The position numbers and the translations under genes were made by a program. The notes under the pieces are model-generated. The model saw only the letters and a list, made by a program, of their open reading frames with translations, ran no database searches and was not told the DNA's origin. From IMG/VR virus record IMGVR_UViG_3300006925_000014, positions 1-64,000 of that record: 64,000 nucleotides of DNA; one strand, given 5' to 3'. Source of the DNA: a virus. This document shows positions 1 through 64,000 of this stretch, one piece after another (position 1 is the first letter of the stretch; the number at the start of each line of letters is the position of its first letter).

Positions 1-39
1 AAAGGCTTCAAACTCTAGTTTTTGAAATAGTCCTGCCAT
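1..39 (-). CDS. Partial gene next to gp4, 5' end only
   Basis: An ATG on the minus strand at 39-37 follows the TAA of gp4 directly (TAAATG) and stays open to the window edge, giving 13 residues beginning MAGLFQKLEFEAF. The tight junction with gp4 says it is a real co-transcribed gene. In T4 the neighbour of gene 4 on this side is gene 2, the DNA end protector, so a gp2-like protein is possible by position. Thirteen residues are too few to assign a family. Confidence 0.5.
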   Translation of the reverse strand, partial: MAGLFQKLEFEAF

Positions 40-477
40 TTAGAACTTCATCCCCATTTGCTTTAGTGTGTGTTCGGTCCAGATTTGAAACTCATATCCA
101 TTATCTTTACAATATGCAACAGCAGCATTCCACTTACATTGATTTTTAACATACTCTAATGATTCTCTAATATGCTTCTTTGTTCGTCTTCTGCTGCTAG
201 GTGGTTTAGTTTGTTTATCTGGTTTAATTTCTACAATAATAGTTCTACCGTCTTTCATATTTAGTTTTAAATCAACAAAGTAACGGTGATATTTGTTATC
301 TATTGCGCTGATATATGGTATCACAGTTTCTTCAGAAGACCATGATTTAATATCAGGATTATCTTCACACCACTTGAAAGCAAATCTTTCCCACATTGAA
401 CGATAAATAACCTGTGTATGGTCACCATCATACTTCTTGGGTTTTTTTACTTTATATTTACCTTTGTAAGTTTTCAT
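40..477 (-). CDS. 4: Head completion protein gp4 (TnsA-like nuclease fold)
   Basis: This is the 145-residue homologue of T4 gp4 (about 150 residues), which acts after DNA packaging to finish the head before tail joining. Recognisable blocks are YRSMWERFAFKWCEDNP near residues 25-41, W-SSEE near 46-50, then HRYFVDL and IIVEIKP. The D...E-x-K arrangement with the upstream Glu is the metal site expected of a TnsA/restriction-endonuclease-like fold. The C-terminal part (W-AA--YC-D-G-EF-I-TE) also matches the family. It is one of only two minus-strand genes seen; in T4 gene 4 is co-oriented with 53 and 5, so this end has been inverted or rearranged. A TATAAATA octamer on the minus strand at 515-508 is its likely late promoter. 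Confidence 0.9.
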   Translation of the reverse strand: MKTYKGKYKVKKPKKYDGDHTQVIYRSMWERFAFKWCEDNPDIKSWSSEETVIPYISAIDNKYHRYFVDLKLNMKDGRTIIVEIKPDKQTKPPSSRRRTKKHIRESLEYVKNQCKWNAAVAYCKDNGYEFQIWTEHTLKQMGMKF

Positions 478-484
478 AGCACCA

Positions 485-492
485 TATAAATA
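485..492 (+). promoter_or_regulatory. Late promoter TATAAATA before gp48-like gene
   Basis: This is an exact match to the T4 late promoter -10 octamer, 33 bases before the start of the tail tube cap gene. It is intergenic and correctly oriented. Recognition by the gp55 sigma factor encoded at 61368 is inferred from T4. Confidence 0.8.
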
Positions 493-507
493 ATTATAAA
501 CTTTAAA

Positions 508-515
508 TATTTATA
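508..515 (-). promoter_or_regulatory. Late promoter TATAAATA (minus strand) before gp4
   Basis: The + strand reads TATTTATA, so the minus strand carries the exact late octamer pointing toward gp4, whose start is at 477. It lies on the far side of the rightward octamer at 485-492, so the two divergent transcripts should begin within a few bases of each other. Confidence 0.75.
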
Positions 516-524
516 GGAACACTA

Positions 525-1334
525 ATGGCTAGTGGATTAAAATTTCCTCTTGTAGAAGATGAAAAGTATGCTGCAAAGGTTATCTTCCAAGCAAAAGGTG
601 AAGGTAGTGGACAGTGTATTCTGTATATGCCAGAAGCATTAACATTTAATGACCAGATTAATTATGATAATGTTAACTTAGGTGTTGCGGGTATGGCTGC
701 GATGAGTCTTACTAAGTTTTCAGGGGATGCTGCTAATGCTGCTGTTGATCCTGCACTCAGACAGGCAGCCATGGCTAATATCCAGACTAAGGCTGCTAAC
801 CTGATGAAGCAGCGAGATATGCTAGGATCAAATGTTAAAAACATGCTTGCGGATAATGCTGCACCATTTGCATCATTGTTAGCACAGGGACTGATTCCAT
901 CAGAGGCTATTTCTTCTGGTATTGCATTGGGTAGTGGTGTTACAGCAAACCCACACAAACGTTCTGTGTTTAGAGATGTTTCTATTAGAAACTTTGGTTT
1001 CTCGTTTATGTTAAGCCCTGCTAGTAAAGCAGAGGGTGAAATGATTGAAGGTATTGTAGACTTCTTTAGAGAGAATGCTTACCCCGATTATGTTTCTGGT
1101 GGCAAGTATGCCTATAGATTTCCTAATAGATTTACAATTACATTTAAGTATGGTGGAGATGAAATGTCACAACCACCTAAGATTCTTGATTGCTTCTTAC
1201 AGAGTGTGAATACAACATTTAACCCAAGGTCTTCATCTTTCTTCAGTGATGGTAAATTTAATGAGACACAGATTTCTCTTGGATTTGTAGAAGAAAGACC
1301 ACTGGCTAAACCAGATGTGCAGGAAGGGTACTAA
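525..1334 (+). CDS. Baseplate tail tube cap/initiator (gp48/gp54-like)
   Basis: This is a 269-residue baseplate hub-cap protein, a family that sits on the baseplate and nucleates or caps the tail tube. The C-terminal half (about 150-265) has the tube-like signature shared by T4 gp48 and gp54: F-FMLSP, then a helix EGEMIEGIVDFFREN followed by FPNRFTITFKY. The N-terminal part is Ala-rich and helical (about 55-120). It is shorter than either T4 protein (gp48 about 364, gp54 about 320). I cannot say which of the two it replaces, and no second copy is visible here. Its stop overlaps the gp53 start (TAATG at 1332-1336), so the two are probably translationally coupled. An AGGA ribosome site lies about 7 bases upstream of the start. 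Confidence 0.75.
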   Translation: MASGLKFPLVEDEKYAAKVIFQAKGEGSGQCILYMPEALTFNDQINYDNVNLGVAGMAAMSLTKFSGDAANAAVDPALRQAAMANIQTKAANLMKQRDMLGSNVKNMLADNAAPFASLLAQGLIPSEAISSGIALGSGVTANPHKRSVFRDVSIRNFGFSFMLSPASKAEGEMIEGIVDFFRENAYPDYVSGGKYAYRFPNRFTITFKYGGDEMSQPPKILDCFLQSVNTTFNPRSSSFFSDGKFNETQISLGFVEERPLAKPDVQEGY

Positions 1335-2911
1335 TGGCATATTTTACAGACTACCCTAGACTTAGTTATCCTTTTGCAGATAATGCAACACCTACAGAAT
1401 TTGTAGACCTTGGTGCATATGTAGATATGCTTGACAGGGTAAAAGATGATATATCTTTTTACAAGACATATTATATTAGAAATGGCGATAGACCAGATCA
1501 AGTATCATATACTCTTTATGACACAGCAGATTATTACTGGACATTCTATAATCTAAATGATGACCTGAAAAGACGTGGGTGGCCTCTCTCTAATTCAGAG
1601 TTAGATGAAAAGGCAAAGAAAGAATATCCACATACAACCCTGACTACCAGAGCAGACCTATCTAATCAATTCTTAGTAGGCAGCACAGTAACAGGAACAA
1701 CTTCAGGTGCAACAGGAACTATCCTCAGAAGAAGACCTGACTTTGGACAGATTATTGTAGACCAGACCAACACTGCTGATTTTCAGGCTGCTGAAACTAT
1801 TACGACTGTAGAGAATGATACGTCTAAATCTATTGTTATTGATGCTCAATCAGAAGAATATAATTCAAAGCATCACTATGAAGATGCTGATGGTAATTAT
1901 GTTGACATTTCCCCCCGTGCACCATTTACTCAGAGAGTATCCTATGAAGTAAGATGGAACGGTAGTGATACCAGTGATCCAGACAACTTTATTATTGACA
2001 AGATTAAAATCTCTAACCAAACTTCCATCTACACAGACTTTAGTTTGAATGAGGTAACAACACAGGCAGTTCTTGGAAATATTCTTCCGGGTGGTTCTGC
2101 TTTGATTATTGGTGGTGCACTTCAGTTACAATTTGCCACAGATACTGAGTATACTATTGGAGACTTGCAAACTAATTTCTTTGGTGGGGTATTAGGACTG
2201 ACCGGAGTTGGACTGACTGCTGTGGGGGTACAGCTTGCAGCAATTGTCAATTCTATTCTAGCATCTGGTGGCACTCCACCCACTACTATTGTCTACCATA
2301 CCTTTACTCTGGTAGATAATCAATTAAACTTATACGGTGCGGACCAGTCTGTTCCTCAGTATCTTGCTTTTGAATTTAGATCAAATGTTGATGTTGACAT
2401 GACCACAGTTCTTGACAGTATTTATGCAGGTTTAGCATTTGATACAATCACTGCAAATGATACTTTGAATGCTAATGAAAGAAACTTTGTTGCATACAAA
2501 AATATTGGTCTTACTGGTACTGCAATACCAGAGTCTCCATTCTTGACTGACAAAACAACAGATACAGTATCCACCGCAAACTCTGCATTTAACTATGTAC
2601 AGAATGAATTTGAAACATATATTGCGTCTAATTATGATGCACTTGTTCCTGCTACAATTACTCCGGTAACTTTCTTGGAGAGATATCAAAAAGAAAATGA
2701 GGAACTTAGAGAAATTAAAGTCTTGAAGCCGGACATTATAGATGAATTTGAAAGACAGGTTAGAAAAACTTTGATTGAAAATCCTAATGCTGAAGTTGAG
2801 TTTAGATCAGGTAATGTATCGGGCAACTCTACATTCAAAACAAATCCATCTGTTCCTACAGCATCTGCTTCTAATACTGTGGCAAGTAGCAGCGGAGGCT
2901 CTAGTTATTAA
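1334..2911 (+). CDS. 53: Baseplate wedge protein gp53, enlarged by an internal insertion
   Basis: T4 gp53 (about 196 residues) clamps adjacent wedges in the baseplate inner ring. Here the N-terminal about 110 residues match it: FTDYPRLSYPF, a D-F-KTYYIR-GDRPD-VSYTLYD-ADYYWTF-NLND block, then W-LS-SELD. The C-terminus (about 455-500; FLERYQKENEELREIKVLKP, then DEF-RQ--K) matches the C-terminal helix of T4 gp53. Between them lie about 340 extra residues, so the protein reaches 525 residues. The insert opens with a small beta module (VGSTVTGTTSGATGTIL, about 115-165) that recurs in other virion proteins here. The rest of the insert is unrecognised. Both ends are 1-base stop/start overlaps with neighbours. 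Confidence 0.85.
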   Translation: MAYFTDYPRLSYPFADNATPTEFVDLGAYVDMLDRVKDDISFYKTYYIRNGDRPDQVSYTLYDTADYYWTFYNLNDDLKRRGWPLSNSELDEKAKKEYPHTTLTTRADLSNQFLVGSTVTGTTSGATGTILRRRPDFGQIIVDQTNTADFQAAETITTVENDTSKSIVIDAQSEEYNSKHHYEDADGNYVDISPRAPFTQRVSYEVRWNGSDTSDPDNFIIDKIKISNQTSIYTDFSLNEVTTQAVLGNILPGGSALIIGGALQLQFATDTEYTIGDLQTNFFGGVLGLTGVGLTAVGVQLAAIVNSILASGGTPPTTIVYHTFTLVDNQLNLYGADQSVPQYLAFEFRSNVDVDMTTVLDSIYAGLAFDTITANDTLNANERNFVAYKNIGLTGTAIPESPFLTDKTTDTVSTANSAFNYVQNEFETYIASNYDALVPATITPVTFLERYQKENEELREIKVLKPDIIDEFERQVRKTLIENPNAEVEFRSGNVSGNSTFKTNPSVPTASASNTVASSSGGSSY

Positions 2912-4239
2912 TGAGTAATACCGGGCATCATCCTTCCTATGTAGGCACCACCAGAGTATTTGTAGAATCTCCAAGATATGAAACATCAGAGATTACTGCT
3001 ATTACCCTACAGGTTTCTATTTTTGAAAACATTTCTTTGCCGTACATCACAGCACAGCTAGTTATTGTTGATTCTGCTAATGCTTCTAACGCTGTGCACT
3101 TTCAGGGGCAGGAAAGAGTTATTATTGCTATTATTGACAAGGATGAAAAAGTTGTCTTTAATAAAGAATTTATCTGTATGGGTATTGAATATGGGCAAAA
3201 AATCGGTGATGACAAATCTGGTTTTATTGTAAAGCTTATTGAAGAGCATGCTATGCTCAGTAACAGCACTAGATTTAGCAAGGTGTATGAAGGAAAACCT
3301 GATGACATTTGCACACAGGTATGTCAAGAGCAATTAGGTGTAGGTGTATCTGTAGAAGGCTCTACCACACAAAGCCAAATGCGAGTGGTATTCCCATTCA
3401 CTGTGTCTCCACTTGAAGCGGCTAACTGGATGGTGACCAGATGCTCTACAGGTGAGGGCATACCGTTCTTATTCTATTCTAGTCTGTCAGAAGATACACT
3501 ACAGCTAAAAGATGTAAACACACTTCTGTCTCAAGGGGCATTCAATGCTGGTGATCCATACATTTTTGCTAGTGTGAGTACACCAGAACCCGGTGGTCCA
3601 GAAGATCGTGAAATCTTGAAAAAGAAAATTCTGAGTTATTCTATACCAAACAATGAAGACACTTTATTTGCTATGGTTAAGAATGTCTATGGTGGATATT
3701 ACCATTTTATTGACACATACGAAAAAGGGGGTGAAGAAGCCATCTATGATTTTACCAAACCTTATGGCAGCTTACCTAAGCCAAATGGCTCCACCAAGTA
3801 CAATTATGATGAAGAGTTTACGATTGGTAGACCCTACCACAAAGGACAAAACACCTACACCAGCCAAGTAGCAACTAGAAAGCTGTTTGATGACATGTAC
3901 TCTTTCCTTGAAGAAGATGATATTGAGATGCATCTTAAAAAGGCAGAGTCAAGGGGAATTTATAATTTCTTAGATCAACAGCCTATTACTTTTGCAGTAA
4001 ACGGGATTGACTTAGGATTTGATAAATTAGGTAAGACAGTAGATGTATATATTACAAAAGATATTCCAGCAGAAGAAAAAGTATCACCAGAGCAAATGAA
4101 AGATAAGAAGCGGTCTGGTGAGTACCTTATTCAGAAAGTCATGTATACTATTTTTGATAACAGATTAACATCAACAGTAACAGCAACTAAGACTAGTACA
4201 AATAATAATCTTGGTGGTGAAAAGGTTAATATAGCATAA
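2911..4239 (+). CDS. 27: Baseplate hub protein gp27-like
   Basis: This 442-residue protein fits the T4 gp27 hub family (about 390 residues). Gp27 forms the trimeric hub cylinder that holds the gp5 spike and docks to the tail tube. Visible family-like stretches are an N-terminal beta domain (TAITLQVSIFENISLPYITAQLVI, with IVDSANA), an oil-rich second beta barrel with EFICMGIEYGQK, and a mid-region FPFTVSPLEAANWMVTRC about residues 165-185. The C-terminal part (about 320-442) is charged. It is directly followed, with stop/start overlap, by the gp5-type OB-fold gene, the partner expected for gp27. The start is fixed by the TAATG junction with gp53. Confidence 0.8.
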   Translation: MSNTGHHPSYVGTTRVFVESPRYETSEITAITLQVSIFENISLPYITAQLVIVDSANASNAVHFQGQERVIIAIIDKDEKVVFNKEFICMGIEYGQKIGDDKSGFIVKLIEEHAMLSNSTRFSKVYEGKPDDICTQVCQEQLGVGVSVEGSTTQSQMRVVFPFTVSPLEAANWMVTRCSTGEGIPFLFYSSLSEDTLQLKDVNTLLSQGAFNAGDPYIFASVSTPEPGGPEDREILKKKILSYSIPNNEDTLFAMVKNVYGGYYHFIDTYEKGGEEAIYDFTKPYGSLPKPNGSTKYNYDEEFTIGRPYHKGQNTYTSQVATRKLFDDMYSFLEEDDIEMHLKKAESRGIYNFLDQQPITFAVNGIDLGFDKLGKTVDVYITKDIPAEEKVSPEQMKDKKRSGEYLIQKVMYTIFDNRLTSTVTATKTSTNNNLGGEKVNIA

Positions 4240-4787
4240 TGACAGATTTATACAAGACCATACAAAAAGAATTTTATGGGGATAATGTCAGATGGTTTGT
4301 TGGCATTGTAGAAGATAATAAGAATGATCCTGAAAAGCTTGGTAGGGTTAGAGTACGAATTTATGGAACACACAATGCATATTTGTCAGATGTTCCTACA
4401 GAAAAGCTACCTTGGGCAACAGTTTTGGTTCCCGGTACATATGGTGGTGTGTCTGGTGTAGGCAGGAGCCCTACAGGGATTGAGCAGGGAGCAATGGTCT
4501 TTGGTATGTTTATGGACGGTAAACATTCTCAGAACCCATTAATCATAGGTACGATTCCAAAGATTGAACAGGAATCCGGTAAAGATATTACACCAGAAGT
4601 TAAAATTGAACCTGCTAAAATTGAAAGTTCTATTGGTGGTGCTGGTGATACTGTAGGTGCTGTTAAGATTGATGATGACTTATTTGGAATAGAATACTCA
4701 GGTGGAGTAATTATTTTCCAGAAAGCTACTGAAAAGGGGTATGGTGTTATGGCAGCAGCAACTTTGGCTAGTATCGGTTCAATTTAG
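4239..4787 (+). CDS. 5: Baseplate spike OB-fold protein (gp5 N-terminal part)
   Basis: This 182-residue protein carries the gp5/VgrG-type OB-fold: FVGIVEDNKNDPEKLGRVRVRI near residues 20-40, LPWATVLVPGTYGGVSGVGRSPTGIEQGAMVFGMFMDG about 60-95, then PLIIGTIP. In T4 gp5 this domain binds gp27 and is followed in the same chain by a lysozyme domain and the triple beta-helix needle. Here the chain ends after the OB-fold and a short tail, and the needle is a separate gene at 7129. The lysozyme function appears to be supplied by other genes in between. It overlaps the gp27 stop by one base. The ribosome site of the next gene (AGGAG) begins immediately after its stop. Confidence 0.85.
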   Translation: MTDLYKTIQKEFYGDNVRWFVGIVEDNKNDPEKLGRVRVRIYGTHNAYLSDVPTEKLPWATVLVPGTYGGVSGVGRSPTGIEQGAMVFGMFMDGKHSQNPLIIGTIPKIEQESGKDITPEVKIEPAKIESSIGGAGDTVGAVKIDDDLFGIEYSGGVIIFQKATEKGYGVMAAATLASIGSI

Positions 4788-4797
4788 GAGTTAAGGT

Positions 4798-5172
4798 ATG
4801 GTTAGAATTGCCCCTGATAAATTTCCCATAAGCGCACCTAAGAATGAGTTTACTCCATCTCCCTTTGCTGGATGTGTAGCCTATCCTACAGATGAAAAGT
4901 TTGGTGTGTTTAATTTTACTGGATTTATGCTTGTGGGATATAGAGCATACTGCTTTGCTAATAATCTAGATGTAAATGATGTTGGTGTACAGACTGACTA
5001 TTTACTTAAAATGCTAGAGGAAAAAACTAATCTTAGAGGCACAGAATTAAAAAGTGCAGAGACAATTGAAAAGGCCGCACAGCTAATTCATGAATATATA
5101 CTTCAAGACACAACAAACATTGATAAGACTATTGACCTTGCATATGACTTTCTAGAAAGGAATACTGCATAA
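4798..5172 (+). CDS. Small hub-locus protein of unknown function
   Basis: This 124-residue protein matches no family I recognise. The N-terminal half is Pro/Phe-rich (DKFPISAPKNEFTPSPFAG) and the C-terminal half is predicted helical with a charged repeat pattern (LRGTELKSAETIEKAAQLIHEYIL). It has no signal peptide or membrane segment. It lies between the OB-fold spike gene and the CHAP hydrolase, with an AGGAG-type ribosome site about 8 bases before its ATG and a TAATG overlap with the next gene. That suggests a hub-associated structural or assembly role, which is inference from position only. Confidence 0.7.
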   Translation: MVRIAPDKFPISAPKNEFTPSPFAGCVAYPTDEKFGVFNFTGFMLVGYRAYCFANNLDVNDVGVQTDYLLKMLEEKTNLRGTELKSAETIEKAAQLIHEYILQDTTNIDKTIDLAYDFLERNTA

Positions 5173-6419
5173 TGCCAAATGAATATGATAGAATAAAAAA
5201 CACATCGTGGGTGACCCTTGACTTTATGAGTGACCCTAGCGTCAACGTTGGCAAGTACATTGCTGATTATGGTGGAAAACCTGCCACAGAATTTGAATCT
5301 AAGCAACAAATTACTAGTAGAATTTTAGATAACCAGACCAGTCAAGCTGATGCAGGTGAAGATGAGACCTTTGAGTACGGTGATGAGTTTGATGTACAAG
5401 ATGAACCTATCTATGGACCAGCAGGTAGCGGTACTGCAATCATTAATAATGAGAAGGTGGAACATAATGATCAGCCTAACTATGGTCCCCCCGGTACTAA
5501 TAGTTCACAGGAAGGCGGTTCTAACAAATCGTTAACCCCTAATGGTGTTCCGCCCGGTGCAGCTAGAGCAGAGACAGGAACCTTTGAGGATGCAAGTAGA
5601 ACTTCAAAGTCCAGCAAGCTAACCCTACAGGACGGTACTACACTTATCACTACAAGTGGCACATATGCTTCACAGCTTTCCAGTATGTTCTGTAATGTCA
5701 GTGTTGTCTATGCCAGAAACCAGAATGTCAAGTACAGTAACAATACAGGTGGTGGTAATAGTGGAACTAATGCAGCAGGAGATTTGGGTGACGCTGGCAA
5801 CGAATATTCTGATGCTGAGTTTGATGCTGCTACTAATGAAGAAGTACAAGAAGATATCTTGAATGCACTTGGTATTGATGATCCTTCTTCTATTGAAGGA
5901 TTTGAATATGGAGATACGTTACAACAGACCTTTGATAATCTTAGAGATTCTGGTGTAGACATTGATGGTATGCTTGCTGCATCTAATCCAATTGACGTTG
6001 CATCTGCATTCTTAGGTGCTAATGAAAACAACCCTGCACACGCTGCTGTTCTGGGACAATTCTTTGAAGCTTCTACAGGAACCAGTATCAATCCTGCACA
6101 GACTGCATGGTGTGCTGCATTTGCTAACTCTGTAGTAGCATCTACAGGGCTGCAACCTACAGGTGGACTTAATGCCAAGTCATTCCTAAATTGGGGACAG
6201 GGTGTAGATATTTCTAGTGGACTTGGAAATGTTAAACCGGGTGATGTTGCTGTATTTGATAGAGGTACACCGGGTGATTGGAGAGGACATGTTGGATTTG
6301 TTCAATCTGTCAATGCTGATGGTACGTTAAATATTCTTGGTGGTAACCAAGGCAACAGTGTGAGTATCAGAAAATACTCTACTGATAGACTTGAAGGTAT
6401 TAGAAGGGCTAAGAGGTAA
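5172..6419 (+). CDS. CHAP-domain peptidoglycan hydrolase in the hub locus
   Basis: Of the 415 residues, the C-terminal about 130 form a CHAP-type amidase/endopeptidase domain. Seen are TAWCAAFANSVV with candidate nucleophile Cys314, a following NAKSFLNWG, the GDVAVFDRG turn typical of the fold, and GHVGFV with candidate His373. CHAP enzymes cut peptide cross-links or the amide bond of murein. The N-terminal 165 residues are low-complexity and acidic and contain two YGP-type repeats (PIYGPAG, PNYGPPG). A small beta segment (LTLQDGTTLITTSG, about 150-165) follows and may bind the hub. It sits between two halves of a split gp5, coupled by one-base stop/start overlaps, so it is probably a virion-borne wall-piercing enzyme rather than a lysis endolysin. 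Confidence 0.8.
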   Translation: MPNEYDRIKNTSWVTLDFMSDPSVNVGKYIADYGGKPATEFESKQQITSRILDNQTSQADAGEDETFEYGDEFDVQDEPIYGPAGSGTAIINNEKVEHNDQPNYGPPGTNSSQEGGSNKSLTPNGVPPGAARAETGTFEDASRTSKSSKLTLQDGTTLITTSGTYASQLSSMFCNVSVVYARNQNVKYSNNTGGGNSGTNAAGDLGDAGNEYSDAEFDAATNEEVQEDILNALGIDDPSSIEGFEYGDTLQQTFDNLRDSGVDIDGMLAASNPIDVASAFLGANENNPAHAAVLGQFFEASTGTSINPAQTAWCAAFANSVVASTGLQPTGGLNAKSFLNWGQGVDISSGLGNVKPGDVAVFDRGTPGDWRGHVGFVQSVNADGTLNILGGNQGNSVSIRKYSTDRLEGIRRAKR

Positions 6420-7129
6420 TGGCAGTAGGTGATCCAATTGTAACCGTAAAGAGAAAGGTTAACTTTGCTGACAGGTTTAATCCTGATGTAAAGACCTTAT
6501 CTTCTGATTTTATGGGTGATGATATTTCACCTGTATTTGATGCTCTGACTGCTAAACCGGGTGATTATATTGAAACCCCTGAAGAAATAGAAGCATACCT
6601 TAGATCATCCAGAAGGGAGTATACACAGGTTATTATATGCAATACTCACACAGACTTCAAGCAGAATTTAGACAGGGCTGGATTGCTTGATTGGTATAGT
6701 CAGTCATATGAACAATTGGATGTTAACTATCATTTTCTGATTCTTAGAGATGGACGTATACAGATTAATAAAGGTATTAATGAAGAACCACCATTTACTC
6801 CTGTAGATATTCATGTTCCATTTAGTATCAGTGTTGCTATGGTAGGTGGCATGAAAGATGGTGAGTATGATATTGATACTTGTTCACCTAATCAGTGGAA
6901 AACTCTCAGAGCATTCTTGAAGACATTCTATACTATCCTTCCGGGTGGGCAGGTCTTTGGTCATTCTGATATTAATCCCTATGCACCTGATCCGGGTTTT
7001 GATGCAGTACGGTATGTAGAGAAAAGTTTTGGTAAAAGAAATACACTGAGAAATGCTGATGCAAGAGCCAAAGGGTCTTTGAGCATCTATGAGCTAATCG
7101 GTGAAAGTAGAAGAAGAGGGTTCAGATAA
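6419..7129 (+). CDS. N-acetylmuramoyl-L-alanine amidase-like hydrolase (Amidase_2/PGRP)
   Basis: This 236-residue protein has the zinc amidase layout. Candidate zinc ligands are His77 (ICNTHTDF), His182 (GHSDINP) and Asp191 (DPGFD). The central VNYHFLILRDGRIQ strand (about residues 103-116) is characteristic of the T7-lysozyme/PGRP fold. Such enzymes cleave the bond between MurNAc and L-Ala. An N-terminal extension of about 60 residues precedes the domain. It lies between the CHAP gene and the needle gene with TAATG overlaps on both sides, so it is expected to be made with the baseplate hub. A lysis role cannot be excluded, but no holin gene is adjacent. Confidence 0.82.
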   Translation: MAVGDPIVTVKRKVNFADRFNPDVKTLSSDFMGDDISPVFDALTAKPGDYIETPEEIEAYLRSSRREYTQVIICNTHTDFKQNLDRAGLLDWYSQSYEQLDVNYHFLILRDGRIQINKGINEEPPFTPVDIHVPFSISVAMVGGMKDGEYDIDTCSPNQWKTLRAFLKTFYTILPGGQVFGHSDINPYAPDPGFDAVRYVEKSFGKRNTLRNADARAKGSLSIYELIGESRRRGFR

Positions 7130-8652
7130 TGTCTACTGGCTTTAAAGACCCGGATGGTGAATTTCCACGTTCTGATTATGGAGGTGCTGCAACCACTAAC
7201 AAAGCATCTAGAGAAGAGTGGGAGCCTTATGTTAAGCTACCTGATGGGACAGAGAACCTTGAGCTAGTATCAACAGACTGGCAACCCAAGTATCCTTATA
7301 ATAAGGTAGAAGAAACTTCATCTGGTCACAGAATAGAGACTGATGATACTCCCGGTGAAGAACGTCTTTCTTTTGTACACAAGGATGGTAGTGGTATTGA
7401 GATGTATCCTAACACACAGGATGCAACTACATTCCTTATCAATTCTGTAGGTAGACAGGTTCAGTTGGTTGGTGATGATTTTGTAATGATTGTAAATGGT
7501 AATGGTGATGTTCATTACAAAGGCAACCTGAATTTGAATGTGGATGGTGATTTTAATATTGCCTGTACTAACTTTACTGTGACTACAACGGGTAAACAGA
7601 TTGAAGAAATCCGACAAGAGAAGATTGAAAACTTTGTAGGGGACAGAGTTGTCACTACACAGGGCAGTAAGTCTGAAGTTGTTCTGGGTAACTACACTGT
7701 AGAGAGTATGGGAAACAGTCATTTTGTTTCTAAAAAGAATACTCGTATTACAGCAGAAGACAATATTGATATTTTTGCTGGTGATGACATGAGACTGACA
7801 GCAGAAGGCACTATGACCAGTTCTGCTATGACTAACAGATTAATTGGTCTTTGTACTTCTGTAGTGGGCAATACAGGCACCTTTGGTGGGCAGAACATGG
7901 TTATGTATGCTAAGACATATCATGGTGATGTTATTGGTACAGCAGAAAGGGCTAGGTATGCTACAGACACTGATCCTGATGCAGTACAGACTGCTATGCC
8001 GACAACTGCAAACCTGACAGAAGGTCTGACCAAGACAAAGACACTTGGTATCCGTAATATTGATGTAGATGATGGTAGAATTTCCAGTAGTGTTAAGAGT
8101 GAAGTTCAGTCTTCTGGTTCATCTTCTAATACTGCACAAAGACCAGATACATTTGGTGACGATCCAGCACCTACTACAACCACTAGAGAGGGTAGGTCGG
8201 GCGTTGGTGATTTTAATCCAGATGACCCTGCTACTGAAAGATACAACAATCCGGGTGGTATGTATCCTGCTTCATGGCAAGAGAAGTATGGGGCTGTTTC
8301 TAATAGTGATCGTATTGGTGGTGGTCACTCTATTGCAGGATTTGCAACAAAAGAGCAGGGTGCTGCGGCACACATGGCTCTGTTGAAAGAAGGTAAGTAC
8401 TATAGAAATGAATCTATTTCAGGTGCAATCAATACATGGTCTGGTGGTAATAATGTTAACAGCTATCTTTCCAGTCTGCAAGCACAAGGCATTGATACCT
8501 CTAAAAATGTTTCGTTCTATACCAGTACCAAGGCAGGTACAATCAAACTTGCCAAAGCAATGTCTTTCCATGAGACGGGCAGAAAGTTCAGCCTGTCAGA
8601 TCAGGGATGGTCTAATGCCTATGACTTGGGCAACAGTAAGGGATGGTTATAA
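7129..8652 (+). CDS. 5: Spike needle (gp5 C-terminal beta-helix) with P5-like lytic transglycosylase domain
   Basis: This is a 507-residue central spike protein. Residues about 75-270 hold the short-period beta repeats of the gp5/VgrG needle (HKDGSGIEMYPN, then VGRQVQLVGDDFVMIVNGNG and NLNVDGDFNI, AEDNIDIFAGDDMRLTAEG). A Ser/Thr-rich linker spans about 310-360. The C-terminal 140 residues begin RYNNPGGMYPASWQ and continue GFATKEQGAAAHM, a pattern of the phage P5-like lytic transglycosylase/lysozyme group (R-NNPG...W-G...GFA-F-----G--A). In T4 gp5 the lysozyme precedes the needle; here the order is reversed and the OB-fold is a separate gene (4239). This makes a third candidate murein hydrolase in the locus. 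Confidence 0.75.
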   Translation: MSTGFKDPDGEFPRSDYGGAATTNKASREEWEPYVKLPDGTENLELVSTDWQPKYPYNKVEETSSGHRIETDDTPGEERLSFVHKDGSGIEMYPNTQDATTFLINSVGRQVQLVGDDFVMIVNGNGDVHYKGNLNLNVDGDFNIACTNFTVTTTGKQIEEIRQEKIENFVGDRVVTTQGSKSEVVLGNYTVESMGNSHFVSKKNTRITAEDNIDIFAGDDMRLTAEGTMTSSAMTNRLIGLCTSVVGNTGTFGGQNMVMYAKTYHGDVIGTAERARYATDTDPDAVQTAMPTTANLTEGLTKTKTLGIRNIDVDDGRISSSVKSEVQSSGSSSNTAQRPDTFGDDPAPTTTTREGRSGVGDFNPDDPATERYNNPGGMYPASWQEKYGAVSNSDRIGGGHSIAGFATKEQGAAAHMALLKEGKYYRNESISGAINTWSGGNNVNSYLSSLQAQGIDTSKNVSFYTSTKAGTIKLAKAMSFHETGRKFSLSDQGWSNAYDLGNSKGWL

Positions 8653-9545
8653 TGCTAAAATTTAATATTAATAAACTTTCCCCTAGAGAAGTCAGAAGTC
8701 TGCTGAGAGATCCAAACAACAGAGAAGACGGTGTTCTTGTAGGAGCAGCATTTGCCAAGAACCTTATTGGTGGGGATTACTTTGTTCCTCTTGCAAGGAG
8801 ACTGAGAACATACTTTGGTTCTAAAGCAGGAGCAAAGTATTCTAAGGATTCATTTATCAAGTCTAAAAAGCCAAGACGGTACAAAGAGAACCTTGGTTTA
8901 AAGGCAATTCTACCTGATCCAGTCTATGATCCACTCAAGCTTCCAACAATCAATTCAGGAACAAAACTAGGGCAAGGCATTCCTTTGTCTATGTTTGCTA
9001 ATGCACCGGGCAGTAAGGGTACACTCAATCACTTATCACAGGCAGACAGAAAAGAGATTGCAAAAAATCTTTATTGTCAAGTCCCTTTGATTGAAGGATT
9101 TAGAAACCAAGCAAAATTTAGAAACTACAGTCTATTTGTTTCTGATGGTCTGGTCAAGAAGCAAGACACTGAGACATTGACTTCAGGAGACATTAGAGAC
9201 TTGCAGACCAAGGGCAGGGCAGTTGTCTATGAAGTCTTGGATAATAAGGGTAAGAATGATCCACAGGCTACATTTGAGTTGGCAAACTACTGGAAAGACA
9301 ATCATCTGTTTCAGGGATTGATCTTACACTTTGACAGCATGGAACCGTTAACAGAAGACCGCTATGCTAACAGACATGACAATATAGAATTCCTTGACCC
9401 GACAAGAGAATATCATGCAGAAATTATTGTTGTTATGCCCAATGTAGATTACTACTACAGAGGAAATTTTGAAAGACGGGTTCGCACTGATATTAACTTC
9501 AGGCCATTTATCAAAGGTGGTTTAGGGCATTTCCAATATAAATAA
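8652..9545 (+). CDS. Hub-locus protein of unknown function
   Basis: I choose the ATG at 8652, which overlaps the needle gene stop as TAATG like every other junction in this operon. An in-frame ATG at 8643 would add three residues. The 297-residue product is basic at its N-terminus (RRLRTYFGSKAGAKYSKD, then KSKKPRRYKENLG) and mixed alpha/beta afterwards (NYSLFVSDGLVKK, AEIIVVMPNVDYYYRG). I recognise no domain and see no signal peptide or membrane helix. As the last gene before the gp25 late promoter it closes the hub operon, so a structural or hub-assembly role is likely. Confidence 0.75.
   Translation: MLKFNINKLSPREVRSLLRDPNNREDGVLVGAAFAKNLIGGDYFVPLARRLRTYFGSKAGAKYSKDSFIKSKKPRRYKENLGLKAILPDPVYDPLKLPTINSGTKLGQGIPLSMFANAPGSKGTLNHLSQADRKEIAKNLYCQVPLIEGFRNQAKFRNYSLFVSDGLVKKQDTETLTSGDIRDLQTKGRAVVYEVLDNKGKNDPQATFELANYWKDNHLFQGLILHFDSMEPLTEDRYANRHDNIEFLDPTREYHAEIIVVMPNVDYYYRGNFERRVRTDINFRPFIKGGLGHFQYK
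9537..9544 (+). promoter_or_regulatory. Late promoter TATAAATA before gp25
   Basis: This exact late octamer overlaps the last codons of the preceding gene and lies 30 bases upstream of the gp25 ATG. It begins a new late transcription unit for the wedge genes gp25-gp6. Confidence 0.8.
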
Positions 9546-9573
9546 AATAATACCTCAATAAAAAAGAAGACAA

Positions 9574-10023
9574 ATGGCAGTATCAAAAGCATTCTCAATT
9601 GAAGACGGTAACCTAAACAGACCCGCTATTATCAATACACGGGTAAGGAACTACAGTGATATTGATTTAACATTCACTGCTAGAAGCACTGGTGATGTGT
9701 TTAAGAAAACAGATGCTGCTGCGGTCAAACAGTCTGTGAAAACAATTCTACAGACAAACTACGGAGAGAGACCTTTTCGGCCAAAGTTTGGTGCAGATTT
9801 AAGGTCTAAGATATTTGATAACTATACTGTTGATGAAAATGAATTCTTCATTGCAGACGCAGTAAAAGATGCAATTAGAGATTTTGAGCCTAGAGCAAAA
9901 GTTCTTAATGTGATTGTAAGTGAACAACCTGACAGAAATTTTCTGGGAGTAACTGTAGAATTTCAGGTTGTAGACACAGAAGAGATTGTATCACTAGAGA
10001 CTTCTATTTCAAGGATTAGATAA
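9574..10023 (+). CDS. 25: Baseplate wedge protein gp25
   Basis: This 149-residue member of the gp25/GpW family (T4 gp25 is 132) is the sheath-initiator element that gives the contractile sheath its first attachment ring on the baseplate. The family core is clear: AAVKQSVKTILQTNYGERPFRPKFGADLRS (about 50-80), with the conserved E-R-F-P-FG pattern, followed by a beta strand region ending VVDTEEIVSLETSISR. The N-terminal 35 residues form an extension (NRPAIINTRVRNYSDIDLTF) typical of T4-like versions. It is followed two bases later by gp6, matching the T4 order 25-6. Confidence 0.93.
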   Translation: MAVSKAFSIEDGNLNRPAIINTRVRNYSDIDLTFTARSTGDVFKKTDAAAVKQSVKTILQTNYGERPFRPKFGADLRSKIFDNYTVDENEFFIADAVKDAIRDFEPRAKVLNVIVSEQPDRNFLGVTVEFQVVDTEEIVSLETSISRIR

Positions 10024-10025
10024 GA

Positions 10026-11909
10026 ATGGCAACCACGATTACACCATCAGATTTAAATTTTGATGATATTAAAACGTCTTTGACAAACTATTTTAAGTCA
10101 AAGTCTGAGTTTTCTGACTATGACTTTGAAGGCTCTGGTATTTCTAATATCATGGATGTTTTGGCATACAATACACACCTTAACGGTCTTATTGCAAACT
10201 TTGCATTGAATGAGGCATTTCTCCCTACAGCACAGCTTAGAACATCTCTGGTTAACCAGTCTCTTTCATTTGGATATATCCCAAGGTCTAAGACAGCATC
10301 CCGTGCACAATTAACAGTAAGTGTCAACCTTTCTTCTGCGGTATCAAAACCTGCTAATATCACACTTCCAGCGGGAACTACGTTTACCACACAAGTTGAT
10401 GGTGAAAGCTACACGTTTAGAACCTTGATTGATTATATTGGATATGATACTACAGGTTCAGGTATCTATACATTTGTAGACCAGCTTGGCAATCCCTACA
10501 TTACTGTTCTGGAAGGTGAGATAACTGTCAAGACATTTATTGCAGAAATTACAGGGGACAGGCAGGTATATGTTGTTCCTGATCCTAATCTTGACCTGAC
10601 TACAGTTGGTGTACAAGTCTATGAGGATATTAACTCTGATACCTTTACCACATATTTTAGTGCTAATGCCACAACTGGTGGTAACATTATTAACACTGTA
10701 TCCTCTACTACTGCACTCTATCTTCCTTTAGAAAGCTACAATGGTTATTGGGAGTTTAACTTTGGTGTGGGGGGTCTTACAGGTGTTAACCCTGAAAACG
10801 GTCAGGCAATCCGTATTACATACCTGAGAACAAATGGTCTAGATGCTAATGGTGCTTCTGTCTTTACACCTACATCTACTCTTAGTGTAAATAATGTTTC
10901 ATACAATCTAAATGTAACAACCTATGCAAAGTCTTCCTTTGGTGCAGATAAAGAGGGTATTGAATCTATTAGACAGAATGCGCCACTATCTTATCTTGCG
11001 CAGAACAGATTTGTTGCTGCTGGTGACTATCTTGGTATTATTGCCAATGGTGTTCCGGGTATTAAGTCAATCAACGCATGGGGTGGTGAAGACAATGTAC
11101 CTGCAAAGTATGGTAAAGTTTTAGTGTCTCTGGTTTATGAGGATACTCTATCTGCTGCACAACAGGTAGCAACAGAGGCAGTTATTATTCAAAACCTGAC
11201 AAATCCATTGTCTATTATTGGTATTGAGACAGAATTTGTTGACCCAACATTTATTTACCTTGACGTAACATCAACATGTAGGTATAATAGCGGATTAACT
11301 AACTTAACAAGACAAGCTCTTGAAAACAAGATTAGAAACTTTGTTCAAAGTTACTTTGCTACTAATGCTGGTAAGTTTAATGATGTAATTCACAAGTCAA
11401 GACTTGCTTCTGCGATTGATACTTCTGACTCGTCTATTTTGGGTACTAAGTTAGAGTTAAAGATGACTGCAAGATTTACTCCATCTAGAAACCCAAATAC
11501 AGATAATATTATTCGTGCCGACTATACTATCAATTTCTTGAATTCTATTCAGGCACCACAGATGACAGAATCTACAATTAGTAGTGATAGATTTACTTTT
11601 AACAATATTACTTGTACTTTGCGCAACAAGGTTCGTCATTCTACAACTCTTCAGATTATTGACCAAAATGGTAAAGTAGTAGTTGACAATATTGGTAGCT
11701 ATGAACCTACAACTGGTACAGTTACCTTGTCTGGTTTCCAACCACAAGCTATTACTTCAGGTGCTAGATACTTAAACATCACAGCAACTCCTGCTGATGA
11801 CACTAACTTTAAGCCTTTGAGAAATACTCTGATTACTTTGGGGAATAACTTTGTATCTGCTATTCCAGATGTTAATGCTGCTACTGCTGTTGCGGGTGTG
11901 ACCAACTAA
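10026..11909 (+). CDS. 6: Baseplate wedge protein gp6
   Basis: This 627-residue homologue of T4 gp6 (660 residues) dimerises to link neighbouring wedges in the baseplate inner ring. The N-terminus contains the J-family signature FKSKSEFSDYDFEGSGISNIMDVLAYNTHLNGL with F-NEAFLPTAQLR-S (residues about 18-75) and LSFGYIPRSKTASRAQ. The C-terminal half has the dimerisation-region pattern SIIGIETEFVDPTFIYLDV and later R---SSILGTKLELKM. Length, order (25-6) and the 2-base gap to the next gene agree with a complete gene. Confidence 0.92.
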   Translation: MATTITPSDLNFDDIKTSLTNYFKSKSEFSDYDFEGSGISNIMDVLAYNTHLNGLIANFALNEAFLPTAQLRTSLVNQSLSFGYIPRSKTASRAQLTVSVNLSSAVSKPANITLPAGTTFTTQVDGESYTFRTLIDYIGYDTTGSGIYTFVDQLGNPYITVLEGEITVKTFIAEITGDRQVYVVPDPNLDLTTVGVQVYEDINSDTFTTYFSANATTGGNIINTVSSTTALYLPLESYNGYWEFNFGVGGLTGVNPENGQAIRITYLRTNGLDANGASVFTPTSTLSVNNVSYNLNVTTYAKSSFGADKEGIESIRQNAPLSYLAQNRFVAAGDYLGIIANGVPGIKSINAWGGEDNVPAKYGKVLVSLVYEDTLSAAQQVATEAVIIQNLTNPLSIIGIETEFVDPTFIYLDVTSTCRYNSGLTNLTRQALENKIRNFVQSYFATNAGKFNDVIHKSRLASAIDTSDSSILGTKLELKMTARFTPSRNPNTDNIIRADYTINFLNSIQAPQMTESTISSDRFTFNNITCTLRNKVRHSTTLQIIDQNGKVVVDNIGSYEPTTGTVTLSGFQPQAITSGARYLNITATPADDTNFKPLRNTLITLGNNFVSAIPDVNAATAVAGVTN

Positions 11910-11910
11910 A

Positions 11911-12873
11911 ATGTCTAATGAAAGAACCTTAACTGACTTTAATAGACTTGAAGCTAACTTGCATCAACCGCAAGTCAAGACAGTTGTTCCTGAACACTTT
12001 AAAGAGCAGTATCCTAAACTTATAGATTTTCTAGAAGCATATTATGATTACCTAGATAGTGATGGACATCCGACACACAATCTTAAAAAGATGTTTACTA
12101 TTCGTGACCCCGGCTCAACTGATGATGAATTTTTAGACCTATTGTTTCAAGAGAAAACATTTAGCACAGATACATTCCCTTCTCCTAGATTTGCTTACCT
12201 TCAAATTCCGGGACTTCTCAATAGTAAGGGTACAAAAATATCTATTGACTCATTCTTTAGATATTTCCAAGGTACGGATGTAGAGCAAATTCTACCTAGA
12301 AACTCTATGTTTATTGTTGGTCAGTCAGAGATTGGGGCAGAATCTTTAAGATTTATTCAGGACTCTTACTTCTATCAGGTATACTCTATTCTATTAAGAA
12401 CTAACGTTCCCCCTACAGAATGGTTTAACTTCTATAAGAACTATCTACATCCAGCAGGGTTTGCAATCTTTACAGAAACACTGTTTGAACTTTTACCAAC
12501 AAACTCTCAATTAGCAGCAAGTATGCCTCTGGCTCTGGTAGATAGTGATATTGCAGTAACTTCCTTTGAATTTTCTGCTGATCTTAATCTTTCTCCAACT
12601 ATCAGTCTCACAGGTATTGATAGTGCAACTAATACAAGATACTATCCTGACAGAGAAATTCATTTCTATAATGATTCTATCAATGGTATTGGTGACTCCT
12701 ATGATAACTATGCATCTATTGCAGATATCCTAAATACTAATTCACCGACCTTTGATGATTCGGCTGACTCGGCTAACTCTGGACTTACCCGCATCTTTAT
12801 GTCTGATACCATACAGACAATGGATGAAGGTGTATTTCCGTTTTATGATAGTGTAGGAACTGATGTTCCTTAA
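11911..12873 (+). CDS. Baseplate wedge protein, gp7-position (short gp7-like)
   Basis: This 320-residue protein follows gp6 where T4 has the 1032-residue wedge protein gp7. Family-like features are PKLIDFLEAYYDYLDSDGHP (about 33-52), then DDEFLDLLFQEKTF, a conserved helix-turn with SKGTKISIDSFFRYFQG and DVEQILPRNSMFIVG (about 105-140), and FYKNYLHPAGFAIF. The same block occurs in N-terminal parts of marine T4-like gp7 or short virion proteins. The last 100 residues (Asp/Ser-rich, DDSADSANSG) are low complexity and fibre-like. If it is gp7, two thirds of the T4 protein is missing or dispersed, so the name is tentative. The virion role is secure from context. Confidence 0.6.
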   Translation: MSNERTLTDFNRLEANLHQPQVKTVVPEHFKEQYPKLIDFLEAYYDYLDSDGHPTHNLKKMFTIRDPGSTDDEFLDLLFQEKTFSTDTFPSPRFAYLQIPGLLNSKGTKISIDSFFRYFQGTDVEQILPRNSMFIVGQSEIGAESLRFIQDSYFYQVYSILLRTNVPPTEWFNFYKNYLHPAGFAIFTETLFELLPTNSQLAASMPLALVDSDIAVTSFEFSADLNLSPTISLTGIDSATNTRYYPDREIHFYNDSINGIGDSYDNYASIADILNTNSPTFDDSADSANSGLTRIFMSDTIQTMDEGVFPFYDSVGTDVP

Positions 12874-12880
12874 ATTCTGG

Positions 12881-12888
12881 TATAAATA
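12881..12888 (+). promoter_or_regulatory. Late promoter TATAAATA before 12917 gene
   Basis: This exact late octamer lies in the 43-base gap after the gp7-position gene, 29 bases before the next ATG. It starts the unit containing the fibre-like protein and gp8. Confidence 0.82.
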
Positions 12889-12916
12889 TTATTAATTCAT
12901 TTACTGAGTAGGTAAC

Positions 12917-13990
12917 ATGGCAAGACAAAACATTTCAATTGGTGCAGCAGCAAATGATGGCACAGGTGATACCCTTAGAGGTGCTGGCACTAAGATTAAT
13001 GATAACTTTACAGAACTTTATTCTGCACTAGGTGGTGATAGCACATCACTTGGTAATAATATTAGTTTTGATAGCACTGGTATCATTTTTTCCAATGACT
13101 CTAACTTCAGTGTTACTTTAGGACTGCTAGACTCAGCTCTTATGAGTAATAAGGTTGTCAGTCTTCCTAACAAGACTGGTGAGCTTGTCGTCATTGAAGG
13201 TACAGCAGGAAGTAGAAACGTTAATCTTGCAGACTCTCCTACTGGTGTTGCTGCAACACTATACTTTGGTAACTCCTTTGCTAATGCATCTGTACTTCCT
13301 TCTTCTACTGTATATAATGGTATGTTTGGGTTCTTAGAAGACGAAGAAAGGGCTGTGGCAGCAGGTGGCACAAATGGTTGGGTAAGATTAATTGATAGTG
13401 ACTTGTTATCTACAGGAAACTATAGCATCACAACTAATGCTACTTTTAGTGGCATTACGTTAAATGATCCTAAGATGAAGACTATTATTCGTGACTCTGG
13501 TGATCAGCCAATTGTTCAATTGTCTACAGATGGAACACCTACTAATTATCTTAAAATTACTTCTACAGATTCCTCTCCAACTATTGGAGCAGAGGGTGGT
13601 ACAGATGTAGGTGTAAATATTAAACCAAAGAATGATGGTGTTATTTGTTTTGACGGTAGGATTAAATACAACGTACAAAACATGACAGATGTTGATGACG
13701 TATTTGATTCAGGTGCAGCATTATATATTATTAATGCAGCAACGTCTCATACTTTCAACTTCTTTGGCACAGGTTTTGAGGTTGGTGAAGTAAAGAAGGT
13801 TATTAATAAGAGTGGTGCAAGTACAGTAACTATTCAGTGGCCTAACGGTCTTACATACTTTGCACATCCAGACGGTGGTTCCGGTTTTGTAGAAATGACA
13901 GGTAACGGATACTTTGAAACAATTTGGGACGGGGACCAATGGCATGTTAGCAAAGATTCGGACAAACTTGGTAAATTTGGAATTGGTTAA
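12917..13990 (+). CDS. Tail fibre-like virion protein
   Basis: This 357-residue protein has an N-terminus (MARQNISIGAAANDGTGDTL, then KINDNFTELYSALG) that is the recurrent baseplate/fibre attachment motif of T4-like marine phages. The body consists of beta-rich Ser/Asp/Gly sequence with repeated DS pairs. The C-terminal domain (about 235-340: IINAATSHTFNFFG, then VKKVINKSGASTVTIQWPNG and MTGNGYFETIWDGDQWHV) looks like a compact beta domain, possibly a tip or trimerisation head. It lies between gp6/gp7 and gp8, the place of T4 gp9/gp11-type connectors, so it could be a short fibre or connector. Receptor specificity cannot be read from the sequence. Confidence 0.7.
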   Translation: MARQNISIGAAANDGTGDTLRGAGTKINDNFTELYSALGGDSTSLGNNISFDSTGIIFSNDSNFSVTLGLLDSALMSNKVVSLPNKTGELVVIEGTAGSRNVNLADSPTGVAATLYFGNSFANASVLPSSTVYNGMFGFLEDEERAVAAGGTNGWVRLIDSDLLSTGNYSITTNATFSGITLNDPKMKTIIRDSGDQPIVQLSTDGTPTNYLKITSTDSSPTIGAEGGTDVGVNIKPKNDGVICFDGRIKYNVQNMTDVDDVFDSGAALYIINAATSHTFNFFGTGFEVGEVKKVINKSGASTVTIQWPNGLTYFAHPDGGSGFVEMTGNGYFETIWDGDQWHVSKDSDKLGKFGIG

Positions 13991-14008
13991 AATAGGTAGT
14001 AAAAACAC

Positions 14009-15385
14009 ATGGTAGCAATCGTAACCGATGATTTAAAAAAAGTAGTTGTATCAGAATTAATTGCTGATGTAGGTGATTCTGCAAGCAACTATTATATTGG
14101 TATTGGTAAATCTGATCAATGGAATATTACCGATACTCCACCAACACCAGTTCCGACAGATAGAGAAGAAAGAGACTTTAGGGCAAATCTTCAGTCTGTC
14201 ATTAAGACTACTGATGTTAGCTATGTTGCTCCTAGATACAATTGGGCTTCTGGTACAACCTATCAGGCATATAGTGACGAAAAGACTGCAACTGGTACAA
14301 GTGCAAATGGTCAGTACTATGTAATGACTGCATCAAACAGAGTTTACATTTGTTTGCAACAAGGTAAAGATGCCACTGGCACTCCACAGCCTTCTAGTGT
14401 TGACCCGGACACAACACTTACTACTACTAACCCCGGTGTTGCTACAGCAGATGGATATATCTGGAAGTATCTTTACACACAGTCTGCTTTGAGACTAAGT
14501 AAGTTTGGTTCTGCTAACTTTATTCCAGTAGAATTTGTTGGTAGTGGAGTGCTTACCTCTATTGAGACAGCACAGCAAAATGTTCAGAATGCTGCTATTC
14601 CGGGTTCTATTATTGGATACAAAGTGGTCTCTCCCGGCTCTGGATATGCTGTTAGTGATACTGTAACTATTCAGGGTAACGGTAGTTTTGCTAGAGCTAA
14701 GTTAACGGCTGATCCTGTATCTGGTGTTATCAGAAAAGTAGAGATTGATGACTCTACGGCAATTCCAGTTGGTTCAGGATATGACTTTGCTAATGTTAAA
14801 ATCAATACCTCTACAGGTACAGGTGCTGTAATTAGACCTGTTATCTCTAAGAAGGGTATTGGTGCTGATGCTAGAGAAGACCTTAGATCAAGGTCACTTA
14901 TGTTTAATGCAAAGATTGTAGGTGAAGCGGGTGATGGTGATTTTATTATTAACAATGATTTCAGACAAGTAGGTCTGATTAGAAACCCAACTATCCCTAC
15001 AAGTCGGTCTGCTGCGGACTCAGACTTTACTGCAACTACTGGTTCTGCACTTAGAATTCTTACATTAGACTCTGCTATTACAACAGGTATTGAGGCAGAT
15101 GATCTTCTGGTAGGTGATAATACAGGTGCAAAGGTATATGTAGATAAAGTTAATGGTCCACAAATTTCCTATCACCAAAACGACAACACAGGTTACTTAG
15201 CATTTAGCTCTGCTGATGTTGCAATCAATGACTCATTAGGAACCAGAACTGCTGCTGCTTTTGTATCAGACTCTAATGGTGAAGTCAATCCTTTCAGTGG
15301 AGAGGTGCTATATATTGAGAACAGAGCCGCAATCCTTCGCAGTAGTGTTGGTACTGAAGATATTAAAATGATTGTGCAGTTTTAA
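14009..15385 (+). CDS. 8: Baseplate wedge protein gp8
   Basis: This 458-residue homologue of T4 gp8 (334 residues) is a dimeric wedge component linking gp7 and gp10. The N-terminal block is diagnostic: NYYIGIGKSDQWN, then TPPTPVPTDREERDFRANLQ (about 28-60), DVSYVAPRYNWASGTTYQAYSD, and YVMTASNRVYICLQQG and DGYIWKYLYTQS. The protein is about 120 residues longer than T4 gp8. The additions include Ser/Gly-rich beta sequence (SGYAVSDTVTIQGNG) and a C-terminal module (LLVGDNTGAKVYVDKV, about 368-385) resembling inserts in gp53 and gp14 here. A GT-rich gap of 18 bases separates it from the gene before. Confidence 0.9.
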   Translation: MVAIVTDDLKKVVVSELIADVGDSASNYYIGIGKSDQWNITDTPPTPVPTDREERDFRANLQSVIKTTDVSYVAPRYNWASGTTYQAYSDEKTATGTSANGQYYVMTASNRVYICLQQGKDATGTPQPSSVDPDTTLTTTNPGVATADGYIWKYLYTQSALRLSKFGSANFIPVEFVGSGVLTSIETAQQNVQNAAIPGSIIGYKVVSPGSGYAVSDTVTIQGNGSFARAKLTADPVSGVIRKVEIDDSTAIPVGSGYDFANVKINTSTGTGAVIRPVISKKGIGADAREDLRSRSLMFNAKIVGEAGDGDFIINNDFRQVGLIRNPTIPTSRSAADSDFTATTGSALRILTLDSAITTGIEADDLLVGDNTGAKVYVDKVNGPQISYHQNDNTGYLAFSSADVAINDSLGTRTAAAFVSDSNGEVNPFSGEVLYIENRAAILRSSVGTEDIKMIVQF

Positions 15386-15400
15386 AAGGTAAAATAAGAA

Positions 15401-18400
15401 ATGCCAAATACGTTTAACGAAAATACATTTGCTACTACCTACAAGGATGATTATAGAGATAGTGATAACTATCACCGCATTCTGTTTAACTCTGGACGAG
15501 CCTTGCAAGCCAGAGAACTTACACAGGCACAGACAATCATCCAGAAAGAACTGGCAAGACTTGGTAGACATATCTTCAAGGAAGGTGCTGTTGTAAACCC
15601 CGGTGGGTTGATGGTAGATGATGCATATGAGTTTGTTAAACTTGCTGATGCTTCTCCTTCTCTTTACCCCGGTGATATTCTCACTGCCACTTCATCTAAT
15701 GGCGTACAGGCAGAAGTGCTTGAACTGGTAGAGCAAGAGGGCAGTGACCCTGCTACAGTTTACGTTAAATATATTAATACTGGCTCCGCTACATCTGGCT
15801 CTGCTCCTGTAAGATTTACTGCTGGTCAGGCTCTAGACAATGGTGACGAATCTGGTCAAGCGGGTTCCAGTTCCGTAACGGTTGCCCCTGCTACGCAGAA
15901 CCCTGTGGTGGGAAAAGGATTTAAGGTATCTGTGAACTTGGGTGGATACTTTACCAGAGGACATTTTGTACAGTCCTTACCTCAAGGTGTTATCATTAGC
16001 AAATACAGCAACACTCCAACTACAAATGTCGGCTTCTTAATCTCAGAAGACATTGTTACTGTTGCTGATACTAATGATCTTTATGACAACCAGCTTGGAT
16101 ATGCCAACGAGACTGCACCGGGTGCAGACAGATATAGAATTAGACTTACTCTGGCAAACCAAGACTTGGTAGACTCTGCTGATAACTTTATTGTTATTAA
16201 TAGATTTGTCAATGGTGTTATGCAGCAAGAAATTGATGAAAATGATAATTACAACATTATTGGTGATGAACTTGCACAGAGAACCAAAGAAGAGTCTGGT
16301 AGTTACACGGTAGAAGACTTTGATGTTAAATTTAGACCAAGTAAGTCTGGTGCAGATTTTCTTGATTTAGAAGTATCTCCCGGTCTGGCATATGTAAATG
16401 GATATAGGATTTCTAAGCCAGCATCTTCTATTATTACTGTAGAAAAACCTAGAACTACAGAAACATTTAATAATGAAAATATTCCGGTAAGCTATGGTAA
16501 CTATGTTATAACTACTGGCACTGTAGGATTACCAAATATTAATGCGTTTGAAATTAACAGACTATATGATGCTGCTGATGTAGGTGGTTCTGTTATTGGT
16601 AACTGTAAGGTTAGAGCAGTAGAGTCTCAAGGAAACGGCACTTACAGATACTATATCTTTGATGTACAGTTAGCGGCTGGTCAAAACTTTAGAGATACTA
16701 GAAGTATTGGCATAAACGGGACTAACTATGCCAACATTAAAATTGATGATACCAATAATATTGCAGTAATCAGAGAAGAAACAAATAACAATGTATTCTT
16801 TGATCTTCCTAGAAAAAGACCATCTTCTGTGGAAGACTTTGACCTGACAGTACAAAGACGTTTCATGCAGACAGCATCTAGTAGTCAGATTTCCTTTACA
16901 CTAAGTGGTGCAGAGACTTTTGTTGATACTACTCTTTGGATTGTTACAAGAAGTGATACAGGTGCAGTTGTAACACTCTCACCAAGTGATATTGTTCTTA
17001 CTGGTGATTCTAAGCAAGTAACTATTACGGTTCCTACTGATGCAATTGCCTATGAAGTGTTGGCATATGTAGACAAAGGTTCTGATGCTATTCAGAGAAC
17101 AAAGTCCAAGACATTTGGTGGTACTGCTACACTCACCTTTGATAGTGATGGCAACGGTATTCGTTTTGCTGAACTTCCTAATACTGACATTTATGAATTC
17201 TTAGAAATTTTAGATTTTGATAGTAATGACATTAGCTCTAATGTAACTACAGATAATGGTCAGAGAGATAACTTCTACCAGAAAGGTAGAGTGGTTCTTA
17301 GAGGTGGCTTGTCATTACCAAAGAACAATACAGTTAAAGTCAAGTACAATTACTTTGAGCATACAGCAGGGGATTTCTTCTCCCGTAACTCCTACATTGG
17401 TGCTGTTGCATATGAAGACATTCCTGCCTACAGAATGCAGAATGGTTTTGAGGTAGAGTTAAGAGACGTACTTGATTTCAGAAGTGTTAAGGATAGTGTA
17501 AGCACTGGTCATGATGGTGCAGAAGCAATTGTTACACCACTCCCAAGAAACACAAGTGCTATTGGTGCAGATATTACTTACTATGACCCAAGAAATGATA
17601 TTCTGGTAGTAACAGAAGAGGGTGATATTCAATATATCACTGGTGAACCAAACATTAATCCAGTAATCCCTTCTGTCCCAAGCACTGCTATGCACACTCA
17701 TAGCTTTGCGTTAAATGCTTACACAGATAATGAAGATGATCTTGGTGTAAAACCTGTTGACAACAGAAGATATACTATGCGTGATATTGGTAATATTGTT
17801 AAGCGCATTGATAATCTTGAAGAAGTGACTACTCTTTCACTGTTAGAACTTGAAACGTCTTCTTTGGAAGTTCTGGACTCTTCTGGCAATAATAGATTTA
17901 AAAATGGTTTCTTTGCGGACAACTTCAAAGACCTAGCTTTTGCTGATATCTTTGCTACAGATTACAGTGCTTCTCATGATGTTCTTGACGGAACAATCAT
18001 GCCTAGCATTGGTCAGAACAGTGTTAGATTGATTGTAGACTCTGATGCTTCTGTTTCTGCTAATACTGTTAGAAAGGGTGACTTTATTTATCTTTCCTAC
18101 AATGAGGTAAATGAAATTGACCAGAATGTTGCAACAGAAACAATGAACATTAACCCATTTGCGGTTATCAATTTCATTGGACAGCTTGAACTTTCTCCCG
18201 ACCAAGATCAGTGGAGAGAAGACGTATTCCTTGAAGCACCTAGAGCGCAGAGAAGACAGCGCCTTAGAAGACGCAGGGGTAGAGATATTACTCCTAGAAG
18301 AAGAAGACGCAGAGCTAGATTTATCCAAAGACCTATCCCAATAAGAGATACTGGTCCAGACAATATTGGTGGTCAACCAAATATTGGTTCTCTAACGTCT

Positions 18401-20662
18401 TTTGATGGTTTGGAGTTAGGTCAATTCATTGATACTCCTGACAGAAGATTATCTTCTACTAGCAGAACACGCACATCTAGAACAGGTAATAGAATTACAA
18501 CTACAACCACATCGGTTACCAGAACTCTTATTGGTCGTAGGGTTGTAGACATTTCTCTGTTACCATTTATTAGACACAGAAAAGTATTCTTCAGAGGTAC
18601 TGGTTTGGCTCCTGACAGAGAACACTTCTTGTTCTTTGATGGAGAAGGAATGTCTGACTATGCAAAGACAGAAGCATTCCAGTCCTTTAGTGACAGTGGT
18701 GGTAATGTTGAACAGAACTATATGGGTGGTCAGTGGCAGAATAACACGACACACCCACAAGGTACAGGTGCACTGACCACAGATGCATTTGGTACAGTTA
18801 CTGGTTCGTTCTTCCTGCCAAACAATGACACTCTTAGATTTGATGCTGGCATTAAACCAGTAAAACTTCTAGATGTAAATACGGATGACGATAATGCTGC
18901 ACTTTCTCAGGCTCATGCTACTTATGAAGCACAGGGTGTAAAGGTCACACTTGAGGATGTGGTATCTACAACTAGAAGATCACGTTCTAGAACTAGAATT
19001 CTTCCAAGACCTAGAAACAGAGACCCACTAGCACAGTCTTTCTGGATTCAAAATACAAATGGTGGATACCTTACCTCTATTGACGTATACTTTGCGAAGA
19101 AGCCTGATGGCGTTAATGACAATACACCTGTACAACTGGAACTGAGACCGTTGCGCAATGGTGTACCTTCTCAGGAAGAGATTGTTCCGGGTGGCATTGT
19201 AACACTTAATCCAAATGATGTTAATGCTGTTTCCTTGGCTAGTGCAGTTGCACTTGGTGAAGGCGCAATGGCAGAAATTAGACAAAATGCTAAAACTACC
19301 TTTACCTTTGATAGACCACTTTATGTAGAAGGTAATACACAGTATGCATTTGTTCTGATTGCAAACACAACTAACTATGAAGTTTATGTCTCTGAAATTG
19401 AGGATTTCCTTGTAGGTTCTAATACCAGAAGAGTTAGAAAGCAACCTTCCTTGGGTTCCTTGTTCAAGTCTCAAAACTCTATTACATGGTCACCAGACCA
19501 GAGACGTGATATGATGTTCAGAATTAACAGAGCAGACTTCTCTACTTCTGGTACAGCATATCTGGAAAATGCTCCGGGTGTTCCTGCACTGCTGGCTAGT
19601 GATCCTATCATGCTTGATAGTGTAGTAGCAAACGATAGTGATGTTGTATTGTTCTTCCCTAACCACGGTTACTCAATCAACGATACTATTGAACTGCATG
19701 GACTTGATTCCAATACAAGTTACGGTGACCTTTCTGGGGCAAGCTTGCTTGGTGAAAGAACTGTTACAAAGATAGATGCACAGAGCCTGACATTCAAGTC
19801 TGACTCAGTATCTACTAGAACATCCTTTATTGGTGGTTCAGGTATTTCTATTGAGAGACAAGTTATTATGGATGAGGTTACTCCGGTAATTGACTTCTTC
19901 TCACTTCCTGCTACATCTGCTACATTTAATGCTAGGTTTACTGACTTTATTTCTATTCCACAGGCAAATGATTCTACTAACACAGCATACGGTGTACCAA
20001 GTACAGGGTTTAACTTTATCCCTAACGAAACCATTGTATTTGAATACCCAAGAGTGGTAGCTAATACCTATCAGGAAAGAGATGAAGCAACACTTGGTGG
20101 GGCAAATAAGAAGTCTGTGGCAATTTCTGCTGCACTTTCTACCAATGACACCTATGTATCTCCATTGATTGATTTGACAACTGCTTCTCTGGAAGCAATC
20201 AACAATATTATTGATAACCCTGTAGACTCTGATGGTGCAGTAGATACAGCAAACACTGTAAACTTCCCAATTGAGTTTGCAGCAGAAACTGATCCTGATG
20301 GCACTGCTGCTGCTAAACATGTAACTATCCCTGTAGGGCTGGCAGAAGCAGCTGTTGGTCTTAAAGTATTTGTTGGTGCTAATGTTCCTACAGTAGCAGA
20401 CATTGACTTGTACTACAGAACACTGTCTCCGGGTGAAGATGTTGAACTTGATACAGTAAATTATATTAAGGCAACACCTGATAATGAATTGCCAAAGTCT
20501 GATAATCGTGATACCTTTAGAGAATACCAGTACACAATTGGTGGACTTGCAGGTACGCTCAATCCATTTACAACATTCCAGTTAAAGATTGTAATGCGGT
20601 CGCAAAATTCTTCTAAAGTTCCTCGTATTAAAGACATTAGATCGATTGCATTGGGTACATAA
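15401..20662 (+). CDS. Giant DUF4815-type baseplate/tail protein with Arg-rich patches
   Basis: This 1753-residue protein is the largest in the window. The N-terminus carries the DUF4815 signature: YHRILFNSGRALQARELTQA followed by KELARLGRHIFKEGAVV (about 25-65). This family occurs in marine T4-like phages just after gp8, where T4 has gp9/gp10. A beta module (about 85-150) and many Ig-like beta segments follow. Residues about 945-985 contain an extreme arginine cluster (RRQRLRRRRGRD, PRRRRRRARF), and a second lies near 1190-1207 (RRSRSRTR, RPRNRD). The C-terminal third resembles a receptor or connector domain (LAQSFWI, YLTSIDVYFAKKPDG, YAFVLIANT). It probably forms peripheral baseplate or fibre-linker structure. 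The role is inferred from family and position. Confidence 0.8.
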   Translation: MPNTFNENTFATTYKDDYRDSDNYHRILFNSGRALQARELTQAQTIIQKELARLGRHIFKEGAVVNPGGLMVDDAYEFVKLADASPSLYPGDILTATSSNGVQAEVLELVEQEGSDPATVYVKYINTGSATSGSAPVRFTAGQALDNGDESGQAGSSSVTVAPATQNPVVGKGFKVSVNLGGYFTRGHFVQSLPQGVIISKYSNTPTTNVGFLISEDIVTVADTNDLYDNQLGYANETAPGADRYRIRLTLANQDLVDSADNFIVINRFVNGVMQQEIDENDNYNIIGDELAQRTKEESGSYTVEDFDVKFRPSKSGADFLDLEVSPGLAYVNGYRISKPASSIITVEKPRTTETFNNENIPVSYGNYVITTGTVGLPNINAFEINRLYDAADVGGSVIGNCKVRAVESQGNGTYRYYIFDVQLAAGQNFRDTRSIGINGTNYANIKIDDTNNIAVIREETNNNVFFDLPRKRPSSVEDFDLTVQRRFMQTASSSQISFTLSGAETFVDTTLWIVTRSDTGAVVTLSPSDIVLTGDSKQVTITVPTDAIAYEVLAYVDKGSDAIQRTKSKTFGGTATLTFDSDGNGIRFAELPNTDIYEFLEILDFDSNDISSNVTTDNGQRDNFYQKGRVVLRGGLSLPKNNTVKVKYNYFEHTAGDFFSRNSYIGAVAYEDIPAYRMQNGFEVELRDVLDFRSVKDSVSTGHDGAEAIVTPLPRNTSAIGADITYYDPRNDILVVTEEGDIQYITGEPNINPVIPSVPSTAMHTHSFALNAYTDNEDDLGVKPVDNRRYTMRDIGNIVKRIDNLEEVTTLSLLELETSSLEVLDSSGNNRFKNGFFADNFKDLAFADIFATDYSASHDVLDGTIMPSIGQNSVRLIVDSDASVSANTVRKGDFIYLSYNEVNEIDQNVATETMNINPFAVINFIGQLELSPDQDQWREDVFLEAPRAQRRQRLRRRRGRDITPRRRRRRARFIQRPIPIRDTGPDNIGGQPNIGSLTSFDGLELGQFIDTPDRRLSSTSRTRTSRTGNRITTTTTSVTRTLIGRRVVDISLLPFIRHRKVFFRGTGLAPDREHFLFFDGEGMSDYAKTEAFQSFSDSGGNVEQNYMGGQWQNNTTHPQGTGALTTDAFGTVTGSFFLPNNDTLRFDAGIKPVKLLDVNTDDDNAALSQAHATYEAQGVKVTLEDVVSTTRRSRSRTRILPRPRNRDPLAQSFWIQNTNGGYLTSIDVYFAKKPDGVNDNTPVQLELRPLRNGVPSQEEIVPGGIVTLNPNDVNAVSLASAVALGEGAMAEIRQNAKTTFTFDRPLYVEGNTQYAFVLIANTTNYEVYVSEIEDFLVGSNTRRVRKQPSLGSLFKSQNSITWSPDQRRDMMFRINRADFSTSGTAYLENAPGVPALLASDPIMLDSVVANDSDVVLFFPNHGYSINDTIELHGLDSNTSYGDLSGASLLGERTVTKIDAQSLTFKSDSVSTRTSFIGGSGISIERQVIMDEVTPVIDFFSLPATSATFNARFTDFISIPQANDSTNTAYGVPSTGFNFIPNETIVFEYPRVVANTYQERDEATLGGANKKSVAISAALSTNDTYVSPLIDLTTASLEAINNIIDNPVDSDGAVDTANTVNFPIEFAAETDPDGTAAAKHVTIPVGLAEAAVGLKVFVGANVPTVADIDLYYRTLSPGEDVELDTVNYIKATPDNELPKSDNRDTFREYQYTIGGLAGTLNPFTTFQLKIVMRSQNSSKVPRIKDIRSIALGT

Positions 20663-20664
20663 CT

Positions 20665-20874
20665 ATGCAGAATGATTATGTACCAGTTGAGGGCAGTCCC
20701 GGATTAGTCAGAGATAAGGCTACCGGGGCTATTATAAATACAGATAAATCAGGTCTACAGGCTGCAAAAGCAAGAAAGCTTGCTCAAAAGCAGGACAGAG
20801 AAAGATTAGATAAAATAGAAAATGATGTAAGTGAAATTAAAAAATTTTTGGAGAAACTGGTAAATGACAACTGA
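20665..20874 (+). CDS. Small coiled-coil virion-associated protein
   Basis: This 69-residue protein begins two bases after the DUF4815 gene stop. The first half (YVPVEGSPGLVRDKATGAII) is a compact conserved motif I associate with small proteins beside tail genes in marine T4-like phages. The second half is a charged amphipathic helix (AKARKLAQKQDRERLDKIEN, then VSEIKKFLEKLV) with heptad spacing, probably a coiled coil. It overlaps the next gene by 11 bases, indicating coupling. The function is unknown; a scaffold or chaperone for the adjacent baseplate protein is a guess. Confidence 0.75.
   Translation: MQNDYVPVEGSPGLVRDKATGAIINTDKSGLQAAKARKLAQKQDRERLDKIENDVSEIKKFLEKLVNDN
20733..20740 (+). 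promoter_or_regulatory. Possible intragenic late promoter TATAAATA
   Basis: This exact octamer lies inside the small coiled-coil gene, about 125 bases before the 20864 gene. It may be functional or a chance match in AT-rich coding sequence (ATT ATA AAT ACA). Confidence 0.35.
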
Positions 20875-22120
20875 TAGTTTTCCTTTAAGATTAGACACTA
20901 GCACAGGTGTTATCAAGTTTATTGAAACGGATTCAGATGACTTGATTGTCTTAGCTGCAAAGTGTGGATTATATCTTGCTAGTACATATGACTCTGCTTA
21001 TAGAGGAAGGTGGGAATTCAAATCTTCGCCAAGCGAAGTAGGATTTGTTGGTACTATTGAGGATACTCACTATGAAAACAATTCCCCATCGGCAGTGATT
21101 GATTCGGCCGGATTTGGACCACTTTCTATTACATACCATTTGGGGTTAGTTGATACTAATAATGTTAACCAAAAACAACCTCCCTCCGGTGATACTATTG
21201 TACATCCTTTAAGGTTTGATAGAACTTTAAATGGGTTGCAGGAAATTGGTGATTCAGGCGGTAACGATGAAGCCTATACACATTTACAAGATACTCTTAT
21301 CAGTTTAATGTATCAACATGACTTGCCGGGTGTGTATAGGATGGCTCCAAGTTTTACTGTAGATTTTGATTCAGGTTCTACTGGATTTGCAACTACTTTA
21401 GATTCAGTAGGTGCTGTACAGGAAGATTATTTGGATAGTGATGAATGGACACTTGCACTAGATATTCCTCAAGAGTTTAAGGGGAGTAATCAAAATGATG
21501 AGATTTCTGAAAGAGTTAGAATTTACCAAAAGACAGGAATCACACCGGGGTCTGCTACTGATACACTAATCAATAGTAAAAGACCAGATGGTGGATTAAG
21601 ATTGCTCAAAAGTAGAGCAATTGGGCCTATCTTTATTGGTGTGGGAACAATGGCTGGTAACGATGAAACATCACCTAACTTAGAAATACAGGAATATTTT
21701 GCAGGTGGTCTTTTAAATAGACTTTTTAAAAATCAAGGTACGAGTAGAGCAGGGAATTTCCAATTCACATATAGTTCAACTCCACCTGCTGGATATAGAA
21801 ATATTGGAAAATACTTGGACTTGCGCCCGGCTATTGTAAGCAGTGGTGGTGTTGTTGCTGACTTCGACCTATCTGGCGGGAGCCCGACAGGTGGTGGACA
21901 ATTTTCTAATACGTTTGCATATAGATACGTTGTAACCAACACCGGCTACCAAGATCAACGTAATGTGGCATATGGCTCGGCAAATACTAATCAGTGGAGG
22001 CGGGGAAGAGCCTATACTATTTTTAGTAGACGTACTGCATATAGAACAAAATATTTTAGTCCAACAACATCAGATCAACAAAAAAATCACCAAACCTATT
22101 ATTTACATGTAAAAATCTAG
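20864..22120 (+). CDS. Putative virion protein of unknown function
   Basis: This 418-residue protein overlaps the preceding small gene by 11 bases. It is beta-rich and acidic with Asp/Ser-Gly turns (FDSGSTGFATTLDSVG), like the other tail-associated proteins. It also has a conserved-looking middle region (RLLKSRAIGPIFIGVGTMAG, about 245-265) and a Tyr/Arg/Gln-rich C-terminus (NQWRRGRAYTIFSRRTAYRTKYF). I recognise no family. Position after the DUF4815 protein suggests a baseplate-peripheral or fibre component. It is the last gene of normal composition before the AT-richer accessory block at 22135. Confidence 0.65.
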   Translation: MTTDSFPLRLDTSTGVIKFIETDSDDLIVLAAKCGLYLASTYDSAYRGRWEFKSSPSEVGFVGTIEDTHYENNSPSAVIDSAGFGPLSITYHLGLVDTNNVNQKQPPSGDTIVHPLRFDRTLNGLQEIGDSGGNDEAYTHLQDTLISLMYQHDLPGVYRMAPSFTVDFDSGSTGFATTLDSVGAVQEDYLDSDEWTLALDIPQEFKGSNQNDEISERVRIYQKTGITPGSATDTLINSKRPDGGLRLLKSRAIGPIFIGVGTMAGNDETSPNLEIQEYFAGGLLNRLFKNQGTSRAGNFQFTYSSTPPAGYRNIGKYLDLRPAIVSSGGVVADFDLSGGSPTGGGQFSNTFAYRYVVTNTGYQDQRNVAYGSANTNQWRRGRAYTIFSRRTAYRTKYFSPTTSDQQKNHQTYYLHVKI

Positions 22121-22134
22121 GAGATGTCTTTACT

Positions 22135-22611
22135 ATGCAAACACAGAATGAAATTTTGAGAAAAAAGTATTTTAATCCTGTTTGGGTGAACTTTGACAAA
22201 ACAACATTAGAAGTCCGTGAAAAAACAAAAATTGGTAAAATTAAAAAAGAGCAGTGCCTAGTTGTTACTAAGTGGGATGATGAAGATGAAACAAAAATAA
22301 ACCCACTTTTTGAAACAATTACCAACATCTATTCTATAGAAGAAATTGATAACTTTACAGAAAAATTTAATGATGAAGTGAAAGAAAATATCAAAAAAGA
22401 ATCGGCACAAAGAGAAGAAGAAGAAGAGGTAAAAAGACTAAGAGAATTATTTAATGTAAAACTAGATATTTTTAATATTTCATCTATTAATGAATCTAGT
22501 GATAAAGAAATGAAATCTTTGATTAGAAAATCAAAGTCTAATATTGAAGCAATTGCTTTTGCTGTAATTTTAATGATGAAAGAAATGAAAAATAAAGATG
22601 AAGACAATTGA
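22135..22611 (+). CDS. Hypothetical charged coiled-coil protein in accessory block
   Basis: This 158-residue protein is very rich in Glu and Lys (KESAQREEEEEVKRLRELF near 98-117), probably with a central coiled coil and a C-terminal helix (IAFAVILMMKEMKNK). It has an N-terminal beta part (YFNPVWVNFDKTTLEVREKT). I recognise no family. Position just before an oxygenase-like and a glycosyltransferase-like gene would suit a tail fibre assembly factor or an accessory subunit, but nothing in the sequence proves either. It overlaps the next gene by 14 bases. GGAG lies about 10 bases before its ATG. Base composition is visibly AT-richer than the flanking tail genes. Confidence 0.65.
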   Translation: MQTQNEILRKKYFNPVWVNFDKTTLEVREKTKIGKIKKEQCLVVTKWDDEDETKINPLFETITNIYSIEEIDNFTEKFNDEVKENIKKESAQREEEEEVKRLRELFNVKLDIFNISSINESSDKEMKSLIRKSKSNIEAIAFAVILMMKEMKNKDEDN

Positions 22612-23212
22612 AGTAAAAAATGATTATGTACTTTCACTATTAGATTCAATAGAAAATTATTTATTGGATGTGGATTGTGATTCTTTAGAGATTGATCAGG
22701 GAGAATTCTTAAATCTAAAAGATGATAAATTATCTGACAAATATTTAAAACAAATTATGAATGCTGGAAAGAGTCATGAGGGATATCCTTTATTTCAGCC
22801 AAAATATGTTTTACCAGTAGAATTATTTAAATACATTCATAAGCACACTACTGAGTTAACTGAATATATGTTCTCTGAAAGAGTGTGTTTAGATTTGCTG
22901 TATCCACCAAAATCATATTGTAGTTGGCATAATAATGCCAATGCACCGGGTAATGCAATAATGTTTTCTTGGTCTAAAACAGGAGAAGGTGATTTTAGAT
23001 ATTGGGATAATGATAAAAAAGAAGTAATCTATATTCCAGATAAAAAAGGATGGAATGTAAAGTTTTTTAATTTTGGTGATTATAATCAACCCGAAAAGTT
23101 AACGTATCATGCATCTTCTAATGAGTGTTTAAGATATAGTATGGGATTCAATTTTATAACAGAAAAGCAAGTATTAGATGAAACAGTAGAATTGTTAACT
23201 AACGATGAATAA
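22598..23212 (+). CDS. 2-oxoglutarate/Fe(II) oxygenase-like protein
   Basis: This 204-residue protein has a C-terminal jelly-roll region (about 95-195) with a possible iron site: His111-x-Asn113 (SWHNNAN) and distal His171 (LTYHASSNECLRYS), followed by Arg179, which would hold 2-oxoglutarate. Supporting strands are GEGDFRYWDN and WNVKFFNFGDY. The usual HxD has Asn in place of Asp, so activity is uncertain; a non-catalytic cupin-like role is possible. Small oxygenase-like proteins are common accessory genes in marine T4-like phages. It overlaps both neighbours (14 bases upstream, 8 bases into the glycosyltransferase gene), so the three genes form one AT-rich operon. Confidence 0.6.
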   Translation: MKTIEVKNDYVLSLLDSIENYLLDVDCDSLEIDQGEFLNLKDDKLSDKYLKQIMNAGKSHEGYPLFQPKYVLPVELFKYIHKHTTELTEYMFSERVCLDLLYPPKSYCSWHNNANAPGNAIMFSWSKTGEGDFRYWDNDKKEVIYIPDKKGWNVKFFNFGDYNQPEKLTYHASSNECLRYSMGFNFITEKQVLDETVELLTNDE

Positions 23213-23915
23213 TGGTATCATTGTAGTAGCAACCAATAAGGCATATTATTACAATGCAGCTTGTCAGTTAGGAGAGTCTATTAAAGAATACACTCCTGAT
23301 TTTAACATTACGTTGTATACCCAAGAAGACTTTGTAAATAATAATTGTAAAATTTTTGATAATGTAATTACCGATGTTCCAATTCATGAAAACTCTAAAG
23401 TGAATCAAAGAACTAAAATGTGGGCAATGGCAAACTCACCATATGAAACTACACTATACCTTGATGCGGACATGGAAATTGTACATGAAGATTTTTCTAC
23501 AGTATTTGAACAGATTAAAGACAATGATTTACTTTGGACTAAAATAACCGAAGATAGAAAATATGCTTTTAATTTTATTAAATCTGGAAATGTTACCTTT
23601 GAATATCATGGTGGATTATGTCTTTATAAGTCATCAGCAAAAGATTTCATGATGGATTGGTATAATCTTTGGGTAAAACAATCAACCCAAAAATGGTGGC
23701 CTGATCCAACTAGGTATCCATATAATTTAAGAGATTTCGATCAATTTGGTTTGTGGTGGCTGCTAAATAAAGAGAGTGATAAATATAAATATTTGAAGCA
23801 TGACTTTTTTGAAGACGATACAAGATGGAATGCGGTGATACAATATAATGAAAAATTGGGGCATGGAAAAATGCCTATTATACGTCATTATTCAGGTTGT
23901 CACATTACTAATTAA
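23205..23915 (+). CDS. Glycosyltransferase-like protein (GT-A, DxD)
   Basis: This 236-residue protein begins with a Rossmann-like strand (NNGIIVVATNKAYYYNAACQ). It contains Asp87-Ala-Asp89 in TTLYLDADMEIVHEDF, the metal/nucleotide-sugar motif of GT-A glycosyltransferases, followed by HGGLCLYKSSAKDF (about 144-157) and a Trp-rich segment ending RHYSGCHI. It would transfer a sugar from a nucleotide donor to an unknown acceptor. Placement directly upstream of fibre genes and after an oxygenase-like gene suggests modification of virion or host surface glycans, which is inference. No membrane helix is seen. The sequence is AT-rich compared with the fibre genes that follow. Confidence 0.72.
   Translation: MNNGIIVVATNKAYYYNAACQLGESIKEYTPDFNITLYTQEDFVNNNCKIFDNVITDVPIHENSKVNQRTKMWAMANSPYETTLYLDADMEIVHEDFSTVFEQIKDNDLLWTKITEDRKYAFNFIKSGNVTFEYHGGLCLYKSSAKDFMMDWYNLWVKQSTQKWWPDPTRYPYNLRDFDQFGLWWLLNKESDKYKYLKHDFFEDDTRWNAVIQYNEKLGHGKMPIIRHYSGCHITN
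23784..23791 (+). promoter_or_regulatory. Possible intragenic late promoter TATAAATA
   Basis: This exact octamer lies within the glycosyltransferase gene, 135 bases before the fibre gene at 23926. It would let the fibre genes be expressed late, independently of the accessory block. A chance match in the codons for DKYKYL is possible. Confidence 0.4.
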
Positions 23916-23925
23916 GGAATAATAA

Positions 23926-24594
23926 ATGGCTGAGTATGCTATATTAACAGCCGAACAGGGAACAGATACTACCTTTCAGGTTGACGTGGTTGATCAGAAT
24001 AGAAATCCCCGTGACTTGACGGGCATATCTGTTGCCGCTAAATTTAGAAAACAATATAATTCTAATATTGTATATGAGTTTGAAGACTCTGTTGCTACAC
24101 CAGCAACTGATGGTATTATTAAATTGCACTTAGATGCAGCATTTACCAACACAATTGATGCTGGTAGATATTTCTATGATGTAGAAATCACAACAGTTAC
24201 AGACACTACAGAACGTATTGTAGAGGGTATTCTAGAGATTACTCCTGCTGTAACTCAATCAGCTAGAGCATTCAAGGCAAGCACTAGATTAATTCCTGTC
24301 CAGTTAGGTGACCTTACAGATGTAGATGCAAGCAATCTATCACACAATGCAAGTCTTATCTATGACTCAGACCAGAAAAGATTTGAGTTTGGTCTTGCAG
24401 ATATTGGAACCCTTGACTCTGCTGAAGTTTTAAATATTGCCGACTCTGATTATATCTTGTCAGTATATTCTGCTGGTAACAATATCACTATTGACAGTGC
24501 AGGGGTAATTACCAGTACTGCTACAGCAGAGGACTCTGCTATTGAGGCTGCTTTAGCATCAGAAGCATTACTTATTGACGGAGGCTCTTTCTAA
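23926..24594 (+). CDS. BppU-like N-terminal fibre protein
   Basis: This is a 222-residue protein. Residues 1-108 (QGTDTTFQVDVVDQNRNPRD, then GISVAAKFRKQY and AGRYFYDVEIT) resemble the Ig-like BppU/upper-baseplate N-terminal domain used to attach fibres. After a linker comes a module LGDLTDVDASNLSHNASLIY with YDS-x5-FEFG (about 128-160) that recurs in the next gene. Then comes SVYSAGNNITIDSAGVITS, which recurs in the 27878 fibre. It ends LLIDGGSF, nearly the same tail as the next protein (SIDGGSF). Its one-base overlap with the next gene suggests a coupled two-subunit fibre segment. Confidence 0.7.
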   Translation: MAEYAILTAEQGTDTTFQVDVVDQNRNPRDLTGISVAAKFRKQYNSNIVYEFEDSVATPATDGIIKLHLDAAFTNTIDAGRYFYDVEITTVTDTTERIVEGILEITPAVTQSARAFKASTRLIPVQLGDLTDVDASNLSHNASLIYDSDQKRFEFGLADIGTLDSAEVLNIADSDYILSVYSAGNNITIDSAGVITSTATAEDSAIEAALASEALLIDGGSF

Positions 24595-25046
24595 TGGCTA
24601 AAACAATTTACGTCAAAAAGGTAAGTTCTGGTATTCCAACTGGAATATCTTCAATCGGTATTAGACAACTTAATGATGTAAATGATAGTGGCTTAGATGC
24701 TACCAATAAATACTTAGTATATAATGATAGTGCAAATGAGTTTAGATTTGGAACTATTGATGGTCTTACTACTACACTGAGAGCATTGGGTGATGTTGAT
24801 GTATCTAATCTAAGCCCTACAAATAGATTCCTTCAATATGATAGTGTTAGCACTAACTTTGTCTTTAGTTCATTAGAAGATATTACAGTAGGTGTGAGTA
24901 GTGTTAATGGTCTTACTGGTGATGTTATTTTAGAATTATTAGACTCGGATGACATTAAGTCATTAGGATTAGATTCAGCGGAAGTTCAAGGTATTGTGGA
25001 AGCAAATCAAGTTCAGGTAGACTCTATTGATGGTGGGTCTTTCTAA
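24594..25046 (+). CDS. Short fibre-segment protein with repeated LxDV module
   Basis: This 150-residue protein has two internal copies of a module of about 40 residues: RQLNDVNDSGLDATNKYLVY-N-S-x4-FRFG and RALGDVDVSNLSPTNRFLQYDS-x4-FVF. The second closely matches a segment of the preceding gene product. A C-terminal VNGLTGDVILELLDSDDI segment is common in phage fibres. It ends SIDGGSF like its neighbour. It is too short for a full fibre, so it may be a connector or a remnant left by recombination between fibre genes. It is followed by an intergenic late promoter. Confidence 0.7.
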   Translation: MAKTIYVKKVSSGIPTGISSIGIRQLNDVNDSGLDATNKYLVYNDSANEFRFGTIDGLTTTLRALGDVDVSNLSPTNRFLQYDSVSTNFVFSSLEDITVGVSSVNGLTGDVILELLDSDDIKSLGLDSAEVQGIVEANQVQVDSIDGGSF

Positions 25047-25050
25047 TCGT

Positions 25051-25058
25051 TATAAATA
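25051..25058 (+). promoter_or_regulatory. Late promoter TATAAATA before 25090 fibre
   Basis: This exact late octamer lies in the 43-base gap, 32 bases before the ATG of the 816-residue fibre. Confidence 0.82.
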
Positions 25059-25089
25059 AATATAAATTCAAGTTTATCAAGGTTTAGAA

Positions 25090-27540
25090 ATGGCAATTAT
25101 TAAACATAAACGTAGTTCAGTAGCGGGTAATAAACCTACCGATAGTGATTTAGTTCTAGGTGAACTTGCTATTAACACCCATGACGGTGTAATTTTCTTT
25201 GAACAAAATCGTGACGGTGAAGTTACTATCAAGGAAATTGATGGTACGAGTGCTGCTACAAACGTATTTTATGTATCTAAAAATGGTGATGACAAAAACG
25301 ACGGAACATCTCTTGCACGGTCCTTTAAAACCATTGACAGGGCTTTGGAAGTAGCATCTGTTAGAAGAGGTAATGCTTCACTGGACTCAGATGGTGCTGA
25401 AGGTTCTGAACTTGAAAATAAAACTAGAAGAGACCTAAATTTTTATGTAGGTGCTTCAAAATACGATATTACTTTGGGGTCTACCTTTAACCAAGTATTT
25501 CAAGGTCGTGCCGGATCATATACTAAAGGTCTAACAGAAGTTCTCACTTCTCTGAGTAAAGCAAAAGACTTGACAAATGATCTTTCTGCGATTAATGGCA
25601 ACCCTACAATATTATCTAGGGCAGATGGTTACTGGGATGAGTTGACTGATATCGTACAAAATGGTAGAGACAACGCAGATACACTGGCTGCAAGCGCATA
25701 TCCAGTTCCAGCTTCTGGGTATTATGATGCTAGTGCTACTGCAAATGATGCGCAGTATACCAGAGAACTTCTGTTAAATAATAAAGTGTTTATTTCTGAG
25801 GAAGTAAACGAAAAGGTTAAAGACTTATACCCTACTTTAAACTACGATGAAGTCAAGTGTAAAAGAGATATTAGATTTGCTGTAGAAGCACTTATCTATG
25901 ATGCAACATATCTTGGTAATTCAGGTACATATGATAATGCAGCATTCTTTTTCTTCTACGGTGATGGTGATCCACAAATTTCGGAGATTGAAACTCCTGC
26001 TACTGCATATGCTTACGAATATATGGGTAGTGTTATTTCTGATATTCTTAGTGGAGCTACAGTGGTCCTTTCTGGTCAACCTTCTGACTACACAGCCTTA
26101 CAGCAAACTGCTGCCAACTACCCCTCTACAAACAAAAGGTCCGAGATTGTTTCATTAGCAGAGATGATTGGTGATACAATTGCTAATGGATATTCATACC
26201 TTACAACTAACTTTACCAGAACCACTCCTGATGCAGATAGTAGAGTTAGCTTTACAGCAGGTGCTTTAGGTGCTACTGAAAAGAATGCCTTTGATGCAGT
26301 TTTAGGGGCAACCACAGCAATTGTCAATGATGTAGTTACTCATATTGATCAAACATATCCATTACTGTTTGATATTGGTGACCGATACCAAGATGTTTTA
26401 GATGGTCCTGAAATTGCTTCTACTATCTATGTCAAGACTGGTGAGTATACAATTAATAACCCATTAATTATTCCAAAGAACGTATCTTTGATTGGCGATA
26501 ACTTGAAGAACACAAGTATCCGTCCTAAGAATAAGACTTCTGATATGTTCTATGTTTACAACAATGCGTATGTTTCTGACTTTACATTCCGGGACCACTT
26601 ACAGCCAGCCGCAGTATTTGCATGGAACCCTACTGACTCTGCTGGCAATAACATCATTGTAAACTCTCCTTACATTAGAAACTGTACATCTATCACAGGT
26701 CCAGATTTATCTAGAAATGATGATGGTACTTACACATATGCGGATAGTAATGGTGATGTATTGCAAGGTGGGGATGGTATTAGAAACGATGGTAATCATG
26801 CTGGTGGTATTCGGTCTATGGTTGTAGACTCGTTTACCCAAATTAACCAAGGTGGTAAAGGTATTTACCTAAAGAACCAAGGATACTGTCAGTTGGTGTC
26901 AGTGTTTACAGTATATTGTTCTCATGGCTTCCTTGCAGAGAATGGTGGTTTTGCTTCTATTACAAACTCAAACAGTTCATTTGGTAATATTGGATTGATG
27001 GCTACAGGAGTATCTCCTACATTGTATGCAGGTAATGTTGATGGGCAACAGAATATTCTTAATAATGATATTACTTTGAAAAATCTCCCACAAAAACCAA
27101 ATATTTCTGATGCTGTTAAGTTTAGTGAAGATACCAACTATTTCACTGTAGATTCTGTATCTTATAATGAAGGCACAGGGACCGCCTCTATTAAACTTCT
27201 GGAAGCACCAACTATTGCCTTTACTGATAGCAGTTCAGTTTCTTTCCATAGAAGAAGTGCCTTATCGTCATCTGGTCACACGTTTGAATGGATTGGAACA
27301 GGCACGGATGTTAGAACATCTTTCCCATATCGTGGGGGTGTTCCAGTACAGTCGGATGAGGTAATTCAAGATTCTGATCGTGGTGGACTTTGTTTTGTTA
27401 CAAGCACTGACCAGAAAGGTGATTTCAGAGTTGGTGAAAACTTTAGAATTCAAAGATCAACAGGCACCATTGAAGGTGATGCTTTTGATAGAAGCCTGTT
27501 TGCTCGTATTACACCATTCTCACTTGCACTAGAGGATTAA
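25090..27540 (+). CDS. Tail fibre/spike with parallel beta-helix domain
   Basis: This is an 816-residue protein. The N-terminus (IIKHKRSSVAGNKPTDSDLV, then LGELAINTHDGVIFFEQ) is the short attachment motif of many phage fibres. Residues about 58-90 (VFYVSKNGDDKNDGTSLARS) begin a pectate-lyase-like right-handed beta-helix, and the region 445-660 has typical rungs (TIYVKTGEYTINNPLIIPKN, then VSLIGDN and SMVVDSFTQINQGGKGIYLK). Between them is an unusual helical insert of about 300 residues (about 110-420: RDLNFYVGASKYDITLG, VNEKVKDLYPTLNYDEVKCK). Such beta-helices often bind or depolymerise surface polysaccharide. I cannot identify catalytic acids with confidence. Confidence 0.75.
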   Translation: MAIIKHKRSSVAGNKPTDSDLVLGELAINTHDGVIFFEQNRDGEVTIKEIDGTSAATNVFYVSKNGDDKNDGTSLARSFKTIDRALEVASVRRGNASLDSDGAEGSELENKTRRDLNFYVGASKYDITLGSTFNQVFQGRAGSYTKGLTEVLTSLSKAKDLTNDLSAINGNPTILSRADGYWDELTDIVQNGRDNADTLAASAYPVPASGYYDASATANDAQYTRELLLNNKVFISEEVNEKVKDLYPTLNYDEVKCKRDIRFAVEALIYDATYLGNSGTYDNAAFFFFYGDGDPQISEIETPATAYAYEYMGSVISDILSGATVVLSGQPSDYTALQQTAANYPSTNKRSEIVSLAEMIGDTIANGYSYLTTNFTRTTPDADSRVSFTAGALGATEKNAFDAVLGATTAIVNDVVTHIDQTYPLLFDIGDRYQDVLDGPEIASTIYVKTGEYTINNPLIIPKNVSLIGDNLKNTSIRPKNKTSDMFYVYNNAYVSDFTFRDHLQPAAVFAWNPTDSAGNNIIVNSPYIRNCTSITGPDLSRNDDGTYTYADSNGDVLQGGDGIRNDGNHAGGIRSMVVDSFTQINQGGKGIYLKNQGYCQLVSVFTVYCSHGFLAENGGFASITNSNSSFGNIGLMATGVSPTLYAGNVDGQQNILNNDITLKNLPQKPNISDAVKFSEDTNYFTVDSVSYNEGTGTASIKLLEAPTIAFTDSSSVSFHRRSALSSSGHTFEWIGTGTDVRTSFPYRGGVPVQSDEVIQDSDRGGLCFVTSTDQKGDFRVGENFRIQRSTGTIEGDAFDRSLFARITPFSLALED

Positions 27541-27549
27541 GGAAAAAAA

Positions 27550-27885
27550 ATGGCTGACCTAAACGTATTTCGTTCAATTACACATTCTGTCCAAGACAGT
27601 TCTACAGTTGCTTACACAGCACCTGATGGGTACACAGGTATTGTTCTGTCTACTCAGGTGGCAAATGCATCTGATAGCACACATTGGCTTACTTTAACTG
27701 TTCAGGATTCGGCATCTGCTCCTGCAAATGAGTTGCTATCTCAATTTGATATTCCGGGAAGAGATGCAGCATCTGCAACTTCTGGTAAAACAGTTGTGAC
27801 CACAGGACAAATTTTAAAAATGCGTTCTTCTGGACAAAATAAACTTAAAGCTACTATCGGAATTTTGGAGTCACTAAATGGCTAA
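27550..27885 (+). CDS. Small beta-rich virion protein
   Basis: This 111-residue protein lies between two large fibre genes. It has a single beta-sandwich-like domain (TVAYTAPDGYTGIVLSTQVA, then HWLTLTVQD and LLSQFDIPGRDAASA) and ends TIGILESLNG. The pattern with a DIP or IPG turn and a secretion-free N-terminus resembles small fibre-associated or decoration proteins in marine phages. A run of A residues precedes the ATG (ggaaaaaaaATG), with GGA as a weak ribosome site. It overlaps the next gene by 8 bases. The function is unknown. Confidence 0.65.
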   Translation: MADLNVFRSITHSVQDSSTVAYTAPDGYTGIVLSTQVANASDSTHWLTLTVQDSASAPANELLSQFDIPGRDAASATSGKTVVTTGQILKMRSSGQNKLKATIGILESLNG

Positions 27886-30625
27886 CTTACTCAGTAGAAA
27901 AGTAAAAAGTGCAGAGATACCTGATACTTTTTTCAGACTAGAAGATGTAGAACCTAGTCTTGGTGTTCCTAATGATAGTAACTCTATCGTGGTATCTGTT
28001 ACTAATGGTGACAGAACTTTTTATAAGATAGACAGTGGATTTTCCTTTGATAATGATTCTGGTGCAAGAAGAATCAGTATTGACCTATCTCAGTTTGGTA
28101 TTACAAATTTAAGCAATGTAGATGACTCTGATGGTCTTGGGAATGTTATTGATGGTGGCAAGCTTTTAGTTTACAGTGCATCTAGAAATGCGTTTGTTCC
28201 AAGTGTAGGTGGTGTATCTCTTGACTCTAATGATGCTGTTACTCTTAACGGTGAAGGTCCATTATTCTACCTTGATGCAAGAAATCACAATTACAATCAG
28301 ACAGTATTTGACTCTAACTTTGGTGTATTATCAGGTAGGGATTCTGTTAGGTTCACAAGCAATGAGCTTTTTATATCTGGAAAAACAGAGTTAACTAGAC
28401 TTCAAGTAAGTGACTCGGCAAAAATTCAAGGATTATTAACGGTTTTTGGTAATATTGAAACTGATGAAACAATAAAAACCAATAGACTTTCTGTAGATAG
28501 TTCTGCTCTCGTTAATGGCAACTTAACAGCAATAACACTTAGTGGGAATGGTGCTGGTCTGACAAATCTAACGGCAGATAGTGCCGTATTTGCAGATTTA
28601 GCTGCTGATTTAGAAAGTGCTGCCTTTGATGCATTATTTGCAGATAAGACTACTGGTGAGTTAACTGAAGGTTCTAATCTCTACTATACTGAGGCTAGAG
28701 CAGATTCAAATATCACTAGATATGTTACAGTAAATAATTTACGGTTTGCTGATACTCGTAAAGCAACCTTTGGTGATGATAGTGACCTGAAGATTTACCA
28801 TGATGGTTCTTCCAATGTCTATCAGGGTTCTTCTCATGCATTCCGCAATGCTCATGGCAATGATGTTATTACAGTTGACAGTGACCATGCAGTATTGAAG
28901 TATGATGGGAATGCTAAACTTACTGTAGTTGACTCTGGCATTGAAGTTACCGGGAATATTTCTGGTACTAACTTAACCTTAACTGGTGACCTGACAATTA
29001 CAGGTACAACTACTACGGTTAATACTACAACACTTCAGGTATCTGACCCACTCATTCACTTAGCAGTAGGTAATGAATCTGCTGATGTTGTGGATATTGG
29101 TTTCTTTGGACACTATTCCAATGATGCTGGTGTGACTAGACAGCATACAGGTTTCTTTAGAGATGCTAACAATGGTGAGTATTTCCTTTTTGGTACATAT
29201 GTTAGTGCTGGTTTAGATTCTGAAATTCCTGACACAACTATAGACAGAACAGACCCTACGTTTGGTTTAGCTGAACTTAATCTGAAATCTATTAAAGCAG
29301 ATTCTGCTACAATTAGTGGTCCTATCAAGTTTTCTAATGTATATGCTACTGAAGGCGCATTACCAAGTGCAGCAACCTATCATGGTATGTTTGCCCATGT
29401 ACATGCTACAGGTAAAGGTTACTTTGCTCATGGTGGTCAGTGGCACAAGCTTCTGGATGAAACCTCTAGTACAACAGACGACCTGACAGAAGGCTCCACT
29501 AATCAGTACTTCACTACAGCTAGAGCAAGAGCATCCCTTGGTGTGGAAAATACTAGCGGAACTGGAAACGGTTTTGGTAGTCTTGCTTATGATAGTACTA
29601 GTGGTGCATATACATTAACACAAGTAGACTCTGATGATATTCTTACAGTATATTCTGCTGGTAACAATATCACAATTTCTCCTACTGGTGTTATCACTGC
29701 ATCCGGTGCACCACAGGCAGACAATGCAGCATTACTGGATAGTTTAGATGCTATTCAATTCCTGAGAAGTGATGTTGATGATTTCTATAAAGCAAACAAT
29801 ACTCTGACATTCCTGACGGGTTCTAAGTTAGCATTTGGTGATTCTACTGCACCAACATACTTTACTCATACAGGTAGTGGGCTTAGATTTGTTGGCAACC
29901 CAATTCAAAACCTGAATGTTACATTGTTTGATAGTCTTGTATCTGGACAGTTCCTAAGAAGTGATGCAACTTCTAATGTCACATCTGGTTTGGTCTTTAA
30001 TGACAATGTTCAATTGAATTTTGGTACGGATTCTGATGCGCAAATGTACCATAGTGGTTCAGCATTTGTCACCAGAAACAATACTGGTGATTATCATGTT
30101 CAGAGTCAAGGTTTCTTAATTGAGAATTCTACTGGCACTGAAATTATGATTGACGCTGAAGCTAACTCTTTTGTTAAACTATACTATGATAATGCAGTAA
30201 AGTTTAGTACACTGTCAGATGGTGCTAGGATTTCTGGGACTCTTGAAATTACGAATGGGATTAGTCATGTAAATGGAAGTAACACTACAGAATTCCGTCC
30301 TTCTGGTGTTCCAATTACCACAAATGCCATCACAGTAGTTGATACTTATGATGCTTCTAGATTACCAACTACAATTAAATATGATGTTCACATGCATGAT
30401 GTAAGCACAACACCTGATGAAACACAAGTCAGTACTGTATTGGTAGCCTTTAATGGTGAATCTGATGTAGGCTTTACTGAATTCGGTGTGGTTCATACTG
30501 GTGACAGTGATATGGGATTCTTGACAGCAGATGTCAATCCAAGTGGAGAAGTAAGACTGTTATTTGAAAGACGTAATGGTAGAGGTACAATTGAAGTTAA
30601 ACCTGCAAGAACAATTATTAAATAG
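27878..30625 (+). CDS. Large modular tail fibre (915 residues)
   Basis: The fibre shaft consists of Asp/Ser/Gly beta repeats. Recognisable modules: GNGAGLTNLTADSA (about 225); TGELTEGSNLYYTEARADSN (about 263); FGDDSDLKIYHDGSSNVYQG (about 300); and a longer module, about 370-470, with VSDPLIHLAVGNESADVVDI, GFFGHYSND and HTGFFRDANNGEYFLFG. That longer module is shared with the 38520 fibre. It is followed by ATYHGMFAHVHATGKGYFAH and DDLTEGSTNQYFTTARARAS. The C-terminus (about 820-915) is a beta domain that may be the tip (DTYDASRLPTTIKYDVHMHD). Assignment as a long or side fibre is by composition and modules; the receptor is unknown. Confidence 0.8.
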   Translation: MANLLSRKVKSAEIPDTFFRLEDVEPSLGVPNDSNSIVVSVTNGDRTFYKIDSGFSFDNDSGARRISIDLSQFGITNLSNVDDSDGLGNVIDGGKLLVYSASRNAFVPSVGGVSLDSNDAVTLNGEGPLFYLDARNHNYNQTVFDSNFGVLSGRDSVRFTSNELFISGKTELTRLQVSDSAKIQGLLTVFGNIETDETIKTNRLSVDSSALVNGNLTAITLSGNGAGLTNLTADSAVFADLAADLESAAFDALFADKTTGELTEGSNLYYTEARADSNITRYVTVNNLRFADTRKATFGDDSDLKIYHDGSSNVYQGSSHAFRNAHGNDVITVDSDHAVLKYDGNAKLTVVDSGIEVTGNISGTNLTLTGDLTITGTTTTVNTTTLQVSDPLIHLAVGNESADVVDIGFFGHYSNDAGVTRQHTGFFRDANNGEYFLFGTYVSAGLDSEIPDTTIDRTDPTFGLAELNLKSIKADSATISGPIKFSNVYATEGALPSAATYHGMFAHVHATGKGYFAHGGQWHKLLDETSSTTDDLTEGSTNQYFTTARARASLGVENTSGTGNGFGSLAYDSTSGAYTLTQVDSDDILTVYSAGNNITISPTGVITASGAPQADNAALLDSLDAIQFLRSDVDDFYKANNTLTFLTGSKLAFGDSTAPTYFTHTGSGLRFVGNPIQNLNVTLFDSLVSGQFLRSDATSNVTSGLVFNDNVQLNFGTDSDAQMYHSGSAFVTRNNTGDYHVQSQGFLIENSTGTEIMIDAEANSFVKLYYDNAVKFSTLSDGARISGTLEITNGISHVNGSNTTEFRPSGVPITTNAITVVDTYDASRLPTTIKYDVHMHDVSTTPDETQVSTVLVAFNGESDVGFTEFGVVHTGDSDMGFLTADVNPSGEVRLLFERRNGRGTIEVKPARTIIK

Positions 30626-30637
30626 GATATAAGTTAA

Positions 30638-33600
30638 ATGGCTGATTCTGCTAAAGATTTTGTAGTCAAACAGAACCTACGGGTTACAGGTAATATCGTC
30701 TCTGCTGGCGCAGGGTCGGTATTTACTGGTGATGGTGCACAACTGGACAATGTTGATGCAGTCACTCTTGGTGGGGAAAGTGGTGGCTTCTACAGGGATG
30801 CAACCAACTTAAATGCTGGCACAATCAGTAATGACAGACTTCCTGCTACTATCACTAAAAATCTTACCGGTAACGTAACAGGTAATGTTGATGCTACAAG
30901 CGGTTCTGGTACGGTAGATGCAGACTCAGGTAGGTTTACAACTATCTCTGGTACTACAGCCTCGTTTAATACCTATGTTGGTGTATATGGTAACTTTGAT
31001 ACGTTTGATGAGGTTTTTGATAGTTCCTTTACCAGAGACACTTTCAAGGCAAATGTATTTGATCCAGCATTTGATAGTTCCTTTACCAGAGACACTTTCA
31101 AGGCAAATGTATTTGATCCAGCATTTGATAGCTCGTTAAGCAGAAAGTCTGCTGATGATATTGCTGATGGTCAGACAAATAAATTCTATACTACTGCTAG
31201 ATTTGATTCTGATTTTGGGTCAAAGAGTACAACAGAACTCAGCGAAGGTGGTAACCTTTACTACACTGAAGCAAGAGTAGACTCTGACATTACTGGAACT
31301 GTCACTAAAACATTTGTAGACGCATTAAATATTAATGCAGATCAAGTTGGCGGTGTAGAAGCAACGTCTTTTGTTAGAAGTGATCAGGACGATACAATTG
31401 GTGCTAACCTCCAATTTACTGATGGTAATGAACTGAGACTTGGTACTGGTAACGATACAATTATCAAACACACTGGTACTCAAACAACAATAAACCATAC
31501 TGGTACTGGTAATCTGGTCTTCCAAGCAGATGAGCAAACTAGATTAACTATTGAAGATGATAAGACAACTGTTACAGGAAAACTTCACACTGATAGTGTA
31601 ACGTCTACTGCTATAATTGAAGGCTTTGATGTTCGTGTAGATAACATGCTTGATATCTATGAATCTGCTGGTGGTAGAATTGCTGGTCATCTTGAAGGCA
31701 CTGCTGCTGAAGGGTTGCAAATTCACTATTATTCTCAGATTGCTACAGAAGGTCTGAAAGTTATTGGTCATGATAGTGGTGAACTTGTTGGTACTACACA
31801 GATGCGATTCACCTTTAGTGACGGTATTTCTTTTGAAAACCAAAGACTAAAGTTAGTATCAGACCCTGTAAGCAATCAAGATGTTGCTACAAAGGCATAT
31901 GTAGATAATACCTCTCAAGGTCTTGTAGTTAAAGATGGTGTAAAAGCAGCATCTACTGGTGATCTTAGTAGTGTTGCTGGTATTGGCACAGTAACATATA
32001 ATAATACTGCTGGTCCTGACTCCGGTGTAGGTTCTGGATTTAGCTTTACAGGTGTACTTAACGCACTTGATGGCCACACCTTTAGCTCTAATGATAGAGT
32101 GCTTATTAAAGACCAAACAAACACCTTTGAGAATGGTATTTACAGATGGGTAAACAATACTACCTTGACAAGAACTACGGATGCTGACCAAGATAGTGAA
32201 CTTGGTGGGGGAGTATTCGTATTTGTTGAAAACGGTACTACTAACGCAAGTAACGGCTATGTTACTTCTCACTCTGGTCTTACTAATGTAGGCACAGATG
32301 ATATTCTATGGACACAATTCTCCGGTGCTGGTTTTATTGAAGCTGGTGACGCTCTGGTAAAAAATGGTAACGTTATTGACGTAAACCTTTCTGATGGTGC
32401 AGGTGGTACATCTGGTCTGAAGGTTGAAACTGACCAACTGAAGATTAACTTAGGGGCAGGTGGTACTGGTTTAGAGATTTCCTCTAACGTTCTGCAAATT
32501 GCTGATGATGGTGTTACTGCTTCAAAGATAAACTTTGGTTTGGGTGCAGGACAGATTAGTACTGCTGATCTTCCAGAAGACTCTGTATCGGGTAATACAT
32601 ACTTTACCGTATCTAGAGCAAGAGCGGCTATTAATGCTGGTGCAGGTATTGGTTATGATTCTGTAAGTGGTGTAGTGTCTATTAATAATACCTCAAATGT
32701 AGGTGTACTTGGTAGTTCAACTAGAATTCCAGTTATTACAGTTACAGCAGAAGGTTTAATTGATAGTATTGGAACAGCAGCAGTTGCTGGTGTAGATAGT
32801 GTAGCATTTGATTCTAGCACTGGTGTTATTGAGTTAACACTTGGAGATGCTAGTGTAAAGACTGCACAAGTTGTTCTTGATGCATTCTCTACAGACAATC
32901 TTTCTGAAGGTAGCACAAAGCAATATTACTTAAAGTCTAGAGTAGATTCTGATATTGATCTAAGAGTTCCTACTATTATTGATAGTGATTATCTTGATGA
33001 TTTTGTCAGACCTCTTTCTAGATTAGGATATGATTCTGGAACATTAGCTCCATTTGCTAGAGCAGCAATTAGTGTTGCGGGTGATGGTGTATCTTATGAA
33101 CAGGGTACAGGTGTAATCACAGTTGCCACAGTGACTAACTCTTTCCAAGTAACACAGGCTGGTCACGGGTTAAGAGAAGGTCATGCAGTCTATGAAGATG
33201 ATGTTGCAGGATGGGTAAAAGCATTTGCCACAGATTCTGGTCATCAGCTTGCTACGCACGTTGTAGTAGATTTTGTAGACTCTGATACATTTGCAATTGC
33301 ACAGAATGGTATCTTTACAATTGGTGAAACTGGTTCTGTAAGTCCTGCTATTTCTCTGACAGCAGGTGAATACTACTACACAGGTAACGTAGATTCCGGT
33401 ATCCCTGTCATTACACAGCCAGCAACATCTGTACAGCCTCTGTTCTATGCTCTGTCTTCTACACAAATGGAACTTAGTGTAGAGCATGCAATCAATGTAT
33501 TCTCACCAGATGAGCCGTTGAATGTAAGCAGCACAGCAGGTAACTTTACTGTATCAGGTAATCTGAAAATAAGTGGATTAGGTGTTCCAAAAGTTGCTAC

Positions 33601-33919
33601 AGTCAATCCGGGTGGAACATATTACTTTGATAGTGGTAACGTAGCAAAGCTTACTATGTCTGCTGATGCAAGTATGCAGTTTGATAGTCCGGGTACTGTG
33701 TATGACGGGGCTGGATTTACTATCCTTGCCAAGAACACAGATGCATCTGCTCATAGACTGACACTGACCACTCCAAATGGTGTAACACTCCACACGGTAG
33801 GTGAAAACAAAATGACTGTAAATGCTGGTAACATTGCAATTCTTAGTGGTGTTATTTACGGTGAGAAGGACATCTTGTTAACATCTACACAAATGGATAG
33901 CTCTATCACAGGACAATAA
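30638..33919 (+). CDS. Large modular tail fibre (1093 residues) with tandem repeat
   Basis: This fibre begins DFVVKQNLRVTGNIVSAGAG. Residues 128-145 and 146-163 are a perfect 18-residue tandem duplication (see the repeat feature). Residues about 405-565 form a module very widespread in phage fibres: PVSNQDVATKAYVDN, then GLVVKDGVKAAST, DRVLIKDQTNTFENGIYRWV, TRTTDADQDSELGGGVFVFV and TQFSGAG. Further DLSEGS/NLSEGSTKQYY modules occur before a C-terminal part with PGTVYDGAGFTILAKNTDAS near residue 1015. It is followed three bases later by a glycine-rich adhesin, an arrangement reminiscent of a fibre with a separate tip protein. Confidence 0.82.
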   Translation: MADSAKDFVVKQNLRVTGNIVSAGAGSVFTGDGAQLDNVDAVTLGGESGGFYRDATNLNAGTISNDRLPATITKNLTGNVTGNVDATSGSGTVDADSGRFTTISGTTASFNTYVGVYGNFDTFDEVFDSSFTRDTFKANVFDPAFDSSFTRDTFKANVFDPAFDSSLSRKSADDIADGQTNKFYTTARFDSDFGSKSTTELSEGGNLYYTEARVDSDITGTVTKTFVDALNINADQVGGVEATSFVRSDQDDTIGANLQFTDGNELRLGTGNDTIIKHTGTQTTINHTGTGNLVFQADEQTRLTIEDDKTTVTGKLHTDSVTSTAIIEGFDVRVDNMLDIYESAGGRIAGHLEGTAAEGLQIHYYSQIATEGLKVIGHDSGELVGTTQMRFTFSDGISFENQRLKLVSDPVSNQDVATKAYVDNTSQGLVVKDGVKAASTGDLSSVAGIGTVTYNNTAGPDSGVGSGFSFTGVLNALDGHTFSSNDRVLIKDQTNTFENGIYRWVNNTTLTRTTDADQDSELGGGVFVFVENGTTNASNGYVTSHSGLTNVGTDDILWTQFSGAGFIEAGDALVKNGNVIDVNLSDGAGGTSGLKVETDQLKINLGAGGTGLEISSNVLQIADDGVTASKINFGLGAGQISTADLPEDSVSGNTYFTVSRARAAINAGAGIGYDSVSGVVSINNTSNVGVLGSSTRIPVITVTAEGLIDSIGTAAVAGVDSVAFDSSTGVIELTLGDASVKTAQVVLDAFSTDNLSEGSTKQYYLKSRVDSDIDLRVPTIIDSDYLDDFVRPLSRLGYDSGTLAPFARAAISVAGDGVSYEQGTGVITVATVTNSFQVTQAGHGLREGHAVYEDDVAGWVKAFATDSGHQLATHVVVDFVDSDTFAIAQNGIFTIGETGSVSPAISLTAGEYYYTGNVDSGIPVITQPATSVQPLFYALSSTQMELSVEHAINVFSPDEPLNVSSTAGNFTVSGNLKISGLGVPKVATVNPGGTYYFDSGNVAKLTMSADASMQFDSPGTVYDGAGFTILAKNTDASAHRLTLTTPNGVTLHTVGENKMTVNAGNIAILSGVIYGEKDILLTSTQMDSSITGQ
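31019..31126 (+). repeat. Perfect 54-bp tandem duplication in fibre gene
   Basis: Two identical 54-base units, 31019-31072 and 31073-31126, encode DSSFTRDTFKANVFDPAF twice. A third degenerate start (gatagctcg, DSSLSR) follows. Identity at every base including third positions implies recent duplication by slippage or unequal recombination. The frame is preserved, so shaft length changes by 18 residues per unit. Confidence 0.95.
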
Positions 33920-33922
33920 AGA

Positions 33923-34990
33923 ATGTCAATTAGTTTACTTGGTTTTCCACCTAGTTTAGTCAATACTATTAGTAATAGAAGGTTATTTCATTTTTTCTTA
34001 TGTGGTGCTGGTGGTGGTGGTGCTGGTAATGCTAGTGGCAACAGTGGTGGCGGTAACGGTAGATTTATTGCATTTACTGGCTATTTGGAAAAAGAAGATA
34101 CAATTTATGCCTATAGGGGTTCAGGTGGACAATCTACCGGGGGGACTTCTAATGCTGTTGGCGCAGGTGGTGGTGCTGCCTCTATGATTTGGGTTGATCC
34201 TAGAAAAACTAGATTAGGTCCAGACCCAAATGGATTTGGTGCAACCTCTAATGTTCTTCTTGCTGTTGCCGCTGGCGGTGGTGGTGCTGGCAATTCTAAT
34301 CCCGGATATGGTAGTAATGGTGGTCCTGTAAACACAACCACAGGTGCACCTTTACAAAATGCTTCTGGTTCTGGTGATAACCCCGGTGGTGGGGGTGGTC
34401 CAACTGGTCCCGGTCTTGGTGGCACTCTTAATATTGGTGGTTATGATTTTAATGGTAGTGCTGGTAATTCCAAATCACTGTTAGACACATCCAGTAATGG
34501 TGCTGGTAATGGTGGAGATGGACTTGTTAATGGTAGTGCTGGTAACTACGCTGTGTCTACTGGTCTTAACAAAGAAACTGTTACAGGCAGTGGGTCTTTA
34601 GGAGTAGGGGGTAGAGGATATACTCAAGGTGGCTCTGGTGGAGGTGGTGGCTTCTATGCAGGAGGTGGTTCTACTTTTGATGGTGTAGGTGCAAAATCTT
34701 GTGGTGCAGGGGGTGGATCATCTTTTGTGAATAGAACTTACTGCGGTGCCTTTAATTTTTATAGTCAGTCGGGGTCTTCCGTGGATGCGACTAACGTTCT
34801 TGGATTTAATTTGGTTACATTAGCTTCTATGCCAACTACTGTTGGTAATGGTGGTGTATCAGGAGGGACTTCTGTGGCTGGTTCTAATGGTACAAGAGGG
34901 GAACTTGTTGTGATTGATGAGAATGGTGATGTTGTATTAAATACTTGTGGTGCAAGTGATACCTCCACATTTTTCTACACGGTGGTATAG
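33923..34990 (+). CDS. Glycine-rich adhesin (tip-like)
   Basis: This is a 355-residue protein. A short N-terminus (MSISLLGFPPSLVNTISNRR) is followed by about 250 residues dominated by polyglycine runs (CGAGGGGAGNASGNSGGG, VAAGGGGAGNSN, GGSGGGGGFYAGGG, KSCGAGGGSSFVN). The pattern matches glycine-rich domains of the ALK/LTK type and also recalls T-even gp38 receptor-binding adhesins, whose Gly-rich motifs form polyglycine-II sandwiches. The last 60 residues are a beta segment ending in a Gly-free tail. It lies immediately after a 1093-residue fibre and is best read as its receptor-binding tip. That function is inference. Confidence 0.75.
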   Translation: MSISLLGFPPSLVNTISNRRLFHFFLCGAGGGGAGNASGNSGGGNGRFIAFTGYLEKEDTIYAYRGSGGQSTGGTSNAVGAGGGAASMIWVDPRKTRLGPDPNGFGATSNVLLAVAAGGGGAGNSNPGYGSNGGPVNTTTGAPLQNASGSGDNPGGGGGPTGPGLGGTLNIGGYDFNGSAGNSKSLLDTSSNGAGNGGDGLVNGSAGNYAVSTGLNKETVTGSGSLGVGGRGYTQGGSGGGGGFYAGGGSTFDGVGAKSCGAGGGSSFVNRTYCGAFNFYSQSGSSVDATNVLGFNLVTLASMPTTVGNGGVSGGTSVAGSNGTRGELVVIDENGDVVLNTCGASDTSTFFYTVV

Positions 34991-35000
34991 GGGATTAATA

Positions 35001-35246
35001 ATGGCTAGAAAAAGCAGTAAAGCAAGATTAATTTCAGGTGCACCATTAAAAAGTGCTGATGATTTGCGTGAAGGTCAAAACAATAAATACTATGCAAGGT
35101 TTAGATCCGAAAGTGATGTTTCATTGTATATTGACAGTGCATATCTAAATCAATTTAATAATTTAGATGGAGACTTCCTTGATGATCAAACTCCTGCTCA
35201 AATTAGAATAGAAATATATGACTCTTTAGGCAATAGTAAGAGGTAA
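35001..35246 (+). CDS. Short fibre-locus protein, tandem paralogue A
   Basis: I start this 81-residue protein at ATG 35001. An upstream in-frame ATG at 34947 would extend it backwards into the adhesin gene and break the alignment with its neighbour. It begins MARKSS and contains ADDLREGQNNKYYARFRSES, the DDL-EG-NNKYY element seen in shafts of the large fibres, then IDSAYLNQFNNLDGDFLDDQ. The next gene encodes a protein of exactly the same length with the same layout, so the two are tandem paralogues. They may be short fibre segments or assembly partners; the function is unknown. Confidence 0.75.
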   Translation: MARKSSKARLISGAPLKSADDLREGQNNKYYARFRSESDVSLYIDSAYLNQFNNLDGDFLDDQTPAQIRIEIYDSLGNSKR

Positions 35247-35249
35247 GAC

Positions 35250-35495
35250 ATGGCTAGAAAATCTGCTATACCAATTCAGCCAGTTCAACACAAGGTAAAC
35301 ACTACTGATGATTTACCAGAGGGCTTGAATAATAAGTATTACACTAAAGCTTTAATGCGGTCTAAAATTGATACTTTTGTAGATAGTGATTTCTTAGAGA
35401 ACCTTTCTAATTTTAGAGGGGGACTATTAGGTGGTCAGCCCCGTGCATACTATCAGAGAATCATAGAAGATAAAGATGGGAATAAGTTAAATTAA
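35250..35495 (+). CDS. Short fibre-locus protein, tandem paralogue B
   Basis: This 81-residue protein begins MARKSA, with TDDLPEGLNNKYYTKALMRS and VDSDFLENLSNFRGGLLGGQ aligned position for position with paralogue A. It ends KDGNKLN (A ends SLGNSKR). Protein identity is modest, so the duplication is old or has diverged quickly. Three bases separate it from paralogue A, and its stop overlaps the next start. No family was recognised beyond the DDL-EG-NNKYY fibre element. Confidence 0.75.
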   Translation: MARKSAIPIQPVQHKVNTTDDLPEGLNNKYYTKALMRSKIDTFVDSDFLENLSNFRGGLLGGQPRAYYQRIIEDKDGNKLN

Positions 35496-35974
35496 TGGTT
35501 GCTAAAGCTCAAAAAATTGTTAACCTTGGGTTAGACAGTGATGATAGCATTTCTGGTGGTTCAGGTGTAACTAATTTAAGTACAGTGTTTAATACTGACA
35601 GATTGGTTAATGGTAACACTTTACGTTATGAAGCAGGGATTAATACTGAATTTGGTCGTGGTAGTGATTATCTAGACGAATTATCTGGATTTAGTTCCGA
35701 AACCCCTTTAGGTATTGCACAGTTTCCAAATAGATTTTTTCCTGACTCTGGTACAGGGGTTGGTACTATTGACTCTGATATTAGGGCAGTGGTTGCTCCT
35801 AGCTATAATAGGGTAACAAAAACTGGTGGGGATGCTGATGACTTTATAAATAATATAGCATACAAAAAAATAGCAACATTGAACCAGCAACCACCTACTT
35901 ATTATACTTTAAATGTTTATAAATCTTTGGATTCTGGTAGTTCTCTCATTGACCCATTGAATCCAAATGCGTAA
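35495..35974 (+). CDS. Fibre-locus protein of unknown function
   Basis: This 159-residue protein starts at a TAATG overlap with paralogue B. It begins MVAKAQKIVNLGLDSDDSIS and is Ser/Gly/Asp-rich, with a more structured C-terminal half (GTIDSDIRAVVAPSYNRVTK, YKKIATLNQQPPTYYTLNVY). It has no signal peptide or membrane helix. It is the last gene before gp13 and could be a small virion protein. I do not recognise it. Confidence 0.6.
   Translation: MVAKAQKIVNLGLDSDDSISGGSGVTNLSTVFNTDRLVNGNTLRYEAGINTEFGRGSDYLDELSGFSSETPLGIAQFPNRFFPDSGTGVGTIDSDIRAVVAPSYNRVTKTGGDADDFINNIAYKKIATLNQQPPTYYTLNVYKSLDSGSSLIDPLNPNA
35845..35852 (+). promoter_or_regulatory. Possible intragenic late promoter TATAAATA before gp13
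   Basis: This exact octamer lies within the preceding gene, 132 bases upstream of the gp13 ATG. It is the only late-type signal that could separate the neck operon gp13-gp15 from the fibre cluster, but it may be coincidental (TTT ATA AAT AAT). Confidence 0.4.
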
Positions 35975-35983
35975 GGAAATTTC

Positions 35984-36751
35984 ATGGCTAGTCCATCTTC
36001 TAGAGTAGAATTAATTAATCACTGTCTAAGAAGACTCGGTGCGCCTGTTATTGAAATCAATGTAGACGAACAACAGTTAGAAGACAGACTAGATGATGCA
36101 TTACAATTTTTTAGAGAATATAATTCCGATGCTACTGTAAGAACATACCTGAAGCACCAGCTTACTCAGGATGATTTTGACAATGGATATGTTACGGTTA
36201 GTGACAATATCTATTTCATTAAAAGAGTATTTCCATTTAACGGTATTACGGGTGGTGGTTCTTCTACAGCAAACTTCTTTGACATTAAATACCAGATTGC
36301 ATTAAATGATGTATATGAATTAAATACATTTGTAGGTGACTTGGCATATCTGGAACAGATTAACCAGTATCTGGCATTACTGGATATGAAGCTTACTGGT
36401 CATCCACAGATGACATTTAACAGACTTCAGAACAGAGTATACATTCACGGTGCCTTAGACAGTAATTCACAACTGAATGTGGGCGACTTTATTGTATTAG
36501 AAACATTTAATGTAGTTGACGGTGAAACTCACACAGATGTTTATAATGATATTTTCTTGAAGCAATATCTGACACAATTGATTAAGCAACAGTGGGGAGC
36601 AAACCTTAGTAAGTTTGAAGGTATGCAGCTTCCCGGTGGAGTGACTTTAAATGGTCGTATTATCTATGAAGAAGCCACTCAAGAAATCCTTAGACTTGAA
36701 GAACAAGTAAGGCTGAATTACGAGTTGCCAGTTGACTTCTTTGTGGGGTAA
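35984..36751 (+). CDS. 13: Neck protein gp13
   Basis: This 255-residue homologue of T4 gp13 (309 residues) is, with gp14, part of the neck that closes the packaged head and accepts the tail. Family sequence: RVELINHCLRRLGAPVIEIN (about 7-26), EQQLEDRLDDALQFFREYNSD, then QDDFDNGYVTVSDNIYFIKR, and a C-terminal FLKQYLTQLIKQQWGANLSKFEG with GVTLNGRIIYEEATQEIL. The protein is shorter than in T4, as is usual in marine relatives. It begins the compact block 13-14-15 in canonical order, set between two fibre clusters. Confidence 0.93.
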   Translation: MASPSSRVELINHCLRRLGAPVIEINVDEQQLEDRLDDALQFFREYNSDATVRTYLKHQLTQDDFDNGYVTVSDNIYFIKRVFPFNGITGGGSSTANFFDIKYQIALNDVYELNTFVGDLAYLEQINQYLALLDMKLTGHPQMTFNRLQNRVYIHGALDSNSQLNVGDFIVLETFNVVDGETHTDVYNDIFLKQYLTQLIKQQWGANLSKFEGMQLPGGVTLNGRIIYEEATQEILRLEEQVRLNYELPVDFFVG

Positions 36752-36754
36752 ACT

Positions 36755-37618
36755 ATGGCAAGAAATATTTACATCTCACAAACAGTAAAGTCTGAACAGG
36801 ATTTATACGAGAACATCATTATAGAGTCCATGAAAATTTATGGACAAGAGGTTCAGTATATCCCTAGAGAGTTGGTAGCAGAAGACAGAATCTTTGGTGA
36901 AGATGTTGTGTCTGCATTTGATAGAGCATATCAGATTGAAATGTATCTGGAAAATATTGACAACTTTGAAGGTGACCAAGAACTCTTTACAAAGTTTGGT
37001 GTTGAGATTAGAGACAGGGCAACACTGCATGTTTCTAGGCGCAGATGGCACCAAGCAGTAGGTACATATCTTCCTGAACACTTACGTCCTAGAGAGGGTG
37101 ATTTAATTTACCTGACTCTTTCTGACCAAGTATTTGAAATCATGAGAGTGATTGACGATCAGCCATTCTATCAACTTTCCAATCTTCCGACATACAGAAT
37201 GGAAGTTGAACTGTTTGAATACAATGATGAGAACTTTGACACATCTATTGAAGTTATTGATGAACTAGAAAAGCTTGGTAATACAGTTATTCTCAATCTT
37301 GAAAACTCTGATTCTGATGACTTCCAGATTGGTGAAATTATTCAGCAAGTTACAGGTTCTACAACAATTACAGCAGAGATTGTAGACTGGCATGCTGATA
37401 GTGATAAAATGTATGTGGCACATATTGCTACACCAGATGGCAAGTTTAGAGAGTTTACTACAGGTTCTATTACAAGTCAAACAACAAATATTACCAAGAC
37501 CATTACCTTTATTGGTGAACAGTTACAGCAAGTAGATGCACAAAATACAGACTTTGAAACATTTGGTGATGATATCCTTGACTTTAGTGAAGGTAACCCA
37601 TTTGGAGAACCGACATAA
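36755..37618 (+). CDS. 14: Neck protein gp14
   Basis: This 287-residue homologue of T4 gp14 (256 residues) is the gp13 partner in the head-completion neck. Recognised are EQDLYENIIIESMKIYGQEV with YIPRELV near residues 14-42, the ---AFDRAYQIEMYLENIDNFEG block, FTKFGVEIRDRATLHVSRRRW and RPREGDLIYLTLSDQVFEIM. An extra module at about 180-260 (FQIGEIIQQVTGSTTITAEI) is beta-rich and resembles inserts in gp53, gp8 and the DUF4815 protein of this phage. It accounts for the greater length. The ATG lies three bases after the gp13 stop, and the gp15 start overlaps its stop. Confidence 0.92.
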   Translation: MARNIYISQTVKSEQDLYENIIIESMKIYGQEVQYIPRELVAEDRIFGEDVVSAFDRAYQIEMYLENIDNFEGDQELFTKFGVEIRDRATLHVSRRRWHQAVGTYLPEHLRPREGDLIYLTLSDQVFEIMRVIDDQPFYQLSNLPTYRMEVELFEYNDENFDTSIEVIDELEKLGNTVILNLENSDSDDFQIGEIIQQVTGSTTITAEIVDWHADSDKMYVAHIATPDGKFREFTTGSITSQTTNITKTITFIGEQLQQVDAQNTDFETFGDDILDFSEGNPFGEPT

Positions 37619-38511
37619 TGTTTGTACATTTTTACCACGAAAAGATTAGAAAAGTCGTAGCAACATTTGGAACAATGTTTAATAATTTACATGTTGTTCG
37701 CAAAGATGCTTCAGGAGCTTCTATTAGTCAGATGAAAGTTCCTTTGAGTTATTCTCCAAGACAAAAGTTTTTAGATAGAATTCGTGAAACGGCTAACATG
37801 GAAGATGCTAAGTTGGCAGTTAAGTTGCCAAGAATGGCATTTGAAATGACAGCACTTTACTATGATCCTACCAGACAATTAGCCAAGACGAATAACTTCA
37901 CAAAGAATGTTGAAGGCAACGCAAATGTTAGAACTAAGTTTTTTACTTCTGTTCCATACATTCTAAACTTTCAGTTAAACATTCTGGCAAAAACAAATGA
38001 AGATGCAGTACAAATTTTAGAACAAATTTTACCGTTCTTTAATCCATCCTATACTGTCACTATGAAACAGTTCAGTGATTACCCCGATGTTACAGAGGAT
38101 ATTCCTATTACATTGATTGGTACATCTTTCTCTGATGACTATGAAGGGTCTTTAGAGAATCGCAGAACTATTATATATACATTAGACTTTGAAATAAAGA
38201 CAAGTTTTTATGGGCCTATTGCAGATGCTAAAATTATTAAGAAGGCTATCGTGGACTTTAAGAACCCAGACTTACCATCTGATGATGCAAACAGTTTGAT
38301 TGAAAGAATTACAGTTGAACCTACTGATCCAGATGCTAGACCAGACACAATTGACTTTACGACTAACTTTATTATTCCTTCTGAGGGTCTGGACTCTGAC
38401 CAGACTACTGTACAACCCTCTGTGGTTCCTGATGGTGATCCAATTGACTTTGGTACGTTTGGCAATCCTAATTTAAGTATCGACCTTGGTACATTTAGTT
38501 TAGACGATTAG
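37618..38511 (+). CDS. 15: Tail sheath stabiliser/tail completion protein gp15
   Basis: This 297-residue homologue of T4 gp15 (272 residues) is the hexameric terminator at the head-proximal end of the sheath and tube. The N-terminal FVHFYHEKIRKVVATFGTMF followed by PLSYSPRQKFLDR (about 1-60) aligns with the T4 start. ILAKTNEDAVQILEQILPFFNPSYTVTM (about 120-148), ITLIGTSF-DDYEG-LENRR and YTLDFEIK-SFYGPIADAKI follow T4 closely. The acidic C-terminal 60 residues (PTDPDARPDTIDFTTNFIIP) are poorly conserved, as usual. It completes the 13-14-15 block. Confidence 0.93.
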   Translation: MFVHFYHEKIRKVVATFGTMFNNLHVVRKDASGASISQMKVPLSYSPRQKFLDRIRETANMEDAKLAVKLPRMAFEMTALYYDPTRQLAKTNNFTKNVEGNANVRTKFFTSVPYILNFQLNILAKTNEDAVQILEQILPFFNPSYTVTMKQFSDYPDVTEDIPITLIGTSFSDDYEGSLENRRTIIYTLDFEIKTSFYGPIADAKIIKKAIVDFKNPDLPSDDANSLIERITVEPTDPDARPDTIDFTTNFIIPSEGLDSDQTTVQPSVVPDGDPIDFGTFGNPNLSIDLGTFSLDD

Positions 38512-38519
38512 AGGGTTAA

Positions 38520-41500
38520 ATGGCATTACAACTAAGACGTGGATTAGACACAGATAGAATTAGAATTAAGTTTGCTCCCGGTGAACTTGTCTATGCTACT
38601 GACACTAAAAAATTATATGTTGGTGATGGGACCACACTTGGTGGTAATGAAGTTTCTTTGAATGATAGTGATATTACTAATGTTCTTGCTGCATCACAAG
38701 CTCCTGTTATTCAGGCTATTGTAACTAAAGAATATGTAGATAACTTAAACATTAATGCAGTAGAATTAGATGGTTATGATAGAGCCTATTATAGAAACTA
38801 TGGCAATCTGACAAATACTCCAACAATTTTGGATAGTGCAAATGTACAGTCTTTGGCACTATCTACAGTTGACACTGACTATACTCAAAGCATCATTGGT
38901 AATACAAGCATCGATGCGTTATCTGATGTAGATTTAACAGATATTGCTGTTGATAGAATCTTGAAATGGAATGGTAGTAAATTCGTTGCTGCTAGTGCTG
39001 CCTCTGGTGGTACTGGCATTCAACTTACTGATCTTTCTGTTATTGATTCATCTCAATATGGGGTCTTGACCTATAATACTTTGACAGGTGAATTTAATTT
39101 CCAGAGCATCACAGACAGTGATATTCTTTCCTTGGTGGACAGTGCCTATGTACAGGCTAGACAAAGCACTTTTGATTCTAATGATGTTGCATCTATTGTA
39201 GACTCTGCTTATATTCAGGCTAGACAAATCAGACTTGACTCTGCTGAAGTAATAGACCTTATTGATTCTGCATATGTTCAGGCTAGACAGACTCTTAGTG
39301 GTGGTGGAATTGACTCTGCTGAAGTTGTCACTTTGATTGATAGTGACTATATTCAAGCTAGGGTAACACTTGATGGTGTAGGTATTGATTCTGCTACAGC
39401 AGCAAGTATTGCAGATTTTAGAATTGCTGTTCTTGGGTTTGATTCACAAGAAGCATTAGAGATTGCTCAAGGTGCAATTGCTGCTACAGACACTCATGAT
39501 AGTGCGTTGGTTCTGAGCCAAATTCTTGAGACAATTACCCCAACATATATTCAGTCCAGACAAACAACATATGATTTTGAGACTGACTATGCACCTTTAA
39601 TTGATTCAGATTTTATTCAGTCTAGAAGACCAGCAGAAACTATTATCACAGTAGGTAACAATGGCTCTGTAGGATATACCTTTACAGGTGACGGGTTCCC
39701 TTCCACTTCTGGTGATAACCCTACTATCTACTTGCAGAGAGGTTTACAGTACAAATTTGAAGTATCTGCCAGTGGCCATCCTTTCTATATTAAGACTATC
39801 CAGTCTACAGGGACCGGAAGCCAGTACACAAGCGGCGTAACAAACAATGGTACACAAAGCGGTACTATTTACTTTACAGTCCCTATGGATGCTCCTGAGA
39901 GACTGTATTATAACTGTCAATACCACTCTTCAATGAATGGCACTTTTGTAATTAATACTACGAGTGGTGTTGACTCTGCTGCTGTTAGTGGTATTGTAGA
40001 TAATTTGACTTCATTAAATGTTCAGTCTATCATTGCGGATTCGGTTAGATTTACTGATACTGGCAAGGTTGTTTTTGGTACGGATGATGATTTACAGATT
40101 TATCATGACGGTAGCAATAGCTATATTATTCATGATGGTGGTGGTGTATTACTCAATCAGACTGATGGTTTCTATGTAAGAGATGCAGCAGGAGTCAAGA
40201 CAGGTTTTGTGTCTACTCCTAGTGGTGCTACTACTCTTTACTATGATAATAATGCAAAGGTGGCTACAGCAAGCACAGGAATTACTGTGACAGGCACAAT
40301 GAGTGCTGACTCTGCTATTATTGGCGGCAATCGTGTACTGACAACAGCAGATGACACCCATGACTCTGCTGCTGTTGAAGGCCAAATTAATGCAACAGTT
40401 AATCAGTCTTTTATTAATCAGTTTGATACTCATGATTCTGCTGCTGTATTAGGTCAGATCAACGCAACAGTTACACAGTCGTTTATTAATCAGTTTGATA
40501 CTCATGATTCTGCTGCTGTGCTTGCACAAATTAATGCAAGAGTTACACAGTCGTTTATTAATACCTTTGACACTCATGATAGTTCTGCGGTTCAAGGTCA
40601 AATTGATGCAACCATTGCTGCTACAGATACTCATGATTCGGCAGCAGTCCTTGGACAAATCACTGCCACAGTTGATGCAGCTTATGTACAGGCACGTCAA
40701 ATAACATATGATTTCTTAGACAGTACAGAAGCTCTAAACTTAATTGATCAAACCTATGTACGAAATCAGATTGATCAAGCGTTTATTGATACGTTTGACA
40801 CTCATGATAGTGTTGCTATTCAGAACCAGATTACAACCACAGTCACAGAATCTTATGTAAAGAACTTTGCTGACTCTGCTCATGTTCGCTCTGCTTTGTC
40901 TAGTGGTACTGGTGTTACATTTAATGGTAGCACTGGTGAAATTTCTATTGGACAAGATGTAGGAACATCTGATAATGTTAGTTTTGCTAATGTAAATATT
41001 TCAGGTGATCTTAATGTTACTGGTACACAAACAACCGTAACTTCTGAAACTCTTGCTGTAACTGATCCACTTATTCGTTTGGCAGAAAGTAATGAGCAGA
41101 CTGATGTTATTGATATTGGATTTATTGGTCATTACTATGGAGAAGGTTCCAGAAGACATACAGGTTTCTTTAGGGATGCAAGCAATAAAGAATATTATAT
41201 TTTTAATGGATTAATTGACTCGGCATTTGATTCTAGTCCACCAACAAACATTGTTGACAGAACAAAACCCGGATTTACTCTTGCTACTTTGAATACTGGT
41301 AGGATTGTAGGTGTATATGCAGGATTTGATTCTGATTTAGGAACAAAGACTACATCAGATTTAGATGAAGGCACTAATCTTTATTATACTAAAGTAAGGG
41401 TTGACTCTGACATTGCTCTTAAAGTGGATACTACCTTTGTTGACAACTTAGCAGTCAACTATTCTTCTCTGACTGGCACACCTGTATTTGGTTCTGGATT

Positions 41501-42866
41501 AACAGACCAAAGTGGAACTATTATTATCGGCCCTGATCAAGTCAAGGCAACAATGATTGACTTTGGTGCAGGTGCTAATCAGGTCAGTACAGATGATGTT
41601 TTAGAAGGTTCTAGTAATCTTTATTACACTGATGCCAAAGTAGCAACCTATGTAGATGCTGCATATGTTCAGGGTAAGATTGACCAATCATTTATTGATA
41701 CATTTGATACCCATGACTCGGTTGCTGTTTTAGGTCAAATTAATGCAACTGTAAATCAGTCTTTCATTAATCAGTTTGATACTCATGACTCTACAGCAAT
41801 TGCTAATCAGGCAAGAGATGTAATTAACACAAATGTTACACAATCTTTCATAAACGCTCTTAATATTGATGCAGATACATTAGATGGTCAAGATGGCACA
41901 TATTACTTAAACTACAATAACCTTACTAATGCACCTACTGTACTCGACTCTTTAAATGTAACGTCAATTATTAATGAAACAGACACTCATGATAGTGCTG
42001 CTGTTCAAGGTCAGATTGATGCTAACTTTGCTTCTGGATTTACAGTTGGTGGTGACCTTTCTGGAGGCATTCAATCTAAATTTGGCGGTTTTTACGCTCC
42101 TCAAAATCCAGAAGGCACACATTTTAAAGGTCATGCATTTTTTAATGATATTGCCTATGCTAGACTAAGAGGTTCAACAATATCTGTTGATGTTGATGGT
42201 ACTGCTATGACAAGCACCACTAACATAGATAATATGTTGTCGCCTAATAATAATGTTTGGAATATGTCAACGTCTGGTGTGACAACTGTTACCATTACAA
42301 TAACCAGTATTCCTTCACCCATCCAGTTCGGTTCTTATATGGGTGTAAATTTTATTAGTAAAAATTTTCGGGCAAAGGATATCACACTTGAATATTCCCA
42401 AGACAGCGGATTCAGTTGGTCAACTGCTGGAACCTTTACAGATCAAGGTGACGAGTTTGTGGTCTCTAGTTTCAACTCCGGTAATATAAATACAAATGCT
42501 CTCAGATGGACTTTAGAAGATTTTAATGCTCCCCAAATGAGGATTAATGGGTTGTTTGCCTACGACTTCAATTCACCCGGAATGTCTGGATTGTATCTTC
42601 CGTTAGGTGGAGGAAATGTTTATGGAGATATCGGTGTAACTGGTGAAGTTTCTGCCACATCGTTCAGTGGTGATGGTTCTAGCCTTACTGGTATAGCAGG
42701 TGCTAAAGGTGGTAGTACAGACCAAGTATTCTATGAAAATGATCAAACCGTGACTGCAAACTATACCATCACCACTAACAAAAATGCAATGACTGCTGGA
42801 CCTATTACGATAGATGCCGGAGTCACCGTAACAATTCCAACTGGATCAGAGTGGAGTATTGTGTAA
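38520..42866 (+). CDS. Giant tail fibre (1448 residues) with cupredoxin-like domain
   Basis: The N-terminus (LQLRRGLDTDRIRIKFAPGE, then LVYATDTKKLYVGDGT) is the standard attachment motif of many phage fibres. A shaft of DSAYVQARQ repeats (about 200-370) leads to a domain at about 370-480. That domain has GHPFYIKT (His420) and LYYNCQYHSSMNGTFVI (Cys466, His469, Met472), the ligand set of a type-1 copper cupredoxin. Next come IYHDGSNSY and then several 24-residue THDSAAVLGQINATV-QSFIN repeats (about 610-740, again about 1060-1090). A module about 840-930 is shared with the 27878 fibre. The C-terminal tip has GSTDQVFYENDQTVTANYTI and ends TVTIPTGSEWSIV, a conserved fibre tip in marine T4-like phages. 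Confidence 0.85.
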   Translation: MALQLRRGLDTDRIRIKFAPGELVYATDTKKLYVGDGTTLGGNEVSLNDSDITNVLAASQAPVIQAIVTKEYVDNLNINAVELDGYDRAYYRNYGNLTNTPTILDSANVQSLALSTVDTDYTQSIIGNTSIDALSDVDLTDIAVDRILKWNGSKFVAASAASGGTGIQLTDLSVIDSSQYGVLTYNTLTGEFNFQSITDSDILSLVDSAYVQARQSTFDSNDVASIVDSAYIQARQIRLDSAEVIDLIDSAYVQARQTLSGGGIDSAEVVTLIDSDYIQARVTLDGVGIDSATAASIADFRIAVLGFDSQEALEIAQGAIAATDTHDSALVLSQILETITPTYIQSRQTTYDFETDYAPLIDSDFIQSRRPAETIITVGNNGSVGYTFTGDGFPSTSGDNPTIYLQRGLQYKFEVSASGHPFYIKTIQSTGTGSQYTSGVTNNGTQSGTIYFTVPMDAPERLYYNCQYHSSMNGTFVINTTSGVDSAAVSGIVDNLTSLNVQSIIADSVRFTDTGKVVFGTDDDLQIYHDGSNSYIIHDGGGVLLNQTDGFYVRDAAGVKTGFVSTPSGATTLYYDNNAKVATASTGITVTGTMSADSAIIGGNRVLTTADDTHDSAAVEGQINATVNQSFINQFDTHDSAAVLGQINATVTQSFINQFDTHDSAAVLAQINARVTQSFINTFDTHDSSAVQGQIDATIAATDTHDSAAVLGQITATVDAAYVQARQITYDFLDSTEALNLIDQTYVRNQIDQAFIDTFDTHDSVAIQNQITTTVTESYVKNFADSAHVRSALSSGTGVTFNGSTGEISIGQDVGTSDNVSFANVNISGDLNVTGTQTTVTSETLAVTDPLIRLAESNEQTDVIDIGFIGHYYGEGSRRHTGFFRDASNKEYYIFNGLIDSAFDSSPPTNIVDRTKPGFTLATLNTGRIVGVYAGFDSDLGTKTTSDLDEGTNLYYTKVRVDSDIALKVDTTFVDNLAVNYSSLTGTPVFGSGLTDQSGTIIIGPDQVKATMIDFGAGANQVSTDDVLEGSSNLYYTDAKVATYVDAAYVQGKIDQSFIDTFDTHDSVAVLGQINATVNQSFINQFDTHDSTAIANQARDVINTNVTQSFINALNIDADTLDGQDGTYYLNYNNLTNAPTVLDSLNVTSIINETDTHDSAAVQGQIDANFASGFTVGGDLSGGIQSKFGGFYAPQNPEGTHFKGHAFFNDIAYARLRGSTISVDVDGTAMTSTTNIDNMLSPNNNVWNMSTSGVTTVTITITSIPSPIQFGSYMGVNFISKNFRAKDITLEYSQDSGFSWSTAGTFTDQGDEFVVSSFNSGNINTNALRWTLEDFNAPQMRINGLFAYDFNSPGMSGLYLPLGGGNVYGDIGVTGEVSATSFSGDGSSLTGIAGAKGGSTDQVFYENDQTVTANYTITTNKNAMTAGPITIDAGVTVTIPTGSEWSIV
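40360..40720 (+). repeat. Array of 24-residue THDSAA repeats in fibre gene
   Basis: Successive units of about 66-72 bases encode THDSAAV(L/E)-GQINATV-QSFINQFD with small variations; four to five are contiguous here. Further single copies lie near 39490, 41700-41790 and 41980. They form a helical or coiled-coil shaft alternating with DSAYVQARQ segments. DNA identity between adjacent units is high enough for recombination-driven length change. Confidence 0.8.
42485..42492 (+). promoter_or_regulatory. Possible intragenic late promoter TATAAATA
   Basis: This exact octamer lies near the 3' end of the giant fibre gene, about 375 bases before the next start. It is the only late-type signal before the adhesin cluster at 42866-46440. 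A chance match (AAT ATA AAT ACA) is quite possible. Confidence 0.25.
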
Positions 42867-43342
42867 TGAGCAAACTAAGATTATCAGGTGCTACATCCGG
42901 TTACGAAGAAATTAAAACAGCAGATGTTGGTGATAACAACACCTACCAAATAGGTAGCACAGTAACAGCAGTCGATGTAACAGCTAGCGGTACGATCCAA
43001 GACTCGCAGGGTAATGTTCGTGCGCTGGAGGTTACAACTGATGCAACTTCATCTGTAACTATTGTTTCAGGTTCAACAGGTAAATATTTTAGACTTACGG
43101 GTTCAACAGTTACTATTAATATCAATGCAGGTAACTTTGCTGCGGGTGATATTATTACACTACATAATGCAACATCGTCTGATATGACTATTGACTTTGA
43201 TGCTAATTTTACTGATACAGTCTATATTGCTGGCGATGGAACAGATAAGAACAACAGCACTATCACTCTTGCTGGTTATGGTCTTGCTACATGTATTGCA
43301 TTTACTTCTGCTGGTATGATTGTTAACGGGAATGTAAGCTAA
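42866..43342 (+). CDS. Short beta-rich fibre/adhesin accessory protein
   Basis: The start at 42866 is the TAATG overlap with the fibre stop (an in-frame ATG at 42851 would lie inside the fibre gene), giving 158 residues. It begins MSKLRLSGATSGYEEIKTAD, then a beta-strand-rich body (ALEVTTDATSSVTIVSGSTG, then YFRLTGSTVTININAGN and GDIITLHNATSSDMTIDFDA). The last 100 residues resemble small fibre-tip or decoration domains seen in several marine phages. It has no catalytic motif. It is coupled to the LamG-like gene downstream by another TAATG. Confidence 0.65.
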   Translation: MSKLRLSGATSGYEEIKTADVGDNNTYQIGSTVTAVDVTASGTIQDSQGNVRALEVTTDATSSVTIVSGSTGKYFRLTGSTVTININAGNFAAGDIITLHNATSSDMTIDFDANFTDTVYIAGDGTDKNNSTITLAGYGLATCIAFTSAGMIVNGNVS

Positions 43343-44061
43343 TGAGCATTACTCAGTTGATGGCATTGAGCGGTGAGTTGGCTGGTGGTGAGGTAAGCGA
43401 CGAGCATTACGCTAGTGTTTCTCTCCTAATGGATGGCACGTCACTGACGACTGATCTAGGACCGGGGAACCATACTCTAACGACAAACGGCACACCAACA
43501 CTGAGTACCGCCATAGCTGATCCTTTCGGTGGATCATCAAACATACTCCTGTTTAACAGTGATGTCGATGACATTCTGACTCCTGTTAACGCAGATTTTG
43601 CTATGGGTACAGGAGCATTTACAATCGAGATGTTCATCTACCCCACGAATATTAGAAACTGGAACATGTACTTTACGACCAGAGACAATTTTGAAAACAA
43701 CGCACAGACATGGGGCTTTCAGAATGATGGAAGTGGAAAGCTCTACGTGTGGGGTGGTGGTACATTCTTTGTTCAGAGCGGTAACAGCCAAGTGACTACA
43801 AATTCGTGGCAATATATTGCAGCGTGTAGGGATGCTTCGGGTGCTTGGACTTTGTATCATGACGGAACGAGAGTCGCAACTGGCGCTGTTAATCAGAGGA
43901 ACTTCACGGAGAATAATGCCGGTGTGGGAACCTCGGCTAACGGTGGGGGAAGTGGTGAGCAATTTCAGGGCTATATGTCTCACGTGAGATTAACTAAAGG
44001 CGTAGCCAGATACACCGGAACAACAATGACGGTTCCAACTGAGCCGCATCCAACACAGTAA
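43342..44061 (+). CDS. LamG/concanavalin-like lectin-fold adhesin
   Basis: This 239-residue protein is one jelly-roll domain of the LamG/Laminin_G_3 type. Recognisable: SVSLLMDGTSLTTDLGPGNH, then GAFTIEMFIYPTNIRNWNMY (about 92-112), WQYIAACRDASGAWTLYHDGTRVATG (about 157-182), GYMSHVRLTKGVARYTGTTM (about 211-231). These domains often bind carbohydrate and occur in phage receptor-binding proteins, so a role in host surface recognition is likely by inference. Codon usage looks less AT-biased (acg, gcg, cgt, ctc more frequent) than in the flanking fibre genes, suggesting more recent acquisition. A 26-base gap follows. Confidence 0.75.
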   Translation: MSITQLMALSGELAGGEVSDEHYASVSLLMDGTSLTTDLGPGNHTLTTNGTPTLSTAIADPFGGSSNILLFNSDVDDILTPVNADFAMGTGAFTIEMFIYPTNIRNWNMYFTTRDNFENNAQTWGFQNDGSGKLYVWGGGTFFVQSGNSQVTTNSWQYIAACRDASGAWTLYHDGTRVATGAVNQRNFTENNAGVGTSANGGGSGEQFQGYMSHVRLTKGVARYTGTTMTVPTEPHPTQ

Positions 44062-44087
44062 CATACGCTGTTATGAGGACATAATAT

Positions 44088-44462
44088 ATGACAACAACAA
44101 TTTCAGGAACTTCACTCACAACAAATAATTTCACGCTCAGCGGAATCGGGTCAGGTAGTGCTGGTACGTCTACTGGTTCAACCACATGGGATGTATCGTC
44201 CACACAAACACAAGTTGTAACTGCGTCTGGGGCAACTACTTTAACAATCACTAATGCTAGTTCAACACCAGTAGGCACTGGCTTTACGTTAATTATAATA
44301 GATGCTGCAAGTGCCAGTCTTACTATTTCAGCATCACCTACACCAAAGTATGTTGATGCTACAGCACCTGTTCTTAATGGCACTAGTGGAGAATATCTTA
44401 TTATTGGCTTAGTTCATGTTGGCAGTGGTCAACTGTTAGTCACAAGCGTAACGGTTTCTTAA
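44088..44462 (+). CDS. Small Ser/Thr-rich fibre-locus protein
   Basis: This 124-residue protein is extremely Ser/Thr/Gly-rich (SGIGSGSAGTSTGSTTWDVS), followed by a small beta domain (VVTASGATTLTITNASSTPV, then TGFTLIIIDAASASLTISAS and YLIIGLVHVGSGQLLVTSVT). Its layout resembles that of the 42866 product: a fibre-accessory strand domain of similar size preceding a larger adhesin. An AGGAC motif near 44076 precedes the ATG. One base separates its stop from the next ATG. The function is unknown; it is likely a virion component. Confidence 0.6.
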   Translation: MTTTISGTSLTTNNFTLSGIGSGSAGTSTGSTTWDVSSTQTQVVTASGATTLTITNASSTPVGTGFTLIIIDAASASLTISASPTPKYVDATAPVLNGTSGEYLIIGLVHVGSGQLLVTSVTVS

Positions 44463-44463
44463 C

Positions 44464-46440
44464 ATGTTCGGTCTCTTTGGATATCCTGTGATGACTAATT
44501 TTAAGTCATCCTTATGGGATGGCACTGCCAACTACCTTATCCTCGCAGGTGGCGGTGGAGGCGGTGGTGTTCTTGACGGTGGCGGAGGTGCTGGTGGTTA
44601 TCGTACATCATGGGGAACTGGCACTGACGGCACTGGCGGAAACTCTGGTGGATTAAGTTCTTTAGAAACTGCTCTAACTCTGACCAGCGGAACTGCTTAT
44701 TCTATTACTGTAGGTCAAGGTGGTCAAGGCGGTCTAGGTTGGAATGCCAGCACTAATGTACAAGGATATCCGGGTAGAACTTCATCTATCTCTGGAAGTG
44801 ATATTACTACTGTAACAACTACGGGTGGTGGTTACGGAGCTAGACACAGTAACCTTCCCGGCGGATCAGGTGGTTCTGCTGGTGGTTCGTCTACTCTGAG
44901 TGCCACTAGAACTGCTGGGGTATCAGGAGAAGGTTCTGCTGGCGGTAGAGGTGCTACAACCAATAGCACCACTAATGGTTCCGGTGGAGGCGGCGGTGGT
45001 GCCGGAGCAGTTGGTGCTGATGGTGGAACCACATTAGGTGGTAATGGCGGAGGTGGTCTTGCTTCTACAATTACTGGCACATCTATTGCCCGTGCTGGCG
45101 GTGGCGGAGGTGGACATAGAAATGCTGGTAATTCATCCACGTCCTCCCAAGGCGGTGACGGCGGTGGTGGTTCTGGTGGTTTCTTATCTGTAGCTTCTGT
45201 AGCATGGAACGATACACTTAATACTTCTTCAGCGACTCACGGACGTTCTGGATACGGTGGTGGAGGTGGTGGAGGTGGTTATAATACACCAGCTGATACT
45301 ACCATACAAGGCGGTAATGGTGGCTCTGGCACTGTCATTTTAAGACTTCCTAGAGAGGCAGACTACCATGCTACCGGGTTAGCACATGACGTAAGCTCTG
45401 CTAGTAACTGCACGGCAACATATTCAGCAGCTTCTGATGGTTCTGGCGACCACGTTATCACGTTTACAGTAGATACAGAAGATCCTTATGACGGTGTAAA
45501 TGCTAACGATGGTACATGTACATGGACGCCTATTATGTCTCCAAGGTCCGTTATCTCCGCCGCTGAGTTTCTGCTTGTTGGCGGAGGTGGCAGCGGTGGT
45601 CAAGTCACGGTCGGCTCTGGCGGCGGTGGCGCTGGAGGAATGGTTGTTGGAACCAATCAATCTCTCTTAACTGGACAACCATACTCAATTGTGATTGGCA
45701 ACGGTGGTGCCACACAAGCAAATGGCGGAAACTCCACTTTCAGTTTCAATAGTCTTGTCGCCACAGGTGGTGGTCGAGGCGGCGCATTCTATCAGTACAA
45801 CAGTGTTGATGCTGGGGTAGCTGGTGGTTCCGGTGGCGGTGGTGCTTCTGGTTATCAAACTGGCAGTAGGGGTGGTGGATCGGGTAATCAAAACAGTTAT
45901 TCTTCTCTTACTGGCATCACAGGTTACGGTAACAATGGTGCCACCGGACCTGCATGGAATGGAGGATACTTTGGCGGCGGTGGCGGTGGCGCTAATGGTT
46001 CTGGCAGTGCTGGTAATACTGGTAGTCATATAGCAGGTAATGGTGGTGCTGGTAAACAATGGGTTGTGGATTCACAATATTATGCTGGCGGCGGTGGCGG
46101 TAGTGCTTATATTGACAACGGTCAAGGTGGCACTATAACCGGAGGAACTGGTGGTATTGGTGGCGGCGGAAATGGTAGACAAAGACAAGATGGCGGGTCT
46201 GTAACACAGGAAACAACTCCGGGAACTGATAATACTGGTGGCGGCGGTGGCGGCGGAAGTGATGGCGGCTCTGGCGTATTTAAAATCTGGATACCTGTTG
46301 CTAACTACACTAGCTATGTTCTCGGCTCTGAACTAACCGAAAGTGTAACTCAGCAGGTCACATATAACAGCGTTGATGGCACATTAATCACGATCACTGC
46401 AAGCACTGGCACATCCACAAATACGATTACGTTTCAATGA
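44464..46440 (+). CDS. Double glycine-rich adhesin
   Basis: This 658-residue protein is built of two glycine-rich domains, each starting with a hydrophobic strand and a Gly run: YLILAGGGGGGGVLDGGGGA (about 24-44) and AEFLLVGGGGSGGQVTVGSG (about 363-382). Each continues with AYSITVGQGGQGG or PYSIVIGNGG, and then successive GGGGGG-x-GG blocks with GGSGTVILRLP or SGVFKIWIP closing strands. The family (Gly_rich, also in ALK/LTK) is common in phage receptor-binding proteins. The second domain is evidently an internal duplication. The gene is much GC-richer locally because of GGT/GGC/GGA codons. It has no N-terminal fibre motif, so it probably attaches to the upstream small protein or fibre. Confidence 0.75.
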   Translation: MFGLFGYPVMTNFKSSLWDGTANYLILAGGGGGGGVLDGGGGAGGYRTSWGTGTDGTGGNSGGLSSLETALTLTSGTAYSITVGQGGQGGLGWNASTNVQGYPGRTSSISGSDITTVTTTGGGYGARHSNLPGGSGGSAGGSSTLSATRTAGVSGEGSAGGRGATTNSTTNGSGGGGGGAGAVGADGGTTLGGNGGGGLASTITGTSIARAGGGGGGHRNAGNSSTSSQGGDGGGGSGGFLSVASVAWNDTLNTSSATHGRSGYGGGGGGGGYNTPADTTIQGGNGGSGTVILRLPREADYHATGLAHDVSSASNCTATYSAASDGSGDHVITFTVDTEDPYDGVNANDGTCTWTPIMSPRSVISAAEFLLVGGGGSGGQVTVGSGGGGAGGMVVGTNQSLLTGQPYSIVIGNGGATQANGGNSTFSFNSLVATGGGRGGAFYQYNSVDAGVAGGSGGGGASGYQTGSRGGGSGNQNSYSSLTGITGYGNNGATGPAWNGGYFGGGGGGANGSGSAGNTGSHIAGNGGAGKQWVVDSQYYAGGGGGSAYIDNGQGGTITGGTGGIGGGGNGRQRQDGGSVTQETTPGTDNTGGGGGGGSDGGSGVFKIWIPVANYTSYVLGSELTESVTQQVTYNSVDGTLITITASTGTSTNTITFQ

Positions 46441-46459
46441 TAAATATGTTACAAAGAAC

Positions 46460-46478
46460 AGGTAAAGATAAATGAGTA
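46460..46478 (+). repeat. 19-bp direct repeat, copy 1 (overlaps start of C1q-like gene)
   Basis: AGGTAAAGATAAATGAGTA occurs here and again at 47108-47126, flanking the C1q-like gene. This copy contains that gene's AGG ribosome site, ATG and second codon. Confidence 0.9.
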
Positions 46479-47101
46479 CATTAGCCACTACAAATATAAA
46501 AAATCCAAGTTCAGGCACAAACAACATTGTTCTGAATACGGATGGAACTGTTGCTGTTGATAATTTAAATATTGATGGTAATTTAAGTGTAGAGAATGGT
46601 GTAATAAAATTACCTGCTCTCGCAAGTGATCCATCAAGTCCTACCTCTGGAGATTTATACTATAACACAACTGACAATGCAATTAAGCATTATAATGGTA
46701 CAATTTGGAGTGGTCCAGCTTCTGTTATATTTGAGGCTGGAAGATCAGCAGGTCATGTGAGTGCTACCAATGTCGTTTTATGGGACGACGTTTCAATAAA
46801 CATTGGAAGTCACTACGATGCAAGCACTGGTAGGTTTACGGCTCCAACTGATGGTATATACGAGTTTCATTGGGGCGGAATTAAAAATAACCAAGCCGGT
46901 GTAGTACGGTTATATTTAAGAAAAAATGGTACTCAGATAAAGCAAAATAGGTTGTCAGACGGTGATATTTACAACGGGGCAGTTTGGAGTATGTATTTAT
47001 CACTCAATGCGTCAGACTATGTAGACGTATACCTTTCAGAAGGCACCTTATTCGGCACCTTTAGTATATATAACACTTTCGGTGGTAGACTCATAGGATA
47101 A
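46472..47101 (+). CDS. Fibre protein with C1q/TNF-like C-terminal jelly roll
   Basis: This is a 209-residue protein. The N-terminal about 80 residues are fibre-like (NIVLNTDGTVAVDNLNIDGN, then LPALASDPSSPTSGDLYYNT and IKHYNGTIWSG). The last 120 residues fit the C1q-like trimeric jelly roll: YDASTGRFTAPTDGIYEFHW (about 112-131), VRLYLRKNGTQIKQNRLS, DYVDVYLSEGTLFGTFSIYN and a closing FGGRLIG. Such heads act as receptor-binding tips in several phages, and function here is inferred from fold. A copy of its start region is repeated just after it. Confidence 0.72.
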   Translation: MSTLATTNIKNPSSGTNNIVLNTDGTVAVDNLNIDGNLSVENGVIKLPALASDPSSPTSGDLYYNTTDNAIKHYNGTIWSGPASVIFEAGRSAGHVSATNVVLWDDVSINIGSHYDASTGRFTAPTDGIYEFHWGGIKNNQAGVVRLYLRKNGTQIKQNRLSDGDIYNGAVWSMYLSLNASDYVDVYLSEGTLFGTFSIYNTFGGRLIG

Positions 47102-47107
47102 TAAAAT

Positions 47108-47126
47108 AGGTAAAGATAAATGAGTA
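47108..47126 (+). repeat. 19-bp direct repeat, copy 2 with orphan start codon
   Basis: This is identical to 46460-46478. Its ATG (47120) opens an eight-codon frame, MSKAKDVV, that stops inside the gp16 late promoter. It looks like the surviving start of a deleted or replaced fibre gene, marking the boundary of the variable fibre region with the packaging operon. Confidence 0.8.
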
Positions 47127-47141
47127 AAGCAAAAGATGTAG

Positions 47142-47149
47142 TATAAATA
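47142..47149 (+). promoter_or_regulatory. Late promoter TATAAATA before gp16
   Basis: This exact late octamer lies in the 80-base gap after the fibre cluster, 33 bases before the first gp16 ATG. It starts the terminase operon. Confidence 0.83.
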
Positions 47150-47181
47150 CTTAAAAATATAGGATTTTTTGTGGTTTTTAA

Positions 47182-47583
47182 ATGAAACAGGATAGTGATC
47201 AAATGACTGAAATTGTAGAAAAGAATGATGTTACAGATGATTACAATTTTGCCAGAGACCAATACTATGAACTGGCATCAAAAGGGTCAGAAGCTTTAGA
47301 CATGATGATGGAAGTTGCCCGTGAGATGGAACACCCACGGGCATTTGAGGTCTTATCAACAATGCTTAAAAATAATGCCGACATTGTTGATAAGATGATG
47401 GACCTTCAAAAGAAGAAAGTAGACCTTGCAAAACCACAGGAAAAAGAGCAAAAGGCTCTTACACAAAATAATGTATTTGTAGGTTCCACAGCAGAATTAC
47501 AAAAAATGCTACGTGGAGATGGAGAAAAGGTGATTGAAAATGATTATGACAGAATTGACAAAGGGGATATTCAAACTCCTTAA
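47182..47583 (+). CDS. 16: Small terminase subunit gp16
   Basis: This 133-residue homologue of T4 gp16 (164 residues) is the small terminase that recognises DNA and regulates the gp17 motor. The central helical pair is clear: DDYNFARDQYYELASKGSEA, then LDMMMEVAREMEHPRAFEVL followed by STMLKNNADIVDKMMDLQKK (about 18-78). So is the C-terminal NVFVGSTAELQKML, which matches T4 NATVFMGSPTELM. The start may be 47182 or the in-frame ATG at 47203; neither has a strong ribosome site. Its 3' end overlaps the small membrane protein gene. Confidence 0.92.
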   Translation: MKQDSDQMTEIVEKNDVTDDYNFARDQYYELASKGSEALDMMMEVAREMEHPRAFEVLSTMLKNNADIVDKMMDLQKKKVDLAKPQEKEQKALTQNNVFVGSTAELQKMLRGDGEKVIENDYDRIDKGDIQTP

Positions 47584-47785
47584 AAGACTCATTGGCGAGT
47601 CTAGTATTGCATTAGCAATCATTTATACTATTGGGCATATCTTTATTGCCACAATCTGCAACTGGTTAATTACAGGTGCAGCTATGGAGTTAGCGGCTAT
47701 TGATGCAATTGTAGAACCCATCATTAATGGGATTTGGTTCTATCTACTCCATAAACTAGCAAAAAGATTTATAAAAAATGAATGA
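47534..47785 (+). CDS. Small two-helix membrane protein (DUF2061-like) between terminase genes
   Basis: This 83-residue protein (81 if ATG 47540 is used) overlaps gp16 at its start and gp17 at its end. A basic N-terminus (FKLLKRLIGE) is followed by a membrane helix (SSIALAIIYTIGHIFIATIC). The rest includes GAAMELAAIDAIVEPIINGI, then WFYLLHKLAKRF. The pattern of two hydrophobic helices joined by an E-x(5)-E/D-containing segment and ending near an H-K/R resembles DUF2061 proteins, known from bacteria and T4-like marine phages. A membrane protein wedged between the two terminase subunits is unusual; whether it acts in the membrane, in lysis, or elsewhere is unknown. Confidence 0.7.
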   Translation: MKMIMTELTKGIFKLLKRLIGESSIALAIIYTIGHIFIATICNWLITGAAMELAAIDAIVEPIINGIWFYLLHKLAKRFIKNE

Positions 47786-49364
47786 AAAACAAACGTATCT
47801 TGGTAATTCCCAAGTAAAAAGAGATGGTGTTCAGCATGAATGGACAGAGGAACTTAAAGCAGAATACAGAAGGTGTATGCTTGATCCAGTATACTTTGCA
47901 GAAACATATGGCAAGGTAATTCATCTTGATAAAGGATTAGTACCATTTAAACTATACCCTTATCAAAAAGAAATGTTTAAGCATTTTAAGGATAATAGAT
48001 TTTCTGTAGTATTGGCATGTAGACAGTCTGGTAAGTCTATCTCTTCCTGTATGTACATTCTCTGGTTTGCACTATTTCATCCTACTAAAACTGTTGCAGT
48101 ACTAGCAAACAAAGGTGCAACTGCTAGAGAAATGCTTTCTCGTATTACTCTCGCACTAGAAAATGTTCCGTTCTTCTTGCAACCGGGAACCAGAGCATTA
48201 AACAAAGGTTCTATTGAATTCTCTAATAATTCTAGAATCATTGCAGCTGCAACATCTGGTTCATCTATCCGTGGTCTTTCCATTAACCTTTTGTTTCTGG
48301 ATGAGTTTGCATTTGTAGAAGATGCTGCTACATTCTATACTTCCACCTATCCTGTTGTAACTGCTGGTGAAGAAACAAAAGTAATTATTACCTCTACAGC
48401 AAATGGTGTAGGTAATCAATTCCATAAAATTTATGAAAGTGCTGTTCAAGGTACAAGTGAATATAAACCATTCCGTGTAGATTGGTGGGATGTTCCGGGT
48501 CGTGATGAAAAGTGGAAGAAACAAACTATCTCAAATACTTCAGAACTACAGTTCCAGCAAGAATATGGTAATACGTTCTTTGGTACAGGTAACACTTTGA
48601 TTAGTGGTGATGCACTATTAAATATGCGATCATCATTACCTATAGAACAACATGAAAATATTAAAGTTTATGAACACCCTATCCCTAAACACGATTATGT
48701 TCTTGCAGTAGATGTATCAAAGGGAAGAAACTTAGACTATTCAACTTTTAACATTATTGATATTTCTACTAGACCATTTAAACAAGTCTGTACTTATAGA
48801 AGTAATAAGATTTCTCCTATCCTATTTCCAAATATTATTCATAAATGGGCATTAAAATATAATGAGGCTTATGTACTGGTAGAATCAAATGATGCAGGTT
48901 CTGTAGTAGCTAATGGTCTTTACTATGATATTGAGTATGAGAATGTGCATGTAGAGTCTATGATTAAAGCAAACTCTATTGGCATTACTATGAATAGAAA
49001 AGTAAAACGTATTGGTTGTTCTAACTTTAAAGACTTGATTGAAGAAAAAAGATTAATTTTACATGATATGGATACTATTGCAGAATGTTCTACTTTTGAA
49101 TCAAAAGGTGACTCTTATGAAGCAACAGATGGCAACCATGATGACTTAGTAATGAATTTAGTATTATTTTCGTTTTATGTTGGTACAGATTTCTTCACAG
49201 AATTAACAGATGTAAAGATTAAAGAAATGTTATACCAACAAAGAATTAGAGAGATTGAAGATGAAATTGTGCCTGTGGGAATTTTTGATGATGCAACTGA
49301 AGAAGAAAAAGGTGAATCCATTGATGGTGACGTTTGGTTTACTCAAAGAACAGAAATGTTCTAA
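47778..49364 (+). CDS. 17: Large terminase subunit gp17
   Basis: This 528-residue packaging motor and nuclease is homologous to T4 gp17 (610 residues). The ATPase domain has a Walker A-like CRQSGKS at residues 81-87 with the arginine typical of T4-like terminases, and Walker B LLFLDEFAFVE with Asp175-Glu176. Motif III-like TSTANGVGNQFHKIY follows near 210. The C-terminal RNase H-type nuclease begins VLAVDVSKGRNLDYST with catalytic Asp312, continues VLVESNDAGS with an acidic ligand near residue 372 and ends with DGNHDDLVMNLVLF. It drives DNA into the prohead through portal gp20 and cuts concatemers. Its start overlaps the membrane protein gene by 8 bases. Confidence 0.95.
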   Translation: MNEKQTYLGNSQVKRDGVQHEWTEELKAEYRRCMLDPVYFAETYGKVIHLDKGLVPFKLYPYQKEMFKHFKDNRFSVVLACRQSGKSISSCMYILWFALFHPTKTVAVLANKGATAREMLSRITLALENVPFFLQPGTRALNKGSIEFSNNSRIIAAATSGSSIRGLSINLLFLDEFAFVEDAATFYTSTYPVVTAGEETKVIITSTANGVGNQFHKIYESAVQGTSEYKPFRVDWWDVPGRDEKWKKQTISNTSELQFQQEYGNTFFGTGNTLISGDALLNMRSSLPIEQHENIKVYEHPIPKHDYVLAVDVSKGRNLDYSTFNIIDISTRPFKQVCTYRSNKISPILFPNIIHKWALKYNEAYVLVESNDAGSVVANGLYYDIEYENVHVESMIKANSIGITMNRKVKRIGCSNFKDLIEEKRLILHDMDTIAECSTFESKGDSYEATDGNHDDLVMNLVLFSFYVGTDFFTELTDVKIKEMLYQQRIREIEDEIVPVGIFDDATEEEKGESIDGDVWFTQRTEMF

Positions 49365-49375
49365 AATCAGATATT

Positions 49376-49383
49376 TATAAATA
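49376..49383 (+). promoter_or_regulatory. Late promoter TATAAATA before gp18
   Basis: This exact late octamer begins 73 bases before the gp18 start. It sits in a palindrome (ATATTTATAAATAT), so an overlapping octamer also reads on the minus strand at 49372-49379. The leader between promoter and ATG ends in AAAGGAAGACCGAAA, a strong ribosome site for an abundant protein. Confidence 0.85.
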
Positions 49384-49455
49384 TTATTGTTGTTTTGACT
49401 ATTCTTATCATGGGTAACTTATTATTAATTCAAACGAAAAAAAGGAAGACCGAAA

Positions 49456-51267
49456 ATGGCTTTTTTCACGCCTTCACTGTCTCCAGCTGTAGTAACCCGT
49501 GAGATTGATCTCACTGGAATTGTCCCTAACGTAGCCACATCGACGGGTGTGATCGTAGGTAACTTTCGCTGGGGTCCGGTTGAACAACCGACTGAAGTAG
49601 ATAACGAAGCAAGACTTGTTTCTTTGTTTGCCTCTCCTGACACAAATAACACAGTAGATTTTAACTCTGCTGCATATTTTACCAAATACTCCCAAGAACT
49701 TTTAGTTGTTCGGGAAGTAACAGATGCTGCTAAAAACGCATTCTATGACGACTCTGGGGCATGGACTGATGCTGGTTCCAGAACAGCACGTCTTATTAAG
49801 AATGGTGCAGATTGGGATAACACAATCTCGGCGGCAGATAGTGATACTCACTCATTCATTGGCAAGTACCCCGGTGCACTTGGCAACAGTATTCAGGTTC
49901 AAGTCTGTCCATACAGTGCAACGGACTCTGCCTTCACTGGTTGGTCTGGTAACCTGAATTTAGAATTTGATGCTGCTCCTGATATGTCTCAGTTTGCAGC
50001 AAGTCAAATTGGTGCAGACTCTATTGGTGTTAGCAAGGTACATGATGAAGTTCATGTTGCTATCATTGATAAAGAAGGATTGTTTAGTGGTCAAGTAGGT
50101 GGTGTTCTTGAAACATTCCCATTCCTTTCCCTTGCATCTAATGCAAAGAATGCAGACGGTTCTACAAACTACATTGCAGACGTACTGAACACTCAGTCCA
50201 AGTATGTTTGGCTTGCTAATGCAGCTAACCTTGACTCTGCATTTAATGCAGCAGGTGCTGGTACTGATCTTGTAGATTCTGCTGATGACTATTCCCTGAC
50301 TGGTTCTGCACAGACAGTACAAACCTATAACCTTTCTGGTGGTAAAAACTCTGGCTCTCTTGGTACTTCTGAGATTGCAACAGGTTTTGACACAATCAAA
50401 GATGTTGATGCATATCAGGTAGATTTCCTGATTGCTCCACACAACGCTGGTTCTGATGCACAGGCAGTTACTGATCATGTTACAGTTATTAACAACATGA
50501 CAAGTATTGCTGCTGTAACTCGTAAGGACTGTGTAGTTGTAGCATCCCCACCAAAAGGTGTGTTGACAAGTGTTGACCCTGTAGGCGATACTGTAACATT
50601 TGCTAACAGGCTTACAAATAGTTCCTACTGTTTCTTGGATAACAACTATCTGAAAGTCTTTGACAAGTATAATGACCAGTACATTACCATCCCGGCAGCT
50701 TCCTCTACCGCTGGTCTGATGGCTCAAACAGACTTTACCACAGCACCTTGGTTCTCCCCTGCGGGTACAAGAAGAGGTATCTACTTTGGCGTAACAGATA
50801 TCTTACACTCACCTGATAAGGGTGAAAGAGATACCCTGTACAGAGCCAATGTAAACCCAATTACTAACCTTCCCGGCACAGGCATTACCTTGTTTGGTGA
50901 CAAGACCATGCTGCGCAGACCTTCTGCATTTGACAGAATTAACGTGCGCAGACTGTTCCTGACACTGGAAAGAGCAATTTCCAGTGCTGCTAGACAGGTT
51001 CTCTTTGAGTTTAACGACGAATTCACCAGAGCAGAATTCGTAAATATCGTTGAACCTTTCCTGAGAGAAGTAAAGGGTCGTCGTGGTATCACTGATTTCA
51101 GAGTAGTTTGTGACGAAACAAACAACACACCTGAGATTATTGATCGCAATGAATTCATTGCTACTATCTTCATTAAGCCTGCTCGCTCGATCAACTTTGT
51201 TACTCTTAACTTTGTTGCTACTCGTACCGGCGTAGACTTTGAAGAAGTAGTTGGTCTGTCATTCTAA
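49456..51267 (+). CDS. 18: Tail sheath protein gp18
   Basis: This 603-residue homologue of T4 gp18 (659 residues) is the contractile sheath subunit. The start (FFTPSLSPAVVTREIDLTGI, then STGVIVGNFRWGPVEQPTEV) is typical. The protease-resistant middle domains are more divergent. The C-terminal sheath-core block is strongly conserved: WFSPAGTRRGIYFGVTDILH, DTLYRANVNPITNLPGTGIT, LFGDKTMLRRPSAFDRINVR, RRLFLTLERAISSAARQVLF and FIATIFIKPARSINFVTLNF. It lies in the expected order 17-18-19 and is followed by gp19 with a strong ribosome site. Codon use is optimised with more C-ending codons, in keeping with high expression. Confidence 0.95.
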   Translation: MAFFTPSLSPAVVTREIDLTGIVPNVATSTGVIVGNFRWGPVEQPTEVDNEARLVSLFASPDTNNTVDFNSAAYFTKYSQELLVVREVTDAAKNAFYDDSGAWTDAGSRTARLIKNGADWDNTISAADSDTHSFIGKYPGALGNSIQVQVCPYSATDSAFTGWSGNLNLEFDAAPDMSQFAASQIGADSIGVSKVHDEVHVAIIDKEGLFSGQVGGVLETFPFLSLASNAKNADGSTNYIADVLNTQSKYVWLANAANLDSAFNAAGAGTDLVDSADDYSLTGSAQTVQTYNLSGGKNSGSLGTSEIATGFDTIKDVDAYQVDFLIAPHNAGSDAQAVTDHVTVINNMTSIAAVTRKDCVVVASPPKGVLTSVDPVGDTVTFANRLTNSSYCFLDNNYLKVFDKYNDQYITIPAASSTAGLMAQTDFTTAPWFSPAGTRRGIYFGVTDILHSPDKGERDTLYRANVNPITNLPGTGITLFGDKTMLRRPSAFDRINVRRLFLTLERAISSAARQVLFEFNDEFTRAEFVNIVEPFLREVKGRRGITDFRVVCDETNNTPEIIDRNEFIATIFIKPARSINFVTLNFVATRTGVDFEEVVGLSF

Positions 51268-51278
51268 ACCGCTTAACT

Positions 51279-51289
51279 AAGGAGATATA
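51279..51289 (+). promoter_or_regulatory. Strong ribosome-binding site of gp19
   Basis: AAGGAGATATA, complementary to the 16S anti-Shine-Dalgarno, lies 3 bases before ATG 51293 (GGAG core about 9 bases before). It fits very high expression of the tube protein. Confidence 0.85.
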
Positions 51290-51292
51290 AAG

Positions 51293-51820
51293 ATGGCTAT
51301 TCTTGGAGTTGATGACTTCAAAGCAAAACTGAAAGGTGGCGGTGCTAGACCTAATTTATTCAAGGCAACGATCAACTTTCCCGGTTATGCAAACGGTAAT
51401 GTAGAACTTACCTCTTTCATGTGTAGAGCAGCACAACTTCCTGCTTCAGTAATGTCTGAAATCATTGTACCATTCCGTGGTCGTGAGTTGAAGATTGCTG
51501 GTGACAGAACGTTTGAAATCTGGTCGCCTACAATTATCAACGATACAGACTTTGCTGTAAGAGATGCAATGGAACGTTGGATGAATGGGATCAATGCCCA
51601 TTCTGACAATAGTGGTCTTACAAACCCTGTAGACTACCAAGCTGATCTTATTGTAGAGCAACTTGATAGAGATGGTTCTACTATCAAGACCTACAACTTT
51701 AGAGGTTGTTTCCCAACAAACGTTTCTCCAATTGATCTGTCCTATGATCCGGCAGCAGCAATTGAAGAATTTACTGTAGACTTCCAAGTCCAGTATTGGG
51801 AATCTAATACAACATCCTAA
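51293..51820 (+). CDS. 19: Tail tube protein gp19
   Basis: This 175-residue homologue of T4 gp19 (163 residues) forms the inner tail tube through which DNA passes. Matching pattern: NLFKATINFPGYANGNVELT (about 22-41), MCRAAQLPASVMSEIIVPFRGRELKIAGDRTFEIWSP (with the hallmark GDRTF), then the VRDAMERWMNGINAHSDN helix, KTYNFRGCFPTNVSPIDLSY and a closing EEFTVDFQVQYWES. It is followed after 12 bases by a hairpin terminator that limits read-through into the portal gene. Confidence 0.95.
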   Translation: MAILGVDDFKAKLKGGGARPNLFKATINFPGYANGNVELTSFMCRAAQLPASVMSEIIVPFRGRELKIAGDRTFEIWSPTIINDTDFAVRDAMERWMNGINAHSDNSGLTNPVDYQADLIVEQLDRDGSTIKTYNFRGCFPTNVSPIDLSYDPAAAIEEFTVDFQVQYWESNTTS

Positions 51821-51832
51821 CAGGATGACTAA

Positions 51833-51868
51833 ATAGGGGGGAGAATACACTCTCCCCTATACTATTTT
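51833..51868 (+). terminator. Hairpin terminator after gp19
   Basis: ATAGGGGGGAGA at 51833-51844 can pair with TCTCCCCTAT at 51851-51860 (two-base bulge in the G run) around a short AT-rich loop, followed by a T-containing tail (ACTATTTTC). This gives strong but perhaps leaky termination between the abundant tube gene and the portal gene. Confidence 0.8.
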
Positions 51869-51880
51869 CGGAGAAAAGTT

Positions 51881-53419
51881 TTGGCTGAAAGTGATACTAG
51901 TTTAAAGTTGTTTGGTTTTGAAATCAAACGGCAGAAGCAGAAAGAAAAAGAATCATTACCATCTGTGGTTCCACCTATGGACCAAGATGGTTCTGGCTAT
52001 GTTACTGCATCTGGAACACACTATGGTTCCTTTGTAGACCTTAGTGGTGAGCAAGCCAAAGATGATAAAGATTTAGTTAGAAAGTATCGCACAGTTGCAA
52101 TGCATCCTGAAGTAGATGCTGCTGTTGAAGATATTGTTAATGAAGTTATTTCTGGTGAAGATGAAGTTATTGAATTGAATATGGATGAAGTTGAGACTTC
52201 CGATTCAATCAAAAAACAAATCAAAGAAGAATTTGAGAATATTGCGGGTATGCTTGACTTCAAGAACTATGCTCATGATATTTTCCGTAGGTACTATGTT
52301 GATGGTAGAATGTATCACCATCTGGTTATTGATCCTGCAAGACCACAAGAGGGTATTCAGGAAATCAGACCTATTGATGCACTGAAAATCCGTAAAGTAA
52401 AAGAGATTAAGAAAGAGAAAGACCCTAAGACTGGTGTTGAACTTGTTAAGACAGTCAATGAGTATTTCTTATATTCTGAAAACAATCAAACAACATACTC
52501 TTCTACTATGAAGGGTGGAACTACTGTTAAGATTTTTCCTGATGCTATTAGTTATGTAACAAGTGGACTATTAGATCATTCTCGTAAAAAAGTAGTTTCA
52601 TATTTACATAAAGCACTCAAGCCTATTAACCAATTGCGTATGATGGAAGATGCACTGGTTATTTACAGACTTGCCCGTGCACCTGAAAGACGTATCTTTT
52701 ATGTTGACGTAGGTAACTTACCTAGAAACAAGGCAGAACAATACCTTAAAGATATCATGACCAGATACAGAAATAAACTGGTATATGATGCTAACACAGG
52801 TGATATTAAAAATGAGTCCAAGCATATGTCTATGCTGGAAGACTTCTGGTTGCCAAGACGTGAAGGTAACAGAGGAACAGAAATCTCTACACTTCCGGGT
52901 GGTGATAACTTAGGTCAGATTGAAGATATTATATACTTCCAAAAGAAACTTTACAAGTCCCTTAATGTACCAGTTGGTAGACTAGACCCTGAACAGAATG
53001 CAAGTGGCATTCTTGGTAGGACTACAGAAATTACCAGAGATGAATTTAAATTTCAAAAATTTGTAGAAAGATTGCGTCGTAAATTTAGTGAATTGTTCTA
53101 CAATATTTTAAAGAAACAATTGATTTTAAAAGGTATTATTACAGAAGAGGATTGGGAAGAGTGGAAGTATAATATTACTGTAGAATATATTAGTGATAAC
53201 TACTTTACAGAACTCAAAGATTCAGAAATTCTCCGAGAAAGAATTAATATGCTCAGAGAGTTAGAGCCATATGTTGGAGTATTCTATTCTAAAGAGTGGA
53301 CTCAGAAGAATGTTTTGATGTTATCGGATGATGACATTAAGCAAATGAAGAAAGAGATTGAAGATGAAGTAAAATCTGGCGAAGTCCCTGATCCAGACAA
53401 AGAAGAACCAGAAAACTAA
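51881..53419 (+). CDS. 20: Portal protein gp20 (TTG start)
   Basis: This 512-residue homologue of T4 gp20 (524 residues) is the dodecameric portal at the unique vertex. The frame opens with TTG at 51881, preceded by GGAG (51870-51873) at good spacing. The sequence MAESDTSLKLFGFEIKRQKQ directly after is the normal portal start and there is no ATG nearby, so TTG initiation is the best reading. Family blocks: AMHPEVDAAVEDIVNEVISG (about 74-93), YFLYSENNQ, YLHKALKPINQLRMMEDALV, IYRLARAPERRIFYVDVGNLPRNKAEQYLK (about 258-287) and FWLPRREGNRGTEISTLPGG. The unusual start codon and upstream terminator would both keep portal levels low. Confidence 0.95.
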   Translation: MAESDTSLKLFGFEIKRQKQKEKESLPSVVPPMDQDGSGYVTASGTHYGSFVDLSGEQAKDDKDLVRKYRTVAMHPEVDAAVEDIVNEVISGEDEVIELNMDEVETSDSIKKQIKEEFENIAGMLDFKNYAHDIFRRYYVDGRMYHHLVIDPARPQEGIQEIRPIDALKIRKVKEIKKEKDPKTGVELVKTVNEYFLYSENNQTTYSSTMKGGTTVKIFPDAISYVTSGLLDHSRKKVVSYLHKALKPINQLRMMEDALVIYRLARAPERRIFYVDVGNLPRNKAEQYLKDIMTRYRNKLVYDANTGDIKNESKHMSMLEDFWLPRREGNRGTEISTLPGGDNLGQIEDIIYFQKKLYKSLNVPVGRLDPEQNASGILGRTTEITRDEFKFQKFVERLRRKFSELFYNILKKQLILKGIITEEDWEEWKYNITVEYISDNYFTELKDSEILRERINMLRELEPYVGVFYSKEWTQKNVLMLSDDDIKQMKKEIEDEVKSGEVPDPDKEEPEN

Positions 53420-53424
53420 ATTAT

Positions 53425-53432
53425 TATAAATA
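53425..53432 (+). promoter_or_regulatory. Late promoter TATAAATA before gp67
   Basis: This exact late octamer lies in the 43-base gap after the portal gene, 31 bases before the gp67 ATG. It drives the prohead core and capsid genes. Confidence 0.83.
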
Positions 53433-53462
53433 TTACTACGAAATTTATTTTGAGGCAAACAA

Positions 53463-53669
53463 ATGACTGAAATCGTTGATTTTTTGAATAATGTTACTAC
53501 TAAGAACTTTGTTGAAGCAGAAAAGCAATTCTCTGAGTTGCTTAATGATAAACTTGCGACTCGTCTAGATGATGAGAAGATCAAGGTTGCTTCCAAGGTT
53601 TTTAATAATGTTTCTGATGATGTAGAACCAGAAACTGAATCAGAAGAAGTGGCAGATGAAGACGTTTAA
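53463..53669 (+). CDS. 67: Prohead core protein gp67
   Basis: This 68-residue protein resembles T4 gp67 (80 residues), a small prohead core protein that is largely destroyed by the gp21 protease during maturation. The helical N-terminal part (EIVDFLNNVTTKNFVEAEKQ, then FSELLNDKLATRLDDEKIKV, ASKVF) parallels T4 gp67, and the C-terminus is acidic (DDVEPETESEEVADEDV) as in T4. Position between gp20 and gp21 is canonical. Its end overlaps the next gene by 14 bases. Confidence 0.88.
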   Translation: MTEIVDFLNNVTTKNFVEAEKQFSELLNDKLATRLDDEKIKVASKVFNNVSDDVEPETESEEVADEDV

Positions 53670-53937
53670 AGAGTTTAGTCTCAACATCATTCCAAAAGGA
53701 CACAAGATGGTTAAGGTCTTGCAGTCCAAAGATGGTGAAGTCATGATTACTAAAAAAGATAATAAATTTAATATTATGTTTGATAATCAGACTGTAGACA
53801 CAGAGGACAATGAGCGGGATGCTATGAAGTCTGCCCGCAACTTTATTCAAATGATGAATAAGTCTAAAGGTTCTGGTGGAATGTCTACTAAAAATATTGG
53901 CGGTAAAAGAGCAGGTACAGGTGGATACTTCAAATGA
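53656..53937 (+). CDS. 68: Prohead core protein, gp68-position
   Basis: This 93-residue protein lies between gp67 and gp21, where T4 has gp68, another prohead core component. It is basic, starts MKTFKEFSLNIIPKGHKMVK, has a small alpha/beta stretch (EVMITKKDNKFNIMFDNQTV, then ERDAMKSARNFIQMM about 52-66) and a glycine-rich basic tail (GGMSTKNIGGKRAGTGGYFK). Similarity to T4 gp68 (141 residues) is weak, so the name rests on position. It overlaps both neighbours (14 and 4 bases), fitting tightly coupled synthesis of scaffold parts. Confidence 0.7.
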   Translation: MKTFKEFSLNIIPKGHKMVKVLQSKDGEVMITKKDNKFNIMFDNQTVDTEDNERDAMKSARNFIQMMNKSKGSGGMSTKNIGGKRAGTGGYFK

Positions 53938-54584
53938 AACTGATTACTGAACATACAGAAGAAGTAGAATACATTGTTGAATCCAAAGAGGATGGCAGCA
54001 AGAGCTATGTCATTGAAGGTATCTTTGCCCAAGCAGAACAAAAGAACCGCAATGGAAGAATTTATCCAAAAGCAATTTTGGAATCAGCAGTTTCTAAGTA
54101 TGATAAGGAGCAGGTGCGCACACAACGTGCAGTGGGTGAACTGAACCACCCTGCGGGACCAATCATTAACTTAGATAAAGTTTCCCATCGAATTACTGAA
54201 CTAAAGTGGAACGGTAATGATGTGATGGGAAAGGCACTTATCCTTGACACACCTAATGGTCAGATTGTGAAAGGTCTCTTAGATGGTGGGGTTAAGCTGG
54301 GTGTTTCGACTCGTGGTATGGGAACTCTTGAGCAAAAAGGTGGAGTGAACATGGTCGGTAGTGACTTTGTTCTTAACACTGTAGATATCGTACAAGACCC
54401 ATCTGCACCATCAGCTTTCGTTAATGGTATTATGGAAGGTGTAGAGTGGATTTGGAATAACGGTGTCTTGGAAGCCCAAGAACTTGAAAGAATTGAGACT
54501 GAAATTAAGAATGCTTCTAGGTCTGACCGCTCTGCGGTTGAGATTCGGGAGTTTAAGAATTTCCTCTCTAAGATTAATCTTTAA
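53934..54584 (+). CDS. 21: Prohead maturation protease gp21
   Basis: This 216-residue homologue of T4 gp21 (212 residues) is the serine protease that cleaves scaffold and capsid proteins after prohead assembly. Candidate catalytic residues are His72 (GELNHPAG) and Ser125 (LGVSTRGMG), in the family arrangement. Other conserved parts are IEGIFAQAEQKNRNGRIYPKAIL (about 29-51), VMGKALILDTPNGQIVKGLLDGG and VDIVQDPSAPSAFVNGIMEG. Its 5' end overlaps the previous gene by 4 bases, and the gp22 start follows after a 12-base gap containing AGGAGA. Confidence 0.95.
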   Translation: MKLITEHTEEVEYIVESKEDGSKSYVIEGIFAQAEQKNRNGRIYPKAILESAVSKYDKEQVRTQRAVGELNHPAGPIINLDKVSHRITELKWNGNDVMGKALILDTPNGQIVKGLLDGGVKLGVSTRGMGTLEQKGGVNMVGSDFVLNTVDIVQDPSAPSAFVNGIMEGVEWIWNNGVLEAQELERIETEIKNASRSDRSAVEIREFKNFLSKINL

Positions 54585-54596
54585 TAGGAGATAAAC

Positions 54597-55736
54597 ATGT
54601 CCGACCAAGAAATGTACGAAGACATTCAATCTGTTGAAGAGGTTATTGAGGAAGAAACTCAAGAATCTGATGAGGCAGTAGAAGTGTCTGAGGAAGCTGA
54701 TGAAGTTTCCGAAGCAAAGAATGGTGTGGAAAGCCCTGAAGCAGCAATTGGTTCTGTCAATAAGGCAGCCCGTGCTGTTAAGAGCAAGGCAAAAGTTCCC
54801 GGTGGTGAAGCTGTTAAAGCACAACCAGCAGAAAAAATGCCTTCCACAAAAGCTGGTATGATCAATGCTATGTACAGTGAAATGTCCAAGATGAAGAAGT
54901 CAGACCTTCAGGCTGGCTACGGTAAAATCATGGCACAAATGAAAATGAAAGTACATGAAGATGCTGAAGCAGAAGATTTTGATGCAGATGACATTCATGA
55001 AAAAGCAGCAGCAGTATCTGTTGATGTAACTGCTGATATGAATGCTCTGGTAGAATCCGAAGCTACTCTTTCCGAATCCTTCAAGGATAAGGCAGCAGTA
55101 ATTATGGAAGCTGCGGTTAAGTCCAAGGTTTCTGAAGAAGTATCTCGCATTGAATCTGAACTTCAAGAAGAATTTGATGAAGAACTGAAGACTACCCGTG
55201 AAGAAATGGTAGAGCAAATTGATGGATACCTGAGCTACGTTGTAGAAAAGTTCATGGAAGAAAACAAACTGGCTATCGAGTCTGGTCTGCGTGCAGAACT
55301 GGCAGAAGACTTTATGGTAGGTCTGAAGAACCTCTTCACAGAATCTTATGTTGACGTTCCTGAGTCTAAAGTTGATCTGGTAGATGAACTGCAAACTCAA
55401 GTTAACGACCTTGAAGAAAAACTCAATGAATCCACAGAAACCTCTATCTACATGTATGGTGAACTGGAAGCACTGAAGCGTGATGCTATCATCCGTGAAC
55501 ATTCCCGTGATCTTGCTGAAACACAGGTAGAGAAGTTGAAAGCCTTAGCTGAAGATGTAGATTTTGAAGATGAAGAAACTTTCGCTCAGAAGGTATCTAC
55601 CATCAAAGAATCTTACTTCACAAAGAAAACCCCATCGGTTGTAGGTGAGGAAGTAGTAGAGGAAGTAGAAGAGGAAGAAGTTTCCGATTCTATGGCTCGT
55701 TACGTCTCTGCAATCAAAAGAACTGTAAAACAATAA
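54597..55736 (+). CDS. 22: Prohead scaffold protein gp22
   Basis: This 379-residue homologue of T4 gp22 (269 residues) is the major internal scaffold that shapes the prohead and is then degraded. It is highly acidic with long helical, coiled-coil stretches: QEMYEDIQSVEEVIEEETQE at the start, SEATLSESFKDKAAVIMEAA and EVSRIESELQEEFDEELKTTREE (about 150-200), VDELQTQVNDLEEKLNESTE and AETQVEKLKALAEDVDFEDE. The C-terminus VSDSMARYVSAIKRTVKQ is the conserved capsid-interacting end. It is about 110 residues longer than T4, mainly N-terminal. It sits between gp21 and gp23 as expected. Confidence 0.93.
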   Translation: MSDQEMYEDIQSVEEVIEEETQESDEAVEVSEEADEVSEAKNGVESPEAAIGSVNKAARAVKSKAKVPGGEAVKAQPAEKMPSTKAGMINAMYSEMSKMKKSDLQAGYGKIMAQMKMKVHEDAEAEDFDADDIHEKAAAVSVDVTADMNALVESEATLSESFKDKAAVIMEAAVKSKVSEEVSRIESELQEEFDEELKTTREEMVEQIDGYLSYVVEKFMEENKLAIESGLRAELAEDFMVGLKNLFTESYVDVPESKVDLVDELQTQVNDLEEKLNESTETSIYMYGELEALKRDAIIREHSRDLAETQVEKLKALAEDVDFEDEETFAQKVSTIKESYFTKKTPSVVGEEVVEEVEEEEVSDSMARYVSAIKRTVKQ

Positions 55737-55755
55737 TTAAGGAAGGTGTATAGAA

Positions 55756-57096
55756 ATGCAAGCTCCTGTATCTTACGACAATCTCGTAAAAAAGTGGGCT
55801 CCAGTACTGAATGAAGAAACTGCTGGACCTATTTCCGACCATTACCGTAAGCAAGTAACTGCTGCGATTCTGGAAAACCAAGAACGTGCTATGCGTGAAG
55901 AAGCTGCTCAGTCCTCTTTTGGTCAGCTTAACGAGTACGGCACTGATACCTCTAAGGTTGACAACTTTGATCCAGTATTGATTTCTCTGGTTCGTCGTGC
56001 TATGCCTAACCTGATCGCATATGATCTGTGTGGTGTACAGCCAATGACTGGTCCTACTGGTCTCATCTTTGCGATGAAGTCCAAGTACAAGACCACTAAG
56101 GGTGCTGTTACTGATTCTGATGAGGCTCTGTTCTCTGAAGCTCAGACTGGCTTCTCTGGTGACTCCGCATTCTCGCAAGGCACTGACCCATCCGGTCTTG
56201 GTGACTCTGCGTTTGCTGGTGACTCCGACATTGATAACAACCGTTCTACAGACATTTACGGTGAAGGTATCTCCACTGCTGATGCTGAAGCACTCGGTTC
56301 TACTGGTGCTGCTTTTGCAGAGATGGGTTTCACCATCGACAAGTCCACAGTAACTGCTAAGTCCCGTGCACTCAAAGCTGAGTACACAATGGAACTGGCA
56401 CAAGACCTGAAAGCAATTCATGGTCTGGATGCTGAGACAGAACTCGCAAACATTCTGTCTGCTGAAATCCTTGCGGAAATTAACCGTGAAGTTATCCGTA
56501 CCATTAACTCCCAAGCTAAGACAGGTTGCCAGACAGTAACTGGTTCCACTTCTTCTAAGGGTATCTTTGACCTTCAGGTAGATGCTGATGGTCGTTGGTC
56601 CGTTGAAAAGTTCAAGGGTCTGATCTTCCAGCTTGAGCGTGAAGCAAACCAGATTGCTAAAGACACCAGACGTGGACGTGGTAACTTTGTTCTGTGTTCC
56701 TCTGATGTAGCATCCGCATTTGCTGCTGCTGGTTACCTTGACTACACCCCTGCACTTTCTAGCAACATGAATGTTGATGACACAGGCAACACTTTTGCTG
56801 GTGTACTTAACGGTAAGCACAGAGTGTACATTGACCCATATGCAACCAATGACTACATTACCACTGGTTACAAGGGTTCCAATGCATACGACGCTGGTGT
56901 ATTCTACTGCCCATACGTTCCATTAACAATGGTTCGTGCGATTGGTGAGAACACCTTCCAGCCAAAGATTGGTTTCAAGACTCGTTACGGCATGGTATCC
57001 AACCCATTCGTTGGTGCTACACCTGCAAACGGTCTGGCTGCTGCTAAGTCTAACCAGTACTACAGAATCTTTAGGGTTGATAATATTCTGGCATAA
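55756..57096 (+). CDS. 23: Major capsid protein gp23
   Basis: This 446-residue homologue of T4 gp23 (521 residues, before cleavage) is the HK97-fold capsid subunit. Diagnostic blocks: LVKKWAPVLNEETAGPISDH with YRKQVTAAILENQER (about 10-45), FDPVLISLVRRAMPNLIAYD LCGVQPMTGPTGLIFAMKSKY (about 74-115), AEMGFTIDKSTVTAKSRALK with YTMELAQDLKAIHGLDAETE, and RGRGNFVLCSSDVASAF near 310. The N-terminal prosequence contains L-N-E60 before YG, a likely gp21 cleavage site (L/I-x-E). AAGGAAGG precedes the ATG. Codons are rich in C-ending forms, like gp18, consistent with high expression. Confidence 0.97.
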   Translation: MQAPVSYDNLVKKWAPVLNEETAGPISDHYRKQVTAAILENQERAMREEAAQSSFGQLNEYGTDTSKVDNFDPVLISLVRRAMPNLIAYDLCGVQPMTGPTGLIFAMKSKYKTTKGAVTDSDEALFSEAQTGFSGDSAFSQGTDPSGLGDSAFAGDSDIDNNRSTDIYGEGISTADAEALGSTGAAFAEMGFTIDKSTVTAKSRALKAEYTMELAQDLKAIHGLDAETELANILSAEILAEINREVIRTINSQAKTGCQTVTGSTSSKGIFDLQVDADGRWSVEKFKGLIFQLEREANQIAKDTRRGRGNFVLCSSDVASAFAAAGYLDYTPALSSNMNVDDTGNTFAGVLNGKHRVYIDPYATNDYITTGYKGSNAYDAGVFYCPYVPLTMVRAIGENTFQPKIGFKTRYGMVSNPFVGATPANGLAAAKSNQYYRIFRVDNILA

Positions 57097-57115
57097 TAAC
57101 AACTATAAATGTCAA

Positions 57116-57123
57116 TATAAATA
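57116..57123 (+). promoter_or_regulatory. Late promoter TATAAATA after gp23
   Basis: This exact late octamer lies directly before the gp23 terminator hairpin, 41 bases before the 57165 gene. A start about 6 bases downstream would fall within the hairpin's left arm, so the new transcript would not form the terminator. Confidence 0.75.
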
Positions 57124-57125
57124 CT

Positions 57126-57151
57126 GGGGGAGCAACTGCTCCCCCTTTTTT
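57126..57151 (+). terminator. Rho-independent terminator after gp23
   Basis: GGGGGAGC (57126-57133), loop AACT, GCTCCCCC (57138-57145), then six T. It is a perfect 8-bp GC-rich stem with a U tract, the strongest terminator in the window, ending the capsid operon. Confidence 0.95.
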
Positions 57152-57164
57152 GTTGGAGATTTAA

Positions 57165-57680
57165 ATGGTAGAAGTATTAACAGCAAATAAAAATTACTTG
57201 CAACCTACTGGTTTTCGAGTAGTTATTGATAGAGAAAATTATCCTAACTTAGAATTCTTTGCACAGAGTGTAAACCACCCTGACGTTTCAATGACTGCTC
57301 CTAGTGTTCCATACCCTCGTATCGGTAATGTGAGTTTACCGGGTGATACTGTTGAATATTCTGAATTAAGTATTCAGTTTCTTTTAGATGAAGACATGAC
57401 TTCTTACCTTGAACTGTACAATTGGTTTGAGAGTATGGTCAATGAGAACTTTGCTGGTCCGGGTGCAAGGTCTTCTAGGAATTCAGACAGGGTTCCTACC
57501 CAAGCAGATATTTCTGTTTCTATTCTTTCTAGTCACAATAATCAAACAAAAAGAGTAATTTACAAAGGATGTAGTCCAACATCTTTAAGTGGTCTACAAC
57601 TTACCTCTATTGCAACCAGTGTAGAATATTTAACATTTGATGTTTCCTTTACATTTACAGGCTTTGAATTTAAAGGGTAG
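57165..57680 (+). CDS. Tail-tube-fold protein, gp3-position (tail terminator-like)
   Basis: This 171-residue protein has the layout of the tail tube family: YLQPTGFRVVIDRENYPNLE, PDVSMTAPSVPYPRIGNVSL, then PGDTVEYSELSIQFLLDEDM (compare GDRTF in gp19), TSYLELYNWFESMVNE and a closing YLTFDVSFTFTGFEF. In related marine phages a protein of this kind follows gp23 and is commonly named gp3, the tail tube terminator/completion protein (T4 gp3 is about 176 residues). The tube fold is seen directly; the gp3 name is by position and size. GGAG precedes its ATG at a good distance. Confidence 0.65.
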   Translation: MVEVLTANKNYLQPTGFRVVIDRENYPNLEFFAQSVNHPDVSMTAPSVPYPRIGNVSLPGDTVEYSELSIQFLLDEDMTSYLELYNWFESMVNENFAGPGARSSRNSDRVPTQADISVSILSSHNNQTKRVIYKGCSPTSLSGLQLTSIATSVEYLTFDVSFTFTGFEFKG

Positions 57681-57691
57681 TGTGCTATAAT
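57664..57691 (+). promoter_or_regulatory. Sigma70-type extended -10 promoter before uvsY
   Basis: TGCTATAAT at 57683-57691 is an extended -10 with a perfect TATAAT hexamer; TTGAAT at 57664-57669 is a fair -35 with 16-base spacing. It lies at the junction from late structural genes to recombination genes, 34 bases before uvsY. It suits early or middle transcription by host holoenzyme. Confidence 0.75.
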
Positions 57692-57725
57692 AAGTAGATT
57701 ATAACTACACACACAGGATTATATA

Positions 57726-58175
57726 ATGAAACTTGATTTAGAAAGCATCTTAGAGATGTGGAAAGAAGATTGTGAGATTGAAGAATTTAAATTAGATGAA
57801 TCTTCCAGAAAGACACCTTCTCTACATGCAAAGTATCTAGAGATACGTTCTCTCACAAAACTCAGATTACAAGAAGCAGAACTTGCGCAGAAAACCCTGC
57901 TCAAGAATAAATGGGCATACTATAATGGTAAAATGGATGAAGATACCATTAGAGAGTTTGGCTGGGAATTTGATCCGTTCAACGGTCTAAAGGTAATGAA
58001 GGGTGATATGAATCACTTCTATGACTCAGACACAGACATTCAAAAGTCTGAAGTCAAGATTACCTATTATAAAACTATGTTGGAAACTCTTGAAGAAATA
58101 ATTAATAACTTGAAATGGCGACACTCCACTATCAAAAATATGATTGATTGGCGGAAGTTTGAGTCGGGAGGCTGA
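57726..58175 (+). CDS. uvsY: Recombination mediator UvsY
   Basis: This 149-residue homologue of T4 UvsY (137 residues) loads the UvsX recombinase onto single-stranded DNA covered by gp32. The pattern is typical: LESILEMWKEDCEIEEFKLD (about 5-24), HAKYLEIRSLTKLRLQEAEL (about 38-57), KNKWAYYNGKM, and a helical C-terminus with VKITYYKTMLETLEEIINNL and KWRHSTIKNMIDWRKFESGG. The order gp23 - (gp3) - uvsY - uvsW is the one known from marine T4-like phages. It is preceded by a sigma70-type promoter. Confidence 0.93.
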   Translation: MKLDLESILEMWKEDCEIEEFKLDESSRKTPSLHAKYLEIRSLTKLRLQEAELAQKTLLKNKWAYYNGKMDEDTIREFGWEFDPFNGLKVMKGDMNHFYDSDTDIQKSEVKITYYKTMLETLEEIINNLKWRHSTIKNMIDWRKFESGG

Positions 58176-58176
58176 T

Positions 58177-58563
58177 ATGACATTATTTGTGAATGAAGAA
58201 TTTACTTCTCATGCTGGTCTACAACTAGGATGGAAGATCGAAATGGATGCACTCTATATGAGTGACTGGCGTTGTCTTGCTAAGATTATTCTAGAATATG
58301 AGAAGCGCCCATTTCGTGAAGCAGTAGGTATTCCCCGTGGTGGTAAACGTCTAGGTGATATTCTAAATGAATCTGCTACAGGCAATCCTGATGACCCTGT
58401 TTTGATTGTTGATGATGTATATACAACAGGCACTAGTTTCAGAGAATATATTGAAGAGAATTATCCTGATGATAATGTCATTTGTTGGGTTGTGTTTGCT
58501 CGCAATAAAATCTACAAGAGACATATCAAAGCATTATTTCAAATGCCATCTAAGCCTGAATAA
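58177..58563 (+). CDS. Phosphoribosyltransferase-like protein
   Basis: I start at ATG 58177, one base after the uvsY stop and just after CGGGAGG (58164-58170). An in-frame ATG at 58144 would lie inside uvsY. The 128-residue protein has the type I PRTase fold signature: REAVGIPRGGKRLGDIL for the early loop (about 47-63), and the PRPP-binding motif PVLIVDDVYTTGTSFREYIE near 75-94. No purine or pyrimidine specificity can be read from the short hood region. Phage PRTases of this size occur at this site in marine relatives. It is coupled to uvsW by a TAATG overlap, so it may act in nucleotide salvage during replication. Confidence 0.82.
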   Translation: MTLFVNEEFTSHAGLQLGWKIEMDALYMSDWRCLAKIILEYEKRPFREAVGIPRGGKRLGDILNESATGNPDDPVLIVDDVYTTGTSFREYIEENYPDDNVICWVVFARNKIYKRHIKALFQMPSKPE

Positions 58564-60044
58564 TGACAGATTTAGTAGTTAGACAGAAAAACTATTCCGC
58601 ATTAGAAATTCAGTGTGAACCTCATGTAGCAAATGAATTGAATGATTTCTTCTCGTTTGAAACACCGGGATACAAATACATGCCATCCTACAAGAACGGT
58701 AGATGGGATGGTAAAACACGTTTGTTTAATGTTCGTAATAATGAACTGCCTGTAGGTCTATGGGAGTATCTGTCTGATTTTATTAAACCAAGAAACTATA
58801 CACTTGGTGTGGAGTATGATAATCAGTATGGTACACCTGATGGAAAACTAGCAGTTAGACCCAAAGATGTTTATGATTTTATTCAGAAACTGAACTTACC
58901 TTTTGAAGTGAGGGACTATCAGTTTGATGCTATCTGTCAGGCACTACAGTCCAGACGTGCTATTCTACTGTCACCTACAGGTTCTGGCAAGTCACTAATT
59001 ATCTATGTTTTGATGATGTGGTATCTAGAACATTATAACAAACGGTTGCTTATTGTTGTTCCCACTACTGGTCTTGTTCAGCAGATGTTCTCTGACTTTG
59101 AAAACTATGGGCTTGAAGCAGGTGAAGTCTGTCACAGAATCTATTCTGGTATGCCTAAGCACGATATTAAACAACGTGTATTCATTTCTACATGGCAGTC
59201 AATCTATAAACTACCTAGTGGTTGGTTTGAACAGTTTGGTTGTATCTTTGGTGATGAAGTGCATAACTTCAAAGCAAAATCATTATCTGGTATTATGAAC
59301 AAATCTAGAGAAGCAGAGTTTCGTATTGGATTGACAGGAACGTTAGATGGGACGCAATGTCACAAACTTGTGCTAGAAGGTCTATTTGGTCGTGTTCGTA
59401 AAGTAACCACGACAAAAAAACTTATGGATAATGATACACTTGCAGAACTAAAGATTAATATCCTTGCTCTAAAGTATCCTCCTGAAGTTTGCCGTGATAT
59501 TATAAATACTAAAGATTACCATTATGAAATTGACTACCTTGTTAGTAATATCAAACGTAATAGACTCATTCAAAATCTAGCATTAGATCAGGAAGGCAAT
59601 ACTCTTGTTCTATTTCAGTATGTAGAAAAGCATGGTAAAGTTATCTATGACTTAATCAAGGATAAAGCACATGAACGGCGTAAGGTTTTCTTCGTATCAG
59701 GTGAAGTTGATGCTGAAGTCAGAGAAGAAATACGGGGCATTGTTGAACAACAGAAAAATGCTATCATTGTGGCTAGCCTTGGTACGTTCTCCACGGGTGT
59801 AAATATTCGCAATCTTCATAATATTATTTTTGCATCTCCATCTAAATCACAAGTAAAAGTATTACAGTCTATCGGTCGTGGACTTAGAAAGTCTGAAGAT
59901 GGTAGACCTACAGTGCTTTATGATTTGATGGATGATATGCATTATAGACAGAAAAAGAACTACACACTCTTACATGGTCTGGAAAGAATGAGGATATATA
60001 AGAAAGAAGATTTCTCTTTTGAAATACACGAAATCAAAATGTAG
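58563..60044 (+). CDS. uvsW: DNA/RNA helicase UvsW
   Basis: This 493-residue SF2 helicase is homologous to T4 UvsW, which unwinds branched recombination intermediates and R-loops and switches replication from origin- to recombination-dependent mode. Visible motifs: [16 protein letters not shown] (Walker A, about 136-147), [11 protein letters not shown] (Ia), DEVH at about 231-234 (II), GLTGTLDG (III), [13 protein letters not shown] (IV) and [15 protein letters not shown] (VI). The N-terminal domain ([20 protein letters not shown], then [13 protein letters not shown]) matches UvsW. It follows the PRTase gene in a coupled operon, and a homing endonuclease begins two bases after its stop. Confidence 0.95.
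59501..59508 (+). promoter_or_regulatory. TATAAATA inside uvsW (probably chance)
   Basis: This exact late octamer lies within uvsW codons (ATT ATA AAT ACT), over 500 bases from the next gene start. With no gene boundary near, it is probably accidental. A role in late expression of the endonuclease or gp55 cannot be excluded. Confidence 0.2.
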
Positions 60045-60046
60045 AT

Positions 60047-60724
60047 ATGTATAATATGTTTTATATATACGCATATTTGCGCAAAGACGGCACACCTTAC
60101 TATATTGGTAAGGGTAAAGACAATCGAGCATTCTCTAATACTGGTAGAGCTTTCAGGCGACCAAAAGATGAAAATCGTATTGTTATAATGGAATCAAACT
60201 TGACTGAGTTAGGTGCTTTCGCATTAGAGAGAAGATATATAGAATGGTATGGTCGTAAAGATTTAGAAACTGGCACCCTACACAATCGCACGGATGGTGG
60301 TGACGGTATACACGGATACAAACACTCACCTGAGTCCATAAAAAAGATGAGTGAAGCACATAAGGGCAAAAAGCTTTCTGAAGAGCATAAAAGAAAAGTG
60401 AGTGATGCTCTTAGTGGTAGAAAGCTTTCTGAAGAACATAAAAGAAAAATGAGTGAGTTACGCAAGGGTAAAAAGCTTTCTGAAGAGCATAAAAGAAAAG
60501 TGAGTGATGCTCTTAGTGGTAGAAAGCTTTCAGAAGAGCATAAAAGAAAAGTGAGTGATGCTCTTAGTGGTAGAAAGCTTTCTGAAGAACATAAAAGAAA
60601 AATGAGTGCTGCTCAAAAGGGATTCAAACAAGAAATCGTAACTTGCCCTTATTGTCAAAAAACTGGTGGGAAAAACATTATGATGAGGTGGCATTATGAA
60701 AACTGTAAACAAAAAAGAACTTAG
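60047..60724 (+). CDS. GIY-YIG homing endonuclease with NUMOD3 array and zinc finger
   Basis: This is a free-standing homing endonuclease of 225 residues. The GIY-YIG domain (about 1-90) shows [20 protein letters not shown], then the catalytic-region Arg and [12 protein letters not shown] with Glu, and N-TDGGDG. Six NUMOD3 DNA-binding repeats of 17 residues follow ([34 protein letters not shown] and variants, about 92-193). A C-terminal zinc-finger-like CPYC-x12-H-x4-C (about 201-220) ends it. Seg-type enzymes of this family cut a target in related phages lacking the gene and spread by repair. It is inserted between uvsW and a small frameshifted gene. Confidence 0.92.
60320..60625 (+). repeat. 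51-bp tandem repeats encoding NUMOD3 units
   Basis: AAGCTTTCTGAAGA... units start at 60371, 60422, 60473, 60524 and 60575, exactly 51 bases apart and nearly identical in DNA. A diverged first unit lies at 60320-60370. The low synonymous divergence points to recent expansion by unequal recombination, giving an array longer than the one to three NUMOD3 copies common in such enzymes. Confidence 0.9.
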
Positions 60725-60852
60725 AGAAAAAAGCAACTGATCATATAAACTTTCTCTTAGCAAGAGGCTATATAGATGAGAGTCAAAGAGATATAATGAT
60801 AAAAAGATACTACGATCAGTTACTGAAGGATAATGGTTATGTCGGAACTTGA
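60696..60852 (+). pseudogene. Small conserved-looking gene broken by a +1 base in an A6 run
   Basis: ATG 60696, with GAGG 8 bases upstream, opens [12 protein letters not shown] and then stops at 60738 in the current frame. Removing one A from the A6 run (60727-60732) continues it as ATDHINFLLARGYIDESQRD, then IMIKRYYDQLLKDNGYVGT with stop at 60850-60852, a coherent 51-residue helical protein. It would overlap the endonuclease end and the start of the next gene, as usual here. It also fills an otherwise empty 110-base gap. It is either a true frameshift, a programmed shift, or a homopolymer sequencing error. No function is known. Confidence 0.7.
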
Positions 60853-61231
60853 TGATTATGGTGAAGAATTTGAGGATGATCGTCCACGGGTATTCAAACT
60901 GATTACCGGAGAAGAGATTGTTACAACTGTCATTAGAACAGATGATACTTTCTTTGTAATAGAAGTTCCTTTAGAGATTAGATACAATTCTGTTAAGCAA
61001 TCTTTGTTTCTAACCAAATGGATGTTTGGTGCTGACTACTCTAAGGTAATGACCTTGGCAGGTGCTTCTATTGTTTCTGTTTCTACACCTGAAGATATTG
61101 TATCAGAAAACTATGCTGAATACAGGAAACAATTAATTGAAAGTATGTTAGAAGAAAAAGAAGAAGAATCTAAAGAAGAATATGCTCAGATAAATATTGA
61201 GGCTGATGAAGATACACCGACTCTACATTAA
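60839..61231 (+). CDS. Sm-like fold protein of unknown function
   Basis: I prefer ATG 60839, about 10 bases after AAGGA; ATG 60833 is too close to it. The 130-residue protein starts with an acidic segment (SELDDYGEEFEDDRPRV). A compact beta-barrel-like domain follows (VFKLITGEEIVTTVIRTDDT, then FFVIEVPLEIRYNSVKQSLF, LTKWMFGADYSKVMTLAG), and the C-terminal tail is acidic and helical. The short beta-barrel with G-E-I-V after the first strand resembles Sm/LSm-like domains. Proteins of this type lie beside uvsW and gene 55 in marine T4-like phages, and an RNA-binding role would be inference. It ends 137 bases before gp55. Confidence 0.7.
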   Translation: MSELDDYGEEFEDDRPRVFKLITGEEIVTTVIRTDDTFFVIEVPLEIRYNSVKQSLFLTKWMFGADYSKVMTLAGASIVSVSTPEDIVSENYAEYRKQLIESMLEEKEEESKEEYAQINIEADEDTPTLH

Positions 61232-61239
61232 TGTATATT

Positions 61240-61251
61240 CCCCCGGGCCCC
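61240..61251. other. Isolated GC patch in AT-rich leader
   Basis: CCCCCGGGCCCC lies 9 bases after the Sm-like gene stop, within a 136-base AT-rich intergenic region. It cannot form a normal hairpin (no loop). It lies just downstream of the -10 element of the minus-strand promoter at 61264-61292, in the expected initial transcribed region. Its function is unknown. Confidence 0.5.
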
Positions 61252-61263
61252 AAAACCAATAGG

Positions 61264-61292
61264 ATTATATACCAATTTTTATAATTTGTCAA
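61264..61292 (-). promoter_or_regulatory. Perfect sigma70 consensus promoter on the minus strand
   Basis: Read on the minus strand: TTGACA (61292-61287), 17-base spacer, TATAAT (61269-61264). Both hexamers are perfect. Expected start near 61257, running leftward antisense to the Sm-like gene and beyond. No minus-strand gene is visible downstream. It is back-to-back with the gp55 promoter. Confidence 0.7.
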
Positions 61293-61311
61293 GCAAAAAA
61301 ATAACTTGACA
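61287..61311. repeat. Inverted repeat covering both -35 elements
   Basis: TGTCAAG (61287-61293) and CTTGACA (61305-61311) are perfect inverted arms separated by 11 bases (A-rich). Each arm contains the -35 element of one of the two divergent promoters. The symmetry is therefore explained by the two -35 boxes, but it also extends one base and could serve a dimeric regulator. Confidence 0.6.
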
Positions 61312-61334
61312 GATGAATATATTTTTAGTATAAT
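61306..61334 (+). promoter_or_regulatory. Perfect sigma70 consensus promoter before gp55
   Basis: TTGACA (61306-61311), 17-base spacer, TATAAT (61329-61334); the gp55 ATG is at 61368. A perfect consensus promoter implies strong early transcription of the late sigma factor gene by unmodified host RNA polymerase. No late octamer is present. Confidence 0.9.
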
Positions 61335-61367
61335 GTTTAGATTATTAAACCATTTAAGGTATTATGT

Positions 61368-61958
61368 ATGAAACGTAAAGACAGCAATTACATTAACAAT
61401 AAAGAATTTTCACAGGCAGTCTTTACATATGTAGAAGAATGTAATGAATGTAAAAAGAAAGGTATTGAAGTTCCTGTTGTACCTAACTATGTTGCTCTTG
61501 GGTTTCAACAAATTGCTGAAGGGTTATCACACAGACCTAACTTCATTTCCTATTCATATAGAGACGAAATGGTAATGGATGCTGTAGAGAATTGTCTAAA
61601 AGCAATTCGTAACTATAATATTGAGGCTGCTACCCGCACAGGTAATCCTAATGCTTTTGCATATTTTACACAAATCTCCTACTATGCTTTCTTGCGTCGT
61701 ATTGCCAAAGAAAAGAAACAGCAAGAAATTAAAGATATTTACTTTGAAAATTCCTTTGCGGCTGACTTGATTGAAGGATCATCTAATCAAGATGAAACCT
61801 CACGCCATATCACTCATGCTGCTATTGAATCTGCAAAAATGAAGATGAATGAAAATAAAGAGTTGACAGATGACGAATATATTGCTATGCTAGAGGATAG
61901 TTTACCTAAAAAACGTATTCGCAAAACTAACGACTCTGATATAACGGAATTCCTATAA
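61368..61958 (+). CDS. 55: Late transcription sigma factor gp55
   Basis: This 196-residue homologue of T4 gp55 (185 residues) is the small sigma factor that directs host RNA polymerase to TATAAATA late promoters. Conserved pattern: YINNKEFSQAVFTYVEECNE (about 7-26), VPNYVALGFQQIAEGLSHRP, NFISYSYRDEMVMDAVENCL, KAIRNYNIEAATRTGNPNAF and AYFTQISYYAFLRRIAKEKK (about 60-125). This is the region 2-like part of sigma that melts the -10. The C-terminal tail KKRIRKTNDSDITEFL ends in an acidic hydrophobic peptide like the beta-flap and sliding-clamp-binding ends of T4 late factors. At least nine intergenic target promoters are in this window. Confidence 0.95.
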   Translation: MKRKDSNYINNKEFSQAVFTYVEECNECKKKGIEVPVVPNYVALGFQQIAEGLSHRPNFISYSYRDEMVMDAVENCLKAIRNYNIEAATRTGNPNAFAYFTQISYYAFLRRIAKEKKQQEIKDIYFENSFAADLIEGSSNQDETSRHITHAAIESAKMKMNENKELTDDEYIAMLEDSLPKKRIRKTNDSDITEFL

Positions 61959-61959
61959 T

Positions 61960-63012
61960 ATGAAAATTGCTCTACTGAACGATACCCATTGCGGCATTCG
62001 TAACTCTGGTGATATCTTTCTTGATAATGCTGCTAAATTTTATGATGAAGTGTTCTTTCCTTATGTGAAAGAGCATAATATCAAGCAGATTGTTCATTTA
62101 GGAGACTACTATGACAACCGTAAAGCAATCAATATCAAAGCTTTACACCACAATAGAAAGCACTTTCTTGAGCCTATGCGAGAATTGGGAATTAGAATGG
62201 ATATTATTCCCGGTAATCATGATACTTATTATAAAGATACCAATAATCCAAACTCTCTCAAGGAGCTACTCGGGTTCTTTATCAATGAAGTTGCAATCAT
62301 TGAAAAAGCCAAAGTATTGACATATGATAACCTCAAGTTTGCCTTGGTGCCTTGGATAAATAAAAGTAACTATGAAGAAACTATGGATTTTGTCCGTAAC
62401 TGTAAGGCGGATATTTTAGGTGGTCACCTTGAACTAAGTGGGTTTGATATGATGCGTGGCCTTAAAAATGAACACGGGATGGACCCTTCCCCATTTAAAA
62501 GGTTTGATATGGTTTTTTCTGGTCACTACCATACAAAATCTAATATTGATAATATTCATTATCTTGGCACTCAACTAGAATTCTTCTGGTCTGATGCTGG
62601 TGATAAGAAGCATTTTCATGTTTTAGATACAGAAACCCGTGAGCTATCAGCAATTCACAACCCACATACTCTCTTCAAAAAAATTGTTTACAATGATGAA
62701 AAATACGAGTATAATAGTGTTCAGAATTTGAAAGATAAGTTTGTAAAAGTAGTTGTGGTAAAGAAAACTAATCCTAAGATGTTTGAAGACTTTATTGATA
62801 TGATTCAAGAGCAAGACATTCATGAACTGAAGATTGCTGAGAACTTTGATGATGTTTTGTCTGATGTTGATGATGCTAAGATTTCTTTAGAAGACACCAC
62901 AACACTGCTAGATAGTTATGTAGATGCTATTAGAACTGATCTAAGTAAAGATAGATTGAAAACTGATATGCGAAATCTCTACAATCAAGCGCAGACATTG
63001 GAATTAGTATGA
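61960..63012 (+). CDS. 47: Recombination nuclease subunit gp47 (Mre11-like)
   Basis: This 350-residue homologue of T4 gp47 (339 residues) is the metallophosphoesterase nuclease of the gp46/gp47 (Rad50/Mre11-like) complex that resects DNA ends for recombination-dependent replication. Phosphoesterase motifs are visible: LLNDTHCGIR (Asp8, His10), IVHLGDYYDNRK (about 44-55), IIPGNHDTYY (about 84-93), ILGGHLELSGFD and VFSGHYHTKSN (about 184-194). The C-terminal helical region would contact gp46, whose gene is not yet reached in this window. Its ATG follows the gp55 stop by one base, and it shares the gp55 transcription unit. Confidence 0.95.
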   Translation: MKIALLNDTHCGIRNSGDIFLDNAAKFYDEVFFPYVKEHNIKQIVHLGDYYDNRKAINIKALHHNRKHFLEPMRELGIRMDIIPGNHDTYYKDTNNPNSLKELLGFFINEVAIIEKAKVLTYDNLKFALVPWINKSNYEETMDFVRNCKADILGGHLELSGFDMMRGLKNEHGMDPSPFKRFDMVFSGHYHTKSNIDNIHYLGTQLEFFWSDAGDKKHFHVLDTETRELSAIHNPHTLFKKIVYNDEKYEYNSVQNLKDKFVKVVVVKKTNPKMFEDFIDMIQEQDIHELKIAENFDDVLSDVDDAKISLEDTTTLLDSYVDAIRTDLSKDRLKTDMRNLYNQAQTLELV

Positions 63013-63239
63013 AGAGATATTCTCTTAAAGGATTTATTGAGGTAGTTGAAAGAGCAGACATTATCTATGGTCAGGTAACACTTAATGCAGCAGATAGAGT
63101 TACTGCTCGTATTAAAAAGAAAACTCTTTTAGCAAGTCTCAAAGCAATTAGGAAACCTTCTCTTTATCAGGAAGAAATTGGATACTATGGTGATTTTCAA
63201 TTTGATCATAAAGGCCGCAAGATACTAAAGGTACTATGA
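63009..63239 (+). CDS. Small basic protein between gp47 and gp46 region
   Basis: This 76-residue protein overlaps the gp47 end by 4 bases (ATGA). It is basic, with YSLKGFIEVVERADIIYGQV, then TARIKKKTLLASLKAIRKPS and a C-terminal GDFQFDHKGRKILKVL. No family was recognised. Similar small proteins are inserted between genes 47 and 46 in several T4-like phages, where T4 itself has 47.1 and 46.1/46.2. It has no signal or membrane segment. Its stop overlaps the next gene's start. Confidence 0.7.
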   Translation: MKRYSLKGFIEVVERADIIYGQVTLNAADRVTARIKKKTLLASLKAIRKPSLYQEEIGYYGDFQFDHKGRKILKVL

Positions 63240-63823
63240 TGGAAATAAAAAATTTTTTAGATAATGATATTTTTTCAGAATTTTTTAAAATTGCATATAT
63301 AATCGATTCATCTTCAACTCTTCCGTGTTTAAAAAACAACTGGTATTACACTAGTGATGGTAAACGTGGAAATATCACAAGATTTTACACAGTAACTAAA
63401 GAAAGTGATAATGTTCTAGAGCAAGAGTTTCACCCTGAATTTGAAAAAGATATTCAAGAACAAATATATTTTTGTTTAAAAAAGGTTTTAGAAAATTATT
63501 CTGACAAGATAGAACAAGCTGGAAAATCTATGGTTGGTAAAAATTTTGATATAGGGGAAACTAAAATTGAATTCCAATACACAGATACTCTTAAATCTCA
63601 CCGTCCACATAAACATGATGAAGATTTAAATGGCACGATTTATGTCTATCCAAAAGAGGCAAAAGGTACAATATTTTTTGAAATGGACCATGAACATATT
63701 ATCCCTTGGGAAATGAATAAATGTTGTTTTCATACAAAAAACATTTTACACACTTTCGAAAATGATTCGGAATATAATAAAAGATTTACTATAAACTTTT
63801 TTGTGAATAAAAAGGTGCTATAA
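63236..63823 (+). CDS. 2-oxoglutarate oxygenase-like protein
   Basis: This 195-residue protein starts at ATG 63236 or the adjacent ATG 63239; both overlap the previous stop. The C-terminal jelly-roll region shows SHRPHKHDEDLNGTIYVYP with candidate iron ligands His127 and an acidic residue (Asp128/Glu129), then GTIFFEMDHEHIIPWEMNKC. It closes with LHTFENDSEYNKRFTINFFV, holding His172 and Arg183, the distal ligand and cosubstrate-binding positions. The strict HxD is not clean, so activity is uncertain. It is AT-richer than gp47. It is the second oxygenase-like gene in the window (the other at 22598); the substrate is unknown. Confidence 0.55.
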   Translation: MMEIKNFLDNDIFSEFFKIAYIIDSSSTLPCLKNNWYYTSDGKRGNITRFYTVTKESDNVLEQEFHPEFEKDIQEQIYFCLKKVLENYSDKIEQAGKSMVGKNFDIGETKIEFQYTDTLKSHRPHKHDEDLNGTIYVYPKEAKGTIFFEMDHEHIIPWEMNKCCFHTKNILHTFENDSEYNKRFTINFFVNKKVL

Positions 63824-64000
63824 TGACAGAAGATATTTTTGACTTTGGTTTTACCGCAGTTTCAGAAGAAGAATTAGAAGTTGTTCAAAAGACTGCTGCA
63901 AGCGCAGAAGAAGCTGCTGCTACAGCAACGTCTTATGAAGACAAACTAAACAAACTCTACAATGCCATCCTCCCACTTCTCTCTAACCTCAAACTTAACC
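63823..64000 (+). CDS. Partial small acidic coiled-coil protein
   Basis: This frame starts at a TAATG overlap with the preceding gene and remains open to the window end, giving 59 residues. It begins MTEDIFDFGFTAVSEEELEV, then VQKTAASAEEAAATATSYED, and DKLNKLYNAILPLLSNLKLN. I associate this 'IFDFGFT.V.E.EL' start and '.KL..LY.AI.PLL.NL' block with small coiled-coil proteins near genes 46/47 of marine T4-like phages. The function is unknown. The C-terminus is outside the window, where gene 46 is expected. Confidence 0.75.
   Translation, partial: MTEDIFDFGFTAVSEEELEVVQKTAASAEEAAATATSYEDKLNKLYNAILPLLSNLKLN

Follow-up and report, generated by a model that had tools for sequence, protein, structure and literature searches.

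In an uncultured, marine-type, T4-like myovirus, the functions of gp5 are probably spread over five adjacent genes of the locus for hub and needle, with two enzyme cassettes and two predicted hydrolase relics lodged there. The window analysed was a stretch of 64,000 bases, comprising positions 1 to 64,000 of a 67,007-base IMG/VR virus record (IMGVR_UViG_3300006925_000014). This record is itself a fragment and holds mostly virion genes of a T4-like myovirus, including homologues of gp53, gp27, gp25, terminase, sheath, tube and head protease. A megablast search against the phage collection returned no near relative or near-identical named phage, and the named phage listed first by its gp6 protein was C48C1 (Kyanoviridae) at 34% identity. 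Relatives were also sought in bacterial genome contigs, where none was confirmed. The features of the locus are collected in Table 1.

Table 1. Features of the hub and needle locus (window coordinates)
Feature	Position	Strand	Evidence
gp27-like hub protein, 442 aa	2911..4239	+	phrog_350 tail protein E 3e-38; position same in relatives
gp5 OB-fold domain as own gene, 182 aa	4239..4787	+	Pfam Gp5_OB (PF06714) E 2.7e-14; phrog_430 E 3e-39
Predicted Phage_lysozyme2 relic, 124 aa, without N-terminal catalytic half	4798..5172	+	PF18013 E 5e-4
CHAP protein, conserved N-terminal part	5172..5860	+	alignments and profile survey
Exchange slot A: CHAP domain (C314, H373, N390)	5861..6419	+	PF05257 E 3.8e-11; residue check
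T7-lysozyme-like amidase, probable pseudoenzyme in the window	6419..7129	+	Pfam, PHROG, family profile, alignments
gp5 needle (beta-helix) gene before the tip	7129..8160	+	solved gp5 spikes E 2e-6; phrog_430 E 4e-22
Exchange slot B: predicted Enc34-type lysozyme-superfamily glycosidase, needle tip	8161..8652	+	model vs 7q47; profile vs 9vvp Gp29
Conserved 300-aa protein between needle and gp25	8643..9545	+	no Pfam/PHROG match; main and sister clades

The divided gp5 and its locus

In T4, gp5 is a single chain that carries the OB fold, the lysozyme and the needle together. In the window, the OB fold and the needle are encoded by separate genes, as had been proposed by an earlier, sequence-only reading of this DNA; matches in Pfam, PHROG and among solved spikes bear out this split, and the open reading frames have the coordinates that were then given. 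The product of the first gene contains the Gp5_OB domain of the T4 spike, while that of the second is homologous to solved T4-type gp5 spikes (E 2e-6 to 6e-6) and begins with GFKDPDGEFPR, the segment that follows the OB fold in one-chain gp5. Given that the locus is identical in two further contigs and that its gene order was found again in approximately 30 IMG/VR relatives, the split is real and not an assembly error. A sister clade keeps both split and order, but without the gene for the CHAP protein and with a longer amidase protein. Among environmental contigs generally, other splits of gp5 occur in many and one-chain forms in others. In three more distant contigs with a split gp5, a different protein lies between the OB fold and the needle (L103:1014-1886, L112:5267-5950 and L134:4751-5656); that of L103, the only one of the three to be scanned, had no significant Pfam match (best E 0.03).

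The genes between the OB fold and the needle are hydrolase-derived. Two of them, for a CHAP protein and an amidase, had been recognized previously, but the lysozyme2-related gene at 4798-5172 had been missed. The one-base overlaps said to link all of the genes are found at 4239, 5172, 6419 and 7129; the OB gene, however, is separated from that at 4798 by a gap of 10 bases, and the needle gene overlaps that at 8643 by 10 bases. Taken as a whole, the initial observation was thus partly confirmed, with corrections.

Several other genes of the record were noted. In the place between needle and gp25 (8643-9545), several more distant contigs have a 271-aa open reading frame. The gp53 homologue (1334-2911) has 525 aa, and its counterparts in relatives reach 751 aa; family similarity is mainly N-terminal, and a variable insertion follows approximately residue 147. 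At 60047-60724, six NUMOD3 motifs (PF07460, E 2e-24) mark what is probably a relative of homing endonucleases. Just outside the window, at 65241-66344 of the record (G000; L040:17242-18345), a PnrA/BMP-type ABC transporter substrate-binding protein is encoded (PF02608, E 2e-53) beside a 316-aa protein that appears to be membrane-bound and matched nothing in Pfam; the two are possible auxiliary nutrient-uptake genes.

The lysozyme2 and amidase genes

The lysozyme2 gene, kept in nearly all relatives, is predicted to be a relic that has lost its catalytic half. Its sister-clade counterparts match nearly the whole of PF18013, from model position 4 on, and lie over the curated cut-off of 28.2 bits (30.5-34.5 bits, E 3e-8 to 5e-7). 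Only the second half of the domain is matched by the window gene (model 48-115, 20.6 bits, under the cut-off); the N-terminal half is missing from it, and with it the Glu of the catalytic column. The AlphaFold model of the relic (mean pLDDT 59) found phi29 gp13 as its best fold match (Z 4.3), in agreement with the Pfam family though too weak to stand alone. Alignment of the last ~28 residues of the OB protein with a sister-clade profile by hhalign gave a probability of 82% for likeness to the first helix of lysozyme2, compared to a best of 17% for 100 column-shuffled profiles. With a single-sequence HMM the likeness was little above shuffles, and the profile-profile test alone was clear. As this helix is the one missing from the window gene, the domain may have been divided across the OB gene and that at 4798 at the active site, a reading with moderate support.

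The amidase gene matches Amidase_2 in Pfam at E 5e-4 (under the curated cut-off) and phrog_822 at E 3e-14, and its family profile finds T7 lysozyme (1aro and 1lba, E 1.8e-11 and 5e-11, respectively), establishing homology. Assignment to this family on sequence alone was consequently sound, and of the three active-site residues named with it, the invariant His182 and Asp191 stand; His77, however, lies outside the column of zinc ligands, in which the canonical position is residue 75. That residue, aligned with the T7 ligand His17, is His in most main-clade relatives, Asn in the window, L008/L009, L018 and L061-L063, and Ser in L094; the tree requires at least three changes for it. At the position of T7 Lys128, where PGRP-type amidases have Thr, almost the whole main clade has Ala (A189 in the window); L061 has Ser there, and the sister clade has Arg. 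Of a zinc site composed of His, His and Cys or Asp together with Lys or Thr, the window protein retains H182 and D191, with N75 and A189 at the remaining positions. In the related endolysin Ts2631, the replacement H30N, which matches this His-to-Asn change, dramatically lowers activity (PMC4573324). Asn75, the lost Lys or Thr and the behavior of the Ts2631 variant together lead to the prediction that the window amidase is a pseudoenzyme, a prediction that is less sure for those relatives that keep His75.

His77 might bind zinc instead, being only two residues removed from the normal place, and with such a shifted ligand the amidase, the CHAP domain and the glycosidase could all be active. The invariance of His182 and Asp191 and the normal His of most main-clade relatives would fit this, but it is unlikely in view of the Asn75 substitution, the second catalytic position and the Ts2631 precedent; moreover, L018 and L061-L063, which also have Asn in the zinc column, have Lys at 77, and hence loss of the zinc His is independent of a nearby His. 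It had been suggested that the virion would attack the wall with glycosidase, amidase and CHAP activities as a multi-enzyme piercing spike. The notion of a multi-domain hub is supported, since CHAP and glycosidase form the C-terminal parts of proteins whose N-terminal parts recur in the hub operons of all close relatives. With the amidase zinc site broken and the catalytic half of lysozyme2 gone, simultaneous action of all three is not, and the count of three activities probably does not apply to this phage.

A further possibility is that the relic genes are passengers heading for loss, with no structural role. Their missing active-site residues would accord with this, and loss of catalytic residues does not by itself establish a structural role. 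However, the amidases of the more distant main-clade relatives are 49-63% identical to that of the window, with many invariant non-catalytic residues, and the gene is in place in every relative covering the position, the distant sister clade included; together with the near-universal retention of lysozyme2, this makes the passenger explanation distinctly improbable, and the relics are probably structural. Transfer of the lysis endolysin into the hub operon, the other origin suggested for one of these enzymes, is very improbable: although the amidase is closest to T7-type lysis amidases and a scan of a subset of the proteins of the 67-kb record turned up no lysis gene, the record is a fragment of largely virion structural genes, the amidase is degenerate and constant in its hub-operon position, and the CHAP domain is a removable tip, missing in many relatives, on a conserved hub-operon protein. 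As the record is incomplete, a separate lysis endolysin may lie elsewhere in the genome. No T4-type Phage_lysozyme was found in the 67-kb record.

The exchangeable domains of slots A and B

The CHAP domain reported previously, with its Cys314 and His373, was upheld. It occupies residues 310-392 of a 415-aa protein, scores 43.7 bits against a cut-off of 26 and also keeps Asn390; it appears intact and is predicted to be a live enzyme. A single-sequence PDB search with this stretch returned no match. The N-terminal part of the protein is present in all main-clade relatives, whether followed by an enzyme or by none, and CHAP itself is absent from many. The C-terminal position, slot A, is filled by CHAP, M15 or M23 domains or is empty. 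An M15 peptidase takes the slot in L018 (PF13539, E 1e-3; phage endolysin families down to 4e-11), a different M15 type occupies it in L062 (E 1e-8), and in L063 the occupant is an M23 peptidase (E 2e-28).

The last ~150 residues of the needle protein have no Pfam or PHROG match. A profile of this tip domain and its sister-clade N-terminal counterparts found the N-terminal domain of Gp29 (9vvp, E 5e-6), and the AlphaFold model of the tip (mean pLDDT 66; first 60 residues unreliable, good beyond) matched the Enc34 endolysin (7q47) with Z 8.4 and rmsd 2.9 over 110 aligned residues, the next unrelated fold having Z 4.9. The tip model therefore belongs with the permuted lysozyme fold of the Enc34/PHA02564 glycosidases. 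The Enc34 endolysin, which has this fold and a catalytic Glu131, is a proposed N-acetylglucosaminidase (PMC8943055). Trp437, Tyr446/464 and Glu482 of the tip are invariant in eight relatives and are candidate counterparts of Trp79, Tyr95 and Glu131 of Enc34; an invariant Glu also aligns in the N-terminal copies of the sister clade. By its position, Glu482 is a candidate catalytic residue, and the tip is predicted to be a live glycosidase of the lysozyme superfamily, closest to the Enc34 endolysin. The domain had earlier been called a P5-like transglycosylase. An NNPG motif (NNPGG at 373) is present, but the nearest solved fold is that of the Enc34 endolysin. Among the matches listed in PDB profile searches, phi6 P5 was absent.

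In relatives, slot B at the needle tip contains an Enc34-type domain, a GH73 glucosaminidase (L014 and L016, E 7e-19) or an SLT-like domain (L015, L061 and L063), or is empty. The sister clade has an NNPGN-type domain at the needle N-terminus in L090, L092 and L097, which is missing from L089, L094 and L096. Exchange is seen in close pairs. The needle cores of L015 and L016 are 98% identical as protein and their flanks 92-94% identical as DNA, and their tips are unrelated; L014 combines the tip of L016 (100%) with the middle segment of L015 (83%, versus 39% to L016). On a tree of downstream genes made by a quick method, slot B underwent at least nine changes among 31 contigs, six of them in the main clade, compared to 12-19 with shuffled labels; it follows descent partly, yet changes often. 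For slot A the tree requires at least four changes. The relatives in this survey are all metagenomic contigs, many with a partial locus, and duplicates of one contig were taken out by hand for the counts. Judged by their sequences, the approximately 30 IMG/VR relatives keep the scaffold and exchange the enzymes.

The families of slot A (CHAP, two M15 types and M23) are all peptide or amide cleavers, and those of slot B (Enc34-type, GH73 and SLT) all glycan cleavers. Random assignment of the seven families would give such sorting once in 35, and sorting of the slots by bond type within the clade is suggestive only. The rule fails outside the clade, where the Methylophilales phage Melnitz has M15-type domains on both proteins.

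A proposed hub and its known counterparts

The OB and needle genes are proposed to encode the two structural halves of gp5; as in T4, the needle would be a trimer, seated on gp27 and the OB protein. The lysozyme2 and amidase proteins would be older hydrolases whose active sites were lost within the lineage and which were probably retained as structural hub adaptors. Wall cutting would then fall to the two C-terminal cassettes, a CHAP amidase/endopeptidase in slot A and an Enc34-type glycosidase in slot B. On contraction of the sheath, the needle would take the glycosidase through the outer membrane to cut glycan strands, and CHAP would cut stem peptides. It is suggested tentatively, at somewhat less than an even chance, that the hub is a standing platform, with worn-out hydrolases as adaptors, a slot A that takes peptide cleavers and a slot B that takes glycan cleavers.

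With T4 gp5, the window shares the OB fold, the needle sequence and the order of OB fold, lysozyme-type domain and needle; it differs in its split into genes, in having a lysozyme2 relic and not a T4-type lysozyme, and in the extra enzyme at the needle tip. CHAP also adjoins the gp5 OB fold in Ackermannviridae (Shigella phage Ag3) and in Ochrobactrum phage ORM_20, and ORM_20 likewise has its needle in a separate gene, distant from the OB gene in its genome. However, in these phages CHAP is fused to the OB fold, whereas that of the window belongs to another protein, which has a conserved N-terminus of its own. The OB domain is a gene of its own in Melnitz and C48C1, followed in Melnitz by the needle in the adjacent gene and in C48C1 by an unannotated 451-aa protein in the needle position; unlike the window, no lysozyme2 or amidase genes were seen there between the OB and needle positions. 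In RaK2 gp078, a lysozyme domain forms the C-terminus behind a beta-helix (PMC3622015), but the available excerpt of that account describes no split or exchange series. The hub protein gp15 of the Anabaena myophage A-1(L) similarly bears hydrolases for both glycan and peptide bonds, and activity has been demonstrated for two of these (PMC10966104); all of its enzymes are within the hub barrel protein, in contrast to those of the window, which are on the needle and an accessory protein. A split gp5, CHAP in the hub, an enzyme at the needle tip and several enzymes in one hub are each known already, and what appears new is that relics occur together with exchange slots that seem to be sorted by bond type.

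Domain shuffling is known for phage receptor-binding proteins and endolysins (PMC10684548). Judging by the exchange in close contig pairs, domains are apparently shuffled in contractile tails as well, at the tip of the needle. Two questions thereby become testable: whether wall-entry enzymes follow the peptidoglycan chemistry of the host, and whether the baseplate retains former enzymes as parts. If the platform reading is true, an exchange of cassettes would let these phages change their means of penetrating the wall while the puncturing machine stays unaltered.

Follow-up and report, generated by a model that had tools for sequence, protein, structure and literature searches.

PaQ of phage lambda and comparable antisense promoters of other phages are early σ70 promoters that oppose a gene of the late programme and thereby delay its expression. 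Antisense transcription is also described in a marine T4-like phage, cyanophage S-PM2, in which the antisense RNA CfrI extends over psbA and a homing endonuclease (Millard 2010; PMC2984593, PMC5931967), CfrI at psbA being the only antisense RNA described in PMC2984593. The cyanomyoviruses of the sea are believed to rely on early promoters of the host type; they display NATAAATA late promoters, and do not contain MotA, AsiA, Alt, or Mod (PMC2984593); strand-specific expression data exist for P-HM2 on MED4 (PMC5082946). T4 transcribes uvsW from a late promoter, and its product unwinds the R-loops of origins (PMC3016281). Few marine viruses are more abundant than the T4-like phages infecting cyanobacteria and SAR11, whose early/late timing is poorly known. 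The leftward promoter analysed here, placed between uvsW and the late sigma factor gene gp55, is not mentioned in the literature searched, and its start site may have been mapped earlier.

The window, i.e., the whole stretch of DNA analysed, comprises 64 kb of a 67,007-bp viral record and displays the gp23-gp3-uvsY-uvsW-Sm-like-gp55-gp47 order of marine T4-like phages (Kyanoviridae); a tRNA search of the window found none. The locus comprises the following features:

57117..57123, plus strand: late-promoter motif ATAAATA before gp3, at the operon head (motif scan)
57664..57691, plus strand: weak σ70-like promoter before uvsY, TTGAAT-16-TATAAT with TG before the -10 (10/12)
57726..58175, plus strand: uvsY (PF11056, 3.7e-30)
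58563..60044, plus strand: uvsW, DNA/RNA helicase (UvsW_N, 1.8e-18; phrog_16)
60047..60724, plus strand: GIY-YIG-type homing endonuclease with NUMOD3 repeats (PF07460, phrog_314)
60833..61231, plus strand: Sm-like gene, last in the operon and first predicted antisense target (phrog_527/471; PDB 3by7 profile match, 7e-15)
61232..61257, minus strand: G-rich first part of the predicted leftward transcript, corresponding to the C-rich operon 3' UTR on the plus strand (direct reading)
61264..61292, minus strand: leftward antisense σ70 promoter, TTGACA 61292-61287, 17-nt spacer, TATAAT 61269-61264 (12/12)
61293..61305: 13-bp A-tract spacer between the -35 boxes, GCAAAAAAATAAC (direct reading)
61306..61334, plus strand: rightward σ70 promoter of gp55, TTGACA 61306-61311, 17-nt spacer, TATAAT 61329-61334 (12/12)
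61368..61958, plus strand: gp55, late sigma factor (phrog_234, 2.2e-46)

The homing endonuclease is an insertion in the window phage, located between uvsW and the Sm-like gene and under the predicted antisense transcript, with about six near-identical NUMOD3 repeats; locus L126 likewise displays a large gap between uvsW and the Sm-like gene. The endonuclease/Sm-like interval contains a short open remnant (60731-60840, ..DHINFLLARGYIDESQRDIMIKRYYDQLLKDNGYVGT), the 'broken small gene' of the initial annotation. The product of 60833-61231 is predicted to adopt an Sm fold, as judged from the profile match to PDB 3by7, an Sm-like pentamer, and from a structural model comprising β-strands and a C-terminal helix (mean pLDDT 75.6). 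A C-terminal His (61226-61231 in the window) ends this protein in almost all non-cyanophage homologues, phiM12 included, preceded by an unalignable tail, and is missing from the cyanophage homologues. Just past the window, L651 717-2845 (record 64216-66344) encodes, as read by eye, a membrane protein resembling phosphate permeases and a periplasmic binding protein resembling the BMP family, possibly host-derived metabolic genes.

The two promoters flanking the A-tract are the only 12/12 σ70 matches on both strands of the 64 kb, each comprising two consensus hexamers separated by 17 nt, within the 16-18 nt typical of σ70 promoters. The initial annotation had placed two perfect back-to-back promoters at 61257-61340, a span that fits the expected transcription starts (near 61257 for the leftward promoter), and both are confirmed with the coordinates listed above. 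Regarding the shared -35 core that it had also described, the inverted repeat stands (TGTCAAG-N11-CTTGACA, 61287-61311) but the overlap does not, since the -35 hexamers are 13 bp apart (61293-61305); the intervening A-tract may represent a shared UP element. The sequence of the rightward promoter fits its assignment to gp55, and it is conserved 5' of gp55 in most relatives. The leftward promoter lies on the strand opposite to the operon and reads into the Sm-like gene, with no leftward gene present in the window, an arrangement characteristic of cis-antisense transcription; the aim at the Sm-like gene and uvsW that the initial annotation had proposed is supported, and recurs across relatives with no leftward gene to serve.

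The conservation of this arrangement was analysed in gp55 loci from IMG/VR and annotated phages, 491 of them usable, reduced to 155 representatives at 85% identity. The leftward promoter was counted in the 137 non-redundant representatives with uvsW in view, by scoring the uvsW-gp55 interval with three -35 variants admitted (TTGACA, TTTACA, and TGTACA) and using an equal-length minus-strand stretch 3' of the gp55 start as control (n=129). The best leftward score is 12 in 65 representatives, 11 in 52, 10 in 15, and lower in 5. A promoter of at least 11/12 is found in 117/137 representatives versus 4/129 controls, all four at 11 and none at 12; the proportion rises to 132/137 at a threshold of at least 10/12, but a score of 10 alone is weak, being attained by 61/129 controls. 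The promoter is missing in a few relatives (L199, L378, L370, L379, and L600). Of the 102 relatives scored for spacer length, 100 have 16 or 17 nt between the leftward hexamers. An origin by chance, or as a relic of a lost divergent gene as the initial annotation had proposed, would agree with the lack of any leftward gene in the window; nevertheless, dinucleotide shuffles yield a mean of only 0.12 perfect promoters per window, the promoter is kept family-wide, and a leftward gene is found nowhere among the relatives, so that this origin is hardly credible. The companion claim that two such promoters are unlikely by chance is borne out: the minus-strand hexamers are conserved, as are the rightward ones in most relatives, and the pair is judged real because both hexamers, spacing, and position are conserved.

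All 20 marine T4-like isolates examined display a leftward promoter of at least 10/12 at the same place, namely (i) P-SSM2, S-RIM2, ACG-2014a/b/d/f/i, S-H35, S-H38, S-CAM9, S-PRM1, Sf-CH3, Sf-CH8, C48C1, Mosig, and HTVC008M, and (ii) Syn9, S-PM2, P-HM2, and P-SSM4, with P-HM2 and P-SSM4 showing TACACT as the leftward -10. In nine of them (S-H38, S-H35, ACG-2014b, ACG-2014d, ACG-2014i, Sf-CH3, P-SSM2, S-RIM2, and S-PM2), a whole-genome pattern search discloses this site as the sole antisense-strand TTGACA-16..18-TANAAT of the genome. In addition, Sinorhizobium phage phiM12 displays a 12/12 antisense promoter in its Sm-like/gp55 interval, at a greater distance from the stop codon. The leftward promoter was not found in Caulobacter phage Cr30, where synteny is broken, nor in RB3, Vibrio D491s, and Mutine, where synteny is different.

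The -35 box itself provides a further line of evidence. The leftward -35 type (TTGACA or T[T/G]TACA) tracks the other promoters of the same phage, exemplified by a 114-kb T-type contig with ten TNTACA promoters versus one TTGNCA. The third -35 base (G/T) of the leftward promoter equals that of the gp55 promoter in 89/101 relatives (52 + 37 agree and 12 disagree), the relatives being not independent, so that the Fisher p value overstates the strength of this agreement. Because the -35 type follows the phage's own promoter type, as expected of a working promoter, the leftward site appears to be one. The dyad symmetry arises because two boxes obey one consensus, and the special dimer-binding regulator suggested by the initial annotation is unneeded, since the arms change with the phage-wide -35 type. 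Judged by these sequence comparisons, the leftward promoter is a real, selected antisense promoter.

The position of the leftward promoter is set by the operon end. Its -10 ends 31.5 ± 4.5 nt past the stop codon of the operon's last gene, the interval from promoter to Sm-like stop comprising 61232..61257 in the window. Where the operon has a further gene after the Sm-like one (L164, L178, L182, and L190), the promoter comes after that gene; where an inserted gene parts the promoter from gp55 (16 representatives), it stays behind the Sm-like gene, 300-1500 bp from gp55, with an adjacent rightward promoter never better than 9/12, gp55 usually having its own promoter. The inserted gene mostly encodes a putative nucleotidyltransferase, by sequence motif only, which in L316, L331, L345, L369, and others starts with MK[VIY]GFTCS[STA]FDLLH. 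Because the position is held with extra last genes, with gp55-side insertions, and in phiM12, the comparison of loci indicates that the promoter belongs to the end of the operon rather than to gp55.

A constant position some 31 nt beyond the final stop codon, where no intrinsic terminator was found and the operon 3' UTR is C-rich, might also suit an insulator, in which a convergent promoter, or a polymerase bound there, keeps late-operon transcription from reading through into gp55 and the early region. However, most of the genes inserted before gp55 have no good σ70 promoter and seem to need read-through, and σ70 transcription is expected to be low while the late operon is active, which makes this function unlikely. 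In non-cyanophages, a C-rich, CCTTCCCTCC-like tract immediately follows the operon's last stop (61232-61257 in the window and its homologues), and could conceivably be a Rho-type site.

When adjacent, the two promoters display a preferred geometry. In adjacent pairs, the gap between the -35 boxes runs from -16, with the boxes interleaved, up to 58 bp and falls into classes of -16/-15, -7, 1-8, 12-16, 24-28, 32-38, 43-47, and 53-58 bp, with a single case at 19, the class step being about 10.3 bp. For 100 pairs, the resultant length is 0.71 at periods of 10.25-10.5, and at most 0.37 at the tested periods of 9.5 or less and 11.5 or more. At 10.5 bp, the V-test on 32 phylogenetically independent contrasts yields p of about 1.5e-4, with 9.5-10.25 fitting the contrasts slightly better; the helical phase had first been seen in data that also form part of the enlarged set used for the test. 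This phase suggests two interacting polymerases or a shared upstream contact, and because it is kept, a positional interplay of the promoters is possible where they are adjacent.

The initial annotation had gone further, reading the shared -35 territory as a switch. In such a bidirectional gp55 switch, the promoters would compete or cooperate via shared -35/UP-element DNA, tuning gp55 timing. The helical phase of adjacent pairs (spacing classes near -16, -7, 4, 14, 25, 35, 45, and 55 bp) speaks for it, as does the single TTGTCAAG box 5' of gp55 in the cyanophages P-SSM2, S-PRM1, S-CAM9, and S-H35, which seemingly serves as -35 both ways (TTGWCAA being palindromic). Nevertheless, a divergent-pair switch keeps its promoters together at a mutually exclusive distance, whereas steric exclusion is impossible across -16 to +58 bp and the leftward promoter lies far from gp55, mostly partnerless, in the 16 representatives with an inserted gene. 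The switch fails as a conserved core and is quite improbable as a function of the locus.

The predicted leftward transcript starts G-rich in most lineages: averaged over relatives, the G fraction of the first 25 nt is 0.30-0.34 after the leftward promoter versus 0.18 after the rightward one. This composition favours R-loops, and the early leftward transcript could prime DNA synthesis from a replication origin, as at T4 oriF near uvsY, which comprises a promoter with a σ70-type -10 and a downstream R-loop (PMC3016281). Both the promoter and the G-rich start are present, and the GC skew is weakly compatible, the site occupying a low part of the cumulative curve in HTVC008M, C48C1, and P-SSM2. 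On the other hand, the skew minima are 11-20 kb off, gene content also shapes the skew, and no unwinding element was identified at the site; an origin primer is thus a doubtful function for this promoter.

Beyond its G-rich start, the transcript shows few constraints. The analysis disclosed (i) no conserved leftward ORF, frames and start codons varying among relatives, (ii) no conserved RNA structure (mean z -0.09 over 40 relatives), (iii) no synonymous constraint in the Sm-like gene, uvsW, or gp55, with ratios near 1 and no 3'-end peak, (iv) no match in an Rfam search, and (v) no leftward terminator between the promoter and uvsW, the single weak candidate, at 57900, falling within uvsY, past uvsW. 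A trans-acting small RNA would display conserved sequence or structure, neither of which is found, and a small peptide would require a conserved frame. Many non-cyanophages do carry a purine-rich, Shine-Dalgarno-like tract followed by ATG/GTG opposite the Sm-like C-terminal His codon; however, relatives do not share a frame (ATG-TAG in the window), several lineages have no start codon, and the 3' sequence is wholly different where another gene ends the operon, rendering a trans-acting RNA or peptide very unlikely. The same lack of ORF, structure, and constraint leaves a cis-antisense RNA, or the act of transcription itself, as a possibility, and agrees with an antisense RNA acting in cis, the target dictating its sequence.

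Early σ70 antisense transcription that holds down the late gp3-uvsY-uvsW-Sm-like operon is the reading tentatively preferred here, with a probability placed slightly below even. The host RNA polymerase with σ70 would fire the leftward promoter early, and antisense transcription would run back through the Sm-like gene toward uvsW, opposing sense transcription or translation by polymerase collision and/or RNA duplex formation while σ70 transcription lasts. Relief would come on takeover by gp55-dependent late transcription from the late promoter before gp3, so that UvsW and the Sm-like protein would stay low until late. The sequence-level support comprises the promoter, its conservation, its operon-end place, its independence from gp55, the late motif before gp3, also kept in relatives, and the σ70-like promoter before uvsY in some relatives, which scores 11-12/12 just 5' of uvsY in L164, L172, L189, and C48C1 and by which early transcripts could enter uvsW. 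Promoter firing, transcript reach, and the early lowering of UvsW and Sm-like protein are inferred.

Within this antisense control, uvsW is the proposed main target and, in relatives too, precedes the promoter in gene order. The distance from promoter to uvsW varies, from about 0.5 to 2 kb (1.2 kb in the window because of the homing endonuclease), so that a long antisense RNA would be required to reach uvsW; the actual target may instead be the Sm-like gene. The helical phase with the gp55 promoter is likewise unexplained by antisense control. A broader and speculative proposal, itself rather unlikely, would combine both elements: the marine T4-like family would time the passage from R-loop-primed to recombination-dependent replication by one antisense promoter at the uvsW operon end, held in helical register with the late-sigma promoter, one 80-bp control region setting both gp55 onset and UvsW delay. 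A wrong-strand promoter kept through deep divergence and gene insertions, often the sole one of its kind in a genome, in any case points strongly to a missing control step.

Compared to known systems, the window resembles divergent σ70 pairs with back-to-back -35 boxes in its geometry, but the leftward promoter has no gene to serve and is kept even where the partner is missing. The proposed control shares with the late promoter and oriF R-loop control of T4 UvsW the notion that UvsW, a helicase acting against R-loops, is wanted late (PMC3016281), whereas the T4-type phage RB3 displays another gene order around gene 55, without a leftward promoter there. As with CfrI of S-PM2, antisense transcription would occur in a marine T4-like phage, here predicted from a promoter, but the site is that of uvsW/Sm-like-gp55 and is also found in phages of non-photosynthetic hosts. 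Finally, the locus would parallel lambda PaQ as an early σ70 promoter opposing a late-programme gene; the differences are its location, 3'-terminal in a recombination/replication operon and back-to-back with the late sigma gene, and its family-wide occurrence.
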